Shown here piece after piece: positions 1 to 64,000 of a stretch of 64,000 nucleotides of DNA. The translations under genes and the position numbers were made by a program. Positions within the stretch are counted from its first letter, which is position 1. Each line of letters opens with the position of its first letter. Below the pieces are notes generated by a model, which saw only the letters and a list, made by a program, of their open reading frames with translations, was not told the DNA's origin and did not search any database. The stretch spans positions 3,286,001-3,350,000 of the forward strand of contig NZ_CP108484.1 of the NCBI RefSeq assembly GCF_036226505.1, in the 5' to 3' direction. This DNA comes from Kitasatospora sp. NBC_01246 (lineage in GTDB: Bacteria > Actinomycetota > Actinomycetes > Streptomycetales > Streptomycetaceae).

Positions 1-79
1 GGCCGAGGGTGGACGGGCCCTTCGCCCCCGGTGGTTCGGGGCACCCGGCCGGACCGTGTATTGTTCTCCAGGTCAGCAG

Positions 80-153
80 GCGCCGCTAGCTCAGTTGGTT
101 AGAGCAGCTGACTCTTAATCAGCGGGTCCGGGGTTCGAGTCCCTGGCGGCGCA
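80..153 (+). tRNA. tRNA-Lys (anticodon CTT)
   Basis: This is a full cloverleaf. The 7-bp acceptor stem GCGCCGC/GCGGCGC is followed by T8-A9, a D arm, and a CTGA/TCAG anticodon stem around the loop CTCTTAA, which gives anticodon CTT. The T arm is CGGGG/CCCTG around TTCGAGT. The discriminator is A and no 3' CCA is encoded. A strong terminator follows directly. Confidence 0.97.
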
Positions 154-163
154 CAGACACTTG

Positions 164-203
164 GGGAGCCTCTCGCAGTCGCGAGAGGCTCCCTGATTTT
201 TTT
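164..203 (+). terminator. Intrinsic terminator after tRNA-Lys
   Basis: A perfect 13-bp stem (164-176 with 181-193, loop AGTC) is followed by TGA and a run of seven T. This is a textbook rho-independent terminator ending the tRNA transcript. Confidence 0.93.
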
Positions 204-432
204 GCCCTTCGGCGTCCGTTTTGCGTGTGATGTCGGTCTCGCTTGCCGCTTCGGCGGAGCCAATCGGCCCGCTCGGCACGTCCTGGGCTGTACACCGGAA
301 ACGGGGCAAAGGTCCCCAACCGTCGACATTCCCGTTTTGTGCTGGCCGCACGGTTCGCCCGCAGGAAAGGCTGCCGCTTTGTCCCCAAACACCCGGAGCG
401 GCCGACGCACGCCGTCCCTCGGGCTCCGCCCG

Positions 433-2856
433 GTGGAGCGCCTGAAGCGCTCCCCGGAGGGTCCGGCCGGCGGCCGCAGGCCGCGCCGCCCGAAGCGCAC
501 CGGCTGGCGCCGGCTGATCCCGACCTGGCGGATGAGCCTGCTCGGCCTCGCGGCCGCGCTGCTGCTCGGCGTCGGCCTGTTCGCGCTGGGCATCGCCCTG
601 GTGAAGGTGCCGGACGCGCACGCCGCCGCGACCGCCCAGAGCAACACCTGGCTCTACCAGGACGGCTCGGTGGTCGCCCGGACCGGCCAGACCAACCGGC
701 AGAACGTCGGCCTGGACAAGGTCTCCCCCGCCGCCCAGCACGCCGCGCTGGCCGCCGAGGACCGCAACTTCTACCACGAGGGCGCCGTCAACGTGTCCGG
801 TCTGGTCCGCGCCGCCGTCAACACGGCCAAGGGCGAGGGCACCCAGGGCGGCTCGACGATCACCCAGCAGTACGTGAAGAACACCTACCTGAACCAGAAG
901 CAGTCCGTCACCCGGAAGGTGAAGGAACTCTTCATAGCGATCAAGGTGGACGCCACCGAGACCAAGGACGCCGTCCTGTCCGGCTACCTCAACACCTCGT
1001 ACTACGGGCGCGGCGCCTACGGGATCCAGGCCGCCGCCCAGCAGTACTTCGGTGTCGACGCCGCCGCGCTCGACCCGGCGCAGGGCGCCTACCTGGCCGC
1101 CCTGCTGAACGCCCCGAGCGCCTACGACGTGGCCACCGCCACCCCGGCCGGCAAGCAGAACGCGGTCAACCGCTGGAACTACGTCCTGGACGGCATGGTG
1201 AAGGAGGGCTGGCTCTCCGCCGAGGAGCGGGCCGCCACCGCCTTCCCCGACGTCAAGGGCCCGCAGGCCCAGCTCGGCCTCTCCGGTCAGGCCGGCTACC
1301 TGGTCAACGCGGCGACCGAGTACCTCACCGCCAACAACGTCATCACCGAGTCCGAGCTGGCCAAGGGCGGCTACACCATCAAGCTGAGCGTCGACCCGGC
1401 GCGCCAGCAGGCCCTCCAGGACTCGGTCCAGGCGCAGCTGCACGACACCCTCGACCCGGACAAGCGGAAGAAGGACGCGAACGCCCAGGCCGGCGCCGTC
1501 TCCGTCGACCCGAGGACCGGTGCCGTGGTCGCCCTCTACGGCGGCGTCGACTACACCAAGCACTACGTGGACAACGCCACCCGCCGGGACTACCAGGCCG
1601 GGTCCACCTTCAAGGCGATCGCCCTGGCGGCGGCCCTGGAGAACGGCGCCAAGACCCAGTCCGGCCAGACCGTCACCCCGCGCACCGTCTACGACGGCAC
1701 CAGCGGGCGCAAGGTCCGCGGCGGCAAGGGCACCCCGTACGCGCCGCCGAACGAGGGCGACAAGAGCTACGGCCAGGTCACCCTGCAGCAGGCCACCGAC
1801 TGGTCGGTGAACTCGGTGTTCGCCCAGCTCGCCCAGGACACCGGCCTGCAGAAGGTCCGCGACACCGCCGTCGCGCTCGGCCTGCCCAGCAACACCCCCG
1901 GGCTCGACCCGGTGCCGTCCATCCCGCTCGGCGCCGCCACCCCGAGCGTGCTCGACATGGCCGGCGTGTACGCCACGCTGGACAACGGCGGCAAGCAGAT
2001 CACCCCCTGGCTGGTGCAGTCGGTGGACCGCGAGGGCGAGGCGCTCGCGCTGCCGTCCCACAAGACCACCCAGGCGGTCGGCGAGGAGACCGCCCGCCAG
2101 GTGACCTCGATGCTGGAGGGCGTCGTCGGCGACCCGGGCGGCACCGGCTGGCGGGCGAAGTCGCTGGGCCGCCCGGTCGCCGGCAAGACCGGGACGACGG
2201 ACGACCAGAAGTCGGTCTGGTTCGTCGGGTACACCCCCGAGCTGGTGACCTCGGTGGCGCTGTTCGGCCAGGATCCGGGCAGCGGCGCCCAGGTCAGCCT
2301 CAGCGGTACCGGCGGGATCGACGGCGCGGCGGGCGGCCAGTACCCCGCCCAGATCTGGACGAGCTACATGAAGGCCGCGCTCAAGGGGCAGCCGGTCACC
2401 GACTTCGCCGAGCCCTCGGGCAAGGACTGGTCGGGCGGCAGCGGCACGGCCGGCCCCGCCGACAGCTCGCCGTCGCCGTCCGGGTCGGCCTCGCCGTCGG
2501 CCACGCCCGGGAGCGGCGCGACCGGCGGGACGACCGGCGGCGCGGGCAACGGCTCCGGCCCGACCGGCACGCCGGGCGGCCCGGGCGGCTCCGCCGGTAC
2601 GGACCAGGACGGCTCGCGGTCCGGTGGCGCGACCACCGCACCGACCCAGCAGCCGACCCAGCAGCCGACCTCCCAGCCGACCGGCCGGCCCACCCGGTCG
2701 CCGCAGCCGACCACCGGGCCCACCACGGCCCCGACCACCGGGCCGACCACCGCGCCCCAGCCTTCGGGCGGCACGGGGACGGGGACGGGCACGGGGTCCG
2801 GTTCGGGCACGGGCGCGGGGTCGCCGGCGGGGGCCGGCGCGGGCACCGGGCAGTAG
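433..2856 (+). CDS. Class A penicillin-binding protein (glycosyltransferase/transpeptidase)
   Basis: Bifunctional peptidoglycan synthase anchored in the membrane. A basic cytoplasmic tail and one membrane helix (about residues 33-58) precede the GT51 domain, which has EDRNFY near residue 108 and GGSTITQQYVKN. The transpeptidase domain has the SxxK motif STFK near residue 390, SVN, and KTGTT near residue 583. The C terminus is a long Pro/Thr/Ser/Gly-rich tail, presumably wall-spanning. The frame stays open upstream to 202, but that stretch looks non-coding. GTG 433 gives the same N-terminal layout as the paralogue at 41424, so it is preferred, although no clear ribosome binding site is seen. 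An 18-bp terminator stem follows. Confidence 0.9.
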   Translation: MERLKRSPEGPAGGRRPRRPKRTGWRRLIPTWRMSLLGLAAALLLGVGLFALGIALVKVPDAHAAATAQSNTWLYQDGSVVARTGQTNRQNVGLDKVSPAAQHAALAAEDRNFYHEGAVNVSGLVRAAVNTAKGEGTQGGSTITQQYVKNTYLNQKQSVTRKVKELFIAIKVDATETKDAVLSGYLNTSYYGRGAYGIQAAAQQYFGVDAAALDPAQGAYLAALLNAPSAYDVATATPAGKQNAVNRWNYVLDGMVKEGWLSAEERAATAFPDVKGPQAQLGLSGQAGYLVNAATEYLTANNVITESELAKGGYTIKLSVDPARQQALQDSVQAQLHDTLDPDKRKKDANAQAGAVSVDPRTGAVVALYGGVDYTKHYVDNATRRDYQAGSTFKAIALAAALENGAKTQSGQTVTPRTVYDGTSGRKVRGGKGTPYAPPNEGDKSYGQVTLQQATDWSVNSVFAQLAQDTGLQKVRDTAVALGLPSNTPGLDPVPSIPLGAATPSVLDMAGVYATLDNGGKQITPWLVQSVDREGEALALPSHKTTQAVGEETARQVTSMLEGVVGDPGGTGWRAKSLGRPVAGKTGTTDDQKSVWFVGYTPELVTSVALFGQDPGSGAQVSLSGTGGIDGAAGGQYPAQIWTSYMKAALKGQPVTDFAEPSGKDWSGGSGTAGPADSSPSPSGSASPSATPGSGATGGTTGGAGNGSGPTGTPGGPGGSAGTDQDGSRSGGATTAPTQQPTQQPTSQPTGRPTRSPQPTTGPTTAPTTGPTTAPQPSGGTGTGTGTGSGSGTGAGSPAGAGAGTGQ

Positions 2857-2880
2857 CCGGCCGCGGGCGGCGCCCTCCGA

Positions 2881-2920
2881 CGGGCCCGGAGCGGAGCCAC
2901 CCGGCTCCGCTCCGGGCCCG
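2881..2920 (+). terminator. Terminator hairpin after class A PBP gene
   Basis: A perfect 18-bp inverted repeat (2881-2898 with 2903-2920, loop ACCC) lies 25 bp after the PBP stop codon. It has no T tract, as is usual for actinomycete terminators. Confidence 0.85.
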
Positions 2921-3008
2921 TTCCGCGTTCCCGCGGGCAGGGCGGCCACCGTGGCGGACCCCGCCACTGCGCACAGTTCAGTGCAGGACCAAATGACGAA
3001 ATGGCGCC

Positions 3009-3038
3009 TTACCGAATCGGCGGTATGACTGTCACAAT
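3009..3038 (+). promoter_or_regulatory. Possible leaderless promoter of the EamA gene
   Basis: TTACCG (3009-3014) and CACAAT (3033-3038) are 18 bp apart. The second element ends 6 bp before the GTG start, where no ribosome binding site is visible. This fits a leaderless transcript; it is inferred from spacing only. Confidence 0.35.
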
Positions 3039-3044
3039 GCCTCG

Positions 3045-4133
3045 GTGCACAGCTCAAAGCCCCTGACCGGCCACGCTCCGGGCAGAACTCTCGGCCTCTC
3101 CCTCGCCCTGGTCTCCGCGTTCGCCTTCGGCGGCTCCGGCACCGCCGCCAAGCCGCTGATCGAGGCGGGACTCTCACCGCTGCACGTGGTCTGGCTCCGG
3201 GTGACCGGCGCCGCCGTGGTCCTGCTCCCGCTGGCCTACCGCCACCGGGCCGCCGTGCTCCGCCGGCCCGGCCTGCTGATCGGCTTCGGGCTGCTCGCCG
3301 TCGCCGGCGTCCAGGCCTGCTACTTCGCGGCGATCTCCCGGATCCCGGTCGGCGTCGCCCTGTTGATCGAGTACCTCGGACCGCCGCTGCTCATCGGCTA
3401 CGTGAAGTTCGTCCAGCGCAAGCCGATCAGCCGGGGCGCCGCCGTCGGCGCCGGGGTGGCCGTGGCCGGTCTGGCCTGCGTGGTGGAGGTCTGGAACGGC
3501 CTGGGCTTCGACGCGCTGGGCGTGCTCTTCGCCCTCGGGGCGGCCTGCTGCCAGGTCGGCTACTTCGTGCTGGCCGACGCCGGCAGCCGGGGCGACCGCC
3601 CGGTCGACCCGATCGCCGTCAGTGCCTTCGGGCTGCTGATCGGCGCGGTCGTGCTCACCGTCCTCACCCGCCCCTGGGAGGCCGACTGGGGGCTCCTCGG
3701 CGGGCAGGTCGTGATGAACGGGCACTCGCTGCCCGCACTGCTCCCGGCCGCCTGGATGGTCCTGGTCGCGACCGTGCTCGCCTACCTGACCGGGGTGGTC
3801 TCCGTCCGGCACCTGTCGCCGCCGGTCGCCGGGGTGGTGGCCAACCTGGAGGCGGTCGTCGCCACCGTGCTGGCCTGGATCCTGCTCGGCGAGCACCTGG
3901 GCCTGCCCCAGACGGCCGGCGGCCTGCTGGTGCTGGCGGGCGCGTTCGCGGCCCAGGCGAGCAAGCCGTCCCCCGCCGCGGCACCGGTGGAGGTCGCGGC
4001 ACCGACGGACGACCTGACGGGGGCGACCGCGCTCGGCGAGCGCCCGGCGCGGACCGCCGGGGCCCCGGACGACGGGGAGCGCGGAACCGCCGTGGTCAGC
4101 GGCCGACCGAGCCGAACCAGTCGAGGTGGCTGA
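3045..4133 (+). CDS. EamA/DMT family transporter
   Basis: Integral membrane protein of 362 residues with about ten hydrophobic helices in two EamA repeats (roughly residues 14-145 and 160-300). It belongs to the drug/metabolite transporter superfamily, usually exporters of amino acids or metabolites; the substrate cannot be read from sequence. The hydrophilic C-terminal tail (about 60 residues, Ala/Pro/Arg-rich) has no recognisable domain. Its last 38 bp overlap the 3' end of the convergent signal peptidase gene. Confidence 0.88.
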   Translation: MHSSKPLTGHAPGRTLGLSLALVSAFAFGGSGTAAKPLIEAGLSPLHVVWLRVTGAAVVLLPLAYRHRAAVLRRPGLLIGFGLLAVAGVQACYFAAISRIPVGVALLIEYLGPPLLIGYVKFVQRKPISRGAAVGAGVAVAGLACVVEVWNGLGFDALGVLFALGAACCQVGYFVLADAGSRGDRPVDPIAVSAFGLLIGAVVLTVLTRPWEADWGLLGGQVVMNGHSLPALLPAAWMVLVATVLAYLTGVVSVRHLSPPVAGVVANLEAVVATVLAWILLGEHLGLPQTAGGLLVLAGAFAAQASKPSPAAAPVEVAAPTDDLTGATALGERPARTAGAPDDGERGTAVVSGRPSRTSRGG

Positions 4134-4920
4134 GCGGCCACACGACGGCCGCCACCGGCCCGACCACGTTGTCCACCGGTACGGCGCCGCCGCCCGGGCC
4201 CCGCTGGTGGTAGCGCGAGTCGGCGGAGTCGCTCCGGTGGTCGCCCTCCACCCAGACGTACCCCTGGGGCACGGTCACCGGACCGAAGTCCAGCCCCGCG
4301 CAGGAGTCGTCGCCGGGGTGGAGGTAGGGCTCGTCCACCTTCGCCCCGTCGACCGTCAGCGTGGTGCCGGAGCACTGCACGGTCTGGCCGCCGGTCGCGA
4401 TGACCCGCTTGACCAGGTAGTTGTCGTCCTTCGGCGGCACCAGGCCGACGAAGCCCAGCACCGAGCCCACGGCCCGGGTGACCGGGTTCCCGTCGGTCGG
4501 CTGGGGCGGCAGCCAGTCGCCCGGGTCCTTGAACACCACCGGCTGGCCGGGCTCCGGCTCCCAGCCGGTGAGCGGAGCGAGCTTGTTCACGCCGACCCGG
4601 TCGCCGATCCGCAGGGTGTTCTCCATGGACCCGGACGGGATCATGAACACCTGGAACAGGCAGGTCTTGATCAGCAGCGCGACCAGCAGCCCGACCGCGG
4701 CCATCACCGGGATCTCGATCCACCAGGGCCGCGGACGGCGCCCGGCCCGGCGGGCCTTCGGGCTCCTGGGCCCCTTGCCGCCCCTCGACGCCTTGCGCGA
4801 CCGCGCCCGGCGGGCTTCCGCCCGGCCACCGGGAGCACCGTCGGCGCCGCGTCCGGGGCCGGCGGCCGGGGCCTGAGCGCTCCCGGCATCGCCGTGCGTT
4901 TCGGGCAGGTTCACCGCCAT
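4096..4920 (-). CDS. lepB: Signal peptidase I
   Basis: Type I signal peptidase that cleaves Sec and Tat signal peptides outside the membrane. A disordered basic N-terminal region of about 65 residues precedes one membrane helix (about 68-88). The family box IPSGSMENTL holds the nucleophile Ser98, and YLVKRVI holds the general base Lys171. VEGDHRSDSADSRYH is the conserved C-terminal box. The ATG is preceded by GAGAGGTGGAG. Streptomyces often carry several clustered sip genes, but only one is present here. It overlaps the convergent transporter gene by 38 bp. Confidence 0.95.
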   Translation of the reverse strand: MAVNLPETHGDAGSAQAPAAGPGRGADGAPGGRAEARRARSRKASRGGKGPRSPKARRAGRRPRPWWIEIPVMAAVGLLVALLIKTCLFQVFMIPSGSMENTLRIGDRVGVNKLAPLTGWEPEPGQPVVFKDPGDWLPPQPTDGNPVTRAVGSVLGFVGLVPPKDDNYLVKRVIATGGQTVQCSGTTLTVDGAKVDEPYLHPGDDSCAGLDFGPVTVPQGYVWVEGDHRSDSADSRYHQRGPGGGAVPVDNVVGPVAAVVWPLSHLDWFGSVGR

Positions 4921-5129
4921 CGTCGCTGCTCCACCTCTCCGGCTGGGGGAACCTGCACGCTACGCCACCCGGGAAGCCACGCGAAATCGCGCTTTTACCC
5001 GTGCCAGACATCGCGGACCCGTCCCGCCGGGGGCCGGCCGGCCTCCGGGACGCGGCCCGGCTCGGGCGCCGGAACGCGGGGAGGAGCGGAGGGACACGAA
5101 GGAACGCGAGGAAGCGCGGGCCGATGCGG

Positions 5130-5465
5130 TCAGGCGCGGGCGATGGCCTCGTGGTGGCGGATGACCTCGGCGATGATGAAGGTGAGGAACTTCTCCGCGA
5201 ACACCGGGTCCAGGTGGGCGCCGGCCGCCAGCTCCCGCAGGCGGCGGATCTGGTCGCGCTCCCGCGCCGGATCGGCCGGGGGCAGCTTGTGCTCGGCCTT
5301 GAGCCGGCCGACCCGCTGGGTCGCCTTGAACCGCTCCGCCAACATGTGGACCACCGCGGCGTCGATGTTGTCGATGCTCTCGCGCAGGCTGGTCAGCTCG
5401 GCCCGGACGGCGTCGTCGATCCCGTCGGACGGTCCGGTCTCGGGGGTCGTGGGGTGATCCGTCAT
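5130..5465 (-). CDS. Chorismate mutase (AroQ type)
   Basis: All-helical protein of 111 residues. It should convert chorismate to prephenate on the route to phenylalanine and tyrosine. The AroQ fold is seen in LRESIDNIDAAVVHMLAERF, VGRLKAEHKLPPADPARERD and the final helix with FLTFIIAEVIRHHEAIA. No signal peptide is present, so it is cytoplasmic. It is a single-gene unit, with about 210 bp to lepB downstream and 325 bp to the next gene upstream. A -10-like TAGATT (minus strand, 5535-5540) lies about 70 bp upstream. Confidence 0.93.
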   Translation of the reverse strand: MTDHPTTPETGPSDGIDDAVRAELTSLRESIDNIDAAVVHMLAERFKATQRVGRLKAEHKLPPADPARERDQIRRLRELAAGAHLDPVFAEKFLTFIIAEVIRHHEAIARA

Positions 5466-5791
5466 CGGGGCGGCTCCGCGGCTCTCTGGGGGTGGGCACC
5501 CGACCGTCCGTCGGCCGGGGCTCGGGCCCGGGCAAATCTAACAGGGCGCTCGCCGCGCATCCGCACCATTTGGCTCAGCCGTCCACGATCCGGACGCCGG
5601 CCGGACCGGTGACCGGATCGCGGATCGGCCGCCCGGCCAGGGCCGTTGCCGGCCGGCGGGCGGACCGGCCGCCGTCGGGCGCGGCGCCCTGGAGCGTTAC
5701 CCGTGATCGCCCCCCGGCCTGCCCGTAGGCTGGTGCGCGGCATGACCGGAAGTGACGGGACGGCAGTCCCCCAGTAATGGAGGTACCGATC

Positions 5792-6217
5792 GTGGCAACC
5801 ACTCGCACCGCGCACACCGAATGGGACGGCAGCCTGCTCGACGGCAAGGGTCTGGTGACCTTCGACTCGTCCGGCATCGGCGAGTTCCCGGTTTCCTGGC
5901 CGGCGCGCGCCGAGACGCCGAACGGCAAGACCAGCCCGGAGGAGCTCATCGCGGGCGCGCACTCCGCGTGCTTCTCGATGGCCCTTTCGCACGGCCTCAC
6001 CGGCGCGGGCAACCCGCCCACCAGGCTGGAGACCAAGGCGGACGTCACCTTCCAGCCCGGCACCGGCATCACCGGCATCCACCTGACCGTCGTCGGCACG
6101 GTGCCCGGCCTCGACGAGGCGGGCTTCGTGAAGGCCGCCGAGGACGCCAAGGCGAACTGCCCGGTGAGCCAGGCCCTGACCGGGACGACCATCACCCTGA
6201 CGGCCACGCTGGCCTGA
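5792..6217 (+). CDS. OsmC family peroxiredoxin
   Basis: OsmC/Ohr-fold thiol peroxidase of 141 residues that detoxifies organic hydroperoxides. The two conserved cysteines are at about residue 60 (GAHSACFSMALS) and 123 (ANCPVSQAL). An ATG exists at 5777, but GGAGGT (5779-5784) sits 7 bp before GTG 5792 and inside the longer reading, so GTG 5792 is chosen. It stands alone between chorismate mutase and the c-di-GMP gene. Confidence 0.93.
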   Translation: MATTRTAHTEWDGSLLDGKGLVTFDSSGIGEFPVSWPARAETPNGKTSPEELIAGAHSACFSMALSHGLTGAGNPPTRLETKADVTFQPGTGITGIHLTVVGTVPGLDEAGFVKAAEDAKANCPVSQALTGTTITLTATLA

Positions 6218-6304
6218 CGCACCGCCGCCCGCCGCTCCCCGGCGGCGCGCTCCCAGCGCTCGACAAGCGCCCGGGGCGCACTTGTGGAGCACACGCCCCT
6301 GGCG

Positions 6305-6320
6305 CACATCATGTGATGTG
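6305..6320. promoter_or_regulatory. Palindrome CACATCA-TG-TGATGTG in 364-bp intergenic region
   Basis: The 364-bp gap 6218-6581 holds no convincing gene. Its most distinct element is this inverted repeat with perfect 7-bp arms and a 2-bp spacer, about 260 bp before the PAS-GGDEF-EAL gene. It could be an operator; no known regulator is recognised. Confidence 0.35.
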
Positions 6321-6581
6321 TACCGGGGGCGTCTGCATGTACCACCTCAGATGCCGTGAAAGCAGGCAAATCACCCTGGCGGCGGTCACCGCGTGTTGCC
6401 GCCGCGTCCTATGATCGGCCGCAGCGCCCTGTTCTTCACGCGGATCCCCCACGCGAACGCTCCACAGCGAGCGTTGCGCACCGGACCGTGAGGACCTCGA
6501 CAGGGCGCGGGAGCCGGCCGCCGCAGTTCCAGGTGACCGGCCTGACCAGCATCAAGCGTCAGCAGCGGACGGGAGCATGCC

Positions 6582-8678
6582 GTGCCGGGCCAGAACGAGG
6601 GGGCCGACGCACACCCAAGCGTGCGGCACGAACAACCGCACCAGCACCGCCACCTCATCTTTCCGAACCTCCGCCCGGCCCAGGGCACCGACCGGGCACC
6701 CGGTGCCGCGTCGGACGACGCGCCCGACGCGGGATCAGGACGGCGGCCGGGCACCGACGATGCGCCGGGCGCCGCCCGCTGTCCCACCTGCTCGGCCCCG
6801 CTCGCCGACGGAACGCACCGGCCCGCCGACCCGGCCGATCCCGCCCCCGCTCCCCCGCCCGGGAGCACCGACCGCCTGCTGGCCGCGCTGAGCGCCAGCG
6901 AGTCCCGGTTCCGGGCCGCCTTCTGCGACGCCGGGATCGGCATGGCCCTGCTCGACCCCGACGACCGGATCATCGAGGTCAACCCGGCCTTCGCCACCCT
7001 GGTCGGCTGCGGGGTCGTCGACCTGGTCCACACCCACATCCACGACATCATCGACCCGGAGGGCATGCCCGACCGGCTCTTCCCCGAGCTGGTCCGCGGT
7101 GACCGCGAACGCGTCCGGGTGGAGAAGCAGCTCAAGCACCGCGAGGGCCGCACGGTGTGGAGCAAGGTGACCATCTCCCTGATCCGGGACGGCGCCGGCA
7201 ACCCGCAGTACACGCTCGCCATGGTCGAGGACATCACCGAACAGCGCCGGCTCGGCGACCGCCTGGAGTACCAGGCGCTGCACGACCCGCTGACCCGGCT
7301 CCCCAACCGGACCTTCTTCTTCGACCGGCTCGACGCGGCCTGCCTCACGGCCGGGACCACCGCGACCGCGCCGGAGACCGCGGAGACGGCGGCGGACCGG
7401 CCGGACGGCCGTCGGGTCGGGGTCTGCTACCTGGACCTCGACGGCTTCGCCGCGATCAACGAGACCCTCGGCCACCACATCGGCGACCAGTTGCTGATCG
7501 CGGTCGCCGCCCGGCTCCGGCACGGCGTCTCCGACCACAGCTCCCACCTGGTCGCCCGGATGGGCGGTGACGAGTTCGCCGTCCTGGTGGCCGACAGCCG
7601 GGGCAGCGAGCAGCTCACCGAACTGGCCGCCCGGCTCCTCGAAGCGCTCGAACGCCCCTTCGACGTGGCCGGGCACCGGCTGGCGGTCACCGCCAGCGTC
7701 GGCGTCGTCGAGCGGTCGGTGCACGAGACCACGCCCGCCGACCTGGTCAAGGACGCCGACTCCACGCTGTACTGGTCGAAGGCCGACGGCCGGGCCCGCT
7801 GGACCCTCTACGACCCGGACCGGGGTGCCCACCAGCTGACCCGTCAGCTGCTCGCCACCGCGCTCCGTCCGGCCCTGGAGCGCGGCGAGTTCACCGTCGA
7901 GTACCAGCCGCTCGTCGGCCTCGCCGACGGCGCCGTGCACGGTGCCGAGGCCCTGGTCCGCTGGCGCCACCCGCGCTACGGGACACTCTCGCCCGACCGC
8001 TTCATCCCGCTCGCCGAGGAGTCCGGCGCGATCGTGCCGCTGGGCACCTGGGTGCTGGAGGAGTCCTGCCGCCAAGCCCGGCGCTGGCTCACGGAGTTCC
8101 CGGACAACGAGACCTTCGTGAGCGTCAACCTGGCCGCCCGTCAGATCTGGGACTCCGACGTGGTCGCCGACGTGGCCCGGGCCCTGGAGAGCTCCGGCCT
8201 GCCGGCCCGGCTCCTGCAACTGGAGATCACCGAGAGCGCGTTGCTCGGCCCCGGCGGGCGGCCGCTGCAGTCCCTGCAGGCCCTCGCCGACATGGGCGTC
8301 CGGATCGCCATCGACGACTTCGGCACCGGCTACTCCAACCTCGCCTACCTCTCCCGGCTGCCGGTGCACGTCCTGAAACTGGACGGCACCTTCATCGAGG
8401 GCTTCCGCGACCCGGACCCGGCCGGCCGCACCGGCCTCCCCGGGGCCGGCTCGCGCCGGAGCGACGCCGACGAGCAGATCGTCGGCGCCATGGTGCAGTT
8501 GGCCCACACGCTCGGGCTGACCGTGACCGCCGAGGGGATCGAGAGCGCGGCGCAGGCCGAACGGCTGCGGCTCACCGGCTGCGACACCGCGCAGGGCTGG
8601 TACTTCGCCAAGCCCGGTGAGGCGGAGCACGTCGCCGCGATACTCCGCGAGCGCCGCCCTCGGCCGGCCACGCCGTGA
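6582..8678 (+). CDS. PAS-GGDEF-EAL cyclic di-GMP signalling protein
   Basis: Cytoplasmic 698-residue protein with both c-di-GMP synthesis and hydrolysis modules, similar in layout to Streptomyces RmdA. The N terminus (about 100 residues) is Pro/Ala-rich with one CPTC pair. A PAS domain with PAC segment follows (about 103-220). The diguanylate cyclase domain keeps an intact RMGGDEFAVLV active site (near 328). The phosphodiesterase domain keeps AEALVRW near 455 and DDFGTGYSNL. Both catalytic motifs look intact. GTG 6582 has GGGAG 6 bp upstream. In Streptomyces such enzymes tune BldD-controlled development; a clear BldD box is not seen here. Confidence 0.93.
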   Translation: MPGQNEGADAHPSVRHEQPHQHRHLIFPNLRPAQGTDRAPGAASDDAPDAGSGRRPGTDDAPGAARCPTCSAPLADGTHRPADPADPAPAPPPGSTDRLLAALSASESRFRAAFCDAGIGMALLDPDDRIIEVNPAFATLVGCGVVDLVHTHIHDIIDPEGMPDRLFPELVRGDRERVRVEKQLKHREGRTVWSKVTISLIRDGAGNPQYTLAMVEDITEQRRLGDRLEYQALHDPLTRLPNRTFFFDRLDAACLTAGTTATAPETAETAADRPDGRRVGVCYLDLDGFAAINETLGHHIGDQLLIAVAARLRHGVSDHSSHLVARMGGDEFAVLVADSRGSEQLTELAARLLEALERPFDVAGHRLAVTASVGVVERSVHETTPADLVKDADSTLYWSKADGRARWTLYDPDRGAHQLTRQLLATALRPALERGEFTVEYQPLVGLADGAVHGAEALVRWRHPRYGTLSPDRFIPLAEESGAIVPLGTWVLEESCRQARRWLTEFPDNETFVSVNLAARQIWDSDVVADVARALESSGLPARLLQLEITESALLGPGGRPLQSLQALADMGVRIAIDDFGTGYSNLAYLSRLPVHVLKLDGTFIEGFRDPDPAGRTGLPGAGSRRSDADEQIVGAMVQLAHTLGLTVTAEGIESAAQAERLRLTGCDTAQGWYFAKPGEAEHVAAILRERRPRPATP

Positions 8679-8681
8679 CGA

Positions 8682-8720
8682 CGGCCCGGCCGCGCCCCTG
8701 TCGGGGCACCGGCCGGGCCG
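8682..8720. terminator. Bidirectional terminator between convergent genes
   Basis: CGGCCCGGCCG (8682-8692) pairs perfectly with CGGCCGGGCCG (8710-8720). The inner CCCC/GGGG extends the hairpin. It lies between the convergent c-di-GMP and flavin oxidoreductase genes. Confidence 0.8.
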
Positions 8721-8742
8721 GGAACCGGACCCGCCGGTGGGC

Positions 8743-9846
8743 TCAGGCGCCGGCGGCCGCCTCGCCGGTGAGCCCGTAGGCCCGGGCGATCAGCCCGTAC
8801 GAGCGGTGCCTGGCCTCGTGGCCGTGGATGTGCGAGGTGACCATCAGCTCGTCCACCCCCGTCCGCTTGCGCAGCGACTCCAGCCCGTCGGCGACCTCGC
8901 CGGGCGAGCCGAGGACGACGTTGCCCAGCCAGTCGTCCACGAAGTCGGCCTCCACCGGGCTGTACGGGTAGCTCTCCGCCTCCTCGGGGGTGGGGATCGG
9001 GCCCGGGTTCCCCCGGCGCAGGCGCAGCATGCCGAGCGCCGAGGAGCGCGCGAGCCTGCGGGCGGCCTCCCGGTCGTCGGCCGCGACCGCGTTCACCCCG
9101 ATCAGCGCGTACGGCTCGGCGAGCACGGCCGAGGGGCGGAACGACGACCGGTAGAGGTCGAGGGCCGGGATGGTGTTGGTGCTGCTGAAGTGGTGGGCGA
9201 AGGCGAACGGCAGACCGAGCCGGCCGGCCAGCTGGGCGCTGAAGCCGGAGGAGCCGAGCAGCCAGATCGGCGGCCGGCCGGCACTCCGGGGAACGGCCGC
9301 GAGCCGGGCGTAGGGGTGGCCGTCCGGGAAGTCGCCGTCCAGGAAGTGGGTCAGCTCGGAGAGCTGCTGGGGGAAGTCGTCGGCCCCCTCGGCGAGGCCG
9401 CGCCGCAGCGCCCGGGCGGTCGCGGGGTCGGTGCCGGGGGCGCGGCCGAGCCCGAGGTCGATCCGGCCGGGGTGCAGCGCCTCCAGGAGGCCGAACTGCT
9501 CCGCGATCCCCAGCGGCGCGTGGTTGGGCAGCATCACGCCCCCGGACCCGAGCCGCAGCGTCGTGGTGTGGGCCCCGAGGTGGGCGAGCAGGACGGCGGG
9601 CGTCGAGCTGGCGACGCCCGGCATGCCGTGGTGCTCGGCGACCCAGAACCGGTGGTAGCCCCACTCCTCGGCGCTGCGGGCCAGGGCCGTGGTCGAGGCC
9701 AGCGCCTCGGCCGGGGTGTAGCCGGCGCCCACGGTGGCCAGGTCCAGGATGGAGAGCGGCGCGGGCGCCGAGCCCCGGGCGGTGCCCCGGATCGCCGCGT
9801 GGCTCCGCGGTCCGGGCCCGCGCTCCTGCTGGTCGTCGGTGGTCAT
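8743..9846 (-). CDS. LLM class flavin-dependent oxidoreductase
   Basis: Luciferase-like TIM-barrel protein of 367 residues. Visible family segments include LSILDLATVGAGYTPAEAL, YHRFWVAEHH, LRLGSGGVMLPNHAPL, IDLGLGRAPGTD and the C-terminal segment VDELMVTSHIHGHEARHRSY. This subfamily is often annotated as MsnO8-type; it uses FMN or F420, and the substrate is unknown. The frame is open 49 codons further upstream, but AGGAGGG lies 9 bp before ATG 9846, which sets the start. Confidence 0.87.
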   Translation of the reverse strand: MTTDDQQERGPGPRSHAAIRGTARGSAPAPLSILDLATVGAGYTPAEALASTTALARSAEEWGYHRFWVAEHHGMPGVASSTPAVLLAHLGAHTTTLRLGSGGVMLPNHAPLGIAEQFGLLEALHPGRIDLGLGRAPGTDPATARALRRGLAEGADDFPQQLSELTHFLDGDFPDGHPYARLAAVPRSAGRPPIWLLGSSGFSAQLAGRLGLPFAFAHHFSSTNTIPALDLYRSSFRPSAVLAEPYALIGVNAVAADDREAARRLARSSALGMLRLRRGNPGPIPTPEEAESYPYSPVEADFVDDWLGNVVLGSPGEVADGLESLRKRTGVDELMVTSHIHGHEARHRSYGLIARAYGLTGEAAAGA

Positions 9847-10041
9847 GCCGTCCGCCCTCCTGGCCGTCCTGCCGGTGTCCGTGTGGCGTCTGGGACGGCC
9901 GCGCACCTCGTCCGCGGCCCCGCCACTGCCAAGGGGGGTCAACCACGCCGCCGGGCCGGGTGTTCCCGCTCCCCGGCTCCACCGTGCGACCACCCGCCTA
10001 CCGACCGTTCGGCTGACTCAGAGCCAGCGCGCGAACACGTG

Positions 10042-10230
10042 TGGCGACTTCACGCCAGCGCGGGAAGTCGCCAGCCGCAGGGCTCGCGACGGGCGGGCGG
10101 CGTCCGGCAGGCTAGGACGCAGAGCGGATCACCCAACGGGATCCACTCCCACCTGCAAGGTCGTCGGGCTGGACCAGCACCGATCGATCCCCGCGAGCCC
10201 CTGGAACGGCACCCCGCTCCAGGGGCTCGC
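10042..10230 (+). promoter_or_regulatory. Structured leader candidate upstream of dedA-like gene
   Basis: The 496-bp gap 9847-10342 has no convincing gene but holds two strong hairpins. Stem 10042-10051/10064-10073 has 10-bp perfect arms and a 12-nt loop. Stem 10193-10205/10218-10230 has 13-bp perfect arms and a 12-nt loop. GGGCTCGC at 10080-10087 could pair with the 5' arm of the second hairpin, giving a mutually exclusive fold. This resembles an attenuator, but no known RNA family is recognised. Confidence 0.4.
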
Positions 10231-10342
10231 GTCGTGTGAGGCCGAGCACAGCCGGGGTGCTTCATGGCATGAAAAGTCGAGGCGCTAGCGTTGTCCCCTG
10301 CAGCCATCTGCTCCCCCGGGCAGCCTGGAGGGAGTACCTGAC

Positions 10343-10939
10343 TTGGACATCGCGACGGTGATCGGATCCTCATGGATCTGCGCCCTGGCTCTCTGCGCCG
10401 TACTCGGCGACGCCTTTCTCCCCTTCATCCCCAGCGGGACGCTGGTCATCCTGGCCGTGCTCAAGACGGCCCAGATAGACGGCGCTCCGGTGGTACTGGG
10501 ATTCGGGGTGGCGATCGCCTCCTTCCTGGGAGACCTCCTGCTGCTCCGGCTGGCCCGCCGGGGCGCCCCCTCGCTGCAGCGACGGCTCGAACACCGGCCG
10601 CAGCTGGCGGCCAGCGTGGCCCGGGTCCAGCAGGCGCTGGACGGGCGCACCACCGGGGCCGCGGCCGCCATGGTGGTGGTCGCGCGGTTCGTGCCGGCCG
10701 GCCGGACCGTGCTGGACCTGGCCATCGGGCACTCCCCCGCCGAGCCGTACCGCTTCCTGCGCTGGTCGGCCCTGGCCGCCCTGGTCTGGGCCGCCTACAT
10801 CGTCACGCTGGGCTGGCTCAACAGCCACTGGTTCGACACCGCCTGGCTGAGCCTCGCGGTCTCCTGCGCCGCCGCGACCGTGATCAGCACCGCGATCGCC
10901 CGGATCGTGCGGCGCAACCGCCGGCTCGTCGTCACCTGA
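10343..10939 (+). CDS. DedA/SNARE-associated family membrane protein
   Basis: Polytopic membrane protein of 198 residues. DedA-type features include PFIPSGTLVILAV near the N terminus, GVAIASFLGDLLLLRLARRG, and the basic-glycine segment VVVARFVPAGRTVLDLAIGHS, with further helices behind. DedA proteins act in membrane lipid trafficking and envelope homeostasis. The start is TTG 10343, with GGAGGGAG (10327-10334) 8 bp before it. It is monocistronic, behind a long possibly structured leader. Confidence 0.85.
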   Translation: MDIATVIGSSWICALALCAVLGDAFLPFIPSGTLVILAVLKTAQIDGAPVVLGFGVAIASFLGDLLLLRLARRGAPSLQRRLEHRPQLAASVARVQQALDGRTTGAAAAMVVVARFVPAGRTVLDLAIGHSPAEPYRFLRWSALAALVWAAYIVTLGWLNSHWFDTAWLSLAVSCAAATVISTAIARIVRRNRRLVVT

Positions 10940-11359
10940 CGCCGCGCCGGCGTGGGCGCGGAACCGCGTCGAGGGCTCCTACGGCACCGCGGCGTCGTCG
11001 ACGCTGCGGTGCCGCGCCCGTGCGGCCTCCGCCCCAGCAGCTCTCACTCCGGCCTCCGCCCCTGCGGCGTACCGGAGTTCGCGGTTCCGGTCGCGCGGAG
11101 GACCGCTCGCCCGCCCCGCCGGGAGCCGATCGCCCAAGACCGTGCAAAACGTCACAGGACCGCAACAGAAGGCCGGCCGTTGCAGCCGGTCGATGCCGGG
11201 TAGGCGTGTTGACTGTTGTTGGACCTCGGGGCTTCTTCTTCCTTGATGCCTTCCGCGTCCACATGACATGCTAACGGCGTATTACATATCAATTGCCCGA
11301 TATGACCGGTGCGGCCCACTGGCGCCCTTCGACCCGGCCGGCGGCACCCAGGGGAGACC
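10940..11359. other. Intergenic region, no gene seen
   Basis: These 420 bp hold no ORF with convincing codon use. A TTGACT (11209-11214) and a local AT-rich stretch (about 11278-11302) suggest the promoter region of the following lipoprotein gene. No terminator or repeat was recognised. Confidence 0.4.
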
Positions 11360-12643
11360 ATGACCAGCATCTCGCGCAGGACCGTGCTCAGCGCCACCGC
11401 CGCGACCGTCGCGCTCGGGGCGGCGGCGGCGTGTTCCAGCAGCGGATCGGGTTCAGGATCGAGTTCCTCCGCCCCCGGCGGCGCCGGCACCGGCACCGGC
11501 ACCGGCGGGCCGGCGGTGACCGGTACGCCGACCAAGGGGGGCGCCAAGGGCACGCCGATCGGGGACGGCTCCACGTCCGACACCGGCCCCCAGCCGAACC
11601 AGCCCAAGCCGGAGAAGCTCAAGCCCGGTGAGCGGCCGCCGCAGTTCGTGGTCTTCTCCTGGGACGGCGCCGGCGGCACCGACGACAACCAGTTCCCCCG
11701 CTTCCTCAAGCTGGCCGAGGAACACAAGGCCGCCATGACCTTCTTCCTCTCCGGGATCTACACCCTCCCCAAGGGCAAGGCCGATCTGTACCACCCGCCG
11801 AAGCACTCGGTCGGCGCGTCCGACATCCCGTACCTCTCGGACGGCGCGGTGAAGAGCACGATCAAGCTGATCAGCCAGGCCTGGCTGGCCGGCCACGAGA
11901 TCGGCACCCACTTCAACGGGCACTTCTGCTCGACCCGTTCGGACGGCAACGGCGTCAACAAGTGGACGCCCGAGGACTGGCAGAGCGAGATCGACCAGGC
12001 GGTCTCCTTCGTGACCCAGTGGCGCACCAACACCGGCTTCACCGACGTCGACCCGCTCCCCTTCGACTACAAGAAGGAGCTCATCGGCGGGCGGACCCCG
12101 TGCCTGGAGGGGCAGAAGGCCCTGCTGCCGACCGCGGCCGCCCTCGGGTGGAAGTACGACGCCAGCTCCTCCGGCGGCCTCCAGATATGGCCGCAGAAGG
12201 TGCAGGACGGCAAGGTCTGGGACTTCCCGCTGCAGAGCATCCCGTTCCCCGGGCACTCGTTCCAGGTGCTCTCGATGGACTACAACATCCTCGCCAACCA
12301 GTCGGCCGGCAGCACCAAGGGCGACCCGGCGAAGTACGACGACTGGCGCTCCCAGGCCCGGGACTCCTACCTGGCCGGGTTCGACCGGGCCTACAACGGC
12401 AACCGTGCGCCCTTCTTCATCGGCAACCACTTCGAGCAGTGGAACGGCGGGATCTACATGGACGCCGTCGAGGAGACGCTCAAGACCATCGCCGGCAAGC
12501 CGGAGGTCCGGCTGGTCTCCTTCCGGCAGCTGGTCGAATGGCTGGAGGTCCAGGACCAGTCCACCATCCGCAAGCTGCGTTCGCTGAACGTCGGGCAGGC
12601 CCCGGCCGGCGGGTGGGGGACCTTCCTCGGCGCCGCCGGGTGA
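11360..12643 (+). CDS. Tat-exported lipoprotein with polysaccharide deacetylase-like domain
   Basis: Protein of 427 residues. The N terminus has a Tat-like motif SRRTVLS and a lipobox ending AAAAC, so it is probably a surface lipoprotein. A Gly/Ser/Thr-rich linker leads to a NodB-like catalytic region: FVVFSWDGAGG replaces the usual TFDDG strand, and HEIGTHFNGH gives the metal-binding HxxxH. The likely substrate is an acetylated cell-surface polysaccharide, which is inferred only. ATG 11360 is chosen because GGGGAG lies 3-8 bp upstream; the frame is open 17 codons earlier. Confidence 0.82.
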   Translation: MTSISRRTVLSATAATVALGAAAACSSSGSGSGSSSSAPGGAGTGTGTGGPAVTGTPTKGGAKGTPIGDGSTSDTGPQPNQPKPEKLKPGERPPQFVVFSWDGAGGTDDNQFPRFLKLAEEHKAAMTFFLSGIYTLPKGKADLYHPPKHSVGASDIPYLSDGAVKSTIKLISQAWLAGHEIGTHFNGHFCSTRSDGNGVNKWTPEDWQSEIDQAVSFVTQWRTNTGFTDVDPLPFDYKKELIGGRTPCLEGQKALLPTAAALGWKYDASSSGGLQIWPQKVQDGKVWDFPLQSIPFPGHSFQVLSMDYNILANQSAGSTKGDPAKYDDWRSQARDSYLAGFDRAYNGNRAPFFIGNHFEQWNGGIYMDAVEETLKTIAGKPEVRLVSFRQLVEWLEVQDQSTIRKLRSLNVGQAPAGGWGTFLGAAG

Positions 12644-12843
12644 CCGACTCCTGAGGCGCGGCGGGCGGGCACCCGGGGCGCGGGCGCGGTACGCGGACGC
12701 CCGGGGCGCGGGCGTGCCGGGTGTGGGCGCCGGCCATGTGTGCGCGCACCGGCGTGGGGCCGGGCGACATGGTCGCCGTGCCCCGCGCTCGGGGACGGTG
12801 GTGGGGCGTTCCTCCGCCCCCTCCCCCCTCACGAGGTGACCCT

Positions 12844-13605
12844 GTGGACAAGGTCCTGGACTCCGCCGCCGAAGCGGTCGGGGACATCCCCGACGGAGCG
12901 GTGCTGGCCGTCGGCGGCTTCGGCCTCTGCGGCATTCCCAGCACCCTGATCGGCGCCCTGGCCGCCACCCGCGCCACCGGCCTGCACGTCGTCTCCAACA
13001 ACTGCGGGGTGGACGACTGGGGGCTCGGCCTGCTGCTGCGGGCCGGCCGGATCGCCCGGATGACCTCCTCCTACGTCGGGGAGAACAAGGAGTTCGCCCG
13101 GCAGTACCTCTCCGGCGAGCTGGAGGTGGAGCTGACCCCGCAGGGCACCCTCGCCGAACGGCTGCGCGCCGGGGGCGCGGGCATCCCCGCGTTCTTCACC
13201 CCGGCCGGGGTCGGCACCCAGGTCGAGGAGGGCGGGCTGCCCTGGCGCTACGGCGCGGACGGTTCGGTGGCGCTGGCCTCGCCACCGAAGGAGGTCAGGG
13301 AGTTCGGCGGGCGCCGCTACCTGCTGGAGGAGGCCGTCACCGCCGACTTCGCGCTGGTCCGCGCCGAGGTCGCGGACCGGCACGGCAACTGCGTGTTCCA
13401 CGCCGCCGCCCGCAACTTCAACCCGCTCTGCGCCACGGCCGGCCGGACCACGCTGGTCGAGGCCGACCGGATCGTCGCACCGGGCGTGCTGGAGCCGGAC
13501 GCCGTCCACCTGCCCGGGGTGTACGTCGACCGCCTGGTCCTCGCCGATCCCGCCGACCGCCGCGTCGAGCGCCGCACCGTCCGCACCGCGCTCCAGGAGG
13601 CCTGA
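12844..13605 (+). CDS. scoA: 3-oxoacid CoA-transferase subunit A
   Basis: Alpha subunit (253 residues) of the succinyl-CoA:3-ketoacid CoA-transferase family, which moves CoA between acyl-CoA and a 3-oxoacid. [13 protein letters not shown] is the family N-terminal glycine-rich box. Also visible are [25 protein letters not shown] and [18 protein letters not shown] 12844 is preceded by GAGGTGA, and upstream in-frame sequence looks non-coding. Subunit B begins 4 bp after the stop, so the two are translationally coupled. Confidence 0.92.
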
Positions 13606-13609
13606 GCCG

Positions 13610-14359
13610 ATGACCGCCGAGACCTTCGCCGCCGCCCCGCGGTCCGTCGCCGCCCCGGGCCGGGCGCCCGAATCCCGGAACGCCCCGGACGCCCGGAGCG
13701 CTTCCGACGCGGACGCCCGGAGCGCTGCCAAGGCCCGGAACGCGCTCGCCGCGCGGGCCGCGCGGGAGCTCCGGGACGGCCAGTACGTGAACCTGGGGAT
13801 CGGCCTGCCGACCCTGGTCCCCGGTCACCTCCCGCCGGGCGTGCGGGTGGTGCTGCATTCGGAGAACGGCGTCCTCGGCGTCGGCCCGTACCCCCTGGAG
13901 GGCACCGAGGACCCCGATCTGATCAACGCGGGCAAGGAGACCGTGACCGTCACCCCCGGCGCCTCGTACTTCGATTCGGCGTTCTCCTTCGGCATGGTCC
14001 GGTCCGGTCGGATCGACGTCTCGGTGCTCGGCGCGATGCAGGTCTCGGCCGCCGGCGATCTCGCCAACTGGATGATCCCGGGCAAGACGGTCAAGGGCAT
14101 GGGCGGGGCGATGGATCTCGTGCACGGCGCCCGCCGGCTGATCGTGGTCATGGAGCACACCGCCCGGGACGGTTCGCCGAAGATCGTCGAGGAGCTCTCG
14201 CTCCCGGCCACCGGGCGGGGTGTCGTCGACCGGATCGTCACCGACCTGGCCGTCGTCGACGTCACGCCCGGCGGGCTGCGCCTGGTCGAGACGGCGCCGG
14301 GCGTCTCGTTCGACGAGGTCCGCGCCGCGACCGGCACGGCCCTGCTGCCGCCGTCCTGA
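13610..14359 (+). CDS. scoB: 3-oxoacid CoA-transferase subunit B
   Basis: Beta subunit of 249 residues. The catalytic glutamate lies in [31 protein letters not shown] and [19 protein letters not shown] are family segments. AGGAGG lies 9 bp before ATG 13610. Oddity: the first 45 residues or so are a low-complexity extension with repeated Ala/Arg/Ser/Asp units (nucleotides about 13655-13750) before the normal domain start at [14 protein letters not shown]. It forms a two-gene operon with the A subunit. Confidence 0.92.
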
Positions 14360-14865
14360 CCGAGGGACCCGCGCGGAGGCCGGATCACCCGTACGGCGGT
14401 CCGGCCTTCGCTCGTCCGTCCGACCGGCCCGCGTACGCGGGGCAGGAATCATCCCCTCGTCACACCAACTCGGGCCGCATGGCCGGGAATCGTCATATCC
14501 TCACCCCCGCGCGATGATCGTTTCCAGGACTGGTTGCGATCACGTCAACCCTCCGGGAGAGTTGGGGCAGCCAGAAGGTCCCGCGCACCCGGAAGGGAGT
14601 CCGGAGAGCGCGCCGGGACCCCGCCTTCGAAGTGGCCGGACGACCGCGCGCGATGATCGGTCGTACACGTTTCACCGATGCCGCCCGGGAGCCGCCCGGC
14701 GACACCGCAGTCGCCCGGGCGGCGCCCCGCTTCGAAGGCCAGGCTCCGGGGGGAGCGGCCTTCCAGGACGCCCAGGCACAGCCACTGGGCATCGGACCGC
14801 ACACCTCCGGTCGGAGCACGCACGATCGAGCCGGCCCGAGCGGCCGGCCTTGGGGGGAGCCACAG
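14360..14865. other. Upstream region of cslA; no separate gene seen
   Basis: These 506 bp separate scoB from the chosen cslA start. The cslA frame is open from 14632, but composition and a strong ribosome binding site at 14852-14859 favour a long untranslated leader. TTCGAAG-centred palindromic patches occur near 14627 and 14733. No riboswitch family was recognised. Confidence 0.35.
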
Positions 14866-16764
14866 TTGGTCAAGCAGTTCTCGCGGCGCCCGCGCGAAGA
14901 GAGCGCGCCCGGTGCTCCCCTGGCCGTCCCCGAAGCCCCGTACGACTACGCCCACTTCAGCCGACTCGCCGGCCCGGCCACCACCCCGGGCGGCGGCGAC
15001 ACCCCCGGCCCCTACCGCGTCCGCTACCAGAGCCTGCTGCGCCGGGAGCCGCACCGGATCCGGGCCGCGCTGCTCCTGCTGGCCGCCCCGGCGGTCGAGT
15101 CGGTGCTGCTGGTCTGGCTGCTGCTCCCCGGCCACTGGCCGGTCCGGCCGGGCGAGACGCACGCCTGGCTGCTGATCGCCGACAAGGCGATGGTCACGAT
15201 CATCGCGGTCGTCGAGCTGTTCCGCCTGGTCAACGTCGTCTCCAACACCCACGCCACGCTGGTCGCCCGCGACCCCGTGCCGGTCACGCCCGAACCGGGC
15301 ACCCGGGTCGCGTTCCTCACCACCTGCGTACCGGGCAAGGAGCCGCCGGAGCTGGTGCGCACCACACTGGTCGCCGCGCTCGCCGTCCGGCACCACGGAC
15401 CGTACGACGTCTGGCTGCTCGACGAGGGGAACGATCCCGCGATGCGCGCGCTCTGCGCCCACCTGGGCGTGCGGCACTTCAGCCGGCGCGGCATCGGGCC
15501 GTGGAACCGGCCCGAGGGGCGGTTCCGCGCCGGGAGCAAGCACGGCAACTACAACAGCTGGCTCCAGGCCCACGGCGCCGCCTACGACTTCTGGCTCTCG
15601 GTGGACACCGACCACGTCCCGCTCCCCGAGTTCGGCGAGCGGATGCTGGGGTACTTCCGGGACGAGGACGTGGCGTTCGTGGTCGGCCCGCAGGTGTACG
15701 GGAACTACCGCAGCTCGGGTTCGGCGGTCACCCGGTTCTCCGAGAGCCAGCAGTTCCTGTTCCACGCGCTGATCCAGCGGGCGGGCAACCGTTACGGCGC
15801 GCCGATGTTCGTCGGCACCAACAACGCGGTGCGGATCGGCGCGCTGCGGTCGATCGGCGGGCTGTCCGACTCGATCACCGAGGACATGGCGACCGGGCTG
15901 GAGTTCCACCGCCGCCGCAACCCGGCCACCGGGGCGCGCTGGCGGTCGGTCTACACCCCGGACGTCCTGGCGGTCGGCGAGGGCCCCTCCTCCTGGACGG
16001 ACTTCTTCTCCCAGCAGCTCCGCTGGAGCCGGGGCACCTACGAAACGCTCCTGACCCAGTACTGGCGGGCCGCCTGGCGGCTGTCGCCCGGCCGGCTGCT
16101 CAACTACACGCTGATGGTCTGCTTCTACCCGATGGCGGCGCTGACCTGGCTGCTCGGCGGGGTGTCGAGCGTGCTCTACCTGGGCTTCGGGGCCTCGGGG
16201 GTCCACGTCTCCTCGGAGATCTGGATGATGCTCTACAGCGACGCGGCCGCCCTCCAGGTGCTGCTCTACACCTGGAACCGCAAGCACAACGTCAGCCCGC
16301 ACGAGCCGGCCGGGTCGTCCGGGGTGGCGGGCATGGTGATGTCGGCGCTGTGCGGGCCGATCTACGCGGCCTCGCTCCTCCAGGCCCTGCTCCGCCGGCG
16401 CAGCCGGTTCGTGGTGACACCGAAGGGCCACTCGGCCAGCCCCGACCGGGTGGCGACGTTCCGCGTCCACCTGTTCTGGGCGCTGGTGTTCGGCGGGGCG
16501 GTCACGGCCTCGTTCTTCACCGGCCACGACCACCTCGCCATGCGCACCTGGGCCTGCCTGGCGCTGCTGCTGAGCCTGCTGCCGATGCTCGTGCTGGCCG
16601 CCGACGCGGTCCGCCGCGGGCGGACCCGGCCGACCTCCACGCTCACGGTCACCGGCGCCGCCGCCCCGAGGGTCCCGCGGCAGCCCCGGGCCGGGGAGCG
16701 TGCCGGGGCCGCCCCCGGCACGCAGAGCACCGAGGCCACGGCACCCGCCGCCACCGGCCGCTGA
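14866..16764 (+). CDS. cslA: Cellulose synthase-like glycosyltransferase CslA
   Basis: Membrane family 2 glycosyltransferase, about 632 residues, making a beta-glucan at hyphal tips. The cytosolic GT2 domain sits between N-terminal and C-terminal membrane helices. It has VDTDHVP (DxD), ITEDMATGLEFHRR (TED) and QQLRWSRG (QxxRW). TTG 14866 has GGGGGGAG 6 bp upstream; a longer reading from 14632 cannot be excluded. The next gene is the copper radical oxidase glxA, 83 bp downstream. This cslA-glxA pair is known in Streptomyces to act together in tip glycan deposition and development, and CslA is reported there to work with the polar protein DivIVA. Confidence 0.92.
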   Translation: MVKQFSRRPREESAPGAPLAVPEAPYDYAHFSRLAGPATTPGGGDTPGPYRVRYQSLLRREPHRIRAALLLLAAPAVESVLLVWLLLPGHWPVRPGETHAWLLIADKAMVTIIAVVELFRLVNVVSNTHATLVARDPVPVTPEPGTRVAFLTTCVPGKEPPELVRTTLVAALAVRHHGPYDVWLLDEGNDPAMRALCAHLGVRHFSRRGIGPWNRPEGRFRAGSKHGNYNSWLQAHGAAYDFWLSVDTDHVPLPEFGERMLGYFRDEDVAFVVGPQVYGNYRSSGSAVTRFSESQQFLFHALIQRAGNRYGAPMFVGTNNAVRIGALRSIGGLSDSITEDMATGLEFHRRRNPATGARWRSVYTPDVLAVGEGPSSWTDFFSQQLRWSRGTYETLLTQYWRAAWRLSPGRLLNYTLMVCFYPMAALTWLLGGVSSVLYLGFGASGVHVSSEIWMMLYSDAAALQVLLYTWNRKHNVSPHEPAGSSGVAGMVMSALCGPIYAASLLQALLRRRSRFVVTPKGHSASPDRVATFRVHLFWALVFGGAVTASFFTGHDHLAMRTWACLALLLSLLPMLVLAADAVRRGRTRPTSTLTVTGAAAPRVPRQPRAGERAGAAPGTQSTEATAPAATGR

Positions 16765-16847
16765 CCCCCGGCCGCTCAGCCCCGGCCCGTCGAACCAGCC
16801 CGTCGAACCAGCCCGTCGTCGCGCCGCAGTAGGAGGGACCACCCACC

Positions 16848-18779
16848 GTGAGGATCCGCAACGCCGGCCGGACCAGGCGCTTCGCCCTCGGCAGCACGGT
16901 CGCCCTGACCGTGGCCGGGATGAACGCGCCGGCCGTCCTCGGCTTCGCCCACGAGCAGTACCACCAGTACGTGATCAACCGCCCGGCCTACAAGGCCGAG
17001 TACGGCCACTGGCAGACCGTCGTCCTCCCGGCCGAGTTCCGGATCAACGCCGTCCACGCCAGCCTGCTGCGCACCGGCAAGGTGCTGATCATCGCCGGCT
17101 CCGGGAACAGCCGGCGCAGCTTCGACGCGGGCTCCTTCAAGAGCCTGCTCTGGGACCCCGCCGCCAACACCTACCGGCGGATCCCGACCCCGGCGGACAT
17201 GTTCTGCGGCGGCCACACCGCGCTGCCCGACGGCCGGCTGCTGGTGGCCGGCGGCACCCTGCGCTACGAGGCGCTGGACGGCGCCGTGAAGAAGGCGGCC
17301 GGCACCATGCGGGTGCGCAACGAGAACCCGGACGCGGCCCGCACCTTCCCCAAGGGCACGGTGTTCACCGGTCCCGGCGGCCACACCTACCTGTCCACCG
17401 CCGAGGTGACCGTCCCGGCCGCGACGAAGACCGGCGCCGGCGACCGGACGGTGGTGAAGGCCGGCGAGCAGCACGTGTTCGTGGAGGCGGTGGCGGCGGG
17501 CACCGGGTCCGTCGAGGACTCCCCCGCCCAGTACGCGATCAAGGGCCTGGACGGCGCCGACGCCCGCAACCTCTACGGCATGGCCGACCGGCTGACGCTG
17601 GAGAAGCAGGACTTCCAGGGCATCCGCTCCGCCTTCGAGTTCAACCCGGACACCGAGCTGTACGAGCAGGTCACCGACATGGCGTACGCCCGCTGGTACC
17701 CGACGCTCACCGGGCTGGGCGACGGGCGGGTGGTCACCGTCTCCGGGCTGGACGACACCGGGCAGATCCTCGGCGGCAACGACAACGAGATCTACGACCC
17801 GGCCCGCAAGACCTGGTCGAAGGCGCCCGACCGCTACTTCCCGACCTACCCGTCGATCTTCCTGACCGCCTCCGGCAAGCTCTTCTACTCCGGCTCCAAC
17901 GCGGGCTACGGCCCGGCGGACCAGGGCCGCGACCCGGGGCTCTGGGACCTGCGGGACAACAGCTTCCAGCCCGTCCCGGGGCTGCGCGACCCCGCGCTCA
18001 CCGAGACCTCGTCCTCCGTCCTGCTGCCGCCCGCCCAGGCGCAGAAGGTGATGGTGCTCGGCGGCGGGGGCGTCGGCGAGTCACCGCTCTCCACCGCGCG
18101 CACCGACATCGCCGACCTCTCCGCCCCGAAGCCCGCCTTCACCCCCGGGCCGGACCTGCCCGCCGGCGGCACCCGCTACCTCAACAGCGTGATCCTGCCG
18201 AACGACACCGTGTTCACCACCGGCGGCTCCCGCGACTACCGCGGCAAGCACCGCAGCGACCTGCTCAAGTCGCAGGTCTACCACCCGGACACCAACACCT
18301 TCAGCGCCGCGGCCGAGCCGACCGTCGGACGCGACTACCACTCGGAGGCGCTGCTGCTGCCCGACGGCCGGGTGGTGGTCCTCGGCTCCGACCCGCTCTT
18401 CGCGGACAGGGCCGACACCGAACCGGGCACCTTCGAGCAGCGGATCGAGATCTACACCCCGCCGTACCTGTTCCACGGCGCGCGGCCGCGGGTGACCGAC
18501 GCCCCGGCCGGCGCGAAGCTCGGCACCACGCTCACGGTGGGCACCCCGGACCCGGCGGGCATCGCCACCGCCAAGCTGGTCCGGCCGAGTTCGGTCACCC
18601 ACGCCACCGACGTGGAGCAGCGCTCGGTGGCCCTGGACGTCGGCACGCGCTCGGCCGGCGGGGTCGCCCTCACCCTGCCCGGCAACCCCGATCTGCTGCC
18701 GCCCGGCTGGTACATGCTGTTCGTGACGGACCGGGCCGGCACCCCCTCGGTCGCGCGCTGGATCCAGGTGACCGCCTGA
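16848..18779 (+). CDS. glxA: GlxA, secreted mononuclear copper radical oxidase
   Basis: Galactose/glyoxal oxidase-like protein of 643 residues with an N-terminal membrane or signal segment. A seven-bladed Kelch-like propeller and a C-terminal Ig-like domain (DUF1929) follow. Candidate active-site residues are the Cys in FCGG (about 120) and the Tyr in RWYPTL (about 283) for the thioether cofactor, the Tyr-His pair in GRDYHSEALLL (about 497), and the His in SVTHATD (about 585). Together they match the Cu site of the family. GTG 16848 has AGGAGGGA 9 bp upstream. It is co-transcribed with cslA and probably oxidises the glycan made by CslA. Confidence 0.93.
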   Translation: MRIRNAGRTRRFALGSTVALTVAGMNAPAVLGFAHEQYHQYVINRPAYKAEYGHWQTVVLPAEFRINAVHASLLRTGKVLIIAGSGNSRRSFDAGSFKSLLWDPAANTYRRIPTPADMFCGGHTALPDGRLLVAGGTLRYEALDGAVKKAAGTMRVRNENPDAARTFPKGTVFTGPGGHTYLSTAEVTVPAATKTGAGDRTVVKAGEQHVFVEAVAAGTGSVEDSPAQYAIKGLDGADARNLYGMADRLTLEKQDFQGIRSAFEFNPDTELYEQVTDMAYARWYPTLTGLGDGRVVTVSGLDDTGQILGGNDNEIYDPARKTWSKAPDRYFPTYPSIFLTASGKLFYSGSNAGYGPADQGRDPGLWDLRDNSFQPVPGLRDPALTETSSSVLLPPAQAQKVMVLGGGGVGESPLSTARTDIADLSAPKPAFTPGPDLPAGGTRYLNSVILPNDTVFTTGGSRDYRGKHRSDLLKSQVYHPDTNTFSAAAEPTVGRDYHSEALLLPDGRVVVLGSDPLFADRADTEPGTFEQRIEIYTPPYLFHGARPRVTDAPAGAKLGTTLTVGTPDPAGIATAKLVRPSSVTHATDVEQRSVALDVGTRSAGGVALTLPGNPDLLPPGWYMLFVTDRAGTPSVARWIQVTA

Positions 18780-18836
18780 TCCCAGGGCGCCCCGAACGGC
18801 CGTCGCGCCCGAACACCCGGCGTTCGGCACGCCCGG

Positions 18837-19916
18837 CTACGCGCCCCCGCGCGCCAGCCCCAGGGCGTACGGCAGCCAGAACTCGCCCGCCCGGGGCTCG
18901 CCGCGGCCGCACTCGCCGTCCGACTCACCCGGGTTCTTGATCCACAGGTACGCGTCCACCCCGGGCCGGCCGGTGGCGGCGGTGGGCGGCTCGCCCAGCG
19001 CGCGGCCGGGCGGGTTGCACCAGGCCTCGCTGCTCAGCGGGCCGTTGCCGTTGCGGCTGGTGTCGATGACGAAGTGCTTCCCGCCCAGCGCGGCGGAGAG
19101 TTCGGCGCCGTACGCCGCGTCGCGGTCGGTGCTGTAGAAGTTGGAGACGTTCACGGCGAAGCCGTCCGCCACGGCGACGCCGGACTTGCCCAGCGCCCCG
19201 GCCATCGCCGACGGGTCCTGGGCCCAGCCGGGGTTCCCCGCGTCCAGGTAGACCCGGACCTGCGGACGCTTCTTCAACTCCTGGACGGCGAAGGCCAGCA
19301 GGCCGTACCGCTCGGCGGCGGTCTCGCCCTTGACCCCGCAGCCGTCCAGGGTGTGCGCGACGGCGTCCGGCTCCAGCACCACCCAGGCCTTGCGGTCGCC
19401 GATCGCCTCGGCGACGCCGGTGATCCAGGAGCGGTAGGCGGCGGCGTCGGCCGCGCCGCCGGCCGAGTACTGGCCGCAATCCCGGTGCGGGATGTTGTAC
19501 GCGACGAAGACCGGGGTGCGGTCCACCTCGGCGGCCAGACGGCTCAACTGCTCGACGCTGCCCCGGGCGGCCTGGTCGACGAGCCACTGCGAGGAGGGCT
19601 GGGAGGCGATCCCGGCGAGGGTGTCGGCCTCGGCCGTCCGGCCCTGACCGCGCAGCGCGGCCAACTGCCGGGCCGCGGACGTCCGGTCGGACACGTAGAA
19701 CGTCTGACCCGGCAGCTGGACGGGCCCGGCGCCGGCGGCGCCGCCGCTCGCCGTGGTGGAACCGGTGGGCGCGGGCGCCGCGGCGGACCCTGTGCCCGCA
19801 CTCCCCGGCGGGTCGGCCGAACTCCCGCCGCCGCAGCCCGCCACCCCTGCCGTCAGCCCCAGCAGCGCCGCCCCCACGGCCAGCCGGAACCCCGCCCCTC
19901 GCCATACCCGGCGCAC
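18837..19916 (-). CDS. GH6 endoglucanase-like lipoprotein (CslZ-like)
   Basis: Protein of 359 residues with a lipoprotein signal peptide (lipobox GVAGC), a Gly/Ser/Ala linker and a glycoside hydrolase family 6 domain. Family segments include FVAYNIPHRDCGQYSAGG, WVVLEPDAV (general-acid Asp region), VYLDAGNPGW and FVIDTSRNGNG. It should cut beta-1,4-glucan. GTG 19916 is chosen because GGGAGGGG lies 6 bp upstream; the frame is open 18 codons earlier. It is convergent with glxA, 57 bp away, and probably trims the CslA product. Confidence 0.88.
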   Translation of the reverse strand: MRRVWRGAGFRLAVGAALLGLTAGVAGCGGGSSADPPGSAGTGSAAAPAPTGSTTASGGAAGAGPVQLPGQTFYVSDRTSAARQLAALRGQGRTAEADTLAGIASQPSSQWLVDQAARGSVEQLSRLAAEVDRTPVFVAYNIPHRDCGQYSAGGAADAAAYRSWITGVAEAIGDRKAWVVLEPDAVAHTLDGCGVKGETAAERYGLLAFAVQELKKRPQVRVYLDAGNPGWAQDPSAMAGALGKSGVAVADGFAVNVSNFYSTDRDAAYGAELSAALGGKHFVIDTSRNGNGPLSSEAWCNPPGRALGEPPTAATGRPGVDAYLWIKNPGESDGECGRGEPRAGEFWLPYALGLARGGA

Positions 19917-20048
19917 GTACCGCCCCTCCCAGACCCGGTCCGGCGACCAGGTCGGCACCCAGCTTCGCACACCGGGTACCGGCCTCCGGCCGACGCCGGT
20001 GAACGGCCGGTGACGGCGGGCCGGCGCGACGCCCGGCCCGCCGTGCGG

Positions 20049-20807
20049 TCAGTCCTGCTTCAGGTTCGGCACCTGCCAGTCGATCGGGTCGACGCCGAAG
20101 CCGGCCAGCGCCTCGTTGATCTGCGAGAAGGGGCGGCTGCCGAAGAACAGCTTGGCGGAGAGCGGCGACGGGTGGGCGCCCTGGACCACGACGTGCTTGG
20201 TGGTGTCGATCAGCGGCAGCTTCTTCTTGGCGTAGTTGCCCCAGAGCACGAAGACCACCGGCTCGTCGCGCGCGCTCACCGCCTTGATCACCGCGTCGGT
20301 GAACTTCTCCCAGCCCTTGGCCTTGTGCGAGTTGGCCTCGTGCGCGCGCACCGTGAGCACCGCGTTGAGCAGCAGGACGCCCTGCTCGGCCCAGTGCATC
20401 AGGTAGCCGTTGTCCGGGGCGGGGATGCCCAGGTCGGCGTTCAGCTCCTTGAAGATGTTGCGCAGCGACGGGGGCGTCCGGGTGCCCGGGAGCACCGAGA
20501 AGCTCATGCCGTGCGCCTGGCCGTCGTCGTGGTACGGGTCCTGGCCGAGGACGAGCACCCGGACCTTCTCGTAGGGCGTGGCCTCCAGCGCCGAGAACTC
20601 CTGCCCGCTCGGCGGGAAGACCTGGTGCTCCGCGCGCTCCGCCGCCACGAAGGCCGCCAGCGCGGCGAAGTACGGCTGCTCCGCCTCGGCGCCCAGCACC
20701 TCGCGCCAGGACTCCGGCAGCTCCAGCCCGCCGACCGCCCCTGCTTCGGCCCCGCCTGCTTCGACCCCGGCTGCCTCGACCACGCCTGCCTCGACCGTGT
20801 CCGTCAC
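20049..20807 (-). CDS. ung: Uracil-DNA glycosylase
   Basis: Family 1 UDG, 252 residues, removing uracil from DNA to start base excision repair. The water-activating loop VLGQDPYHDDGQAHG holds the catalytic Asp90, and GAHPSPLSA is the second signature. The first 28 residues are an Ala/Gly/Glu/Val-rich extension of near-repeats (EAGVVEAAGVEAGGAEAG) not needed for the fold. GTG 20807 has GGAGG about 8-12 bp upstream. It stands alone between the GH6 and LtrA genes. Confidence 0.95.
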   Translation of the reverse strand: MTDTVEAGVVEAAGVEAGGAEAGAVGGLELPESWREVLGAEAEQPYFAALAAFVAAERAEHQVFPPSGQEFSALEATPYEKVRVLVLGQDPYHDDGQAHGMSFSVLPGTRTPPSLRNIFKELNADLGIPAPDNGYLMHWAEQGVLLLNAVLTVRAHEANSHKAKGWEKFTDAVIKAVSARDEPVVFVLWGNYAKKKLPLIDTTKHVVVQGAHPSPLSAKLFFGSRPFSQINEALAGFGVDPIDWQVPNLKQD

Positions 20808-20926
20808 GACATCAACCTCCCACCGGACGGCCGCTCACCGCCGCACCGCCCCGACCTCCGGCGTACCGCGCCGCTTGCGCCGCCCGCCCTCTTCCACACC
20901 GAACGCTACACAGCTCCACCGACAAC

Positions 20927-22102
20927 TCACTCCGCCGCGGCGCCCGCACCCACCGGCTCGACACCGGGCGGCCCGTCACCGACCGCGGGGACGGCGGCGG
21001 CGGCCCGCGCCACCCGGACGTGCTCGACCACGTTCAGCGCCACCACCAGCACCGCCAGCACCACCAGGACGACGAGCGCCGGCAGCCGCACCATCGCCGG
21101 CACCAGGGCGAACACCACCGCCGCCGCCACGATCCGGGTGGTCGACACCGCGCGGAACATCATCCACCGGGTGTAGCCGAAGGTCAGCAGGTACAGCCCG
21201 CAGCCCCCGTACAGCAGCGCCACCGAGCCCGCCCCGAGGGCCCGCCGCGGGTCGGCCACCGTCTCGCCGAAGCCGACCGCGACCGCGATCACCCCGGCCA
21301 CCAGCGCGAGGTGGCCGTACTGGAACACCCGGCGGATGACGTCCCGGCGGGAGTCCGCGACGGTCACGGCATGCCGCATGGCGTCCGCCGCGTAGACGAA
21401 GTACTGCCACCAGAGCCCGGCGGAGATGGTGAACGCCGCCGCCACCGCGGCCAGTTCGGCCGCGTCGAGGCGGACGGCGGCGGCCGTGGCGCCGATCCCG
21501 ACGATCGACTCGCCGAGCGCCACCAGCAGGAACAGCGCGAACCGCTCCGGCATGTGCTGCGGGTGGTACGCCACCTTGGCCAGCCGGTTGCGGAACAGCA
21601 CCGGGCCGGACAGGTCGCAGAGCGCGCCCAGCGTCCAGAGCACCAGCCGCGGCCCCTCCGGGAGCAGCCCGCCCACGAACAGCAGCGGCCCGCTGACCAG
21701 CACGCCCACCCCGTACGGTCCGCGCCAGACGCCCGGGACGCGGATCAGCAGCACCAGCAGCAGCACCCGGGCCGCCCAGTAGCCGGCGCCGAGCAGCACG
21801 CCCCGGCCCTCGTAGGCGCCGGGCACGGCCAGCGCCATGAAGAGGCCGGCCAGGCCGACGGCGAGGATCCCGAGGCGGTCCCTCGGGGTGTCCACGTCGC
21901 GGATGTTGGCCTGCACAGTGGTGCCCACCCAGCACCAGTACACCGGGACGAACACCACCAGCGCCCGCGCGACGCCGCCCCAGTCGTGGTGGTGGTGCAG
22001 CAGGCCGGAGACCTGCGTGACCGCGAAGACGAAGACCAGGTCGAAGTAGAGCTCCGCCCAGGTCACCCGCTTCTCGTCGATGGACTCCCCCGCCGTACTC
22101 AT
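20927..22102 (-). CDS. Low temperature requirement protein A (LtrA) family membrane protein
   Basis: Polytopic membrane protein of 391 residues. The family N-terminal segment VTWAELYFDLVFVFAVTQV is followed by about ten helices, and RFALFLLVALGESIVGIG is the central conserved motif. The biochemical role of LtrA proteins is poorly known. The same frame is open far upstream through the next gene region, but GGAGGAGGGGGCGGG just before ATG 22102 fixes the start. Confidence 0.88.
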   Translation of the reverse strand: MSTAGESIDEKRVTWAELYFDLVFVFAVTQVSGLLHHHHDWGGVARALVVFVPVYWCWVGTTVQANIRDVDTPRDRLGILAVGLAGLFMALAVPGAYEGRGVLLGAGYWAARVLLLVLLIRVPGVWRGPYGVGVLVSGPLLFVGGLLPEGPRLVLWTLGALCDLSGPVLFRNRLAKVAYHPQHMPERFALFLLVALGESIVGIGATAAAVRLDAAELAAVAAAFTISAGLWWQYFVYAADAMRHAVTVADSRRDVIRRVFQYGHLALVAGVIAVAVGFGETVADPRRALGAGSVALLYGGCGLYLLTFGYTRWMMFRAVSTTRIVAAAVVFALVPAMVRLPALVVLVVLAVLVVALNVVEHVRVARAAAAVPAVGDGPPGVEPVGAGAAAE

Positions 22103-22145
22103 CCCGCCCCCTCCTCCGCATACGCAACAGGCGCACGCAAACGGA

Positions 22146-22180
22146 CGGGCCCCGCCCGGCCATCGGCCGGGCGGGGCCCG
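22146..22180 (-). terminator. Terminator after HAD hydrolase gene
   Basis: A perfect 16-bp GC stem (22146-22161 with 22165-22180, loop ATC) lies just downstream of the minus-strand HAD gene and before ltrA. Confidence 0.85.
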
Positions 22181-22197
22181 CGTCATCAGAGCAGAGG

Positions 22198-22977
22198 CTA
22201 GACCAGGTCGACCAGGTCCGCGATCGACTGGACGACCCGGGTCGGCCGGTACGGGAACCGCTCCACGTCGGCGGCGGCGGTGAGGCCGGTGAGCACCAGG
22301 ATGGTCTCCATGCCGGCCTCCATGCCCGCCACGATGTCGGTGTCCATCCGGTCGCCGATCATCACGGCGGTCTCCGAGTGGGCTCCGGCGCTGTTCAGCG
22401 CCTCGCGCATCATCAGCGGGTTGGGCTTGCCGACGAAGTAGGGCTCGACGCCCGTCGCCTTGGTGATCAGCGCCGCGACCGAGCCGGTGGCCGGCAGCAC
22501 GCCCTCGGTGGACGGGCCGGTCTCGTCGGGGTTGGTGCAGATGAAGCGGGCACCCTGGTTGATCAGGCGGATCGCCTTGGTGAGCGCCTCGAAGCTGTAG
22601 GTGCGGGTCTCGCCGAGGACGACGTAGTCCGGGTTGTTGTCGGTCAGCACGTAGCCCGCCTGGTACAGCGCGGTGGTCAGGCCGGCCTCGCCGATCACGT
22701 AGGCGGTGCCGCCGGGGCGCTGGCCCTTGAGGAACTTCGCGGTGGCCAGGGCGGAGGTCCAGATGCACTCCTCCGGCACCTCCAGGCCCATGCCGGCCAG
22801 GCGCGCGCTGAGGTCGCGCGGGGTGTAGATCGAGTTGTTGGTGAGCACCAGGAAGGGCTTGCCGGACTCCCGCAGCCGGCGCAGGAACTCCTCCGCGCCG
22901 GGGATCGGCGTGCCCTCGTGGATGAGGACCCCGTCCATGTCGGTCAGCCAGGACTCGATGGGCTTGCGCTCTGCCAC
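22198..22977 (-). CDS. HAD-IIA family hydrolase (NagD-like)
   Basis: Haloacid dehalogenase-superfamily phosphatase of 259 residues with motif [14 protein letters not shown], motif [11 protein letters not shown], motif III lysine in [11 protein letters not shown], and motif [15 protein letters not shown]. This subfamily includes NagD nucleotide/sugar phosphatases; the physiological substrate is uncertain. GTG 22977 is chosen because GGGAG sits 9 bp upstream; a 15-codon longer reading exists. Confidence 0.9.
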
Positions 22978-23396
22978 GTGCGTGTCTCCCGAAGTTGCAA
23001 CGTCTTGCGATGGTCGTACCAAATCTGCGGCGCACCGCCGTCACCGTTGCGCCTCCCACCGGCCGGACCCACCTCGGGACACCGGACCGCCGGGGGTACT
23101 GCTGGCTGCCCCAACGGGGCACAGCCTAATCCGCACACCAGCCCGACGGCAGTACGTCCCGCCCACCGGAACGCCCAGGTCCGGACGACCGCGCCGGAGC
23201 CCGCCCCGGGACCCGCACCGGGCCCCGGGCCGGGACCGGCTCCGGACGGGCTCCGGTACCGTCCTGCGGATCTCCCGCCTCAACGGCTCCTTAAGCCGCC
23301 CCTAACCTCTCTGAGCGCCCCTCAGCAGGCCCCCGCCGCCCGGCTAGCGTGAACCGCACCACCCTCACCCCGCTCCCGCGAAGGAGTCCCCTCACC
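22978..23396. other. Intergenic region between HAD and LPMO genes
   Basis: This 419-bp divergent intergenic stretch holds the promoters of both neighbours. No gene, DasR-like site or riboswitch was recognised. The last 20 bp carry the LPMO ribosome binding site AAGGAG. Confidence 0.35.
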
Positions 23397-24461
23397 ATGC
23401 CCGTGCGCCACCGCCTCCCCGCCGCCGTCCTCACCCTCGCCGCCGCCGGCCTCACCGTCGGGGTCGGTGGCGGATCCGCCGCCGCGCACGGCTCGATGCA
23501 GAATCCGCTCAGCCGGATCGAGGGCTGCTACCTGGAGGGCGCCGAGCACCCGAAGTCGGCGGCCTGCCGGGCCGCCGTGGCCGCCGGGGGCACGGCCGCC
23601 CTCTACGACTGGATGAGCCTGCGGATCGGGGACGCCACCGGGCGCCACCGCGAGCTGATCCCGGACGGCCGGCTGTGCAGCGCGGGCTCGGACCTGTACA
23701 AGGGCCTCGACCTGCCGCGCGCCGACTGGCCGGCCACCAACCTCACGGCCGGGTCGGACTTCACCTTCCGCTACCGCGCCACCGCGCCGCACCGGGGCAC
23801 CTTCCAGCTCTTCGTCACCAACGCCGGCTACTCCCCGACCAAGCCGCTGACCTGGGCGGACCTGGAGCCCCAGCCGTTCCTCACGGTCACCGACCCGCAG
23901 CTGACGGACGGTTCCTACGTGCTGCCCGGCAAGGTCCCGGCGGGGAAGACCGGGCGCCAGCTGATCTACGCGATCTGGCAGCGCTCGGACAGCCCGGAGG
24001 CGTTCTACTCCTGTTCGGACGTGGTCTTCGACGGCAGCGGCACCGCACCGACGACGACACCCGCGACGCCGCCCGCCCCCGCTCCGGGCGGCACCGCCCC
24101 GGCTCCGTCGTCCGGGCACCCCGCCGGGCACGACCACACCACCGCTCCGGCCACGCCGACCGCCGCCCCGACGGCCGCGGCCACCACCCCCGCCGCCTCC
24201 GCCACCACGCCGCCGCCCACGGCCGGCCCCGCCGCGGTGGCCGGCCCCGGTTCCACCACGCAGGCTCCCGCGCAGGCTCCTGCGCAGGCCGCCGCGCCCG
24301 CCCCGGTGCCGGCCACCGATCACGAGCGGCTCGCCCAGACCGGCTCCGACCGCTCCCTCGGCGTCCTGGCCTCGATCGGCTCGGCCTTCCTCCTGGCCGG
24401 CGCCGTCGTCGCCGTCATCCACCGTCAGCGCCGCCGCACCCCGGGCGCCCACGCCCGCTGA
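23397..24461 (+). CDS. AA10 lytic polysaccharide monooxygenase with sortase (LAxTG) anchor
   Basis: Secreted copper enzyme of 354 residues that oxidatively cleaves chitin or cellulose. The signal peptide ends at AAA just before His31, which becomes the N-terminal copper ligand of the mature HGSMQNP... domain. The second ligand is the His in TAPHRGTFQLF (about 131), and EAFYSCSDVVF closes the domain. A Pro/Thr/Ala-rich linker leads to LAQTG (about 312), a hydrophobic helix and a HRQRRR tail. This is the LAxTG signal of Streptomyces class E sortases, so the enzyme is probably wall-bound. AAGGAG precedes ATG 23397. LPMOs occur near cslA-glxA in other Streptomyces. Confidence 0.92.
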   Translation: MPVRHRLPAAVLTLAAAGLTVGVGGGSAAAHGSMQNPLSRIEGCYLEGAEHPKSAACRAAVAAGGTAALYDWMSLRIGDATGRHRELIPDGRLCSAGSDLYKGLDLPRADWPATNLTAGSDFTFRYRATAPHRGTFQLFVTNAGYSPTKPLTWADLEPQPFLTVTDPQLTDGSYVLPGKVPAGKTGRQLIYAIWQRSDSPEAFYSCSDVVFDGSGTAPTTTPATPPAPAPGGTAPAPSSGHPAGHDHTTAPATPTAAPTAAATTPAASATTPPPTAGPAAVAGPGSTTQAPAQAPAQAAAPAPVPATDHERLAQTGSDRSLGVLASIGSAFLLAGAVVAVIHRQRRRTPGAHAR

Positions 24462-24535
24462 CCCGCCCGCCGGCCCCGGCCACCCCGGACCGCCCGCTGA
24501 CCCCGACCACCCCGGACCGACCCGCCCCCGGACCG

Positions 24536-24571
24536 CCGGGACGCCCGCCGCCCCACCGGCGGGCGTCCCGG
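24536..24571 (+). terminator. Terminator after LPMO gene
   Basis: A perfect 15-bp inverted repeat (24536-24550 with 24557-24571, 6-nt loop) lies 75 bp after the LPMO stop. The bases between are C-rich with several near-repeats of ACCCCGGACC. Confidence 0.8.
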
Positions 24572-24671
24572 TCGAACCACCCCGGCCGCCTCACCGTCCG
24601 TCACACCGAGGGCACCGAAACCGGGGCCAATCGGATACCTCGTGCTGGCGCACCGTGATTGAGTAAGGCGC

Positions 24672-25775
24672 ATGAGCCCCTCCTCACGCCCTTCCCGCGA
24701 CCACGACGGCCCCTTCCGTGTCGGCCTGATCGGCTACGGTCTGGCCGGATCCGCCTTCCACGCCCCGGTGATCGCCAGCACCCCCGGCCTCCGGCTGGAC
24801 GCGGTGGTCACCGCCAACCCCGACCGCCGCGCCCAGCTGCGCACGGACCACCCCGGCGCCCGTGCCGTGGACACCCCGGAGCAGCTGCTGGCCGACCGGG
24901 ACGCGCTCGACCTGATCGTGATCGCCTCGCCCAACCGCACCCACGTCCCGCTCGCCCGGGCCGCGCTGCGCGCCGGGCTGGCCACCGTGGTCGACAAGCC
25001 GCTGGCCGCCACCGCCGCCGACGCGCGGGAGCTCTGCACGCTGGCGCGGTCGCAGGGCGTCCTGCTCTCCGTCTTCCAGAACCGGCGCTGGGACGGCGAC
25101 TTCCTCACCGCCGCCCGGCTGGTCCGCGAGGGCGCGCTGGGCCGGGTGCACCGCTTCGAGTCCAGGTTCGAGCGGTTCCGCCCCAAGCCCAAGGCGGGCT
25201 GGCGCGAGCTGGCCGACCCGGCCGAGGGCGGCGGCACGCTGTACGACCTGGGCAGCCACCTGGTCGACCAGGCGCTCACCCTGTTCGGCCCGGTCGAGAC
25301 GGTCTACGCCGAGATCGACACCCGACGGGACGGCGCGGTGGTCGACGACGACGCCTTCCTCGCCCTCACCCACGCCTGCGGCACCCGCTCCCACCTGTGG
25401 ACCAGCGCCATCACCCCGCTCGTCGGGCCCCGGCTGCGGGTGCTCGGCGACACCGCCGGATACGTGAAGTTCGGCATGGACCCGCAGGAGGAGGACCTCC
25501 GCGCCGGTCAGCGCCCGGACGGCACCGGCCGCGCCGGGGCGCCGTGGGGCGCCGACCAGCCCTCCCGGTACGGCACCGTCGGCACCGACGAGGACGCGAC
25601 CACCGTCCCGACCGACCTGGGCGACTACCCCGCCTTCTACGCGGGCGTCGCCGCCGCCCTGGCCGACCCGGGCACTCCGCCGCCGGTCGACCCGCTCGAC
25701 GCCGTGGCCACCCTGACCGTCCTGGAGGCCGCCCGCACCTCGGCCGCCACCGGCACGACCGTCCGGCTCGGCTGA
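24672..25775 (+). CDS. Gfo/Idh/MocA family oxidoreductase
   Basis: NAD(P)-dependent sugar-type dehydrogenase of 367 residues. The N-terminal Rossmann fold starts with VGLIGYGLAGSAFHAP. TVVDKPLAATAADA holds the catalytic DKP/EKP lysine. The C-terminal alpha/beta domain begins at FQNRRWDGDFLTAARL and contains GGTLYDLGSHLVDQAL. This resembles the YdgJ/IolX type, with an unknown polyol or sugar substrate. It stands alone. Confidence 0.9.
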   Translation: MSPSSRPSRDHDGPFRVGLIGYGLAGSAFHAPVIASTPGLRLDAVVTANPDRRAQLRTDHPGARAVDTPEQLLADRDALDLIVIASPNRTHVPLARAALRAGLATVVDKPLAATAADARELCTLARSQGVLLSVFQNRRWDGDFLTAARLVREGALGRVHRFESRFERFRPKPKAGWRELADPAEGGGTLYDLGSHLVDQALTLFGPVETVYAEIDTRRDGAVVDDDAFLALTHACGTRSHLWTSAITPLVGPRLRVLGDTAGYVKFGMDPQEEDLRAGQRPDGTGRAGAPWGADQPSRYGTVGTDEDATTVPTDLGDYPAFYAGVAAALADPGTPPPVDPLDAVATLTVLEAARTSAATGTTVRLG

Positions 25776-25852
25776 CCCCTTCCGGGGGCGCGGCGCGGCC
25801 GGTCGGACCCGGTCGGCCCCGGCTGGAGTCGGCCGGACCGAGTCGGATCCGG

Positions 25853-26275
25853 TCAGATCCCGATGACCTCGACGGCCGCGCCGAGGCCCCGGAAGTCCGC
25901 CACGTTGCGCGTGTACAGCGGCAGCCCGTGCGCGGAGGCGACGGCCGCGATCATCAGGTCGATCCGGCGCGGACGCGGCTGGCGCCCGGCGGCGATGGTC
26001 AGCGTGACCAGCGTCCCGTACCGGGCGGCGGCGGCCGCGTCGAAGGGCAGCGGGTCGAAGTCGGCCATCGCCGCGCCCAGCACCTCCAGCCGCGACGCCC
26101 GGCTGACCGCGTCCCGGGCCATCGAGACGCCCTGCTGGAGCTCGGCGAAGGTGATCGCGGTCAGCTCCGGCACGGCCGGCAGCTCGGCCGGGTTGAGCAG
26201 CGCCAGGTCGATGTAGACGCAGGTGTCCAGCACCCCGGCCGGTCGGCGCCGGGGCGCCCTGCGCCGCTCAGCCAC
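25853..26275 (-). CDS. PIN-domain toxin, VapC type
   Basis: Ribonuclease toxin of 140 residues. Acidic residues of the PIN site are visible in [32 protein letters not shown] and [10 protein letters not shown]. VapC toxins cut tRNA or rRNA when unneutralised. Its GTG start overlaps the last 8 bp of the upstream antitoxin gene, so the pair is one operon. Confidence 0.9.
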
Positions 26276-26552
26276 GCCGCCGCTCGAAGGGGTCGTCGCC
26301 GTCGTCCCCCACCAGCTCCTCGGGGCCGAAGTACTCCTCGGCCTCCTTGCGCATCTGCTGGTAGTCCACCCGCGGCAGCTTCACGTGCCGCGCCACCAGT
26401 TCCTCGGCCGTGAGCCGCCGCCGCTCCGCGACCGGCCGCAGCTCCGCGACCTCGACCCCGTTCCTGGTGATGTGGAAGGTCTCGCCCGCCTCCACCGCGT
26501 CCATCACCGCGGCGGAGTTGTTCCGGAACTCCCGCTGGGTAATCGTCTTCAT
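26268..26552 (-). CDS. Phd/YefM-type antitoxin
   Basis: Antitoxin of 94 residues. The N-terminal Phd/YefM DNA-binding fold is seen in [20 protein letters not shown] and [15 protein letters not shown]. The acidic, disordered C terminus ([18 protein letters not shown]) would wrap the VapC partner. The start ATG 26552 is preceded by GGAAGG; an upstream open stretch is ignored. The pair is probably autoregulated through repeats directly upstream. Confidence 0.9.
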
Positions 26553-26560
26553 CCTTCCAA

Positions 26561-26588
26561 GGTAGCCCCGGGTAGCACCGCTGGCTAC
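26561..26588 (-). promoter_or_regulatory. Candidate operator of the phd-vapC operon
   Basis: GGTAGC occurs at 26561 and 26571, exactly 10 bp apart, and the inverted copy GGCTAC at 26583-26588. All lie within 40 bp of the antitoxin start, where autoregulatory Phd-type operators sit. Confidence 0.45.
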
Positions 26589-26738
26589 GGTGCGCGGGAG
26601 CGCCGGGGCCGCCCGCCGTGAGCGCGCGCTCCCCCGGGAGCGCCGGGCGTCGTACCATCGTCGACAACGCCCGGACTCGGTGCCGCCGAGCACGGCGCGT
26701 CCGTCGGCACACCGGTCGGTTCATCAGCCGGTACGCCC

Positions 26739-26787
26739 GGCACTCGGTGCCCGGCACTCGGCACTCGGCACTCGGCACTCGGCACTC
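26739..26787. repeat. 7-bp tandem repeat GGCACTC
   Basis: Five perfect copies run from 26753 to 26787, preceded by one copy (26739-26745) and one degenerate copy. The array ends 4 bp before the ribosome binding site of the DUF6412 gene. The 7-bp unit would shift frame with copy-number change, but no gene appears to read through it. Confidence 0.9.
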
Positions 26788-26806
26788 GGCAGGAGAGGAG
26801 CTCACC

Positions 26807-27100
26807 GTGGGATTCGTCGCGATGCTGCTCGGCCTGCTCCGGGTGCTGACCGGGGAGGCGCTCACCGACGGTGGGACGCTGACCTCGGTGGCCGCCGCCG
26901 CGGCCGTGGTGCTGCTGGCCGGCGCCGTCGCGGGCACGCTGGCCGCGGCCCGGTTGCTGGGCGCGCGGGCGCCGGCCGCCGTCCGGGACGGGACGCTGCG
27001 GCGCCGGGCGCTCCGGACGGCCTTCCTCCCGCAGCGCGATCCCGACGCCCGGGGCAGGCGACGCCCCAGGGCCCCGGGCGCGGCCCCGGCGGCCGCGTAA
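26807..27100 (+). CDS. DUF6412-type small membrane protein
   Basis: Protein of 97 residues with a hydrophobic N-terminal half (two helices, about residues 1-15 and 28-50) and a basic C terminus with RTAFLPQRDPDARGRRRPRAPG, a conserved signature in actinomycete homologues. GTG 26807 follows GGAGAGGAG. It sits 90 bp before a YidC-type insertase, as in other Streptomyces, suggesting a linked role in membrane protein insertion; the function is unknown. Confidence 0.8.
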   Translation: MGFVAMLLGLLRVLTGEALTDGGTLTSVAAAAAVVLLAGAVAGTLAAARLLGARAPAAVRDGTLRRRALRTAFLPQRDPDARGRRRPRAPGAAPAAA

Positions 27101-27190
27101 CCACCCCTTTCTCCACCGCCGTCCACGCGGCCGCCCTCCGCCGATCACTCATGTCCTGAGACGCTGAGACCCCGGAGGGCTCGCTCCACC

Positions 27191-27910
27191 ATGTCCGTTT
27201 TCGCAGTGCTCGACCCGGCCGTCGGCCTGGCCCACGACGTCGTCGCCTCCCTCGCCCAGCTGGTGCCCACCGCGCTGGCGATCGTCCTGTTCACCGTCTG
27301 CGTCCGGCTCGCCCTGCACCCGCTGGCGCGGGCGGCCGCGCGCGGCGAGAAGTCGCGGGCCCGGCTCGCGCCGAAGGTCGCCGAGCTGAACCGCAAGCAC
27401 AAGGGCAAGCCGGAGAAGCTCCAGGCCGCGCTCGCCGAGCTGTACCGGGAGGAGAAGGCCTCGCCGTTCGCCGGGTGCCTGCCGATGCTGATCCAGATCC
27501 CGTTCTTCTCGGTGATGTACCGGCTGTTCACCACCCCGAACGACCTGCTCGGCCACACCCTCTTCGGCGTCCCGCTCGGCCTGCACGCGGGCAGCGCGCA
27601 GAGCGCCGCGCAGTGGGTGGTGTTCGGCGCGCTGTACGCCGGGCTGGCCGCCGTGGGGTACGTCAACTTCCGCCGGGCCCGCCGTGCGCAGGCGGCCGCT
27701 CCGAAGCAGCCGGCACAGCCGGGACAGCCCGGGCAGGCCGGACTGATGGCGGTCATGCCGTACCTGTCGTTCGGCACCGTGCTGTTCGCGGCGCTGGTGC
27801 CGCTGGCCGCCGCGCTCTACCTGCTGACCACGTCCGCCTGGTCGGCCGCCGAACGCGGCTGGCTGCACCGGGGCGGGACCGCGCCGGTGCCGGCGGTGGC
27901 GCTGATCTGA
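27191..27910 (+). CDS. YidC/Oxa1-type membrane protein insertase
   Basis: Protein of 239 residues with about five helices. The 60KD_IMP domain shows TALAIVLFTVCVRLALHPL, the cytoplasmic hairpin LAPKVAELNRKHKGKPEKLQ and SPFAGCLPMLIQIPFFSVMY. YidC inserts proteins into the membrane with or without SecYEG. This is probably a paralogue of the essential yidC, which lies at rpmH-rnpA in actinomycetes. GGAGGG lies upstream of ATG 27191. It follows the DUF6412 gene and probably shares its transcript. Confidence 0.9.
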   Translation: MSVFAVLDPAVGLAHDVVASLAQLVPTALAIVLFTVCVRLALHPLARAAARGEKSRARLAPKVAELNRKHKGKPEKLQAALAELYREEKASPFAGCLPMLIQIPFFSVMYRLFTTPNDLLGHTLFGVPLGLHAGSAQSAAQWVVFGALYAGLAAVGYVNFRRARRAQAAAPKQPAQPGQPGQAGLMAVMPYLSFGTVLFAALVPLAAALYLLTTSAWSAAERGWLHRGGTAPVPAVALI

Positions 27911-27964
27911 CCGGCGCGCGGCGCACGGTCCGGCGGCGGGTGGGGCCCCCGCCGCCGGGGCGGC

Positions 27965-28519
27965 TCAGGCGCGCAGCAGGTTGCCGATCACCGCGCGGGC
28001 GATCGTCGCCGGGTCCTCCCCGGCGCGGTCGGGCAGGCTCCCGCTGTTCCACAGCTGGGCGAAGCCGTGGACGATCGACCAGGCCGCCAGTTTGAGCTCG
28101 CGCTCCCGCGCGTGCTGCGGGGCGGACGCCGCGAGCGCGGCGGCGAGGGCCTCGTCGGCGCGGGCCCGGGCGGCGGACAGGTGCGGGTCGTCCGGGTGGT
28201 AGAGGCCGGGCTCGAACATGACCGTGAAGTGGGCGCGGTGCCCGACGGCGAACCGGACGTAGGCGATCCCCGCCCCGGCCAGGTCCGGCCCGGCAGCGCG
28301 TACCGCGTCGGCGAGGAGCTCGTACCCCTGGGCGGCGAGTGCGGTGAGCAGTCCCGCCTTGTCGCCGAAGTGGTGGGCGGGGGCGGCGTGGGAGACGCCG
28401 GCCCGGCGGGCCAGCTCGCGCAGGCTCAGCGCGGCGGGCCCGCTCTGTTCGATGGCCGCGGCGGCGGCGGCGAGCAGGGCATTCCTCAGGTCACCGTGGT
28501 GATAGGGCTGAGCAGACAT
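27965..28519 (-). CDS. TetR/AcrR family transcriptional regulator
   Basis: Repressor of 184 residues. The N-terminal HTH is seen in YHHGDLRNALL and LSLRELARRAGVSHAAPAHHFGDKAGLL; the rest is a helical ligand and dimer domain. ATG 28519 is chosen; ATG 28540 is also possible but lacks a ribosome binding site. It is divergent from a DoxX-like gene across about 105 bp that contain a consensus promoter and a palindrome, so it probably represses that gene. Confidence 0.88.
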   Translation of the reverse strand: MSAQPYHHGDLRNALLAAAAAAIEQSGPAALSLRELARRAGVSHAAPAHHFGDKAGLLTALAAQGYELLADAVRAAGPDLAGAGIAYVRFAVGHRAHFTVMFEPGLYHPDDPHLSAARARADEALAAALAASAPQHARERELKLAAWSIVHGFAQLWNSGSLPDRAGEDPATIARAVIGNLLRA

Positions 28520-28539
28520 GCCCCGATCATAACTTTCCA

Positions 28540-28581
28540 TTGACAAGATGGCGCGGCCGCACCTAACTTGATGGTGTCAAG
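28540..28581 (+). promoter_or_regulatory. Promoter of DoxX gene with candidate TetR operator
   Basis: TTGACA (28540-28545) and TAACTT (28564-28569) are spaced 18 bp. The palindrome CTTGA-N5-TCAAG (28567-28581) overlaps the -10 element and the likely start site, so bound TetR protein would block transcription. Confidence 0.6.
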
Positions 28582-28624
28582 ATGCCCTGCACGCAGGGCA
28601 CCACCCGCACCTTCGGAGGCCGAG

Positions 28625-29056
28625 ATGGCACCCCTGATCGCTCTTGTCGCCGGATTCCTGGCCGCCCGCCTGGCCGGACTGGCGGGTGTGGACGTGCTCG
28701 ACGGCTGGCACCCCGCCCTGCGGGTCGGACTGGCCGCGATGTTCCTGCTCACCGCGTCCGCGCACTTCCTCCCGCGCCTGCGGAGCGGACTCGTCGCCAT
28801 GGTCCCGCCGGACCTGCCCCGGCCGGAGCTGCTGATCACGCTGACCGGCCTGCTGGAGCTGGCCGGCGCCGTCCTGATCCTCGTCCCGGCGACGACCAGG
28901 TTGGCGTCCGCGGGTCTGATCCTCATGATGATCGCGATGTTCCCGGCGAACGTCTCGGCCGCCCGCCGCCGACTCCCCGGCGTCACCCCGATCGGCCCCC
29001 GCACCGCTCTCCAGGTGCTGTTCGTCGCGGCCGCCGCACTGACCTTCGCGGGCTGA
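28625..29056 (+). CDS. DoxX-like small membrane protein
   Basis: Protein of 143 residues with four hydrophobic helices. The family features are RVGLAAMFLLTASAHFLP, LITLTGLLELAGAVLILVP and AGLILMMIAMFPANVSAA. DoxX family proteins are linked to thiol or redox balance; the exact role is unknown. GGAGG lies 5 bp before ATG 28625. It is transcribed divergently from the TetR gene that probably controls it. Confidence 0.82.
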   Translation: MAPLIALVAGFLAARLAGLAGVDVLDGWHPALRVGLAAMFLLTASAHFLPRLRSGLVAMVPPDLPRPELLITLTGLLELAGAVLILVPATTRLASAGLILMMIAMFPANVSAARRRLPGVTPIGPRTALQVLFVAAAALTFAG

Positions 29057-29181
29057 TCCCGTGCCCTCGCGCCTCCGCGCCGGCCCGGCGGCGCCACTTG
29101 GAGACCCGCCCCGGACCGTGGCCACGGCAGGCCGTAGCCTTTGATCGTTTCTGAGTCCGGCCGGACAAGGTGGAGGAATTC

Positions 29182-29952
29182 GTGAAGGTCGCAGCCCCGA
29201 CGTTGGCCGAGATGCGGGAGGTCTGCCAGCCGCAGGCCAAGATGCAGAGCCGCAACGGTGAGCACTGGGCGGGCCGCCTCTACATGCGCCGGATCTCGCT
29301 GCGGACGACGCGGCGGCTGGTGCGGACGTCCGTCTCGCCGAACACCCTGACCTGGGTGATGGTGGTCTGCGGCGTCGGCGCCGGGGCCGCCCTGGTGATC
29401 CCCGGGCTGACGGGCGCGATCCTGGCCGCCCTGCTGTTCCAGGGGTTCCTGCTGTTCGACTGCGTCGACGGCGAGGTGGCCCGCTGGAAGCGGCAGTTCA
29501 GCACGGCGGGCGTGTACGTCGACCGGCTCGGCGCCTACCTGGCCGATGCCGCGCTGATGATCGGTGCGGGCATCCGGGCCGCCCGGGGTGGGTCCGACCT
29601 GTGGATCTCGGTCGGCCTGGCGACGGCGCTGGGCGTCGTCCTGCTGAAGGCCTCCACCGACCTGGTCGACGTGGCCCGGGCCCGCAGCGGGCTGGCGCCC
29701 GCCGACGAGGAGTCGACCCAGCCGCGCTCGCAGGGCATCGCCACCGCGCGACGGTTCGCCTCCATCTTCAAGATCCACCGGGTGACCAACGGCATCGAGG
29801 CCTCGCTGGTGCTGCTGGCCACGGCGGTGGCGGACGCGGCGGTCGGCGACCTCGGGCCGACCCGGATCGCGCTGGCCGCGATCGCGGTGATCACCTGGGG
29901 GATGGTCGTCGCCCACCTGGCGTCGATCCTCTCCTCGTCGCGCCTGCGCTGA
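29182..29952 (+). CDS. CDP-alcohol phosphatidyltransferase family protein
   Basis: Membrane enzyme of 256 residues. The signature begins DCVDGEVAR (Asp93, Asp96, Gly97, Arg101), then Gly110 and Asp114. The fourth aspartate, expected at residue 118, is Ala. About six helices follow. The family joins CDP-linked lipids or polyols to an alcohol. GTG 29170 is in frame, but GGAGG (29172-29176) sits 5 bp before GTG 29182, which is chosen. It stands alone. Confidence 0.83.
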   Translation: MKVAAPTLAEMREVCQPQAKMQSRNGEHWAGRLYMRRISLRTTRRLVRTSVSPNTLTWVMVVCGVGAGAALVIPGLTGAILAALLFQGFLLFDCVDGEVARWKRQFSTAGVYVDRLGAYLADAALMIGAGIRAARGGSDLWISVGLATALGVVLLKASTDLVDVARARSGLAPADEESTQPRSQGIATARRFASIFKIHRVTNGIEASLVLLATAVADAAVGDLGPTRIALAAIAVITWGMVVAHLASILSSSRLR

Positions 29953-30054
29953 CCGGCCACCGGACCGTCCCGGCGCGGTCGGCGGCGTCGCGGCGCAGGG
30001 CGTCGCTCCTCGCCTGGCAGACCGCGCCGACGACGGCGGACAGGACGATCAGGC

Positions 30055-30330
30055 TCAGGAGTCCGAGCACGGCGGACTCGTCGAGATGGCGCCGAGGGGC
30101 CTGCCGCAGCGCCAGCCCAGCCGCCAGGCGAGGCCGTGCATGAGGTCCTCGGCCTGCCGGGTGGTGAGACGGAAGACGAGTTGCTCGTCGGGATCCGCAC
30201 CGACGGGGTCGTCGACGGCCAGCCGGAGCTGGACGGCGGCGTCCGGGGAGGGTTCGACGGCGAGGTAGGGGACGGTGGTGGTGGCGGCCTCGTGAGGCCG
30301 CGGGGGAACGGGCAGGTGGACGACGTTCAC
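30055..30330 (-). CDS. Hypothetical protein coupled to ATPase gene
   Basis: Protein of 91 residues with no recognised domain. It has a Pro/His-rich start and a middle VQLRLAVDDPVGADPDEQLVFRL. Its GTG overlaps the stop of the upstream ATP-binding protein gene in a GTGA arrangement, which supports translation by coupling. The function is unknown. Confidence 0.65.
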   Translation of the reverse strand: MNVVHLPVPPRPHEAATTTVPYLAVEPSPDAAVQLRLAVDDPVGADPDEQLVFRLTTRQAEDLMHGLAWRLGWRCGRPLGAISTSPPCSDS

Positions 30331-30689
30331 GCGACGGCGTCCAGCTCGAACCAGACGGCCTTGCCGCGCTTGCAGGGCTCGGCGCCCCACCGGTGGGTGA
30401 GGCCCTCGATGAGCTGGAGGCCGCGCCCGCACTCGGCGAGGTCGGAGGGGTGGCGCTGCTCAGGCAGCTCGCAGCTGTCGTCGTTCACGGAGACCCGCAG
30501 CGTGGTGTCGTTGATGAACACCAGGACGACTGGCGAGGACGTCCGGCCGTGCCGCCAGGCGTTCACGATGAGTTCGGCGAGCGCGAGTTCGGCGTCGGCG
30601 ATGACCTCGGGGTGCCAGCCGCTCCGCGCCATGGCGCTGCGGAGGCCCTCGCGGGCGAGGGTGAGGGAAGGGGAGTTGCGATTACACAC
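30327..30689 (-). CDS. ATP-binding protein (RsbW-like HATPase)
   Basis: GHKL-type kinase domain of 120 residues like serine-protein kinase/anti-sigma factors. The N-box is ELALAELIVNAWRHG, and the glycine box is ECGRGLQLIEGL. Such genes commonly accompany XRE/DUF397 genes in the whiJ/abaA-type clusters of Streptomyces. GTG 30689 has GGGAG 7 bp upstream; the frame is open to 30746 but without a ribosome binding site. It is divergent from the XRE regulator. Confidence 0.85.
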   Translation of the reverse strand: MCNRNSPSLTLAREGLRSAMARSGWHPEVIADAELALAELIVNAWRHGRTSSPVVLVFINDTTLRVSVNDDSCELPEQRHPSDLAECGRGLQLIEGLTHRWGAEPCKRGKAVWFELDAVA

Positions 30690-30878
30690 GGGGAATCTCC
30701 CTGCGGTGTAGGGGGGGCACACCGGTGAGGGTGTCGCCGTGAGCAAGTCCGCAGCGGCGCTGGAAGGACCACATACGGATGCTCTTCGGTGCCCGGGCAG
30801 CAGGTACCAACTGCCCTAGGGGTTGGCGTTACTGACAACCCGTTCGGTGAGCGGTGCATCACAGACTGTAGGGCATGC

Positions 30879-30915
30879 GAGGGACATGTACCACCCGGTC
30901 TAGTACATGTCCCTC
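30879..30915. promoter_or_regulatory. 13-bp inverted repeat, candidate operator of whiJ-like cluster
   Basis: GAGGGACATGTAC (30879-30891) and GTACATGTCCCTC (30903-30915) are perfect mirror arms around an 11-bp spacer. The repeat sits in the 271-bp divergent region between the ATPase and XRE genes, 45 bp before the XRE start. A two-turn spaced palindrome is typical of a dimeric HTH regulator. Confidence 0.65.
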
Positions 30916-30960
30916 TCTGCAACTGGACTCCCAGCACGGTCGCGATGGATGCTTGACCCC

Positions 30961-31806
30961 ATGTCATCTCCCCCGACTGCACGACGGCAGCGCATCGGTT
31001 CCGAACTACGCAAGATGCGCGACGCTGCGGGTGTCACGACTGCTGAGGCCGCCGCAGTCCTCGGCCTGGCCCGCACGAAGGTCACGCTCATCGAGCAGGG
31101 GAGCTACACAGTGACTCCCGAGCGAGTGATCGCCCTTGCCGACAGATACAAGGAATCCGATTCCGAGTACGTCAACGCTCTCGCCGAGATGGCAGGTGAG
31201 CGAGCCAAGGGCTGGTGGGAAGAGTATCGGGAATCCGTACCGGCAGGGTTTCTGGAAATCGCCGAGTTCGAGTTCCATGCCAAGGGCATGCACTCATACC
31301 AGATCTGCCATCCACCCGGCCCCATGCAAACCGAACGCTACAGCAGGGCTGTCTTCGTGGAGGCTCAGCCGCCACTTACGCCTCGAATCATCGAGACTCG
31401 CGTCGAGCATCGCATGAAGCGATCCAAGATTCTCATGACGGGCGGCGCCGAGCCATACACGGCACTGGTTCACGAAGCGGCTCTTCGCATGCGCTTCGGG
31501 GGTCGCGAGGTCACTCGCGAGCAGCTGGACTGGATGCTTGAACTCTCACATCTTCCCCATGTGACTTTGCGCGTTGTGCCCTTCGAATCAGGAGGATTCG
31601 TAGGATCCGGCCAGGCGATCATCTATGCAAATGGTCCAGTGCCACGCCTTGATACGGTCCAGTACGACTCCGTGGATGGGCCGATCTACCTCCACTCAAC
31701 GGAGTACTTGGACAAGTACAGCGCGATCATAGCGAAGATGACCGATAGGTCTCTTTCCGCTGATGATTCACGCGACCTGATCTCAACCATCAAGAGGGAG
31801 ATTTAG
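30961..31806 (+). CDS. XRE-family regulator with DUF5753 (WhiJ-like)
   Basis: DNA-binding protein of 281 residues. An HTH_XRE domain (about residues 12-66, RQRIGSELRKMRDAAGVTTAEAA) is followed by the DUF5753 domain, with WWEEYRESVPAGFLEIAEFE, HSYQICHPPGPMQTERYSRA and VTLRVVPFESGG. WhiJ-like regulators control development in Streptomyces and act with a DUF397 partner. ATG 30961 is preferred; in-frame ATGs at 30907 and 30946 lie within or just after the inverted repeat. No strong ribosome binding site is seen. GC content is visibly below the surroundings. The DUF397 gene follows after 4 bp. Confidence 0.9.
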   Translation: MSSPPTARRQRIGSELRKMRDAAGVTTAEAAAVLGLARTKVTLIEQGSYTVTPERVIALADRYKESDSEYVNALAEMAGERAKGWWEEYRESVPAGFLEIAEFEFHAKGMHSYQICHPPGPMQTERYSRAVFVEAQPPLTPRIIETRVEHRMKRSKILMTGGAEPYTALVHEAALRMRFGGREVTREQLDWMLELSHLPHVTLRVVPFESGGFVGSGQAIIYANGPVPRLDTVQYDSVDGPIYLHSTEYLDKYSAIIAKMTDRSLSADDSRDLISTIKREI

Positions 31807-31810
31807 GCCA

Positions 31811-31996
31811 ATGGAGAACCTTTCTTGGATGCGCCCTGCCGCGTGCGCCAACTCCAACAACTGCCCCGAGGTGGCCATCACCGCCGACACCGTCTACCTC
31901 CGCAGCAGCCTCCAGCCCTCCTCCGTCGCCCAACTCACCACCGACGAGTGGCGTGACCTCCTCGCCGGGATCCGCAACGGCGAGTTCGACGTCTGA
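31811..31996 (+). CDS. DUF397 protein (BldB/AbaA-OrfD-like)
   Basis: Small protein of 61 residues. The family core is seen as NCPEVAITADTVYLRSS and TTDEWRDLLAGIRNGEFDV. DUF397 proteins, including BldB, work with DUF5753 XRE regulators in sporulation and antibiotic control or as toxin-like partners. It starts 4 bp after the regulator's stop, so the two form an operon. Its codon use is back to high GC. Confidence 0.88.
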   Translation: MENLSWMRPAACANSNNCPEVAITADTVYLRSSLQPSSVAQLTTDEWRDLLAGIRNGEFDV

Positions 31997-32052
31997 CACC
32001 CGGGCCCGCCCGGGCCTCACCCCCTCTCCACCGGGGCCCGGGGCCCGGGGCG

Positions 32053-32058
32053 TAGTGT
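32053..32058 (+). promoter_or_regulatory. -10 element for leaderless PH-domain gene
   Basis: TAGTGT ends 7 bp before GTG 32066, and no ribosome binding site is present. This spacing is typical of a leaderless actinomycete transcript. The GC-rich block before it (31998-32050) holds CCCGGG-type hairpins that may end the DUF397 transcript. Confidence 0.4.
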
Positions 32059-32065
32059 GCGAACG

Positions 32066-32635
32066 GTGATCGAACTGAGCTTCCGGGGGAAAGACCGGTA
32101 TCGCCCGTCCTGGCTTCACCTCGGCGTCCTCTGCCTGGTGTTGGCCGTGGAGGGAGTGTTCGCCGCCTACCGTCTCGGCCCGGCGGGCTTCGGCTGGGTG
32201 CTCGGCGGGACCCTGGTGCTGGTCGGCCTCGCCACCTTCGTCGTGCTCCGGTCCTGGACCACCGTCGACGCCTCCGGCATCACCATCTGCTGGGGCCTCG
32301 GGCGCGGCCGCACCTATCCCTGGCACGAGATCCGCTGGATCGACATCCGCGAGACCGACAACCAGTACGGGTACTCGCTCGTGCCCCGGATCTACCTCAC
32401 GAACGGCCGGCGCCGCTCACTGCCCGGGCTCCAGCACAGCGACATCTACCCCTCCCCCGACTTCCAGGTGGACTTCCAGCGCATCCTCAACTGGTGGGAG
32501 CTGAGCACGGATCCGAGCATCCGTGTCCAGCCGTCGAAGCAACTCCGCGACCGGGTGGGCCCCATGGCGGTCGGGATGATCGCCGGCCTCCTCATCGCGG
32601 TCGTCGTCGGACTCGTCTTCGTCCTGAAGAACTGA
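32066..32635 (+). CDS. PH-domain membrane protein
   Basis: Protein of 189 residues. Two N-terminal helices (about 15-60) are followed by a bacterial PH-like domain with TTVDASGITICWGLGRGRT and YPWHEIRWIDIRE, then a C-terminal helix near 165-188. The function is unknown; such proteins are common in actinomycetes. GTG 32066 is used as start for the likely leaderless mRNA; GTG 32057 is an alternative. Confidence 0.75.
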   Translation: MIELSFRGKDRYRPSWLHLGVLCLVLAVEGVFAAYRLGPAGFGWVLGGTLVLVGLATFVVLRSWTTVDASGITICWGLGRGRTYPWHEIRWIDIRETDNQYGYSLVPRIYLTNGRRRSLPGLQHSDIYPSPDFQVDFQRILNWWELSTDPSIRVQPSKQLRDRVGPMAVGMIAGLLIAVVVGLVFVLKN

Positions 32636-32675
32636 CCCGGCTCCGAACCGAATCCGACCCGAAAGGACACCCTGC

Positions 32676-33002
32676 ATGACCAGCCCGCAGGACGTGGTCG
32701 AGCAGCAGCTCACCGCCTACAACGGTCACGACATCGACGCCTTCGTCGCCACCTACGCCGAGGACGTCCTCGTTCTGCGGCGGGACGGCAGCCGACTGGA
32801 GGGCCGCCAGGCACTGCGCGACACCTACACCCGGCAGTTCGCCGCAGGCCGCTGCCGGGCGGAGATCGTGGGACGGCTCACCGAGGGCGACTGGGTGGTC
32901 GACCACGAAGTCGCCCACGGCCTGTCCGACGAACCGGTCCGCGTCCTGGTGGCCTACCGGGTCCGCGAAGGCCTCATCGACCGCGTCGAGTTCCTCGGCT
33001 GA
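32676..33002 (+). CDS. NTF2/SnoaL-like protein
   Basis: Small cone-shaped fold protein of 108 residues. The start SPQDVVEQQLTAYNGHDIDAFVATYAEDV and the middle EGRQALRDTYTRQFA are typical of the SnoaL-like/steroid isomerase-like family. The ligand or reaction is unknown. AAAGGA precedes ATG 32676. It lies 40 bp after the PH-domain gene and may share its transcript. Confidence 0.82.
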   Translation: MTSPQDVVEQQLTAYNGHDIDAFVATYAEDVLVLRRDGSRLEGRQALRDTYTRQFAAGRCRAEIVGRLTEGDWVVDHEVAHGLSDEPVRVLVAYRVREGLIDRVEFLG

Positions 33003-33008
33003 GCCCGC

Positions 33009-33064
33009 GCACCCTGCTCGCCCCACCCTGCTCGCCGCACCCTGCTCGCCCCGCCCTGCTCGAC
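33009..33064. repeat. 14-bp tandem repeat, four copies
   Basis: Units of the form GCACCCTGCTCGCC start at 33009, 33023, 33037 and 33051, with one to three mismatches. The array fills the short gap between convergent NTF2-like and ABC ATPase genes. Confidence 0.85.
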
Positions 33065-33076
33065 CGCCCTCACCCG

Positions 33077-34168
33077 TCACCCCGCCGACAACAGGGCGGT
33101 GAGCACCTCCTCCGGATCAGGGCCGTGCACCGTCAGCGCCTCCGCGCGGACGGCGGCGAGGTCCAGGGCATCCAGCACGGCCTTCACCGTGACGATCGAG
33201 TTGTCGCCGGGTATGGACAGCGCCAGCGCCTCCTCGTCCGGCGCCGCGTAGTCGAAGAGCGCTGCGGCCGCCCGGAGTTCGGCCCGGCCGGCGAAGCTCA
33301 GCCGCAGGTGACTGCCCGGGACGAACCGCTTCAGCTCGGCCGCCGTGCCCTCGGCCACGATCCGGCCACCGTTGAGCACGGCCGTCCGGTCGGCGACCCG
33401 GTCCGCCTCCTCCAGGTGCCGCGTGGTGAGCAGGACGGTGAGGCCGTGGTCGGTGGCGAGGCCCCGGACCGACTCCCCCAGCGCCTGCCGGCCGGCCGCG
33501 TCGAGGCCGGCGGTCGGCTCGTCGAGCAGGACGACCCGAGGCTCCCCGACCAGCGCCATCGCCAGATCCAGCGTGCGCAGCACGCCGACCGGGAGACCGG
33601 CGGCCGCTCCGTTCGCCACCTCGCTCAGCTCGAAGCGCCGCAGCAGCTCCGCGACCCTCCTGCGCCCCTCCCGACGACCCAGGTGGTGAAGGTCCGCCAT
33701 CAGGAGCAGGTTCTCCTCGGCGGTGAGCAGCTTGTCCACCGCCGAGACCTGGCCGACGACACCGATCGCCCGCCGGACCTCACCCGCGCCCCGAACTCCG
33801 CCCACGCCCCGGACCGCACCCGCACCCGCACCCCGAACTCCGCCCACGCCCCGGACCGCACCCGCACCCGCGCCCCGAGCCCTGCCCCCTCGCAGGGCCC
33901 TGCCCGCTTGCGGGACCCGGCCCGCCCGCTGCACCAGCTCGTGCCCGGCCACCCGCACCACCCCGCCGTCGGCCGGGACGAGCGTGGAGAGGATCCGCAC
34001 GACGGTGCTCTTCCCGGCTGCCCTCGCCCCGAGGAGTGCGAACACCGTGCCCTCGGGGACCGTCAGGTCGATGCCGTCCAACACCACTCTCCCCCCGTAG
34101 GACTTGGTCAGTCCGGCCACGGAGACCGCCGCCGTGATCGGGGCGGCGGGGACCGGCCTCAGGGTCAT
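33077..34168 (-). CDS. DrrA-like ABC ATPase with repeat insertion and altered motifs
   Basis: ATPase-like protein of 363 residues resembling daunorubicin-resistance type subunits. Walker A is GARAAGKST and Walker B is VVLLDEPTAGLD, with H-loop LLTTRHLEEADRV. The signature motif, normally LSGG-like, reads LPVGV. A Gly/Ala/Arg/Val-rich insertion of about 50 residues, from a 42-bp tandem repeat, splits the region between VAGHELVQRA and VRRAIGVVGQ. No permease gene is adjacent. GGAGG precedes ATG 34168. It is third in an operon with the RHH and DUF4097 genes. It may be a functionally relaxed ATPase. Confidence 0.85.
   Translation of the reverse strand: MTLRPVPAAPITAAVSVAGLTKSYGGRVVLDGIDLTVPEGTVFALLGARAAGKSTVVRILSTLVPADGGVVRVAGHELVQRAGRVPQAGRALRGGRARGAGAGAVRGVGGVRGAGAGAVRGVGGVRGAGEVRRAIGVVGQVSAVDKLLTAEENLLLMADLHHLGRREGRRRVAELLRRFELSEVANGAAAGLPVGVLRTLDLAMALVGEPRVVLLDEPTAGLDAAGRQALGESVRGLATDHGLTVLLTTRHLEEADRVADRTAVLNGGRIVAEGTAAELKRFVPGSHLRLSFAGRAELRAAAALFDYAAPDEEALALSIPGDNSIVTVKAVLDALDLAAVRAEALTVHGPDPEEVLTALLSAG
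33789..33872. repeat. 42-bp tandem repeat inside ABC ATPase gene
   Basis: Two nearly perfect 42-bp units (33789-33830 and 33831-33872) are followed by a partial third. They encode two 14-residue copies of a Gly/Ala/Val/Arg-rich segment and keep the frame open. Confidence 0.92.
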
Positions 34169-34216
34169 GGCTCACGCCTCCTTCGCTACCGGGTACGCCG
34201 GGCCGTGACCGGGTGG

Positions 34217-35053
34217 TCAGGAGCGCCGGATCACGATGTCACCGAGCTGCGTCCGCCCCCGGATCTCGACCCGCTCCGTCGCCTCGCCGGGGCCCGCCGC
34301 GGCGCCGAGCGAGTTGCGGAGGCTACCGAGCTTGGTGTGGACGTCGAGCCAGGCGGCCGTGCCCTCGCGGATGCCGACCTCCAGCTCGCCGATGGCGCTC
34401 TGCAGGACGACCCGCCCGCGGACCACCTCACCGATCCGGATGGCGCCCTGGGCCGTCTTGATGTCCACGTCCCCGAGGGCCGCGCCGACCTGGATCTGGC
34501 CGTTGGAGGAGTTGACCTTGAGGTCCCCGCCGGCCTCGCCGATCACCGTCTCGCCGTTGAGGTTCTTCACCGTCACCGTGCCCGCCACGGTGCCGATCTC
34601 GACCCGGCCGGAGCCGTTGACCTCGGCGTCCCCGTCGGCCCGCCGCAGCCGGACGTCGCCGTGGTCCGTCCGCAGGTGGACGGAGTCCGCGTGCTCGACC
34701 TGGATCCGGCCGACCGACGTCCGCACCCGGCAGTCGCCCAGCAGCCCCTCGCAGAGGAAGTCCCCCATCGGCGCGTTGCCGTGGACCTCCGAGCCGGCCG
34801 GCAGCTCGACGGTGACATCGACCGAGCCCGCCCGCCCGAAGAGCGAGCGCTTCTTCGGGCCCTTCACCACCAGGGCGCCGCCCGCGTAACTGATCCTGGT
34901 CTGCTCCGCGGCCTTGACGTCCGCCTCGACCGCCGGGTCCGCCGGCCGGACCTCGACCACGGTGTCCGTGCGCTTGCCCGCGGCGATCCGGACGGACGCG
35001 ATGTCGAACTCGATGGTGGCGCTGATCGGGCCGGGAGTGTCGAAAGAAGGCAT
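34217..35053 (-). CDS. DUF4097 family beta-helix protein
   Basis: Protein of 278 residues made of short repeated beta strands such as GDVRLRRADGDAEVNGSG and GDVDIKTAQGAIRIGEV, forming a DUF4097 adhesin-like beta solenoid. No signal peptide is evident, so it is probably cytoplasmic. Its role is unknown. It is regularly found in actinomycetes beside the RHH gene seen here and an ABC ATPase, with a gap of about 80 bp before and 48 bp after. Confidence 0.85.
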   Translation of the reverse strand: MPSFDTPGPISATIEFDIASVRIAAGKRTDTVVEVRPADPAVEADVKAAEQTRISYAGGALVVKGPKKRSLFGRAGSVDVTVELPAGSEVHGNAPMGDFLCEGLLGDCRVRTSVGRIQVEHADSVHLRTDHGDVRLRRADGDAEVNGSGRVEIGTVAGTVTVKNLNGETVIGEAGGDLKVNSSNGQIQVGAALGDVDIKTAQGAIRIGEVVRGRVVLQSAIGELEVGIREGTAAWLDVHTKLGSLRNSLGAAAGPGEATERVEIRGRTQLGDIVIRRS

Positions 35054-35134
35054 GGCTGTCCCGTTCTCTTGGCTCTGATGGATGAACCCGCCGGTCGGAC
35101 GGGGTGGAAGGAGAAGGAGTGGGAAGCGCGGAAC

Positions 35135-35665
35135 CTAGTGGACCCAGCCGGTGAACCCCTGCCCGGTCGGTGACACCGTCCGCCCGACGGCCCGGACGGG
35201 CTCGCCCGGCTCCAGGGCGGCGGCGACGGCGCGCACCAGCCAGGCGTTGGCCGAGAGGCCCTCCTGACCGGCCGCCTCCTCGACCCTGGTCTTGAGGTGG
35301 GCGGGCAGGCGGAAGTTGATCCGGGCGGTGTTGCCGTCCTCCCCCTCCGGCCCCGCCGGTGCCACCGGCGGTGCCACCGGCGCCGGTGACCGCTCACCGG
35401 CGTCGTGGAACACCTCCGGCGACGGTGGCGCCATCACCACGAACTCCGGATCCAGCCCCCGGAGCCGGACGTCCACCGAGCCGGGCGCGAGATCACGGGT
35501 GACCTCGCCCATCGCGGCGGAGAGGGCGTTGAGAAGGGTGAGCCGCACGGCCGACTCCAGCGGAAGAGTCAGGCGCTCGGCCAGGGCACGGGCTTCGTCT
35601 CCGCCCGCGCTCGCTGCGACCGCGAGCTCGTTCCGGAGGTTGTCGACGTACGGCGAGAGGTCCAT
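35135..35665 (-). CDS. HicB/Arc-like ribbon-helix-helix protein
   Basis: Protein of 176 residues. The N-terminal helical part (MDLSPYVDNLRNELAVAAS) has no known fold. The C-terminal ribbon-helix-helix is at about 112-152 (ARINFRLPAHLKTRVEEAA, LSANAWLVRAVAAAL). It is probably an autorepressor of this three-gene operon. ATG 35665 is chosen because a -35/-10 pair lies just upstream and the longer reading would run through the operator sites. Confidence 0.82.
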   Translation of the reverse strand: MDLSPYVDNLRNELAVAASAGGDEARALAERLTLPLESAVRLTLLNALSAAMGEVTRDLAPGSVDVRLRGLDPEFVVMAPPSPEVFHDAGERSPAPVAPPVAPAGPEGEDGNTARINFRLPAHLKTRVEEAAGQEGLSANAWLVRAVAAALEPGEPVRAVGRTVSPTGQGFTGWVH

Positions 35666-35686
35666 GACCCAAGAATGGCACACCGA

Positions 35687-35736
35687 TGGCGCCACACCAA
35701 GCCCTTTTGGCGCCATGACCCGAAAGAGTGGCGCCA
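35687..35736 (-). promoter_or_regulatory. Operator array: three TGGCGCCA palindromes 21 bp apart, with promoter
   Basis: TGGCGCCA occurs at 35687-35694, 35708-35715 and 35729-35736, each exactly 21 bp from the next, so all face the same side of the helix. On the minus strand TTGGTG and CATTCT are 17 bp apart with the first palindrome between them, and ATG follows 6 bp later, suggesting a leaderless, autorepressed gene. Confidence 0.75.
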
Positions 35737-35822
35737 CGCGTCGGCGCGGGGCCCGCCGCCGGACGCACCGCGGGCCGGTACCGTCCAGGACGGCACCGGC
35801 CCGCAGGCATTCCAGGGGAAGG

Positions 35823-36893
35823 TCAGACCGTGCCCCACCCGGCCAGGTGGGCGTCGATCTCGCCGACGATCCGGGCCTTGCCGGCCGGGTCCAGGAAGGA
35901 CGCCTCGACCGCGTTGCGCGCCAGCGCGGCGACGCCCGCCTCGTCCAGGTCCAGCAGCCGGGCCGCGACCGCGTACTCGGTGTTGAGGTCGGTGCCGAAC
36001 ATCGGCGGGTCGTCGCTGTTGACGGTGACCAGCAGGCCCGCGTCGACCATCTGCCGGATCGGGTGCTCCTCGATCCGCTCGACCGCGCGGGTCGCGATGT
36101 TCGAGGTCGGGCAGACCTCCAGGGCGATCCGGTGCTCGCCGAGGTGGTCCATCAGGGCCGGGTCCCGCACGGCCTGGGTGCCGTGGCCGATGCGCTCGGC
36201 GCCGAGCAGCCGCAGGGCGTCCCAGACCGTCTCGGGGCCGGTGGTCTCGCCCGCGTGCGGGACGCTGCGCAGACCGACCGCCCGCGCCCGGTCGAAGTAC
36301 GGCTTGAACTGCGGGCGCGGCACGCCGATCTCCGGGCCGCCGAGGCCGAAGCTGACCAGGCCCTCGGGGGCGAGGTCGACGGCGAGCCGGGCGGTCTCCT
36401 CGGCGGCGGCCAGACCGGCCTCGCCGGGGATGTCGAAGCACCAGCGGAGCACGACGCCGAGGTCCTTCTCGGCCCGCACCCGGGCGTCCTCGATGGCCTC
36501 CATGAAGGCGACGTCGGGGATGCCCCGGCTGACCGAGGAGTACGGCGTGATGGTCAGCTCCGCGTACCGGATGTTCTGCCGGGCCATGTCCTCGGCGACG
36601 CCGTAGGTCAGCGCGCGGACGTCCTCGGCGTCGCGGATCAGGTCGACGACGCTGAGGTAGACCTCGATGAAGTGGGCGAAGTCGGTGAAGGTGAAGTACT
36701 CGGCGAGGGCGGCCGGGTCGACCGGCACCTTCGACCGGCCGCGGTGGCGCGCGGCCAGCTCGGCGACCACCCGCGGCGAGGCCGAGCCCACGTGGTGGAC
36801 GTGCAGCTCCGCCTTGGGCATCCCGGCGATGAACGCCTCGATGCCCCGGTTCGCGGTGGGGTTTCCGATCCGACTTCCGTCCGGCTGGACCAC
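35823..36893 (-). CDS. Adenosine deaminase superfamily; probable aminodeoxyfutalosine deaminase
   Basis: Zinc TIM-barrel deaminase of 356 residues. Metal ligands are in KAELHVHHVGS (His31, His33), and the catalytic region has SVPHAGETTGPETVWDAL, RIGHGTQA, CPTSNIATRAV and VNSDDPPMFGT. HVHHVGS instead of the usual HLHLDG marks the actinomycete subgroup that deaminates 6-aminodeoxyfutalosine in menaquinone synthesis; adenosine remains possible. GTG 36893 is chosen with AAGGGC upstream; the frame is open 15 codons earlier. Confidence 0.85.
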   Translation of the reverse strand: MVQPDGSRIGNPTANRGIEAFIAGMPKAELHVHHVGSASPRVVAELAARHRGRSKVPVDPAALAEYFTFTDFAHFIEVYLSVVDLIRDAEDVRALTYGVAEDMARQNIRYAELTITPYSSVSRGIPDVAFMEAIEDARVRAEKDLGVVLRWCFDIPGEAGLAAAEETARLAVDLAPEGLVSFGLGGPEIGVPRPQFKPYFDRARAVGLRSVPHAGETTGPETVWDALRLLGAERIGHGTQAVRDPALMDHLGEHRIALEVCPTSNIATRAVERIEEHPIRQMVDAGLLVTVNSDDPPMFGTDLNTEYAVAARLLDLDEAGVAALARNAVEASFLDPAGKARIVGEIDAHLAGWGTV

Positions 36894-36955
36894 GGTGGTG
36901 CCCTTCTTCTCTACGCGCGTATCAAGCTGTGTCCGCAAGGATAAGCACAGGTGGC

Positions 36956-38251
36956 TCAGCCCCCGAGGGCAACCGCCACGGTGTGGATGAGCAGTCCCGC
37001 CAGCGCTCCGACCACGGTCCCGTTGATCCGGATGAACTGCAGGTCACGGCCGACGTTGGCCTCGATCTTGCGGGACGCGTCGTCCGCGTCCCAGCCGGCC
37101 ACGGTCTCGGAGATCAGCGAGGTGATCTCCGCACGGTAGGTGTCGACGAGGTACTGGGCGGCGTCCTGGAGCCAGCCGTCCACCTTGGCCTGGAGCTTCG
37201 GCTCGGTCGCCAGGCGCGCGCCGAAGTCGCGCACGCCGTCACGGATGCGCCGGCGCAGCTCGCTGTCCTCGTCCTCCGCCGCGGTCAGCACCAGGGCGCG
37301 GACGGCGGCCCAGGTGGAGGCGATGAGCTCCTGCACCTCGGGGCGGACCAGCAGGTCGGCCTTGGCCCGCTCGACCCGGGCGATGGTCTCCCGGTCGCTC
37401 TGCAGTTCGGTGGCGAAGTCGGCGAGGAAGTTGTCGACGGCGCCGCGCGCGGCGTGGTGCGGGTCGTCCCGGATGTCGGTGACGAACCGCATCAGCTCCT
37501 TGTAGACCCGCTCGCCGACCTGGTGGTCGAGGAACCTCGGCGTCCAGCCCGGGGTCTTCTGGGTGACCCGCTGGACCACCTCCTCGTGGTTCTCGGTCAG
37601 CCAGTCGTGCACCCGGACGGCGATCAGGTCGACCACGCCGTGGTGGCCGCCGTCGGCGACCACCCTGCCGAGCATCCGGCCCATCGGCTCGGCGACCGAG
37701 GTGGCGGCGGCCCGCCTGGTCACCGCCTCGCCGACGACCGCCTGGACGTCGTCGTCGCGCAGCACCGCGAGGACGCCGCGCAGCGCGGCCGACGCCTCCT
37801 TGGTGACCCGCTCGGCGCTGCCGGGCGCGGCCAGCCACTCCCCCAGCCGGCGGGCGATGCCGAGCGCAGCTAGCCGGCCGCGCACCACCTGGCCGGAGAG
37901 GAAGTTGTCGCCGACGAAGTCGCCGAGCGACTTGCCGAAGGCGTCCTTCTTGGTCGGGATGATCGCGGTGTGCGGGATCGGCAGGCCGAACGGACGGCGG
38001 AAGAGCGCGGTCACCGCGAACCAGTCGGCGAGCGCGCCGACCATGCCCGCCTCGGCGGCGGCGGCCAGGTAGCCCGCCCAGGCGCCGGCACCGGCCGCCT
38101 TCGCCCAGGTGGCCAGGGCGAAGACCAGGGTCGCGAAGGCCAGCAGGCCGGTCGCGATGGTCTTCATCCGGCGGACGCCGCGTCTCTTCTCCTCGTCGGC
38201 CGCGGTGAACCGGACCCCGGGCCCGGTCCCGCTGAAGGCATCGTCACTCAC
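36956..38251 (-). CDS. DUF445 family membrane protein
   Basis: Protein of 431 residues. Hydrophobic helices lie at about 30-85 (IATGLLAFATLVFALATW; AGMVGALADWFAVTALFRRP) and at the C terminus (VVGALAGLLIHTVAVAL). The middle is a long helical domain. PLGLPIPHTAIIP-like and GWTPRFLDHQVGERVY segments are typical of DUF445/YjiN proteins. The function is unknown. GTG 38251 is preferred. It is minus strand, just upstream of the deaminase gene. Confidence 0.87.
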   Translation of the reverse strand: MSDDAFSGTGPGVRFTAADEEKRRGVRRMKTIATGLLAFATLVFALATWAKAAGAGAWAGYLAAAAEAGMVGALADWFAVTALFRRPFGLPIPHTAIIPTKKDAFGKSLGDFVGDNFLSGQVVRGRLAALGIARRLGEWLAAPGSAERVTKEASAALRGVLAVLRDDDVQAVVGEAVTRRAAATSVAEPMGRMLGRVVADGGHHGVVDLIAVRVHDWLTENHEEVVQRVTQKTPGWTPRFLDHQVGERVYKELMRFVTDIRDDPHHAARGAVDNFLADFATELQSDRETIARVERAKADLLVRPEVQELIASTWAAVRALVLTAAEDEDSELRRRIRDGVRDFGARLATEPKLQAKVDGWLQDAAQYLVDTYRAEITSLISETVAGWDADDASRKIEANVGRDLQFIRINGTVVGALAGLLIHTVAVALGG

Positions 38252-38284
38252 CCCGCCAGTCTGCCCGTTGCCGGCGCATGCGGA

Positions 38285-38309
38285 GGGCGCGCCCCACAAA
38301 GACGCGCCC
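38285..38309 (-). terminator. Candidate terminator of the ABC-2 operon
   Basis: GGGCGCG (38285-38291) pairs with CGCGCCC (38303-38309) around an 11-nt loop, in the gap downstream of the ABC operon. Confidence 0.5.
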
Positions 38310-38378
38310 CCGCCGTGGGAACGCCGTGCGCCCGGCCCGGCCACCGGACCGGACGCACGCCCGCCGCGCCGGGGCCGG

Positions 38379-39338
38379 TCAGCCGATCGCGACCTCCGCG
38401 TACATCCGGGCGATCACGTCCTCGATGGCCGGCTCGCGGACCGACAGGTCGACCATCGGGTACCGGTCGGCGACCGCGGCGACGATCGGGGCGGCGCTCT
38501 GCTGGGCCGGGAAGGCCAGCCACTGCCGCGGCCCGTCGACCTTCACCACCCGGGCGCCGGGCACCTCGATCGGCGGCCGCGCCTCGGCGAGGTCGACGAC
38601 CAGGGTCCGCTCGCTGTCGCCCGCCGCGTGCAGCCCCTCCAGGCCGCCGTCGTAGACGACCCGGCCGTGGTCGATCACCATGACCCGGCCGCAGAGCTGC
38701 TCGATGTCGGTGAGGTCGTGGGTGGTGAGCAGCACGGTGGTGCCCTCGTCGCGGTTGACCTCGCGCAGGAAGTCGCGCACCCGGCCCTTGCTCACCACGT
38801 CCAGCCCGATGGTGGGCTCGTCCAGGTAGAGCACCTGCGGGTCGTGCAGCAGCGCCGCCGCCAGGTCCCCGCGCATCCGCTGGCCGAGCGAGAGCTGGCG
38901 CACCGGGGTGTCCAGCAGGGCGCCGAGGTCGAGCAGTTCGACGCAGCGTCGGAGGTTGGCCCGATATCGGTGCTCGGGGATGCGGTAGATCCGGCGGGCC
39001 AGCTCGTAGGAGTCCCGGAGCGGGAGGTCCCACCAGAGCGTGGTGCGCTGCCCGAAGACGACGCCGATCCGGCGGGCCAGCGCGACGCGCTCCCGGGCCG
39101 GGTCGACGCCGGCGACGCGCAGCCGGCCGCCGGAGGGCACCAGGATGCCGGTGAGCATCTTGATGGTGGTGGACTTGCCCGCGCCGTTCGGGCCGATGTA
39201 GCCGACGCATTCGCCGGCCTCCACCGTGAAGCTCAGCCCGTCCACCGCGCGGACCTCGCGCTTCTCGCGCTTCAGCCGGCCGGCCTTGGCGCGGACGGTG
39301 AAGGTCCGGCGGACGTCGTCGAGTTCGATCAGTGCCAT
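38379..39338 (-). CDS. ABC-2 type transporter, ATP-binding subunit
   Basis: ATPase of 319 residues. Walker A is GYIGPNGAGKST, the Q-loop lies in VVFGQRTTLWWDLP, the signature is QLSLGQRMRGDLAAALLHDP, Walker B is VLYLDEPTIGLD and the H-loop is LLTTHDL. All motifs are intact. FGQRTTLWWDLP is typical of the ATPases paired with DUF990-type permeases. It is the last gene of a three-gene operon; the substrate is unknown. Confidence 0.92.
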   Translation of the reverse strand: MALIELDDVRRTFTVRAKAGRLKREKREVRAVDGLSFTVEAGECVGYIGPNGAGKSTTIKMLTGILVPSGGRLRVAGVDPARERVALARRIGVVFGQRTTLWWDLPLRDSYELARRIYRIPEHRYRANLRRCVELLDLGALLDTPVRQLSLGQRMRGDLAAALLHDPQVLYLDEPTIGLDVVSKGRVRDFLREVNRDEGTTVLLTTHDLTDIEQLCGRVMVIDHGRVVYDGGLEGLHAAGDSERTLVVDLAEARPPIEVPGARVVKVDGPRQWLAFPAQQSAAPIVAAVADRYPMVDLSVREPAIEDVIARMYAEVAIG

Positions 39339-39373
39339 GGGAGTCCTGCTTTCGAAGGGGGTTCGGGGCCGGG

Positions 39374-40291
39374 TCAGCTGCCGGTGCCGCGGTAGGCCCG
39401 CAGCCCGGCGCGCCAGGCCAGCCCGGCCGCCACCAGTGCGAGGACGGCGGCGATCGGCGAGGCGTACTGGAAGGCGGTCGGCAGGCCGAGCGGGTCGGGC
39501 CGGTCGAGGATCCGCAGCGCGGGCAGCCAGTTGACGAATGCCAGCGGGACGCCGAACACGGTGCCCGCCACCAGCTCCTTGGCGAAGACGGTCGGCGGGT
39601 AGTGCAGCACGGTGGCGCCGCCGTAGGTGAAGGCGTTCTGGATCTCCTTGGCCTCGCCCCACCAGAACTGGAGGGTGGCGAAGCCCACGAACACCGCGGC
39701 GAAGATCGCCGTACCGCAGACCAGCAGGGACGGGACGAGCAGCACCCGGTCCCAGGTCCAGTCGACGTCCAGGGCGGCCAGCGACCAGCCCAGCACCCCG
39801 ACCGCCTGCACCGGCCGGCCGATCCGGCGCAGCGAGAAGCGCTCGGCGCAGACCTGGGCCAGCGCCGGGGCGGGCCGGATCAGCATGGTGTCCAGCGTGC
39901 CCGCCCGGATCCGCTGGCCCAGGCCGTCGACGCTGCCGACCAGCAGGTTGGCCATGCCGAGCGCGAAGCCCGAGGTGCCGTAGAGGAAGCCGAGCTCGGG
40001 CAGCGTCCAGCCGCCGAGCCGGTCCGTGTGCCGGAACATCAGGATCACCACGACGAAGTCGAGGAAGGTGATCACCAGGTTGGCGACGAGCATCAGCACG
40101 AAGGACGCCCGGTAGGACATCGTCGCCCTGGTCCACATCGCGGCGGTGAGCCACCAGGCGCGCAGCGCCCAGCGGGTCCGGGCGAGCAGGCCCCGCTCGG
40201 TCGGGAGCGGACCGGTGGAGAGCGGGTCGTTCGGGAGCGGGTCGCCTCCGGCGGGCGGGGCCGCGGCGCGGGCGAGGGCCGGCTCAGCCAC
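39374..40291 (-). CDS. ABC-2 family permease subunit
   Basis: Membrane protein of 305 residues with six hydrophobic helices. FVLMLVANLVITFLDFVVVILMF and GTLDTMLIRPAPALAQVCAERF are typical of the ABC-2 family, DUF990 type. A 50-residue Pro/Ala-rich N terminus precedes the first helix. GTG 40291 overlaps the stop of the upstream permease gene by 8 bp. It pairs with the other permease and the ATPase. Confidence 0.88.
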   Translation of the reverse strand: MAEPALARAAAPPAGGDPLPNDPLSTGPLPTERGLLARTRWALRAWWLTAAMWTRATMSYRASFVLMLVANLVITFLDFVVVILMFRHTDRLGGWTLPELGFLYGTSGFALGMANLLVGSVDGLGQRIRAGTLDTMLIRPAPALAQVCAERFSLRRIGRPVQAVGVLGWSLAALDVDWTWDRVLLVPSLLVCGTAIFAAVFVGFATLQFWWGEAKEIQNAFTYGGATVLHYPPTVFAKELVAGTVFGVPLAFVNWLPALRILDRPDPLGLPTAFQYASPIAAVLALVAAGLAWRAGLRAYRGTGS

Positions 40292-41195
40292 CCTGGACCA
40301 CCACCTTGCGGGTAGCGAGCAGCTGGACGCCCCGGCCGAGGAGGACCAGCCCGAGGCCCCAGACGAGTTGGAAGCCGAGCGCACCGAGCAGCGCGGCCCC
40401 GGTCGAGCGCTCCAGGAAGACGTCGGTCGGCACCTGGATCAGCGCGGCCCACGGCAGCACCGGCGCGATCTCGCCGAGCAGGCCGGGGAAGAGGGCCAGC
40501 GGCAGCAGCATCCCGGAGAAGAACATCGACACCACCAGCATCACCGAGCGCACCCCCTCCGAGTCGTGCAGCCAGAAGCCGGTGAGCGAGACGAGGAAGC
40601 GCAGCCCGAAGCTGACCACCACCGCGAGCAGCACCGACAGCAGGAAGTACAGCCAGGTCAGCGGGTGTTCGGGCAGCCGGACCCGGAAGACCAGCGCCCC
40701 CGCCAGCATCGGCAGGGTGCCGCGGGCGAGCAGGTGGTAGCCGGCCCGGCCGAGGTCGGTGGCCAGCCACCAGCCCTGGAAGTCCACCGGGCGGTAGAGG
40801 TCGATGGCGATGTCGCCGCTGCGGAACCGGTCCTGGACGTCGTCCTGGAAGCCGCCGCCCCAGACCGCGACGGTGACCAGCAGCGCCTGGCTGACCCAGA
40901 TGTAGGTGACGGCGGCGCTCTGGTCGTAGCCGCCGAGGCCGGGCCGGGCCTGCCAGAGGGCGACGAAGGTGTAGGCGAGGATGAAGCCGAAGACGGTGTT
41001 GGTGAAGGCCCCGGCCAGGGTGGCGGCCCGGTAGGTGGCGTAGCGGCGGAAGGCTCCGCGGGCGATGGCGAGGTAGAGCGCCACCGCGGCGCCCGGACCG
41101 CCGACGGCGCCCGCGGGATGTGGAGCACCACGGGGATCGGGATCGGGATCGGGAGGGTGTCGGAACCGCGACTCGGCGGGAAGAGCGTTCGACAT
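40284..41195 (-). CDS. ABC-2 family permease subunit (DUF990-type)
   Basis: Membrane protein of 303 residues with six helices. AAVTYIWVSQALLVTV, DRFRSGDIAIDLYRPVDFQG and PFGLRFLVSL-like segments match the same family as the neighbour. ATG 41195 is fixed by AAGGAG 6 bp upstream. It is first in the operon. The palindrome TTGTCGACAA overlaps its ribosome binding site region. Confidence 0.88.
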   Translation of the reverse strand: MSNALPAESRFRHPPDPDPDPRGAPHPAGAVGGPGAAVALYLAIARGAFRRYATYRAATLAGAFTNTVFGFILAYTFVALWQARPGLGGYDQSAAVTYIWVSQALLVTVAVWGGGFQDDVQDRFRSGDIAIDLYRPVDFQGWWLATDLGRAGYHLLARGTLPMLAGALVFRVRLPEHPLTWLYFLLSVLLAVVVSFGLRFLVSLTGFWLHDSEGVRSVMLVVSMFFSGMLLPLALFPGLLGEIAPVLPWAALIQVPTDVFLERSTGAALLGALGFQLVWGLGLVLLGRGVQLLATRKVVVQGG

Positions 41196-41204
41196 ATTGT
41201 CTCC

Positions 41205-41214
41205 TTGTCGACAA
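41205..41214. promoter_or_regulatory. Palindrome TTGTCGACAA at ABC operon start
   Basis: A perfect 10-bp palindrome abuts the AAGGAG of the first permease gene. It could be an operator or affect translation. Evidence is positional only. Confidence 0.3.
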
Positions 41215-41411
41215 ATAGGAGCGGGCAGATGTCCCCGGGGACACCGGCGCACGCGGACCGGCCCCGGCCGACCCCACCCGGGGGGGTGCCGGGTCAGGCG
41301 GGCGGAGCTGCCCGAACTGGGTGCGCTATGTGGTTCGCACCTTTCACCGTACCTCCGGCGATCTTCCCGCGCACCCGGTTATTCCAACGCCTGATCACGG
41401 GTCAAATAGCA

Positions 41412-41417
41412 CATAAT
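41412..41417 (+). promoter_or_regulatory. -10 element of second PBP gene, likely leaderless
   Basis: CATAAT ends 6 bp before ATG 41424, and no ribosome binding site is present. A matching -35 is weak. Confidence 0.4.
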
Positions 41418-41423
41418 CGCGGC

Positions 41424-43817
41424 ATGACCTTGAGGGCAGACCACAGCACCCGGCGCAGCGCCAGACGGGCCGCCCGCCGCGAAGCCCGCCGCGCCAAGCC
41501 GCTGTGGCGCCGGCTCCTGCCCACCTGGCGGGTCACCCTCGGCGCGCTCACCGCGACCCTGCTGCTCGCCGTCGGCTCCTTCGCCGTGCTCTACCTCATC
41601 GTCCCCGTGCCCGACGCCAACGCCCACGCCGTCGCCCAGAACAACATCTACCTCTACGCCGACGGCACCACCGAGATCGCCCGCACCGGCGCCGTGAACC
41701 GCACCGACGTCACGATCGACCAGATCCCGCTCGACACCCGGCACGCCGTCGTCTCCGCCGAGGACCGCACCTTCTACCGCAACGGCGGCATCGACCTGAA
41801 GGGCATGGTCCGGGCCGGCTGGAACACCCTCACCGGACGCGGCACCCAGGGCGGCTCCACCATCACCCAGCAGTACGTCAAGAACTACTACCTGACGCAG
41901 GACCAGACCATCGAGCGCAAGGGCCGCGAACTCTTCATCGCGCTCAAGGTCGACCAGCAGCGCAGCAAGGACCAGATCCTCACCGGGTACCTCAACAGCA
42001 GCTACTTCGGCCGGGGCGCCTATGGCATCCAGAGCGCCGCCCACGCCTACTACGGCACCGACGTCTCCCGCCTCACCCTCCCCCAGGGCGCCTACCTCGC
42101 CGCGCTGCTCCAGGCCCCCAGCGCCTACGACGTCAAGACCGCCACCCCCGCCAACCGCGAGAAGGCCGTCGCCCGCTGGAACTACACCCTCGACGGCATG
42201 GTCCAACTCGGCTTCCTCAGCCCGGCCGACCGCGCCGCCACCACCTTCCCCGACCCGATCGACCCCCAGCCCGCCACCGGGCTCAAGGGCCAGTCCGGCT
42301 ACCTGGTCGGCGTCGCCGACGACTACCTCGTCTCCGCCGGCATCATCGACGCCGCCACCCTCAAGTCCGGCGGCTGGCGCATCACCACCACCTTCGACAA
42401 GCCCCGCCAGGACGCCTTCGTCCAGGCCGTCCAGCAGGAACTCACCGCCGAACTCGACCCCGTGGCCCGGCCCGCCACCGACACCGACGTCCGGGTCGCC
42501 GGCGCCTCCGTCGAACCCGCCACCGGCCGGGTCGTCGCCGTCTACGGCGGCCCCGACTACGCCAAGCAGCCCTACAACGACGTCCTGCGCCAGGACAACC
42601 AGATCGGCTCCACCTTCAAGGCCTTCGACCTCGCCGCCGGCCTCACCTCCGGCCGCAGCAGCGGCGACGGCCGCCCGATCACCACCGAGACCCGCTACGA
42701 CGGCACCAGCGAACGCCCCGTCACCGGCGGCCCCACCCCGTACGCCCCGCCCAACGAGGACGGCATCGACTACGGCAGCATCACCCTGCGCTACGCCATG
42801 GTGAAGTCCGTCAACTCGGTGTACGCCCAGGAGGGCGTCGACGCCGGACTCGCCCACGTCCGCGACACGGCCGTCCGGCTCGGCATCCCCGACAACGTCC
42901 CCGGCATGGACCCGGCCAACACCTCGATGACGCTCGGCACCGCCACCCCCAGCGCCCTCAACCTGGCCGGCGCCTACGCCGGCCTCGCCAACCACGGCCA
43001 GACGTACGCCCCCTGGTCGGTCGGCAAACTCGAACGCGTCAACTCCGGCGGCGCCATCGACGTCCCCAAGATGCCTGAACACGTCCCCACCAGCGCCCTC
43101 GACCGGGGCGCCGCCGACGCCGTCACCGACGTCCTGCGCGACGTCGTCAGCACCCGCGGCACCGGCGCCGCCGCCCTCGACCTCGGCCGCCCCGCTGCCG
43201 GCAAGACCGGCACCACCGACTCCAACCTCTCCGCCTGGTTCGCCGGCTTCACCCCCGAACTCGCCACCACCGTCGGCCTGTTCCGGGAGAACCCGAAGAC
43301 CCACGCCAAGGAGCCGCTGTCCGGCACCGCCGGCTACGAACGGATCAACGGCGGAGCCTTCCCCACCCGGATCTGGACGGCCTACATGGCCGACGCCCTC
43401 GACGGCACCGACGTCCAGCGCTTCGACCTCCAGACCGGCCGCGGCACCACCCAGACCGGCGGGCCGACCGGCAGCGGCTCGCCCTCCCCGTCGCCGTCGC
43501 CCAGCGCCACGGCCACCGCCACCACCGCGCCGACGCACACCCCGACGCCGTCCGCCCCCGCCCCGCCCAGCCCCAGCAGCCGGCCCACCGAGACGGCGCC
43601 GGCGCCCAGCCCCGAGGCCCCCGCCCCGACCGGCACCCCGGAACAGCCGCCCGCGCCCACCAACCGACCCACCGCGCCGCCGCGGCCGACGCACACCCCG
43701 ACCGCGCCCCCGAGCACCCCGCCCCCGGCCGGCGACACCAGCACCCCGCCGACCCGCCCGGCCACCGCCCAGCCCCCCGCACCGGCCGACGGACACCCCG
43801 CCGGACAGGCCCCGTAG
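41424..43817 (+). CDS. Class A penicillin-binding protein (second paralogue)
   Basis: Bifunctional peptidoglycan synthase of 797 residues. A basic, Arg-rich cytoplasmic tail leads to one helix (about 38-60), then GT51 with SAEDRTFYRNGG and GGSTITQQYVKNYY. The transpeptidase has STFKAFDL (SxxK, about 395), SVNSVYA (SxN) and KTGTTDSN (about 593). The Pro/Thr/Ser-rich tail runs from about residue 672 to the end. It is a close paralogue of the protein at 433-2856. The frame is open far upstream, but only against the ABC genes. Confidence 0.92.
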   Translation: MTLRADHSTRRSARRAARREARRAKPLWRRLLPTWRVTLGALTATLLLAVGSFAVLYLIVPVPDANAHAVAQNNIYLYADGTTEIARTGAVNRTDVTIDQIPLDTRHAVVSAEDRTFYRNGGIDLKGMVRAGWNTLTGRGTQGGSTITQQYVKNYYLTQDQTIERKGRELFIALKVDQQRSKDQILTGYLNSSYFGRGAYGIQSAAHAYYGTDVSRLTLPQGAYLAALLQAPSAYDVKTATPANREKAVARWNYTLDGMVQLGFLSPADRAATTFPDPIDPQPATGLKGQSGYLVGVADDYLVSAGIIDAATLKSGGWRITTTFDKPRQDAFVQAVQQELTAELDPVARPATDTDVRVAGASVEPATGRVVAVYGGPDYAKQPYNDVLRQDNQIGSTFKAFDLAAGLTSGRSSGDGRPITTETRYDGTSERPVTGGPTPYAPPNEDGIDYGSITLRYAMVKSVNSVYAQEGVDAGLAHVRDTAVRLGIPDNVPGMDPANTSMTLGTATPSALNLAGAYAGLANHGQTYAPWSVGKLERVNSGGAIDVPKMPEHVPTSALDRGAADAVTDVLRDVVSTRGTGAAALDLGRPAAGKTGTTDSNLSAWFAGFTPELATTVGLFRENPKTHAKEPLSGTAGYERINGGAFPTRIWTAYMADALDGTDVQRFDLQTGRGTTQTGGPTGSGSPSPSPSPSATATATTAPTHTPTPSAPAPPSPSSRPTETAPAPSPEAPAPTGTPEQPPAPTNRPTAPPRPTHTPTAPPSTPPPAGDTSTPPTRPATAQPPAPADGHPAGQAP

Positions 43818-43850
43818 CGCCCGGAGCCCAGAGCCCTCTATCGGCGCCCG

Positions 43851-43882
43851 CAGGATCTCAGGACCTCAGGACCTCAGGACAC
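43851..43882. repeat. 8-bp tandem repeat CAGGACCT
   Basis: Four near-identical 8-bp units run through the stop codon of the minus-strand winged-helix gene. The array is short and its significance is unknown. Confidence 0.75.
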
Positions 43883-45064
43883 CAGCTCCCGCTCCAGCGG
43901 CGTCCGGAACCGCGGCGTCACCCGCACCTGGCCCAACCAGCCCGCCAACCGCGCCGCCTCCACCTCGACCGCCGCCCGCGCCTCGGCCCCGGCATCCGCC
44001 AGGAACCGCCACACCAGCTCACCGTCGGGGCGCTGCGCCCAGCCGCCGACCACCCGGCCGCACCACCAGAGCGTCGGCCCGGCGTTGCCCGCCCGGTCGA
44101 ACAGCGCCGGCACGTCCTCAGGCCGCAGGTACCAGTCCCGCCCGCGCCAGCCCATCACCGTCGGATCCAGCGCCGGCAGCAGCGCCGCCCACGGCTCCGG
44201 CTCCGCCACCGGCCCGTCGTCCCCCGGCAGCACCAGGCCCGCCACCGCGCCGGCCAGCACCACCTCCACCGCGCCGACGTCCCCCAGCGCCCTGCGGGTG
44301 TCCCCCAGCGTCCAGCCCGTCCACCACTTCACGTCCTCGACCGTCCCCGGACCGTACGCCGCCAGCCAGCGCCGGACCACCTCGGCCTTCGCCTCCCGCA
44401 CCGGCACGTCCGGCCACTGCGGCACCGGCGCCCACGGATAGCTGCTGCTCAGCCACGAACCTCGCGGCCGGGAGCGCCGCACGTGCCCGTCCGAGGCCAG
44501 CAGCCGCAGCAGCCGGCTGCCCACGCTCTGCCGGGCCTCGTACGGCTTGCCCTGCGCCATCAGCATCGTCTCGCGCAACGCCGTTACGTCCTCGGCGAGT
44601 TCGGACGTCGTCGCCTCGCCCCGCACGGCCAGCGCCGCCAGCACGGCCCGCTCCGTCGCGGCCAGCCGCGGCTCGTCCCACCCCTCGGCGAACTCCCGCA
44701 GGTGCTTCACCAGCGTGGCCCGCTCCTTGACCGCGATCGCCCGCGCCGCCGCGGAGCTGACGTACGGGGCGAACTCCTCCGTCACCGCGAAGAGGGTGCG
44801 CCGCATCGACAGCAGCTTCACCAGCGAGACGTCCTCGTACAGCGCCCGCTCGACCTCCGCCGCCGAGGGCTCCGCCAGCCGAGCACAGGCCGACAGGTAG
44901 ACCGTCGCCGCGTCCGTGGCGTGCAGCCCGACGACCGCGTCCGCCACCTCCTCCACCCGCGCCGCCCGCTCGGCCCGCGCCAGCAGGTGCCGCCGCCCGA
45001 CCCGGGCCCGGCGCTGGTCGTCACCGATCGAAGGCACTCCGCCCGAAGGCACACCGCTGCTCAT
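43874..45064 (-). CDS. Winged-helix DNA-binding protein (HTH_42/AlkZ superfamily)
   Basis: Protein of 396 residues with tandem winged helices. RHLLARAERAARVEEVADAV, MRRTLFAVTEEFAPYV and GWAQRPDGELVWRFLADAG match the HTH_42 family, which includes the DNA glycosylases AlkZ and YcaQ. The position of their catalytic QxQ motif reads GLHATD here (about 46-51), so this belongs to a different subgroup whose activity is not established. ATG 45064 is used; no operon partner is seen. Confidence 0.83.
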   Translation of the reverse strand: MSSGVPSGGVPSIGDDQRRARVGRRHLLARAERAARVEEVADAVVGLHATDAATVYLSACARLAEPSAAEVERALYEDVSLVKLLSMRRTLFAVTEEFAPYVSSAAARAIAVKERATLVKHLREFAEGWDEPRLAATERAVLAALAVRGEATTSELAEDVTALRETMLMAQGKPYEARQSVGSRLLRLLASDGHVRRSRPRGSWLSSSYPWAPVPQWPDVPVREAKAEVVRRWLAAYGPGTVEDVKWWTGWTLGDTRRALGDVGAVEVVLAGAVAGLVLPGDDGPVAEPEPWAALLPALDPTVMGWRGRDWYLRPEDVPALFDRAGNAGPTLWWCGRVVGGWAQRPDGELVWRFLADAGAEARAAVEVEAARLAGWLGQVRVTPRFRTPLERELVS

Positions 45065-45178
45065 GCCCGGACCCTACTGCCGGCCCCCGACAACCGCCCG
45101 GACACGGCGCTGCGGGCCGCCGCGCCCTCGGCGCGCCGACCCGCCCGGAAAGCCCTCACGGGGTGCCCGCCCGGGTCC

Positions 45179-45574
45179 TCAGAGGTACAGCCCGGTCGAG
45201 CCCTCCGCGTCGCCGAAGCGCATCGCGGCCACCGCGTGCAGGTCCCGCTCGCGCAGCAGCACGTAGGTGGCGCCGCGGACCTCGACCTCCAGCTTGTCCT
45301 CCGGGTCGTACAGCACGCGGTCACCGGGCTCCACCGAGCGGACGCTCTGGCCCACCGCGACGGCCTCGGCCCAGGTGCACCGCTTGCTGAGCTCCGCGGT
45401 GGCCGGGATGAGGATGCCGCCGGTCGAGCGGCGCTCGCCCTCGCTGCCCTCGGTCTTCACCAGGACGCGGTCGTGCAGCATCTTGATCGGCAGCTTCTCG
45501 CCCAGCCGGTCGTGGCGCGGCGGGTCCTGCTCGGGGGAGGTGGTCCGCTGGGTCGGTTCGTCGTTCGTACTCAC
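45179..45574 (-). CDS. GroES/Cpn10-like co-chaperonin homologue
   Basis: Protein of 131 residues. A disordered N-terminal stretch of about 28 residues precedes the Cpn10 fold: IKMLHDRVLVKTEGSEGERRST, GGILIPATA, VEPGDRVLYDPEDKLEVEV and YVLLRERDLHAV. The mobile loop is present (STGGILIP). It is a divergent paralogue, since the true groES is normally next to groEL, which is absent here. GTG 45574 is the start. Confidence 0.85.
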   Translation of the reverse strand: MSTNDEPTQRTTSPEQDPPRHDRLGEKLPIKMLHDRVLVKTEGSEGERRSTGGILIPATAELSKRCTWAEAVAVGQSVRSVEPGDRVLYDPEDKLEVEVRGATYVLLRERDLHAVAAMRFGDAEGSTGLYL

Positions 45575-45629
45575 GACCCCGAAGGTACCGCTCCGCGGCG
45601 CCCCGCGTGACCCCGGACCGGCATCCGGC

Positions 45630-45655
45630 GGGCCGGGTGCGGTGGCACCCGGCCC
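45630..45655 (-). terminator. Terminator after DUF3618 gene
   Basis: GGGCCGGGTGC-type arms (45630-45640 with 45645-45655) form a perfect stem around a GGTG loop. It lies between the DUF3618 and GroES-like genes. Confidence 0.65.
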
Positions 45656-45671
45656 GGCAGGACCCCGCCCC

Positions 45672-46022
45672 TCAGCCCTTGCGGCGCTTGCGGGCCGAGG
45701 CGACCAGCAGCACCAGGCCCACGCCGACCAGCGCGGCGGGCACGATCCGCTCCTTGCGCGGCTGCCCCTTCTCGTCCACGAACTGCGCCCTGGCCTGCTC
45801 GACCAGCCCGCTGGCCGCCACGTACACCCGGCCGGCCTTCTCCTCCACGGAGGCCACGGCCTTCGCCTTGACCTGGGCCGTGATGGTGCTCGGGTGGACG
45901 CGCATGGCGAGCTCGTCCAGGGTCGCGGCCAGCTGGGTGCGGGTGCGGGTGATGTCCGCCTCGATCTGAGCCGTCGTCCGCGCCGACTTGTCCTTCGTGC
46001 TCGCCTCGCCCACTCGGGCCAC
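45672..46022 (-). CDS. DUF3618 domain protein
   Basis: Protein of 116 residues. The family segment TAQIEADITRTRTQLAATLDELAMRVHP is followed by an amphipathic region and a C-terminal helix (VPAALVGVGLVLLVAS) with a basic end. It is probably membrane-attached; the role is unknown. GTG 46022 is the start. It is divergent from bcp. Confidence 0.85.
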   Translation of the reverse strand: MARVGEASTKDKSARTTAQIEADITRTRTQLAATLDELAMRVHPSTITAQVKAKAVASVEEKAGRVYVAASGLVEQARAQFVDEKGQPRKERIVPAALVGVGLVLLVASARKRRKG

Positions 46023-46156
46023 CCCAATTCACTGATGTTGTCCTGTGCGACTGACCCAGTTTGTCAGCTGCCGCCCCGGCCCGCGCGGCCCCACCCACCA
46101 TCGGAGGTAAGTTGACCGTGGTACGACCACCCGTCCACGCACCAGGAGAGTCCCCC

Positions 46157-46633
46157 GTGAGTGAGCGTCTCCAGCCCGGCGACACCGCACCCGCCTTCAG
46201 CCTGTCCGACGCCGACGGCAACCAGGTGTCCCTCGCCGGCCACCTCGGCCGGAAGGTGATCGTCTACTTCTACCCCGCCGCGCTCACCCCCGGCTGCACG
46301 AAGCAGGCCTGCGACTTCACCGACAACCTGGAGGTCTTCGCGGGCGCCGGGTACGACGTCATCGGCATCTCGCCGGACAAGCCGGAGAAGCTGGGCAAGT
46401 TCCGCGAGGCCGAGGACCTCAAGGTCACCCTGCTCTCCGACCCGGAGAAGAAGGTGCTGGAGGCCTACGGCGCGTTCGGCGAGAAGAAGCTGTACGGCAA
46501 GACCGTCACCGGTGTGATCCGCTCGACCGTGATCGTCGACGAGCACGGCAAGGTCGAGCACGCCCTGTACAACGTCAAGGCCACCGGTCACGTCGCCAAG
46601 CTGCTGCGCGACCTCAAGGTCGAGGCGGCCTGA
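46157..46633 (+). CDS. bcp: Thioredoxin-dependent thiol peroxidase (Bcp family)
   Basis: Atypical 2-Cys peroxiredoxin of 158 residues reducing hydroperoxides. TPGCTKQACDF carries the peroxidatic Cys47 and resolving Cys52, five residues apart. IVYFYPAA and RSTVIVDEHG are further family segments. GTG 46157 has AGGAGAG 6 bp upstream. It is monocistronic. Confidence 0.95.
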   Translation: MSERLQPGDTAPAFSLSDADGNQVSLAGHLGRKVIVYFYPAALTPGCTKQACDFTDNLEVFAGAGYDVIGISPDKPEKLGKFREAEDLKVTLLSDPEKKVLEAYGAFGEKKLYGKTVTGVIRSTVIVDEHGKVEHALYNVKATGHVAKLLRDLKVEAA

Positions 46634-46661
46634 CGGCCGCCCCCGCGGGGGCGGAAACGAA

Positions 46662-46702
46662 GCGGTGGCGGCGCACCCCCCGACCGGGTGCACCGCCACC
46701 GC
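46662..46702. terminator. Bidirectional terminator between bcp and chitinase genes
   Basis: The 17-nt arms (46662-46678 with 46686-46702) are complementary except for one mismatch. The hairpin lies between the convergent bcp and chitinase genes. Confidence 0.78.
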
Positions 46703-46742
46703 GTCTCTCACCTCAGCGAGCCACGCTCATCGGATCGACCGA

Positions 46743-49238
46743 TCAGCAGGCCCCGAGGTCGCTCCAGACACCCCACGAGCCACTGGCACTGGGGTCGTCG
46801 CCCTTGGTCCACCACTTGTTCTGGTAGTAGTGCCCCTTCCAGGACACCTTGGTGGTGGACGCGTAGGTGGTGCCCGCGTCCCAGCCCGGCGCGCCCGTGC
46901 AGGCACCCGAGGTCGGCGTCACCGTGGGCGTCACGGTCGGCGTGACGGTCGGCGTCACCGTGGGCGTGACCGTCGGGGTCACCGTGGGCGTCACGGTCGG
47001 CGTGACCGTGGGCGTCACGGTCGGGGTGACCGTCGGCGTCGCGGTCGGCGTCGCGGTGCCGCCGCCCGTGCTGCCGCGGGTCAGGTCGCCCTTCAGGCCG
47101 TACAGCGTGCCGGCGACGTTGACCGTCCAGTTCGACGGCGTCGAGACCGGCAGGTAGTAGACGAAGTCCAGGTCCACCGAAGCGCCCGGCGCCAGCGACT
47201 GCCAGCCCGGCAGCTTCACCGAGACGCGGTTGTAGGTGCCCTTGAGGCCGCCCACGTTGCCCGGACCGGGGTTGTCCTGCTTGATGACGGTCAGCCCGAA
47301 CCCGGACTGGTCCTTGGCGTTGCCCGGGGCCGAGTTGCTGTAGTCGAACTGGAACTCGGTCCCGCCCGGCAGGGTCAGCGTCGAGTTGTTGACGATGTGG
47401 ATCTTCGGGTTGATCGGGTAGTTCGAGTCGCCCAGCGCGAAGTTGGTGAACGACACGTCGACCGGCAGGGTCTGCTGCGGCAGCGCGATCGTCGAGCGGG
47501 TCGCGTTGTACGGCGAGGCCGCCTTGAACTTGTCGTACATCAGCGAGGTCAGCGTCGAGCCGGGCACGTACTGGCCCTTGCCGCCGTTGGCCGCCGCGTC
47601 CCACCTGTAGTCGCCCGCGAGCTCCCAGATCATCGCGCCGCCGGCGCCCTGGTTGACGATGTAGTCCGCCTTGGCGGCCACCGACTGCTCGTCCTCGGTG
47701 GAGAGGAACACCTTCTTGGTGTCGTTCCACAGCCACGGCGCCACCAGGGTGGAGCTGTAGTTGCGGGTGTAGGTGCCCTGCAGGGCGGTGTCGGTCACGC
47801 CGTACTTGGAGAGGTAGTCGGGCACGATGCCCTTCTCCAGGTTCTTCGCGTGCCACATCGGGTTCGAGCCCGCCGGGGACTCCTTGCCAGCGTCGTCCTT
47901 GTCGTTCCAGATGTTGTCGATGCCGACCGCGCCGTCACCGCACGAGGTCAGCCCGGCGCCCACCGGGCAGGTGGTCGCGGACGCGGTGCCCCAGAGGCCG
48001 TTGGTCCCGCCGGTGACGTTCTTGAACCCGCGGGTGTAGTACGGCAGGCCGACGTTGATCCGGCCGCCCGGCATCGAGCCGCGGAAGTAGTGGTACGACC
48101 AGTCGGCGTTCAGGTAGCCGATGCCGCCGTACTGGCCAGTGCCGTACACGTTGGCCGCCGCCAGCTCGCCGTCCTTGCCGTCGTCGAACAGCGAGGCGTT
48201 CGGGCCGACGTACTTGTTCCAGGCGCCGTGCAGGTCGTACGACATGATGTTGACGTAGTCCAGGTACTGCGCGATCTGGAAGGTCTCCATGCCGCGCAGC
48301 AGGTAACCGGACGACGGGGCCGCGACCGAGAGCAGGTAGTGCTTGCCGTCGGCGGCGCCGGCCCGGTCCAGCTTCTCGCGCAGCGTCTTCATCAGCGCCG
48401 CGTAGCCCTTGGCCAGCGAGGCCCGCTTGCCGTTGGCGAGCTGCCAGTCCAGCGGGTTGCCCGCGTCCTTCATCGAGGTCGGGTACTCGTAGTCGACGTC
48501 GACGCCGTTGAAGCCGTACTTCTTGATGAAGTCGACCGAGGAGTTGGCGAAGGCGTCGATGCCCGCCTGGTTGACGCTGCCGTCCGGGTTGACCGTCAAC
48601 GAGTAGAAGCCGCCGGAGTTGACGCGCTTGCCGTCGTCGCCGAAGTACCCGCCGGTCTCGGTCCAGCCGCCCACCGAGATCATGGTCTTGACGTTCGGGT
48701 GCTGCTTCTTGAACTTCGTCAGCAGGTTGAAGTGGCCCTTGTAGGGCAGCGACGGGTCCAGCTCGGCGCCGGGCACGCCCGGGAAGGAGATCCCGGTCGC
48801 CTCGTTCTTGTCGTTGTCGGTGCCGACCGAGATCTTGTTGTCGCTGCCGACGTGCCCGAACGCGTAGTTCAGGTGGGTGACCTTGTCCCAGGGGATGTCG
48901 CTCACCAGGTAGGGCGGGGTCCCGTCCTTGCCGGTACGCCAGCCGGTGAAGTAGCCGATGACGCGGCGCTGGTGGTCCGCGCCCATCTTCTCGCGGCCCT
49001 CGGTGTCGTAGACGCTGCAGTACGGGACGTCCACCCCGGGCGTCTGGTACATGCCGTCCGGCCGACAGGCCGCGTTGTCGACGGTGGCGGACGCCTGCGA
49101 GGGCGCCGCACCCAGCGTCGCCATCAGCAGGCCGGCCAGGCCGGCGACCGCCAGCGAGGCCATGCCCGCCCGGGCGGCCGGGTTCTTGGAATGCCGGGCA
49201 GCGGTGGGACGCCGCTCGGCCGTGCTTCGGATCAACAC
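46743..49238 (-). CDS. Secreted GH18 chitinase with C-terminal CBM5/12
   Basis: Exo-enzyme of 831 residues. The signal peptide ends near APSQASA. The GH18 barrel follows, with KTMISVGGWTETGG and the catalytic motif GFNGVDVDYEYP (Glu near 247), in which the first Asp of DxxDxDxE is Asn. A beta-rich module (about 590-720) follows, then a TPTV-repeat linker (about 728-773) and a CBM5/12 chitin-binding domain with WKGHYYQNKWWTKGDDP. GTG 49238 has GGAGG 5 bp upstream. Direct repeats at the promoter predict DasR/chitin control. Confidence 0.93.
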   Translation of the reverse strand: MLIRSTAERRPTAARHSKNPAARAGMASLAVAGLAGLLMATLGAAPSQASATVDNAACRPDGMYQTPGVDVPYCSVYDTEGREKMGADHQRRVIGYFTGWRTGKDGTPPYLVSDIPWDKVTHLNYAFGHVGSDNKISVGTDNDKNEATGISFPGVPGAELDPSLPYKGHFNLLTKFKKQHPNVKTMISVGGWTETGGYFGDDGKRVNSGGFYSLTVNPDGSVNQAGIDAFANSSVDFIKKYGFNGVDVDYEYPTSMKDAGNPLDWQLANGKRASLAKGYAALMKTLREKLDRAGAADGKHYLLSVAAPSSGYLLRGMETFQIAQYLDYVNIMSYDLHGAWNKYVGPNASLFDDGKDGELAAANVYGTGQYGGIGYLNADWSYHYFRGSMPGGRINVGLPYYTRGFKNVTGGTNGLWGTASATTCPVGAGLTSCGDGAVGIDNIWNDKDDAGKESPAGSNPMWHAKNLEKGIVPDYLSKYGVTDTALQGTYTRNYSSTLVAPWLWNDTKKVFLSTEDEQSVAAKADYIVNQGAGGAMIWELAGDYRWDAAANGGKGQYVPGSTLTSLMYDKFKAASPYNATRSTIALPQQTLPVDVSFTNFALGDSNYPINPKIHIVNNSTLTLPGGTEFQFDYSNSAPGNAKDQSGFGLTVIKQDNPGPGNVGGLKGTYNRVSVKLPGWQSLAPGASVDLDFVYYLPVSTPSNWTVNVAGTLYGLKGDLTRGSTGGGTATPTATPTVTPTVTPTVTPTVTPTVTPTVTPTVTPTVTPTVTPTVTPTSGACTGAPGWDAGTTYASTTKVSWKGHYYQNKWWTKGDDPSASGSWGVWSDLGAC
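46917..47055. repeat. 12-bp tandem repeat encoding TPTV linker
   Basis: About ten degenerate 12-bp units encode a Thr-Pro-Thr-Val linker between the chitinase modules. The amino acid repeat is nearly perfect, while the codons alternate. Confidence 0.92.
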
Positions 49239-49318
49239 TCGGTCCTCCGGGAGAGAGTGTCGGCGCATGCCTGTGGGGGAGCACGCACGTGGGGGAATGC
49301 AGATTGGCGCTGAAGCTA

Positions 49319-49355
49319 TGTGGTCTGAACCACAAAGGTCAATAGGTCTGTACCA
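49319..49355 (-). promoter_or_regulatory. Chitinase promoter with DasR-like direct repeats
   Basis: On the minus strand TGGTACAGACCT and TGGTTCAGACCA form 12-bp direct repeats separated by 11 bp. TTGACC lies between them as -35 and TAGCTT follows 18 bp later as -10. The repeats match the DasR site core TGGTCTAGACCA in 9-10 of 12 positions, and this layout is classic for Streptomyces chitinase promoters. Confidence 0.78.
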
Positions 49356-49406
49356 ATTGGTAATCAAATCCCCAACAACACCGGTCGAACGGCCGATACC
49401 CGTCGG

Positions 49407-50009
49407 TCAGCCGTCCGCATGCCGACGACTGTGCCGGGCCACCCGGACCCGCGTCCCACAGGCCGTCGAACACCACGCCCGACGCGCGTGCCGCTGCAGG
49501 AAGAACAGGATGCAGCCCGGCGCCGGACAGGCCCGCACCAGCTCCCGCCGATCCCCCGTCAGCAACTCCACCGCCGCCTGCGCCACCCGCCCCAGCAGCA
49601 CTGCCCCACGCTCCCCCGCGGCCGTCCGGTGGACCCCCCGCGCGGCCGCCCCCGGCCCCAGCTCCACCCACCCCGGCGCCGCCCGCACCGCCGCGTTCAC
49701 CACCGCCACCTCCGCCGCCCCCGCCGGCTCACCCGCCACCACCGCCGTCAGCACCGCCCGCAGGGCCCCGCGCAGCTCCAGGAACGCCGCCAGCTCCGCC
49801 GGCCCCGGCGACCCGGCCGGGACGCTCGCCAGATCCAGCTCGACGGCGTGCCGGTCCACCCAGACCGCCAGGTCCGACGGCTCCACCAGAACGTCCACCA
49901 GATGCCCGCGCAGACCACCCCGCACGAAGGTGCTGTTCACCAGATCCAGCGCGAGATGCTCACCGCCGACCGGCATCTCGTCCACCGCGCCACGCTCCAC
50001 CATGCCCAT
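49407..50009 (-). CDS. CGNR zinc finger regulator
   Basis: Protein of about 200 residues. The ABATE-like N-terminal domain (GGEHLALDLVNSTFVRGG) is followed by the C-terminal zinc finger CPAPGCILFFLQRHARRAWC...CGTR, with CGTR in place of CGNR. It is a putative stress-linked transcription regulator. Start ATG 50009 is uncertain, with 50003 as alternative. It is divergent from a HPP membrane protein across two matching inverted repeats that it may bind. Confidence 0.85.
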   Translation of the reverse strand: MGMVERGAVDEMPVGGEHLALDLVNSTFVRGGLRGHLVDVLVEPSDLAVWVDRHAVELDLASVPAGSPGPAELAAFLELRGALRAVLTAVVAGEPAGAAEVAVVNAAVRAAPGWVELGPGAAARGVHRTAAGERGAVLLGRVAQAAVELLTGDRRELVRACPAPGCILFFLQRHARRAWCSTACGTRVRVARHSRRHADG

Positions 50010-50011
50010 GC

Positions 50012-50085
50012 CTAACGGTAACGCCACTTGCCACCGGTTAGCCAAAGCCCGCAGACTAACGCTTGCCTGCCGTCTCAAGCGTTAG
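50012..50085. promoter_or_regulatory. Twin operators CTAAC-N20-GTTAG
   Basis: Two inverted repeats of identical geometry (50012-50041 and 50056-50085, 30 bp each) lie 44 bp apart. The second has perfect 10-bp arms, CTAACGCTTG and CAAGCGTTAG. They fill the short divergent region between the CGNR and HPP genes. Confidence 0.65.
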
Positions 50086-50099
50086 GAAATGCCTTCGCC

Positions 50100-50585
50100 A
50101 TGCCCCTTTCCAGCCAAGCCCCCGCCCGACCCGCCCCCACCGCCGTCCTCACCTCCACCGCCACCGCCGTCACCGCCCTGCTCACCCTCGCCGCCCTCGG
50201 CACCCTCACCCGCCAACCCCTCCTCATCCCCCCGCTCGCCGCCTCCATGGCCCTCATCGCCGGCGCCCCCGCCCTCCCCCTCGCCCAACCCCGCAGCGTC
50301 ATCGGCGGCCAACTCGTCTCCGCCCTCACCGGCTACGCCGTCCTCGCCGCCACCACCCCCGCCTACTGGTCCGCCGCCCTCGCCGGCGGCCTCGCCCTCG
50401 GCGCCATGACCCTCGCCCGCACCCCCCACTCCCCCGCGGCCGCCACCGCCGTCATCGTCACCCTCACCGCCCCCGACCCGACCCGCTTCCTCCCCCTCCT
50501 GCTCCTCGCCACCCTGCTGCTCACCGCCACCGGCCTCGCCGCCGCCCGCCTCACCCGCCGCACCTACCCGACGTACTGGTGGTGA
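50100..50585 (+). CDS. HPP family membrane protein
   Basis: Protein of 161 residues with four to five helices and the HPP motif region RQPLLIPPLAASMALIAGAP and QPRSVIGGQLVSALTGY. Some HPP proteins carry nitrite; the function here is unknown. ATG 50100 is used, with a weak AGGAA upstream. Third codon positions are almost all C, giving an extreme C-rich strand. Confidence 0.8.
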   Translation: MPLSSQAPARPAPTAVLTSTATAVTALLTLAALGTLTRQPLLIPPLAASMALIAGAPALPLAQPRSVIGGQLVSALTGYAVLAATTPAYWSAALAGGLALGAMTLARTPHSPAAATAVIVTLTAPDPTRFLPLLLLATLLLTATGLAAARLTRRTYPTYWW

Positions 50586-50660
50586 CCCCGTAACCACCCC
50601 GCCCCCCACTCGTTCGCCCCCACGGGGGACGGGCGCACACAGGCCCGAAGGGGGACGACC

Positions 50661-51521
50661 ATGCCGGTCAAGTACACCCGTGAGCTGCTGGCCTCACTCG
50701 CCGCCGAGTCGACCAGCGTGAACGACATGATGCGCAGGCTCGGCGTGCCGATGGCGGGCGGCACCCACAGCTACCTCAGCAAGCGGCTGCGGCACTACGG
50801 GATCGACACCACGCACTTCAACGAGGGCCGCCCCGACTACGGGCGCCGCCGCTACCCGCGCGAAATCCTGGCCGAAGCCGCGGCCCACAGCGACAGCATC
50901 AACGCGATGATGGCCCACCTCGGCGTCACTCCGTACGACAGCCTCTACTCGTACCTGAAGCGGCGCTTGGTCGAATTCGGCATCGACACCACCCACTTCA
51001 CCTTCAGGGGCGACGGCCGCGACAGGGTCGGGGCCGTCGCCAAGGGCGCGCTGGAACACGCCGTGGCAGAACACCGCAGCCTCCGCGGCGTGATCCTCGC
51101 CCTGGGGATGGTCGACTGCGGCAGCTCCCGGACGCTGCTGCGGGAGAGCATCGCGTTCCACCGCCTCGACACCTCCCACTTCACCGGTCGGGCCCACAAC
51201 AAGGGCCGGAAGACCGGACCGCGACGCACGCCCGAGGACCTGCTCGTCCGACGCCCGCCGGGGAGTCAGCGAGTTCCGGGCGACCGCCTGCGGGCGATGC
51301 TCGTGCACATCGGGCACCCCGACGTCTGCGAGATGTGCGGCGCCCCGCCGACCTGGCTCGGACACCCCATGACCCTGGAGGTCGACCACATCAACGGCGA
51401 CTGGCTCGACAACAGGCGGGACAACCTCCGCCTGCTCTGCCCCAACTGTCACTCCATCACGCCGACCTACTGCGGCCGGAACAGGAACCGGGACACGCCG
51501 CCGGAGGCTGCCGCCGCGTAG
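50661..51521 (+). CDS. HNH endonuclease with three N-terminal repeats
   Basis: Protein of 286 residues. Three repeats of about 50-70 residues (from about 5, 68 and 128) each end in a (I/L)DT(T/S)HF motif and look like small HTH modules with an MMRRLGV-type helix. The C-terminal HNH domain has CEMCG, LEVDHINGDWLDNRRDNLRLL and CPNCHSIT, with the zinc cysteines intact. Such genes occur in phages and actinomycete chromosomes; the target is unknown. It lies directly upstream of the tRNA-Leu gene. Confidence 0.88.
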   Translation: MPVKYTRELLASLAAESTSVNDMMRRLGVPMAGGTHSYLSKRLRHYGIDTTHFNEGRPDYGRRRYPREILAEAAAHSDSINAMMAHLGVTPYDSLYSYLKRRLVEFGIDTTHFTFRGDGRDRVGAVAKGALEHAVAEHRSLRGVILALGMVDCGSSRTLLRESIAFHRLDTSHFTGRAHNKGRKTGPRRTPEDLLVRRPPGSQRVPGDRLRAMLVHIGHPDVCEMCGAPPTWLGHPMTLEVDHINGDWLDNRRDNLRLLCPNCHSITPTYCGRNRNRDTPPEAAAA

Positions 51522-51585
51522 GAGGACCCACCACCGGAAAAGGTGCGGCCTGCTGGACGGGGAGCCGGTAGGCTGGACCTGGCAT

Positions 51586-51660
51586 GCGCCCGTACTCCAG
51601 CTGGCTAGAGAGATACGGTTTAGGTCCGTAGTGTCGTGGGTTCGAGTCCCACCGGGCGTA
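51586..51660 (+). tRNA. tRNA-Leu (anticodon TAG), atypical class I form
   Basis: The acceptor GCGCCCG/CGGGCGT, the anticodon stem TACGG/CCGTA with loop TTTAGGT and the T arm GTGGG/CCCAC all pair. The anticodon is TAG with G37, which reads leucine CUA. The variable region is only five nucleotides (GTGTC), whereas normal tRNA-Leu has a long variable arm. The D stem has one mismatch. CCA is not encoded. Charging identity is therefore uncertain. Confidence 0.85.
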
Positions 51661-51669
51661 CCCAGCGAA

Positions 51670-51708
51670 ACGGCCCTCTCCCCTTCGAATCGAAGGCGAG
51701 AGGGCCGT
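51670..51708. terminator. Terminator between tRNA-Leu and rdgB
   Basis: ACGGCCCTCTC (51670-51680) pairs with GAGAGGGCCGT (51698-51708); the inner CCTTCG/CGAAGG extends the stem. It serves both convergent transcripts. Confidence 0.85.
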
Positions 51709-51726
51709 CGTCGTTCCCGCGGCTTC

Positions 51727-52332
51727 TCAGCCCAGCAGGTCCTTCAGGACCGGGGCCAGGGCGCGGAAGGCCTTGCCGCGGTGGCTGATGGCGTTCTTCT
51801 CCGCCGCCGTCAGTTCGGCGCAGGTGCGGGTCTCGCCCAGGGGCTCCAGGATCGGGTCGTAGCCGAAGCCGCCCTCGCCGGCCGGGGCCGTCCGCAGGGT
51901 GCCGAGGAGGCGGCCCTCGACGACGCGCTCGGTGCCGTCCGGCAGGGCCAGGGCGGCGGCGCAGAAGAAGTGGGCGCCGCGGTGCTCCGGGGCGATGTCG
52001 CCGAGCTGGGCCAGCAGCAGGTCCAGGTTGGCGCGGTCGTCGCCGTGCTTGCCGGCCCAGCGGGCGGAGAAGATGCCGGGGGCGCCGCCGAGGACGTCGA
52101 CGCAGAGGCCGGAGTCGTCGGCGACCGCGGGCAGGCCGGTGGCCTGCGCGAGGGCGTGTGCCTTGAGCAGCGAGTTCTCGGCGAAGGTGACGCCGGTCTC
52201 GCGGACGTCCGGGATCTCCGGGTAGGCATCGGCGCCGACCAGTTCGACGTCGATGCCGGCCTCGCCGAGGATGGCGCGGAGCTCGGCGACCTTGTTCCGG
52301 TTGCGGGTGGCGAGAATCAGACGGGTGGACAT
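51727..52332 (-). CDS. rdgB: RdgB/HAM1 family non-canonical purine NTP pyrophosphatase
   Basis: House-cleaning enzyme of 201 residues that hydrolyses dITP and XTP to monophosphates. LILATRNRNKVAELRAIL, GVTFAENSLLKAHA, AVADDSGLCVDVL, GEGGFGYDPI and ISHRGKAFRAL are all family motifs. It is near rph, as in other actinomycetes, separated here by a lipoprotein gene. Confidence 0.96.
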   Translation of the reverse strand: MSTRLILATRNRNKVAELRAILGEAGIDVELVGADAYPEIPDVRETGVTFAENSLLKAHALAQATGLPAVADDSGLCVDVLGGAPGIFSARWAGKHGDDRANLDLLLAQLGDIAPEHRGAHFFCAAALALPDGTERVVEGRLLGTLRTAPAGEGGFGYDPILEPLGETRTCAELTAAEKNAISHRGKAFRALAPVLKDLLG

Positions 52333-52352
52333 GAACCCACCCTAACCGGACG

Positions 52353-52742
52353 TCAGCCGGTGCAGACCTGGGTGAGGTTGCCGGCGGCGTCGCCGAGCGG
52401 CTTCAGGTCGGGGGCCTGCTTGTCGTTGATGGCCTGCTGGACCTTGCCGACCTGGGTGTTGAGGTCGGTGATGGCCTTGGCGACGTCGGTGTTCTTGGAG
52501 TTCTTGCCGAGGTCGTCGAGGTCGTTCTTGAGCTTCTGCAGGGCCTGGCCGGCGGCGGCCGAGTCGTTGCTGGCGTTGTTGAAGGCGGTGGTGACGTCGC
52601 TGATGTCCCCGGTGATGCGGACCGCCGTGTTGCCGCAGTCGAGCGCCTTCTGGGCGGCCGAGCAACTGACGGCGCTGAGCGGGAGGATGGCGATCAGGCC
52701 GGCCACGGCGAGGGTGGCGGGGCGGGCGATGCTCTGGGGCAT
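52353..52742 (-). CDS. Small lipoprotein
   Basis: Protein of 129 residues. A signal peptide with lipobox LSAVSC is followed by a helical Asn/Asp/Lys-rich domain, with heptad-like stretches around QALQKLKNDLDDLGKNSKNT and a final Cys in QVCTG. The function is unknown; it resembles small secreted streptomycete lipoproteins. GGAGG lies 6 bp before ATG 52742. It is between rph and rdgB. Confidence 0.82.
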   Translation of the reverse strand: MPQSIARPATLAVAGLIAILPLSAVSCSAAQKALDCGNTAVRITGDISDVTTAFNNASNDSAAAGQALQKLKNDLDDLGKNSKNTDVAKAITDLNTQVGKVQQAINDKQAPDLKPLGDAAGNLTQVCTG

Positions 52743-52798
52743 CCGGTCCTCCTGGGTGCGCGGGTTCCGGAACGGAATGACGCGCCCCCGGGGGTGCG

Positions 52799-52829
52799 CG
52801 GTTCCCACAACGGGGTGCTGCGGGAACCG
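52799..52829 (-). terminator. Candidate terminator after rph
   Basis: CGGTTCCC (52799-52806) pairs with GGGAACCG (52822-52829). A second, wider inverted repeat GGGCTCCGG/CCGGAGCCC (52833-52891) encloses the rest of this gap. Confidence 0.5.
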
Positions 52830-52912
52830 TAAGGGCTCCGGGCCCGGCCTGTACAGCGCTGGTGTCGCGGTTCGGCCACGCGCCGGAGCCCCTTCGGGCA
52901 CCGGTGGCGGGC

Positions 52913-53638
<726 letters not shown>

Positions 53639-53759
53639 AGGCACCGAGCGTAGTCGGTCCGGTCGGATGGTTCCGGCAGGGTCGGACGGGTCGTCGGCGG
53701 TGCCCGGCGGGCCCGTGGCGGGGTGCCCGAACGGTTGTGCCCGGTGCGCCGGACGGCGC

Positions 53760-53790
53760 CGGCCCGCCGCCCACGGGGGGCGGCGGGCCG
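53760..53790 (-). terminator. Terminator after nagF
   Basis: A perfect 13-bp stem (53760-53772 with 53778-53790, loop ACGGG) lies downstream of the minus-strand EIIB gene. Two 15-bp direct copies of GTGGTGCCGAGCCTG follow at about 53791-53822. Confidence 0.78.
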
Positions 53791-53832
53791 GGTGGTGCCG
53801 AGCCTGGTGGTGCCGAGCCTGGTGGGCTCAGC

Positions 53833-54066
53833 TCACATCATGTCCTCGATGTCGGCGGCGATCGGGTCGGCGTCGGTGCCGATGACGACCTGGATCGCGG
53901 TGCCCATCTTGACGACGCCGTGGGCGCCGGCGGCCTTCAGCGCGGCCTCGTCGACGAGGGAGGCGTCCTTCACCTCGGTACGCAGGCGGGTGATGCAGCC
54001 TTCGACCTCTTCGATGTTGTCGATGCCGCCCAGACCGGCGACGATCTTCTCAGCCTTGCTGGCCAT
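53833..54066 (-). CDS. nagF: PTS glucose/GlcNAc-type EIIB subunit
   Basis: Free-standing EIIB of 77 residues. The phosphorylated Cys24 is in EVEGCITRLRTEV, and GVVKMGTAIQVVIG completes the domain. It passes phosphate from EIIA (crr) to N-acetylglucosamine imported by NagE-type EIIC. GGGAG precedes ATG 54066. It is divergent from nagE1 across a 400-bp region carrying a DasR-like site. Confidence 0.93.
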   Translation of the reverse strand: MASKAEKIVAGLGGIDNIEEVEGCITRLRTEVKDASLVDEAALKAAGAHGVVKMGTAIQVVIGTDADPIAADIEDMM

Positions 54067-54344
54067 CTGATTTCTCCCTCTGTCTCGGCCCGTCGGCTGC
54101 TCTGCCGGGTGCCGTCCTGCGCTGTGCGGGGTGCCCCGGCCGCCGGCCGGGGTCGTCGCTGTCGGTGCTGACGCGGGTTCAGCTGCCGTCGCGCTGCGCC
54201 GCAGCGCGACCAGCATCACCCGAGTTGGACCGATCTGCCACGTTAGTCCACTTTTGGCCCATTCCGGCGCGCACGGTCTGGATCTTCGTCCGAGGATGAC
54301 GATCAGCGGGGCTTCTGCCCCGGTGCGCGCGGCCTGCCTCCCAA

Positions 54345-54360
54345 AGTGGTCTACACCAAT
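54345..54360. promoter_or_regulatory. DasR-like site (dre) between nagF and nagE1
   Basis: AGTGGTCTACACCAAT closely matches the 16-bp DasR consensus around TGGTCTAGACCA. It sits in the divergent promoter region of nagF and nagE1. DasR is the GlcNAc-responsive GntR repressor of Streptomyces. Confidence 0.88.
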
Positions 54361-54466
54361 ATATGTGTACTCCGATGAACGCAGGAAGCGCCCCGGGTGT
54401 TCCTGAGCCCCGTCCGAGGGTCCCCCAGGGGGCCAGCGCTCGGCAACTGCTCTCGGAGGGCGAAGG

Positions 54467-55756
54467 ATGAGTTCGGCAGGCGCCACAGCCCCGCGGACCA
54501 CGTGGTGGCACACCTTCTACGGCGGACTCCAGAAGATGGGCCGCTCGCTCCAGCTGCCGGTCGCCGTGCTGCCGGCGGCGGGCATCCTCAACCGGCTCGG
54601 ACAGCCCGACGTGTTCGGGAAGGACGGCCTCGGCTGGGACGACGTCGCCAAGGTGTTCGCGGCGGCCGGCGGCGCTCTGCTGGACTCCTCGCTCGGCCTG
54701 CCGCTGCTGTTCTGCATCGGGGTCGCGATCGGCATGGCCAAGAAGGCGGACGGCTCCACGGCGCTGGCGGCCGTGGTGGGCTTCCTGGTCTTCTACGCCG
54801 TGCTGCACGCCTTCCCGGAGGACTGCGAGCTGCCGACCGTCCTGGTCGGCAACCAGTGCGTGGACTTCACCTCGGCCAAGTCGGCCGCCGCGACCTACCA
54901 GAACCCGGGCGTCCTGGGCGGCATCCTGATCGGCCTGCTGTCGGCGTGGCTCTGGGTGCGCTACCACCGCACCCGGCTGGTCGACTGGCTCGGCTTCTTC
55001 AACGGCCGCCGGCTCGTCCCGATGATCACCGCCGTGGTCGGCATGCTGCTGGCGGTGCTGGCGGTCTGGGCCTGGCCGCCGATCGGCCGCGCCTTCAACG
55101 ACGTGAGCCAGTGGCTGGCCGACCTGGACGCGGGCGGCGCCGGCATCTTCGGCGTGGCCAACCGCGTACTGCTGCTGATCGGCATGCACCAGTTGCTGAA
55201 CACCTTCGTCTGGTTCCAGTTCGGCGACTTCACCAAGCCCGACGGCATGGTCGTGCACGGCGACATCCCGCGCTTCCTGGCCGGTGACCCGACGGCGGGC
55301 CAGTTCACCTCCGGTTTCTTCCCGATCATGATGTTCGCCCTGCCGGCGGCGGCGCTGGCGATGGCGCACGCGGCCAAGCCGCACCGCCGCAAGGAGATCT
55401 ACGGGCTGATGCTCTCGGTCGGCCTGACGTCCTTCGTGACCGGCGTCACCGAACCGATCGAGTACTCCTTCGCCTATGTCGCGCCCGCGCTGTACGCGGT
55501 GCACGCGCTGCTGACCGGCGCCTCGATGGCGATCACCTGGGCGCTCGGGGTGCACGACGGGTTCAGCTTCTCGGCCGGCCTGATCGACTACGCGATCAAC
55601 TGGAGCCTGGCCACCAAGCCCTGGCTGATCATCCCGATCGGGCTCTGCTTCGCCGTCGTGTACTACGCGCTCTTCCGGTTCATCATCGTGAAATTCAACA
55701 TGAAAACACCCGGACGCGAGGACGACGACGAGGTCGAGGACGTGACCAAGGCATAA
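54467..55756 (+). CDS. nagE1: PTS EIIC, N-acetylglucosamine transporter (NagE1-like)
   Basis: Permease of 429 residues with about ten helices. LPAAGILNRLGQPDVF, MAKKADGSTALAAVVGFL, YHRTRLVDWLGFFNGRRLVP, VTEPIEYSF and ALGVHDGFSFSAGLIDY are glucose-family EIIC motifs. The acidic end EDDDEVEDVTKA is shared with the next paralogue. ATG 54467 follows GGAGGG. It works with NagF. An inserted loop with two Cys (ED-C-EL, NQ-C-VD) is absent from nagE2. Confidence 0.93.
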   Translation: MSSAGATAPRTTWWHTFYGGLQKMGRSLQLPVAVLPAAGILNRLGQPDVFGKDGLGWDDVAKVFAAAGGALLDSSLGLPLLFCIGVAIGMAKKADGSTALAAVVGFLVFYAVLHAFPEDCELPTVLVGNQCVDFTSAKSAAATYQNPGVLGGILIGLLSAWLWVRYHRTRLVDWLGFFNGRRLVPMITAVVGMLLAVLAVWAWPPIGRAFNDVSQWLADLDAGGAGIFGVANRVLLLIGMHQLLNTFVWFQFGDFTKPDGMVVHGDIPRFLAGDPTAGQFTSGFFPIMMFALPAAALAMAHAAKPHRRKEIYGLMLSVGLTSFVTGVTEPIEYSFAYVAPALYAVHALLTGASMAITWALGVHDGFSFSAGLIDYAINWSLATKPWLIIPIGLCFAVVYYALFRFIIVKFNMKTPGREDDDEVEDVTKA

Positions 55757-55786
55757 ACCGAGCGTCACCGGACGCCCGCCGGAATA

Positions 55787-55813
55787 GGCCCTCGGACCCT
55801 TGGTCCGGGGGCC
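55787..55813 (+). terminator. Terminator after nagE1
   Basis: A 12-bp stem (55787-55798 with 55802-55813, two G-T pairs, loop CTT) lies 30 bp after the nagE1 stop. Confidence 0.82.
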
Positions 55814-56505
55814 TTCGGCATATTCGTGAAAGGACGATGGTCCCGGCCGGAAAACCATTCCCGGACCGGTCCGGGAAATTCGGCGGCCGGCCCCGCCGCC
55901 GACGGGGCGCCGGGCCGGCACCCGGCGCCCGACGGCCCGGGGCCCGGCCGGGACAGGGCCTCGGCACCCCGGCGGCAGCCGGACGGGCGGTCGCCGGCGA
56001 AGCCGGCGCCCCGGGTGGGGGGAAGATCACCGCCGCCGCGCGGCGCACCGCGCGGCAATGCGTCACCGTACTCGCCCACCGGCTTCGCCTTTGGTTTCTC
56101 CGAGCCGGCGAGGGCGACCGCCGAGTCCGGTCGCAATGCGGCGGCGAATAGCCGCGGCGGGTTCAGGGGGGTCCGGCACATCGCACCGGCCCCTCGCCGC
56201 GAGCCCGGCACCGGCCGCACCCCGGCCGTCCGGCACCCGCGGCGACCCCCGGCCCGGCGGCGGACGGCGCCCGGCGGGAGCGTCCGGCCGCCCGCGCCCG
56301 CCGGCTGCCGCCGCCCTCCCGGCCGTCCGTCCGGGGGGCGCCGGGCCCGCCGGGGGTTGCCCCGGCCTTTTTGTTGCGCAAATAGCCAAAATCCCAATCA
56401 CGGCGGGTAATCATGATCGTCGATCCGCAAGTAGGTTTCGATTTCATAGCGCTTCTCACCAGCACCGCTTTCAGGGCTTCCCCCCCTTCTCCACCCGTGC
56501 TACAA
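55814..56505. other. Long intergenic region between nagE1 and nagE2
   Basis: About 690 bp of very GC-rich sequence has open frames on both strands, but all are low-complexity and none shows a domain or ribosome binding site. A perfect 20-bp palindrome lies at 55858-55877. AT-richer patches at about 56368-56460 probably hold nagE2 promoter elements. Confidence 0.45.
55858..55877. promoter_or_regulatory. Perfect 20-bp palindrome
   Basis: TTCCCGGACCGGTCCGGGAA is fully self-complementary. It is 45 bp after the nagE1 terminator and far from any start codon. It may be an operator or part of a transcript-end structure; no family is recognised. Confidence 0.5.
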
Positions 56506-56539
56506 AACTGGTCTACACCACGTGTGGTGTAGACCAGTT
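56506..56539. promoter_or_regulatory. Mirrored double DasR-like site upstream of nagE2
   Basis: AACTGGTCTACACCAC (56506-56521) and its perfect inverse (56524-56539) are separated by GT. Each arm is a near-consensus DasR site, so the locus may bind two dimers. The nagE2 start is 66 bp downstream. Confidence 0.88.
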
Positions 56540-56605
56540 CGCGGTTCGGCCCCTCTGTGCACCTACCCCCCGACCGACCCGCCCTGCCGTTAGGAACCCA
56601 CCCCC

Positions 56606-57883
56606 ATGAGTCAGTCTGCGCAGGCACCGGCGCCCGCCGCGGCTCCGGCCACGCCAAGCCCCACCAAGAAGTTCGGCCAGAACCTGCTGCAGGGTCTGCA
56701 GAAGATCGGCCGCAGCCTCCAGCTGCCCATCGCCGTTCTCCCCGCCGCCGGTCTGCTGCTGCGGCTCGGCCAGGACGACGTGTTCGGCAAGGACGGCCTC
56801 GGCTGGGACAAGGTCGCCGCGGTGTTCAACACCGCCGGTGGCGCCGTCTTCGACAACCTGCCGCTGCTGTTCGCGGTGGGCATCGCGATCGGCTTCGCCA
56901 AGAAGGCCGACGGCTCCACCGCGCTCGCGGCCCTCGTCGGCTTCCTGGTGTACAAGAACGTGCTGACCGCGTTCCCGGTCACCGAGGCCCAGGTCCTGCC
57001 CGGCAAGGACGCGGCCGCCACGTACCAGAACCCGGGCGTGCTCGGCGGCATCGTGATCGGTCTGCTCTCGGCCGTGCTGTGGCAGAAGTACCACCGCACC
57101 CGGCTGGTCGACTGGCTCGGCTTCTTCAACGGCCGCCGCCTGGTCCCGATCATCATGGCCTTCGTCGGCACCGCCGTCGGTGTGGTCTTCGCCCTGACCT
57201 GGGGCCCGATCGGCGACGCCATCAAGAGCCTGAACGACTCCCTGATCGGTGCCGGCGCGTTCGGCGCCGGTGCGTTCGGCCTGGTCAACCGCGGTCTGCT
57301 GCCGGTCGGCATGCACCAGTTCGTGAACTCCTACGCCTGGTTCCAGACCGGTGACTTCACCAAGCCCGACGGCACCGTCGTGCACGGCGACCTGACCCGC
57401 TTCTTCGCCGGTGACCCGACCGCCGGACAGTTCATGTCGGGCTTCTTCCCGATCATGATGTTCGCCCTGCCGGCCGCCGCGTTCGCCATCGCCCACACCG
57501 CCAAGCCGCACCGCCGCAAGGCCGTCACCGGCATGATGCTCTCGCTGGCGCTGACCTCCTTCGTGACCGGTGTCACCGAGCCGATCGAGTTCTCCTTCGT
57601 CTTCATCGCCCCGGTCCTGTACGTGATCCACGCGCTGCTGACCGCCGTCTCGATGGCCGTCACCTGGGCGCTCGGCGTGCACGACGGCTTCACCTTCTCC
57701 GGTGGTCTGATCGACTACCTGCTGGCGTGGAACAAGGCCACCGACCCGTGGATGATCATCCCGCTGGGTCTCGTGTTCGGAGCGCTGTACTACTTCCTGT
57801 TCCGCTTCGCGATCGTCAAGTTCAACCTCAAGACCCCCGGTCGCGAGGACGACGAGGAGATCGAGGACGTCACCAAGGCCTGA
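56606..57883 (+). CDS. nagE2: PTS EIIC, N-acetylglucosamine transporter (NagE2)
   Basis: Permease of 425 residues, paralogous to the preceding EIIC. LPAAGLLLRLGQDDVF, FAKKADGSTALAALVGFL, VTEPIEFSF and ALGVHDGFTFSGGLIDYLL are the family motifs. It is the likely main GlcNAc permease, as in S. coelicolor. It has an Ala/Pro-rich start of about 18 residues. Regulation by DasR is predicted from the double site upstream. A 21-bp terminator stem follows. Confidence 0.95.
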   Translation: MSQSAQAPAPAAAPATPSPTKKFGQNLLQGLQKIGRSLQLPIAVLPAAGLLLRLGQDDVFGKDGLGWDKVAAVFNTAGGAVFDNLPLLFAVGIAIGFAKKADGSTALAALVGFLVYKNVLTAFPVTEAQVLPGKDAAATYQNPGVLGGIVIGLLSAVLWQKYHRTRLVDWLGFFNGRRLVPIIMAFVGTAVGVVFALTWGPIGDAIKSLNDSLIGAGAFGAGAFGLVNRGLLPVGMHQFVNSYAWFQTGDFTKPDGTVVHGDLTRFFAGDPTAGQFMSGFFPIMMFALPAAAFAIAHTAKPHRRKAVTGMMLSLALTSFVTGVTEPIEFSFVFIAPVLYVIHALLTAVSMAVTWALGVHDGFTFSGGLIDYLLAWNKATDPWMIIPLGLVFGALYYFLFRFAIVKFNLKTPGREDDEEIEDVTKA

Positions 57884-57909
57884 GGCCGAGGAACGACCCG
57901 CACCACCCC

Positions 57910-57957
57910 ACGGCCCCGCCCCGCCGCTCGCTCCCCCGAGCGGCGGGGCGGGGCCGT
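57910..57957 (+). terminator. Terminator after nagE2
   Basis: A perfect 21-bp stem (57910-57930 with 57937-57957, 6-nt loop) lies 26 bp after the nagE2 stop. Confidence 0.92.
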
Positions 57958-58007
57958 CGCGCGTCCCGGCCCGGCCCGCGGCCACCGCCCGGCCGGTGGG
58001 ACGACGG

Positions 58008-58037
58008 TTGACGAACCGGCGACCGCGCTGGTCAACT
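58008..58037 (+). promoter_or_regulatory. Promoter of the leader peptide
   Basis: TTGACG (58008-58013) and TCAACT (58032-58037) are 18 bp apart. GTG 58044 begins 6 bp after the -10 element, so the leader may be leaderless. GTTGAC and GTCAAC also form an inverted repeat spanning the spacer. Confidence 0.5.
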
Positions 58038-58043
58038 GAGGCG

Positions 58044-58121
58044 GTGAACGCGCCGCGCATCCTGGTCAGCCGCTGCCACATCGACTTCGGTCGTGTGTGG
58101 TCGGCCGCGTGTTGCGCCTGA
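58044..58121 (+). CDS. Cysteine-rich leader peptide (LVSRxHxD type)
   Basis: This tiny ORF of 25 residues contains LVSRCHIDFGRV and ends SAACCA. It matches the streptomycete leader peptides with an LVSRRHVDL core that precede sulfur-metabolism operons. Three of its residues are Cys, two adjacent at the end, so ribosome stalling at low cysteine could control the monooxygenase genes that start 170 bp downstream. Confidence 0.75.
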   Translation: MNAPRILVSRCHIDFGRVWSAACCA

Positions 58122-58291
58122 CCCGTCCGTTCCCCCCGCCGCCGCCCGGCTGACCTCCCGCCGCGCCCCGGCCCCCGCTTCCCCGCCTCTCGTGTCGGCC
58201 CGTACCCGGGCCACCGCCACGTACCCAGCTGCGTCCCGTGCGCGAAACGAAGATGAAGCAGCGCACGCACGAGGAAAGTCAAGGCCACGCC

Positions 58292-59347
58292 ATGCCGCGC
58301 CAGTTGCACCTGTCCGCCGCCGTCGACAGCCCCGGCCGCTTCGACGCCGGGCACTTCACCGCCCTCGCCCGCCACGCCGAGCGCGCCGCGCTCGACTTCG
58401 TCACCCTCGACGACTCCTACGCACCCGAGCCGCACCGGCTCGACGCCCTCGCCACCTTCGCCCGGCTCGCGCCGCTGACCCGGGGGCTGGGCCTGGTCCC
58501 GACCGTCACCACCACGCACACCGAGCCGTTCCACACCTCGATATCGGTCAACACCCTGGACTGGGTGAGCGAGGGCCGGGCCGGCTGGCTGATCGGGATC
58601 TCCGACACCGAGGCGCAGGCCCGGGCCTTCGGGCGCAAGGGCGTCGCCCCGGCCGACGAGCTCTGGGCGGAGGCGGCCGACGCCGCCGAGGTCGCCGCGC
58701 GGCTCTGGGACAGCTGGGAGGACGACGCGGAGATCCGCGACGTGGCCACCGGCCGGTTCATCGACCGGGGCAAGCTGCACTACATCGACTTCGCGGGCCC
58801 GCACTTCTCGGTCCGCGGCCCCTCCATCACCCCTCGCCCGCCCCAGGGCCGACCGGTGATCGCCGTCCCGGTCTCCGCCGCCGACCTCGCCCCGGGCGCC
58901 CCCGCCGGCAGCCGGGCCCGGGTGGAGACGGCCGCCCGGTACGCGGACGTCGTCCTGCTGGACGCCCCCGGCCCGGCGGCCCGGCTGACCGCCGCCACCG
59001 AACTGCGGCTGCGGGCGGGCGAGGGCCTGCGGATCCTCGCCCGGCTCACCGCGGACCTCCCCGACGGCGCCTCGATCAGCGCGCTGATCCGGGAGGTCAC
59101 CGAGGGCGGCGGCGGCGTCGACGGCTTCCACCTCGTTCCCGCCGACCCGGCCCGGGACCTCGCCGCGGTGGCCGACCACGTCGTCCCGGCCCTGCGCGAG
59201 CGCGGCCTGTTCCGCACCGGCTACACCGGCACCACCCTGCGCGACCACCTCGGCCTGGGCCGCCCGGCCAACCGGTACGCCCCCGCCACTCCCGCTCCCG
59301 CCGCTCCCACGGCGACCGCCGCCGCCCACGCCGAGGTGACCCGATGA
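58292..59347 (+). CDS. LLM class flavin-dependent monooxygenase (first of pair)
   Basis: Luciferase-like protein of 351 residues. LHLSAAVDSPGRFDAGHFTAL, VTLDDSYAPEPHRLDALAT and VNTLDWVSEGRAGWLIG show the fold. The C terminus GLFRTGYTGTTLRDHLGL is shared with its neighbour. It is probably involved in oxidising an organosulfur compound, inferred from the leader peptide. ATG 58292 is preferred; ATG 58253 is possible. The next gene starts inside its stop (ATGA). Confidence 0.83.
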   Translation: MPRQLHLSAAVDSPGRFDAGHFTALARHAERAALDFVTLDDSYAPEPHRLDALATFARLAPLTRGLGLVPTVTTTHTEPFHTSISVNTLDWVSEGRAGWLIGISDTEAQARAFGRKGVAPADELWAEAADAAEVAARLWDSWEDDAEIRDVATGRFIDRGKLHYIDFAGPHFSVRGPSITPRPPQGRPVIAVPVSAADLAPGAPAGSRARVETAARYADVVLLDAPGPAARLTAATELRLRAGEGLRILARLTADLPDGASISALIREVTEGGGGVDGFHLVPADPARDLAAVADHVVPALRERGLFRTGYTGTTLRDHLGLGRPANRYAPATPAPAAPTATAAAHAEVTR

Positions 59348-60624
59348 CGGACCGACCGCTGAAGCAGATCCACCTCGCCGCGCACTTCCCGGGCGTCAAC
59401 AACACCACGGTCTGGACCGACCCGGCGTCCCGCAGCCAGATCGAGTTCGCCTCCTTCCGCCACCTCGCGGAGACCGCCGAGCGCGGCCGGTTCGACTTCT
59501 TCTTCCTCGCCGAGGGCCTGCGGCTGCGCGAGGTCAACGGCCTGATCCACGACCTGGACGTGGTCGGCCGGCCCGAGTCGATCACCGTGCTCGGCGCGCT
59601 GGCCGCCGTCACCACCCACCTCGGACTGGCCGCCACCGTCAACGCGACCTTCAACGAGCCGTACGAGCTGGCCCGCCGGTTCGCGTCGCTCGACCACCTC
59701 TCCGGCGGCCGGGCGGCCTGGAACGTGGTCACCTCCTCGGACGCCTTCACCGGCGAGAACTTCCGCCGCGGCGGCTTCCTCGACCGCGCCGACCGGTACA
59801 CCCGGGCCGCCGAGTTCGTCCAGCTGGCACGGGAGTTCTGGGACGGCGGGCTGGTCCGGCACAGCGGCCCGCAGTTCGACGTCGAGGGCCGGCTGTCGCT
59901 GCCGCGCCCGCCGCAGGGCCACCCGGTGGTGATCCAGGCCGGGGACTCCGACGAGGGCAGGGAGTTCGCCGCCGCCACCGCCGACATCATCTTCAGCCGG
60001 CACTCGACCCTCACCGCCGGCCAGGCCTTCCACACCGACGTCAAGCGCCGGCTGGCCGCGTACGGGCGCAAGCCGGACGAGCTGAAGATCATGCCCGGGG
60101 TCACCTACGTCCTGGGCGACACCGACGAGGAGGCGACCGAGCGGGCCGCCGAGATCCGCCGCGCCCAGGTCGGACCGCGGACCGCCATCGCCTATCTGGA
60201 GCAGGTCTGGGGCATCGACCTGTCCGACCACGACCCGGACGGCCCGCTGCCCACCGCCGACCCGGTGGTCGACAGCACCGTCGTCCAGGGCCGGACCAGG
60301 ATCGGGGACCCGCTGGAGATCGCCGCCCGGTGGCGCGCGGTCGCCGCCGAGAAGCGGCTCAGCAGCCGCGAGCTGGTGATCGAGGTGACCGGACGGCAGT
60401 CCTTCATCGGCACCCCGGCGGCGGTCGCCGAGCAGCTCGACGCCTATGTGCAGAACGACGCGGCGGACGGCTTCATCCTCGTCCCGCACCTCACGCCGGG
60501 CGGCCTGGACGACTTCGTGGACCAGGTGGTACCCCTGCTCCAGGAACGCGGGGTGTTCCGCACCGAGTACACCGGGACGACCCTGCGCGACCACCTCGGC
60601 CTGCCCGTTCCCGGGCGGCGCTGA
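59344..60624 (+). CDS. NtaA/SnaA/DszA-type FMN-dependent monooxygenase
   Basis: Protein of 426 residues. KQIHLAAHFPGVNNTTVW, DFFFLAEGLRLRE, TAAWNVVTS-type VTSSDAFTGENFRRGG, HPVVIQAGDSDEGREFAA and FIGTPAAVAEQLDAYV are typical of the family that oxidises nitrilotriacetate, sulfones and related compounds with FMNH2. It overlaps the preceding gene by 4 bp, so the two are coupled. A flavin reductase is not seen nearby. Confidence 0.9.
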   Translation: MTDRPLKQIHLAAHFPGVNNTTVWTDPASRSQIEFASFRHLAETAERGRFDFFFLAEGLRLREVNGLIHDLDVVGRPESITVLGALAAVTTHLGLAATVNATFNEPYELARRFASLDHLSGGRAAWNVVTSSDAFTGENFRRGGFLDRADRYTRAAEFVQLAREFWDGGLVRHSGPQFDVEGRLSLPRPPQGHPVVIQAGDSDEGREFAAATADIIFSRHSTLTAGQAFHTDVKRRLAAYGRKPDELKIMPGVTYVLGDTDEEATERAAEIRRAQVGPRTAIAYLEQVWGIDLSDHDPDGPLPTADPVVDSTVVQGRTRIGDPLEIAARWRAVAAEKRLSSRELVIEVTGRQSFIGTPAAVAEQLDAYVQNDAADGFILVPHLTPGGLDDFVDQVVPLLQERGVFRTEYTGTTLRDHLGLPVPGRR

Positions 60625-60661
60625 GCGCCTCGGACGGGCGGGCGCCCCGCCCGGAACGGCC

Positions 60662-61741
60662 TCAGATCCGGCCGAGGCGGGCCGCGTGGACGCCGGCCTG
60701 GAAGCGGCTCTCCGCGCCCAGGTCGGCGGTCAGCTCGGCGACCAGCCGGCGCACCGTCCGCTCGGAGACCTCCAGCTTCCGGGCGATCGCGGCATCCGTC
60801 AGCCCGGCCGCGAGCAGCCGCAGCACCACGTCATGACGGTCCGTCCTCCCCGCCGCCCCCGGATGCAGTTCCGGCGGGGTCGAGGCCGCCGACCAGAAGT
60901 ACTCGAACAGCTCCGCGACCAGAGCGACCAGGGCCGGCTCGCGGACCACCACGGCGGCCTCCGCACGGCCCCGGACCCGGGGAGCAGCCGCGTCCGGCCC
61001 GTCCTCGGACACCTCGTCCGACAGGTCGCCCGGCGCGGGCAGGACCGCCAGCCGGGCGTCGACCACGATCAGCCGGAGCGGCAGCGAGTGCGCGACCCTG
61101 ATCCGCGCCCCGGCCCCGGTCAGCTCCCGGACGTGCGCGAGCACGGCGGGTCGGCGCAGCGCGGCGGCCGGGTAGACGGAGCGCAGGGCGGCGCCGCGGT
61201 CGAGGGCGAGGCGTTCGCGGGCCAACTTGCCCGCCAGGGCGGGGCCGGAGAGGTCCTGGCCGGGCCGGAGGGAGAGGGCCCGGGTGCGGGCGCCGCGGGC
61301 CGCGTCCTCCAGCAGGGCGGCGATCCGGTCGGCGCCGCGGACGAGTTCGAGGGCGGCGCCGCCGGGCCGGCGGTGCTGGACCGGCAGGTAGCCGGTGTGC
61401 AGCCGGTCGACGGAGTCGCGGGCCCGGCCCAGGGCCTCGACGAGGGCGGTGACCTGGTTGTCCGCGTCGAGCAGCAGTTGACGGACGGCGGTGTCGACGG
61501 AGACGGCGGCGTGTCCGGCCGTGCCGGTGCCGTCCGCCCCGGCGGCCGCGGTGGGCTGGAGCAGGCCGAGGGCGCGGAGTTCGGCGGTGGCGGCGGCCAG
61601 GCGGGGCTCGTCCCAGCCGAGGCCGAGGTCGGCGGCCGGGCGGCCGGGTTCGGCGAGCAGCCGGGCGTAGAGCCGGGTGGCGTCTCGGTCGGGGCCGCCG
61701 GCGGGGTGGTCGGCCCGCGCCGCACTCTCCATGCGCTCCAT
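60662..61741 (-). CDS. LuxR-type HTH regulator
   Basis: Protein of 359 residues. The N-terminal part has a TrmB-like winged helix (RLYARLLAEPGRPAADLGLG) and a helical middle. The C-terminal LuxR HTH (LRLLAAGLTDAAIARKLEVSERTVRRL, about 300-350) is intact. It lies convergent with the monooxygenase operon. ATG 61741 is the first start after the tandem repeat array; upstream frames run through that repeat. Target and ligand are unknown. Confidence 0.83.
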   Translation of the reverse strand: MERMESAARADHPAGGPDRDATRLYARLLAEPGRPAADLGLGWDEPRLAAATAELRALGLLQPTAAAGADGTGTAGHAAVSVDTAVRQLLLDADNQVTALVEALGRARDSVDRLHTGYLPVQHRRPGGAALELVRGADRIAALLEDAARGARTRALSLRPGQDLSGPALAGKLARERLALDRGAALRSVYPAAALRRPAVLAHVRELTGAGARIRVAHSLPLRLIVVDARLAVLPAPGDLSDEVSEDGPDAAAPRVRGRAEAAVVVREPALVALVAELFEYFWSAASTPPELHPGAAGRTDRHDVVLRLLAAGLTDAAIARKLEVSERTVRRLVAELTADLGAESRFQAGVHAARLGRI

Positions 61742-61774
61742 CGGCGCAGCGTAGTGAGGCCGGGCGCGGGCGGG

Positions 61775-61919
61775 CCGGGGTTTCCGAGGACCGAGACGGC
61801 GGACCGGGGTTTCCGAGGAGCGAGACGGCGGGCCGGGGTTTCCGAGGAGCGAGACGGCGGGCCGGGGTCTCCGAGGAGCGGGGCGGCGGGCCGGGGTTTC
61901 CGAGGGGCGGGGCGGCGGG
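61775..61919. repeat. 29-bp tandem repeat, five copies
   Basis: Units beginning CCGGGGTTTCCGAGGA start at 61775, 61804, 61833, 61862 and 61891, with a partial sixth at 61920. They fill the divergent gap between the LuxR-type and aminotransferase genes. There are no spacers, so this is not a CRISPR array. Confidence 0.93.
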
Positions 61920-62000
61920 CCGGTTCCGCTCCCGGTCATGTCCGGTTGCGGCAGCGCCGGGAGGGCCCGGCCGCGGTCCGGCGGCGGCCAGGATGGGGCC

Positions 62001-62915
62001 ATGGCTCTTCCCGAGGCTTCGACGATCTGGATGGACGGCGCGCTGGTGCCCTGGCAGCAGGCGCGGACGCATGTGCTGACGCACGGCCTGCACTACGGCA
62101 CGGGGGTGTTGGAGGGCACCCGGGTGTTCGAGACGGCGGACGGTCCGGCGGTGTTCCGGCTGCCCGAGCACCTGCGCCGGCTGGACCGCAGTGCGCGGAT
62201 GCTGCGAATGGAACTCCCCTACAGTGTGGAGGATTTGACCAAGGCGACGGTGGAGATGGTCCGGGCGAACGGCCACCGGTCGTGCTATCTGCGGCACTTC
62301 GCGTTCCTGGGGTACGGCTCGATGGGCCTGGACATGCGCTTCTCGCCCACCACCACGGCGATCGCGAGTTGGCAGTGGCAGTCCCAACTGCCGGACGGCG
62401 GTGGTGGGATCAGGGTGAAGACGAGCAGTTGGCGGCGGAACGACCCGAACGCGGTGCCGCCTGCGGCGAAGGCGACCGGGCCGTACCTGAACTCGGTGCT
62501 GGCCCGCCGGGAGGCGAGCGACGCGGGGTACGACGAGGCGCTGCTGCTGGGGTCGGACGGTTCGGTGAGCGAGTGCACCGGCGAGAACGTGTTCCTGGTG
62601 CGTGACGGGGTGCTGCGGACGCCGCCGTCGAGCGCGGGCGCGTTGGAGGGGATCACCCAGGACACGGTGCTGGAGCTGGCCGCCGGTCTGGGGGTGCCGG
62701 TGCGGGTGGAGGGTCTGCTGCGCTCGGACCTTTACGCGGCGGACGAGGTGTTCCTGTGCGGGACGGCGGCCGGGGTGGTGCCGGTGCGGTCACTGGACGA
62801 CCGCGAGCTGCCGTCCTCCCCCGGCCCGGTCACGGAGCGGCTGCGCGAGGCGTACGAGGCGGCGGTCTCCGGCGAGGACCCGCGCTACCGGCGCTGGCTG
62901 ACGCCGGTGGGGTGA
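62001..62915 (+). CDS. Class IV (branched-chain) aminotransferase
   Basis: PLP enzyme of 304 residues. The Schiff-base Lys157 is in AKATGPYLNSVLARREA, with LHYGTGVLEGTRVFET, VSECTGENVFLVRDG and LEGITQDTVLELA as further motifs. It resembles IlvE-type transaminases acting on leucine, isoleucine and valine, though D-amino acid or aminodeoxychorismate activity cannot be excluded. AGGATGGGG precedes ATG 62001. Confidence 0.92.
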   Translation: MALPEASTIWMDGALVPWQQARTHVLTHGLHYGTGVLEGTRVFETADGPAVFRLPEHLRRLDRSARMLRMELPYSVEDLTKATVEMVRANGHRSCYLRHFAFLGYGSMGLDMRFSPTTTAIASWQWQSQLPDGGGGIRVKTSSWRRNDPNAVPPAAKATGPYLNSVLARREASDAGYDEALLLGSDGSVSECTGENVFLVRDGVLRTPPSSAGALEGITQDTVLELAAGLGVPVRVEGLLRSDLYAADEVFLCGTAAGVVPVRSLDDRELPSSPGPVTERLREAYEAAVSGEDPRYRRWLTPVG

Positions 62916-62919
62916 GCGT

Positions 62920-63666
62920 TCAGAGGTCGTAGACGGCGCCGGCTCTCGCGACGTCGACCGGTCCGGCGAAGGCGGCGGCGGCGTCCCGGCGGTTGTGTTC
63001 GGCGTCGGTCCACGGCGGGATGTGGGTGAGGACGAGCCGGCGGGCGCGGGCGGCGGTGGCGTGTTCGCCGGCCTCGCGGCCGTTGAGGTGGACGGCCCGG
63101 TAGGTGTCGCGGCCGTCGATGTAGGCGGCTTCGCAGAGGAAGAGGTCGCTGTCGCGGGCGAGTTCGACGAGGGCGGCGCTCTCGCCGGTGTCGCCGGAGT
63201 AGACGAGGGTGCGGCCGGCGTGTTCGAGTCGGAAGGCGAACGCGTCGACGGGGTGGTTGACCTGGGCGACCTCGATCCGGAACGGGCCGAGGTCGAAGGC
63301 GCCGGGGGTGAGGGTCCGGAAGTCGAAGACCCCCTTCATGCCGGGGTTCTCGGGCATGTCGTAGGCGCGGGCCATCCGCTCGGCGGTGCCGGCGGGGCCG
63401 TAGACGGGCAGCGGGTCGGGGCAGCCCTCGGCCCGGTAGTTGCGGGCGACCCAGTAGGCGCAGAGGTCGACGCAGTGGTCGGCGTGCAGGTGGCTGAGCA
63501 GGACGGCGTCGACCTCGTAGAGGCTGACGTACTTCTGCAGGGCGCCGAGCGCGCCGTTGCCGAGGTCGAGTACGACGCGGTAGCCGTCGGCCTCCACGAG
63601 GTAGCTGGAGCACGGCGAGTCGGCGGACGGGAAGCTCCCCGAGCACCCCACCACGGTCAGTTTCAT
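62920..63666 (-). CDS. MBL-fold metallohydrolase (RNase Z-like)
   Basis: Protein of 248 residues. The metal motif SHLHADHCVDL (His59, His61, Asp63, His64) is intact. LTVVGCSGSFPSADSPCSSYL, VLDLGNGALGALQKYV, VYSGDTGES and LVLTHIPPW are family segments. It is probably a phosphodiesterase or tRNase Z-like enzyme. GGAGGGG lies upstream of ATG 63666. It is convergent with the aminotransferase gene, 4 bp apart. Confidence 0.9.
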   Translation of the reverse strand: MKLTVVGCSGSFPSADSPCSSYLVEADGYRVVLDLGNGALGALQKYVSLYEVDAVLLSHLHADHCVDLCAYWVARNYRAEGCPDPLPVYGPAGTAERMARAYDMPENPGMKGVFDFRTLTPGAFDLGPFRIEVAQVNHPVDAFAFRLEHAGRTLVYSGDTGESAALVELARDSDLFLCEAAYIDGRDTYRAVHLNGREAGEHATAARARRLVLTHIPPWTDAEHNRRDAAAAFAGPVDVARAGAVYDL

Positions 63667-63849
63667 CCGAGCCCCTCCGCCCCGACACGTTTCGGCTGCT
63701 GCTGGTCAATGGCAGTACCGGCCGGTGAACCGGCGGGTAGCACTGCGTTCGCGTGTCGAGAGTAAGGGCGGAGGGGCACTTTGCCCCCGTCTCCGTGCCG
63801 GGCTGTGGCTGGAATCACCAGAACGCCGGGGGCGGCTCGGTGCGGTGGT

Positions 63850-64000
63850 TCAGCGGTGGCCGGGGCGCCGGCGGGCCCAGGCCTTGATCGTGTCGGGGTG
63901 CCAGCGGGGGTGTCCGTTGCCGTCGACGGCATCGGGGTCGGGGAGCAGGCCGTGCCGGCGGTAGTTGCGGACGGTCTCCGGCTGGACGTTGATGTGGCGG
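63850..64000 (-). CDS. Small helix-turn-helix protein, 5' end beyond window
   Basis: The last 49 or so codons read NVQPETVRNYRRHGLLPDPDA and end in a basic tail, as in MerR/excisionase-like HTH proteins (helix-turn-helix with a following wing and WHPDTIKAWARRRPG). The stop TGA is at 63850-63852 on the minus strand. The start lies outside the window. Confidence 0.72.
   Translation of the reverse strand, partial: RHINVQPETVRNYRRHGLLPDPDAVDGNGHPRWHPDTIKAWARRRPGHR

Follow-up and report, generated by a model that had tools for sequence, protein, structure and literature searches.

The stretch of 64,000 nucleotides from Kitasatospora sp. NBC_01246 analysed here, referred to as the window, contains a tRNA gene with a UAG anticodon but no long variable arm, and the presence of a complete class I tRNA at this position is confirmed (Table 1). 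Very probably this gene gives rise to a functional class I tRNA-Leu that is the sole reader of CUA, represents one of two exchangeable alleles found beside rdgB, and belongs to a family shared with phages. A large bacterial group would then have a sole CUA-reading tRNA-Leu that lacks the long arm, with sister species retaining the arm at the same locus. The many swaps of a presumably essential tRNA between two structural classes, possibly with phage involvement, would also make it a rare case.

Table 1. Features at the short tRNA-Leu(UAG) locus, numbered from the first base of the window.
Feature	Position	Strand	Evidence
HNH endonuclease gene, 286 aa, 64 bp upstream of the tRNA	50661..51521	+	Pfam HNH; PHROG 10822, E 2.2e-65
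TAGGCT, sigma-70-like -10 box	51569..51574	+	Alignment of 22 Kitasatospora loci
Class I tRNA-Leu(UAG), positions 1-73	51586..51660	+	ARAGORN, Rfam, structural parse of 56 homologues
Anticodon TAG (UAG), reads CUA	51621..51623	+	Rfam and structural parse; UAG kept in 18/18 congeneric class I genes
Variable loop GTGTC, 5 nt	51631..51635	+	Structural parse and covariation; C48 covaries with G15
Strong hairpin just 3' of the tRNA	51670..51708	+	Folding and alignment of 22 loci
Presumed rdgB/HAM1-like nucleotide pyrophosphatase gene	51727..52332	-	Conserved downstream flank

Structure of the short tRNA-Leu(UAG)

ARAGORN calls a tRNA-Leu(tag) at 51586-51660, and the match to Rfam family RF00005 spans exactly the same interval with 48.0 bits (E 3.6e-7, gathering score 29). 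Together with the length of the variable loop, these results bear out the original prediction of a class I form with a UAG anticodon and G37, which lies directly 3' of the anticodon. The acceptor stem pairs at 7/7 positions, including a G1-U72 wobble, the anticodon and T stems at 5/5 each, and A73 is present. A class II tRNA has a variable arm of at least 10 nt; here two perfect stems are only 5 nt apart, so that a long arm is impossible and a better alignment containing one has no room.

All stems of the cloverleaf had been described as paired, and this holds for the acceptor, anticodon and T stems, but the D arm deviates slightly from the standard form. It has either three sure pairs with C13 facing A22/G21, or four pairs with a bulged A. 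Of the leucine determinants known from E. coli, A15-U48 and A20a, not all are present, the window copy having G15-C48 and an altered D loop. The gene does not encode CCA, the DNA at this point being A-CCC. Acceptor and T stems are of the normal 7/5 type and not the 8/4 or 9/3 of allo-tRNAs. As the minimum free energy fold of the unmodified RNA is not a cloverleaf (z -1.74), the structural case is built on the covariance model together with a comparison of homologues.

Class I and class II genes alternate at the rdgB locus

Similarity and pattern searches of 70 congeners found one tRNA-Leu(UAG) gene in each, 18 of class I and 52 of class II, and never both; relaxed patterns served to locate the class II gene where the loop sequence differed. 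Kitasatospora sp. MBT63 (L155) has the same tRNA as the congener L069, and K. purpeofusca (L152) the same as L108, matches that assign the genus as Kitasatospora. In a wider sample of the family, 29/96 genomes with the TTTAGGT form were class I and again none had both classes, the named Streptomyces with class I including S. misionensis, S. fimicarius, S. glomeratus, S. albireticuli and S. regalis. The comparison across Streptomycetaceae proposed with the original prediction thus reveals a short UAG form that recurs as an alternative to the class II gene.

Wherever flanks were read, genes of both classes sit between the HNH gene, if present, and the gene that we take to be rdgB, and it is at the rdgB flank that strains of the two classes become homologous again. 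On a tree of this neighbouring gene from 87 loci, 40 of them class I, parsimony gives 23 class changes, of which at least 10 are forced by strongly supported branches, a count that applies to this locus and not to the species tree because rdgB is adjacent and may itself be partly exchanged. Class labels are weakly clustered on the tree (7-14 of 500 shuffles were as low). Some sister strains, for example G001 and G016, have nearly equal rdgB genes but opposite classes. Identity in such pairs is about 90% as far as a point a few hundred bases upstream and returns to that level at about +130, and the block replaced comprises the HNH gene, promoter, tRNA and terminator. Class I and class II genes therefore look like alternative alleles that are swapped at the rdgB locus, the exchanged unit being a putative compact cassette of promoter box, tRNA and terminator, often with an HNH endonuclease gene.

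Distribution in other families and in phages

The short UAG pattern was found in 41/395 genomes of the class, 30 of them in a second actinobacterial family (f17), 8 in the family of the window and one each in f14, f37 and f46. With a relaxed pattern, 34 of 40 f17 genomes were class I, 4 were class II and 2 were assigned to neither. By sequence scores over some 75 bases, the f17 class I type is nearest to the two Streptomycetaceae class I types and then to a Kitasatospora class II UAG gene, and class I may have arisen either through a deletion in a class II gene or from a different class I tRNA. The class I tRNA of S. regalis (L179) stands apart from the other Streptomyces class I genes read: its variable loop, ACAGT, is of the f17 type and its acceptor stem is GGGGCCG, which suggests that it was acquired from another family.

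Short tRNA-Leu(UAG) genes are also present in Streptomyces phage Teutsch and its relatives, in mycobacteriophages Faith1 and DyoEdafos, in Gordonia phage GodonK and in Thermobifida phage P318. The Streptomyces-type pattern had no match in a viral contig collection. A plasmid origin was rejected, the plasmid matches being weak and of the kind that any tRNA gives. Teutsch carries a second class I-size tRNA-Leu(UAG), which precedes the first by about 140 bp and differs from it in the D arm (L232 2787-2862). A second short tRNA-Leu in GodonK (L372 2693-2767) has the anticodon CAA and likewise no long arm; class I tRNA-Leu in phages is thus not limited to UAG.

A comparison set of 56 distinct class I sequences was assembled from the two bacterial families, others and phages. 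It includes at least three sequence subtypes, and an unusual D-arm signature (C12 C13 A14 ... G21 A22 G23) occurs in 55/56, across the bacterial families and the phages. The class I form would accordingly be a member of a family that actinophages also carry.

The HNH endonuclease gene and movement of the cassette

A gene with an HNH domain lies beside the exchanged segment in the window, and a role of this HNH or of phages in moving the cassette is plausible. The window HNH protein is a possible mobile partner of the tRNA. In GodonK, an HNH gene starts 4 bp after the short tRNA and its product is 41.5% identical to the window HNH over 140 residues, and tblastn placed HNH genes directly beside the tRNA in L327-L329 (f17) and L314 (f14). 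The gene is missing at several class I loci and present beside many class II genes, and so does not determine the class.

HNH sequences at this site are variable, truncated or absent in relatives. Around the locus, the strains G015 (L101) and G017 (L102) are about 96-98% identical, apart from a difference of about 280 bp that lies immediately 5' of the tRNA, within the HNH region. In its N-terminal part, the protein predicted in the window has repeats that end in ...GIDTTHF-like motifs.

Two accounts of how the switching arose have to be weighed, and they concern only the evolutionary part of the interpretation. Ordinary homologous recombination with no active part for HNH or phage, or independent losses of the arm, could well be responsible, at somewhat below an even chance. 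The flanking homology would permit simple gene replacement, and HNH is neither required for nor specific to class I; against plain recombination, HNH genes stand beside short tRNAs in Streptomycetaceae, f17, f14 and GodonK. Independent arm loss would be in keeping with the several class I subtypes, but the D-arm signature common to two bacterial families and phages argues for one family. Alternatively, a phage-borne mobile class I tRNA-Leu(UAG) may repeatedly have displaced a presumably essential class II gene with HNH as its homing partner, in a selfish or defence-driven cassette. This second account is offered tentatively, as a real possibility that falls short of being probable; if true, the cargo of such a cassette would be a housekeeping tRNA.

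CUA is read as leucine

The genome (8.9 Mb in 3 contigs, rated 100% complete) yields 71 tRNA matches in a whole-genome Rfam search and ARAGORN. Its leucine tRNAs with anticodons CAA, CAG (two), GAG (two) and UAA are all class II, and the only other one is the class I UAG gene. The normal class II tRNA-Leu(UAG) that was to be sought elsewhere, or any second UAG copy, was absent from the genome in Rfam, ARAGORN and pattern searches. A relaxed pattern check of 23 genomes gave exactly one tRNA-Leu(UAG) match in each. The lowest score of any tRNA in the genome, 45.9 bits, belongs to a weak and divergent gene resembling tRNA-Glu(TTC) (G000:C1:6683769-6683837, L061).

The window tRNA, which had been proposed as an adaptor for CUA, is the only candidate reader of that codon in the genome. 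That another tRNA reads CUA and the window RNA is purely regulatory is very improbable: CUA is very rare, as such a role might allow, but by wobble rules none of the other leucine anticodons is expected to read it, and every congener has retained exactly one UAG tRNA. The window tRNA would then be the only means by which the cell reads CUA as leucine.

The meaning of the codon was examined in one genome pair, by ORF prediction and blastp, using 800 kb of the genome containing the window and the corresponding 800 kb of a class II relative (G036). Of 24 CUA codons of the former in well-aligned context, 22 face leucine and 2 valine. After removal of two ORFs (a149 and a211) that look like wrong reading frames, the 12 differing sites opposite CUA are 5 CTC, 4 CTG, 1 CTT, 1 TTG and 1 GTA, leucine in 11/12, and a further 5 aligned sites are CUA in both genomes. 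CUA thus behaves like an ordinary leucine codon over the 12 informative sites of this pair. Its frequency in the first 400 kb of each genome is 0.48 per 1000 codons against 0.47 in the class II relative, and no avoidance of CUA is seen in the class I strain. The suggestion of a specialised or rarely used adaptor is right in that CUA is rare, but the codon is just as infrequent in the class II relative.

Charging with an amino acid other than leucine, also raised in the original prediction, finds no support, as CUA sites are conserved as leucine. A tRNA of changed identity, giving CUA a new or ambiguous meaning in class I strains, might be imagined from the class I form, the low similarity to any other tRNA-Leu of the genome and a 21-nt stretch of the T arm in common with a CAU tRNA. 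It is nonetheless highly unlikely, as the aligned sites face other leucine codons, CUA is not depleted, and the gene alternates with a class II tRNA-Leu between close relatives, where a changed meaning would be costly. Most likely, a class I tRNA-Leu has taken over CUA decoding.

Conservation and signs of function

Across the 56 class I sequences, the acceptor, D, anticodon and T stems are preserved by many two-sided, compensatory changes, and A73 is kept throughout. Positions 15 and 48 covary, with 28 G-C, 27 A-U and 1 G-U. A TA-containing -10-like box lies shortly 5' of the tRNA in 22/22 aligned Kitasatospora loci, and a strict sigma-70 consensus scan at the locus found no full promoter. The region from 51661 to 51720, 3' of the tRNA, folds with -36.4 kcal/mol (z -6.4), and a strong hairpin of differing sequence follows the tRNA in 22/22 Kitasatospora loci. 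A U-tract scan after the tRNA gave no match, and the hairpin is probably an intrinsic terminator of the kind that lacks a U tract. The tRNA would accordingly be made from its own small transcription unit. That it is a decaying relic no longer in use, as the non-standard D arm and the non-cloverleaf fold could hint, can be dismissed almost entirely, given that it is the sole UAG tRNA of the genome, that stems and the 15-48 pair are maintained by compensating changes, and that promoter box and terminator hairpin are conserved.

Charging by leucyl-tRNA synthetase

Each of four genomes tested, which include both classes, has one leuS (962-997 aa open frame), and an altered or extra LeuRS was rejected as an explanation on these grounds. 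E. coli LeuRS reportedly charges a tRNA-Leu from which the anticodon and variable arms are missing, provided that A73 and the D-loop/T-loop contacts are retained (PMC9976931). The ordinary single LeuRS probably charges the window tRNA likewise, via A73 and the corner formed by the D and T loops, with the variable arm unneeded; the incomplete set of E. coli-type determinants counts against this. Sister species with class I and class II genes offer a natural test of what LeuRS needs.

Comparison with known systems

Animal mitochondria are the only exception named to the rule that tRNA-Leu has a long arm (PMC9976931), and a short tRNA-Leu encoded in a bacterial genome contradicts the rule as so stated. 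Mitochondrial tRNA-Leu also lacks the long arm and is charged by LeuRS via A73 and A14 (PMC9976931), but is organellar, whereas the Kitasatospora case is bacterial and genomic.

The only earlier report found of a bacterial short-loop tRNA-Leu(TAG) concerns a tRNA cluster of Mycobacterium mucogenicum and a close relative (PMC6582537). That tRNA resembles the present one in having a short loop, the anticodon TAG, an HNH gene nearby in its cluster and a proposed phage origin. There, however, the short form supplements a normal class II gene, while in Kitasatospora the short form is the only copy and occupies a fixed housekeeping locus. No report of the short form as the only copy, or of alternation between class I and class II, was found in a literature search that covered few subscription journals.

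The class II tRNA-Leu(UAG) of other Kitasatospora and Streptomyces shares with the class I gene the rdgB locus, the anticodon, A73 and the meaning of the codon, and the two are mutually exclusive. It is about 83-86 nt long, with a long variable arm, G9 and a D stem mostly of the G12-C23 type, and its promoter and terminator sequences are unlike those of class I. The tRNA-Leu(UAG) genes of the actinophages Teutsch, Faith1, DyoEdafos, GodonK and P318 are similar in length (74-76 nt), in anticodon and, mostly, in D-arm signature, but are located in phage genomes, mostly within tRNA arrays. The closest Streptomyces phage copy has 56/75 positions in common with the window gene.
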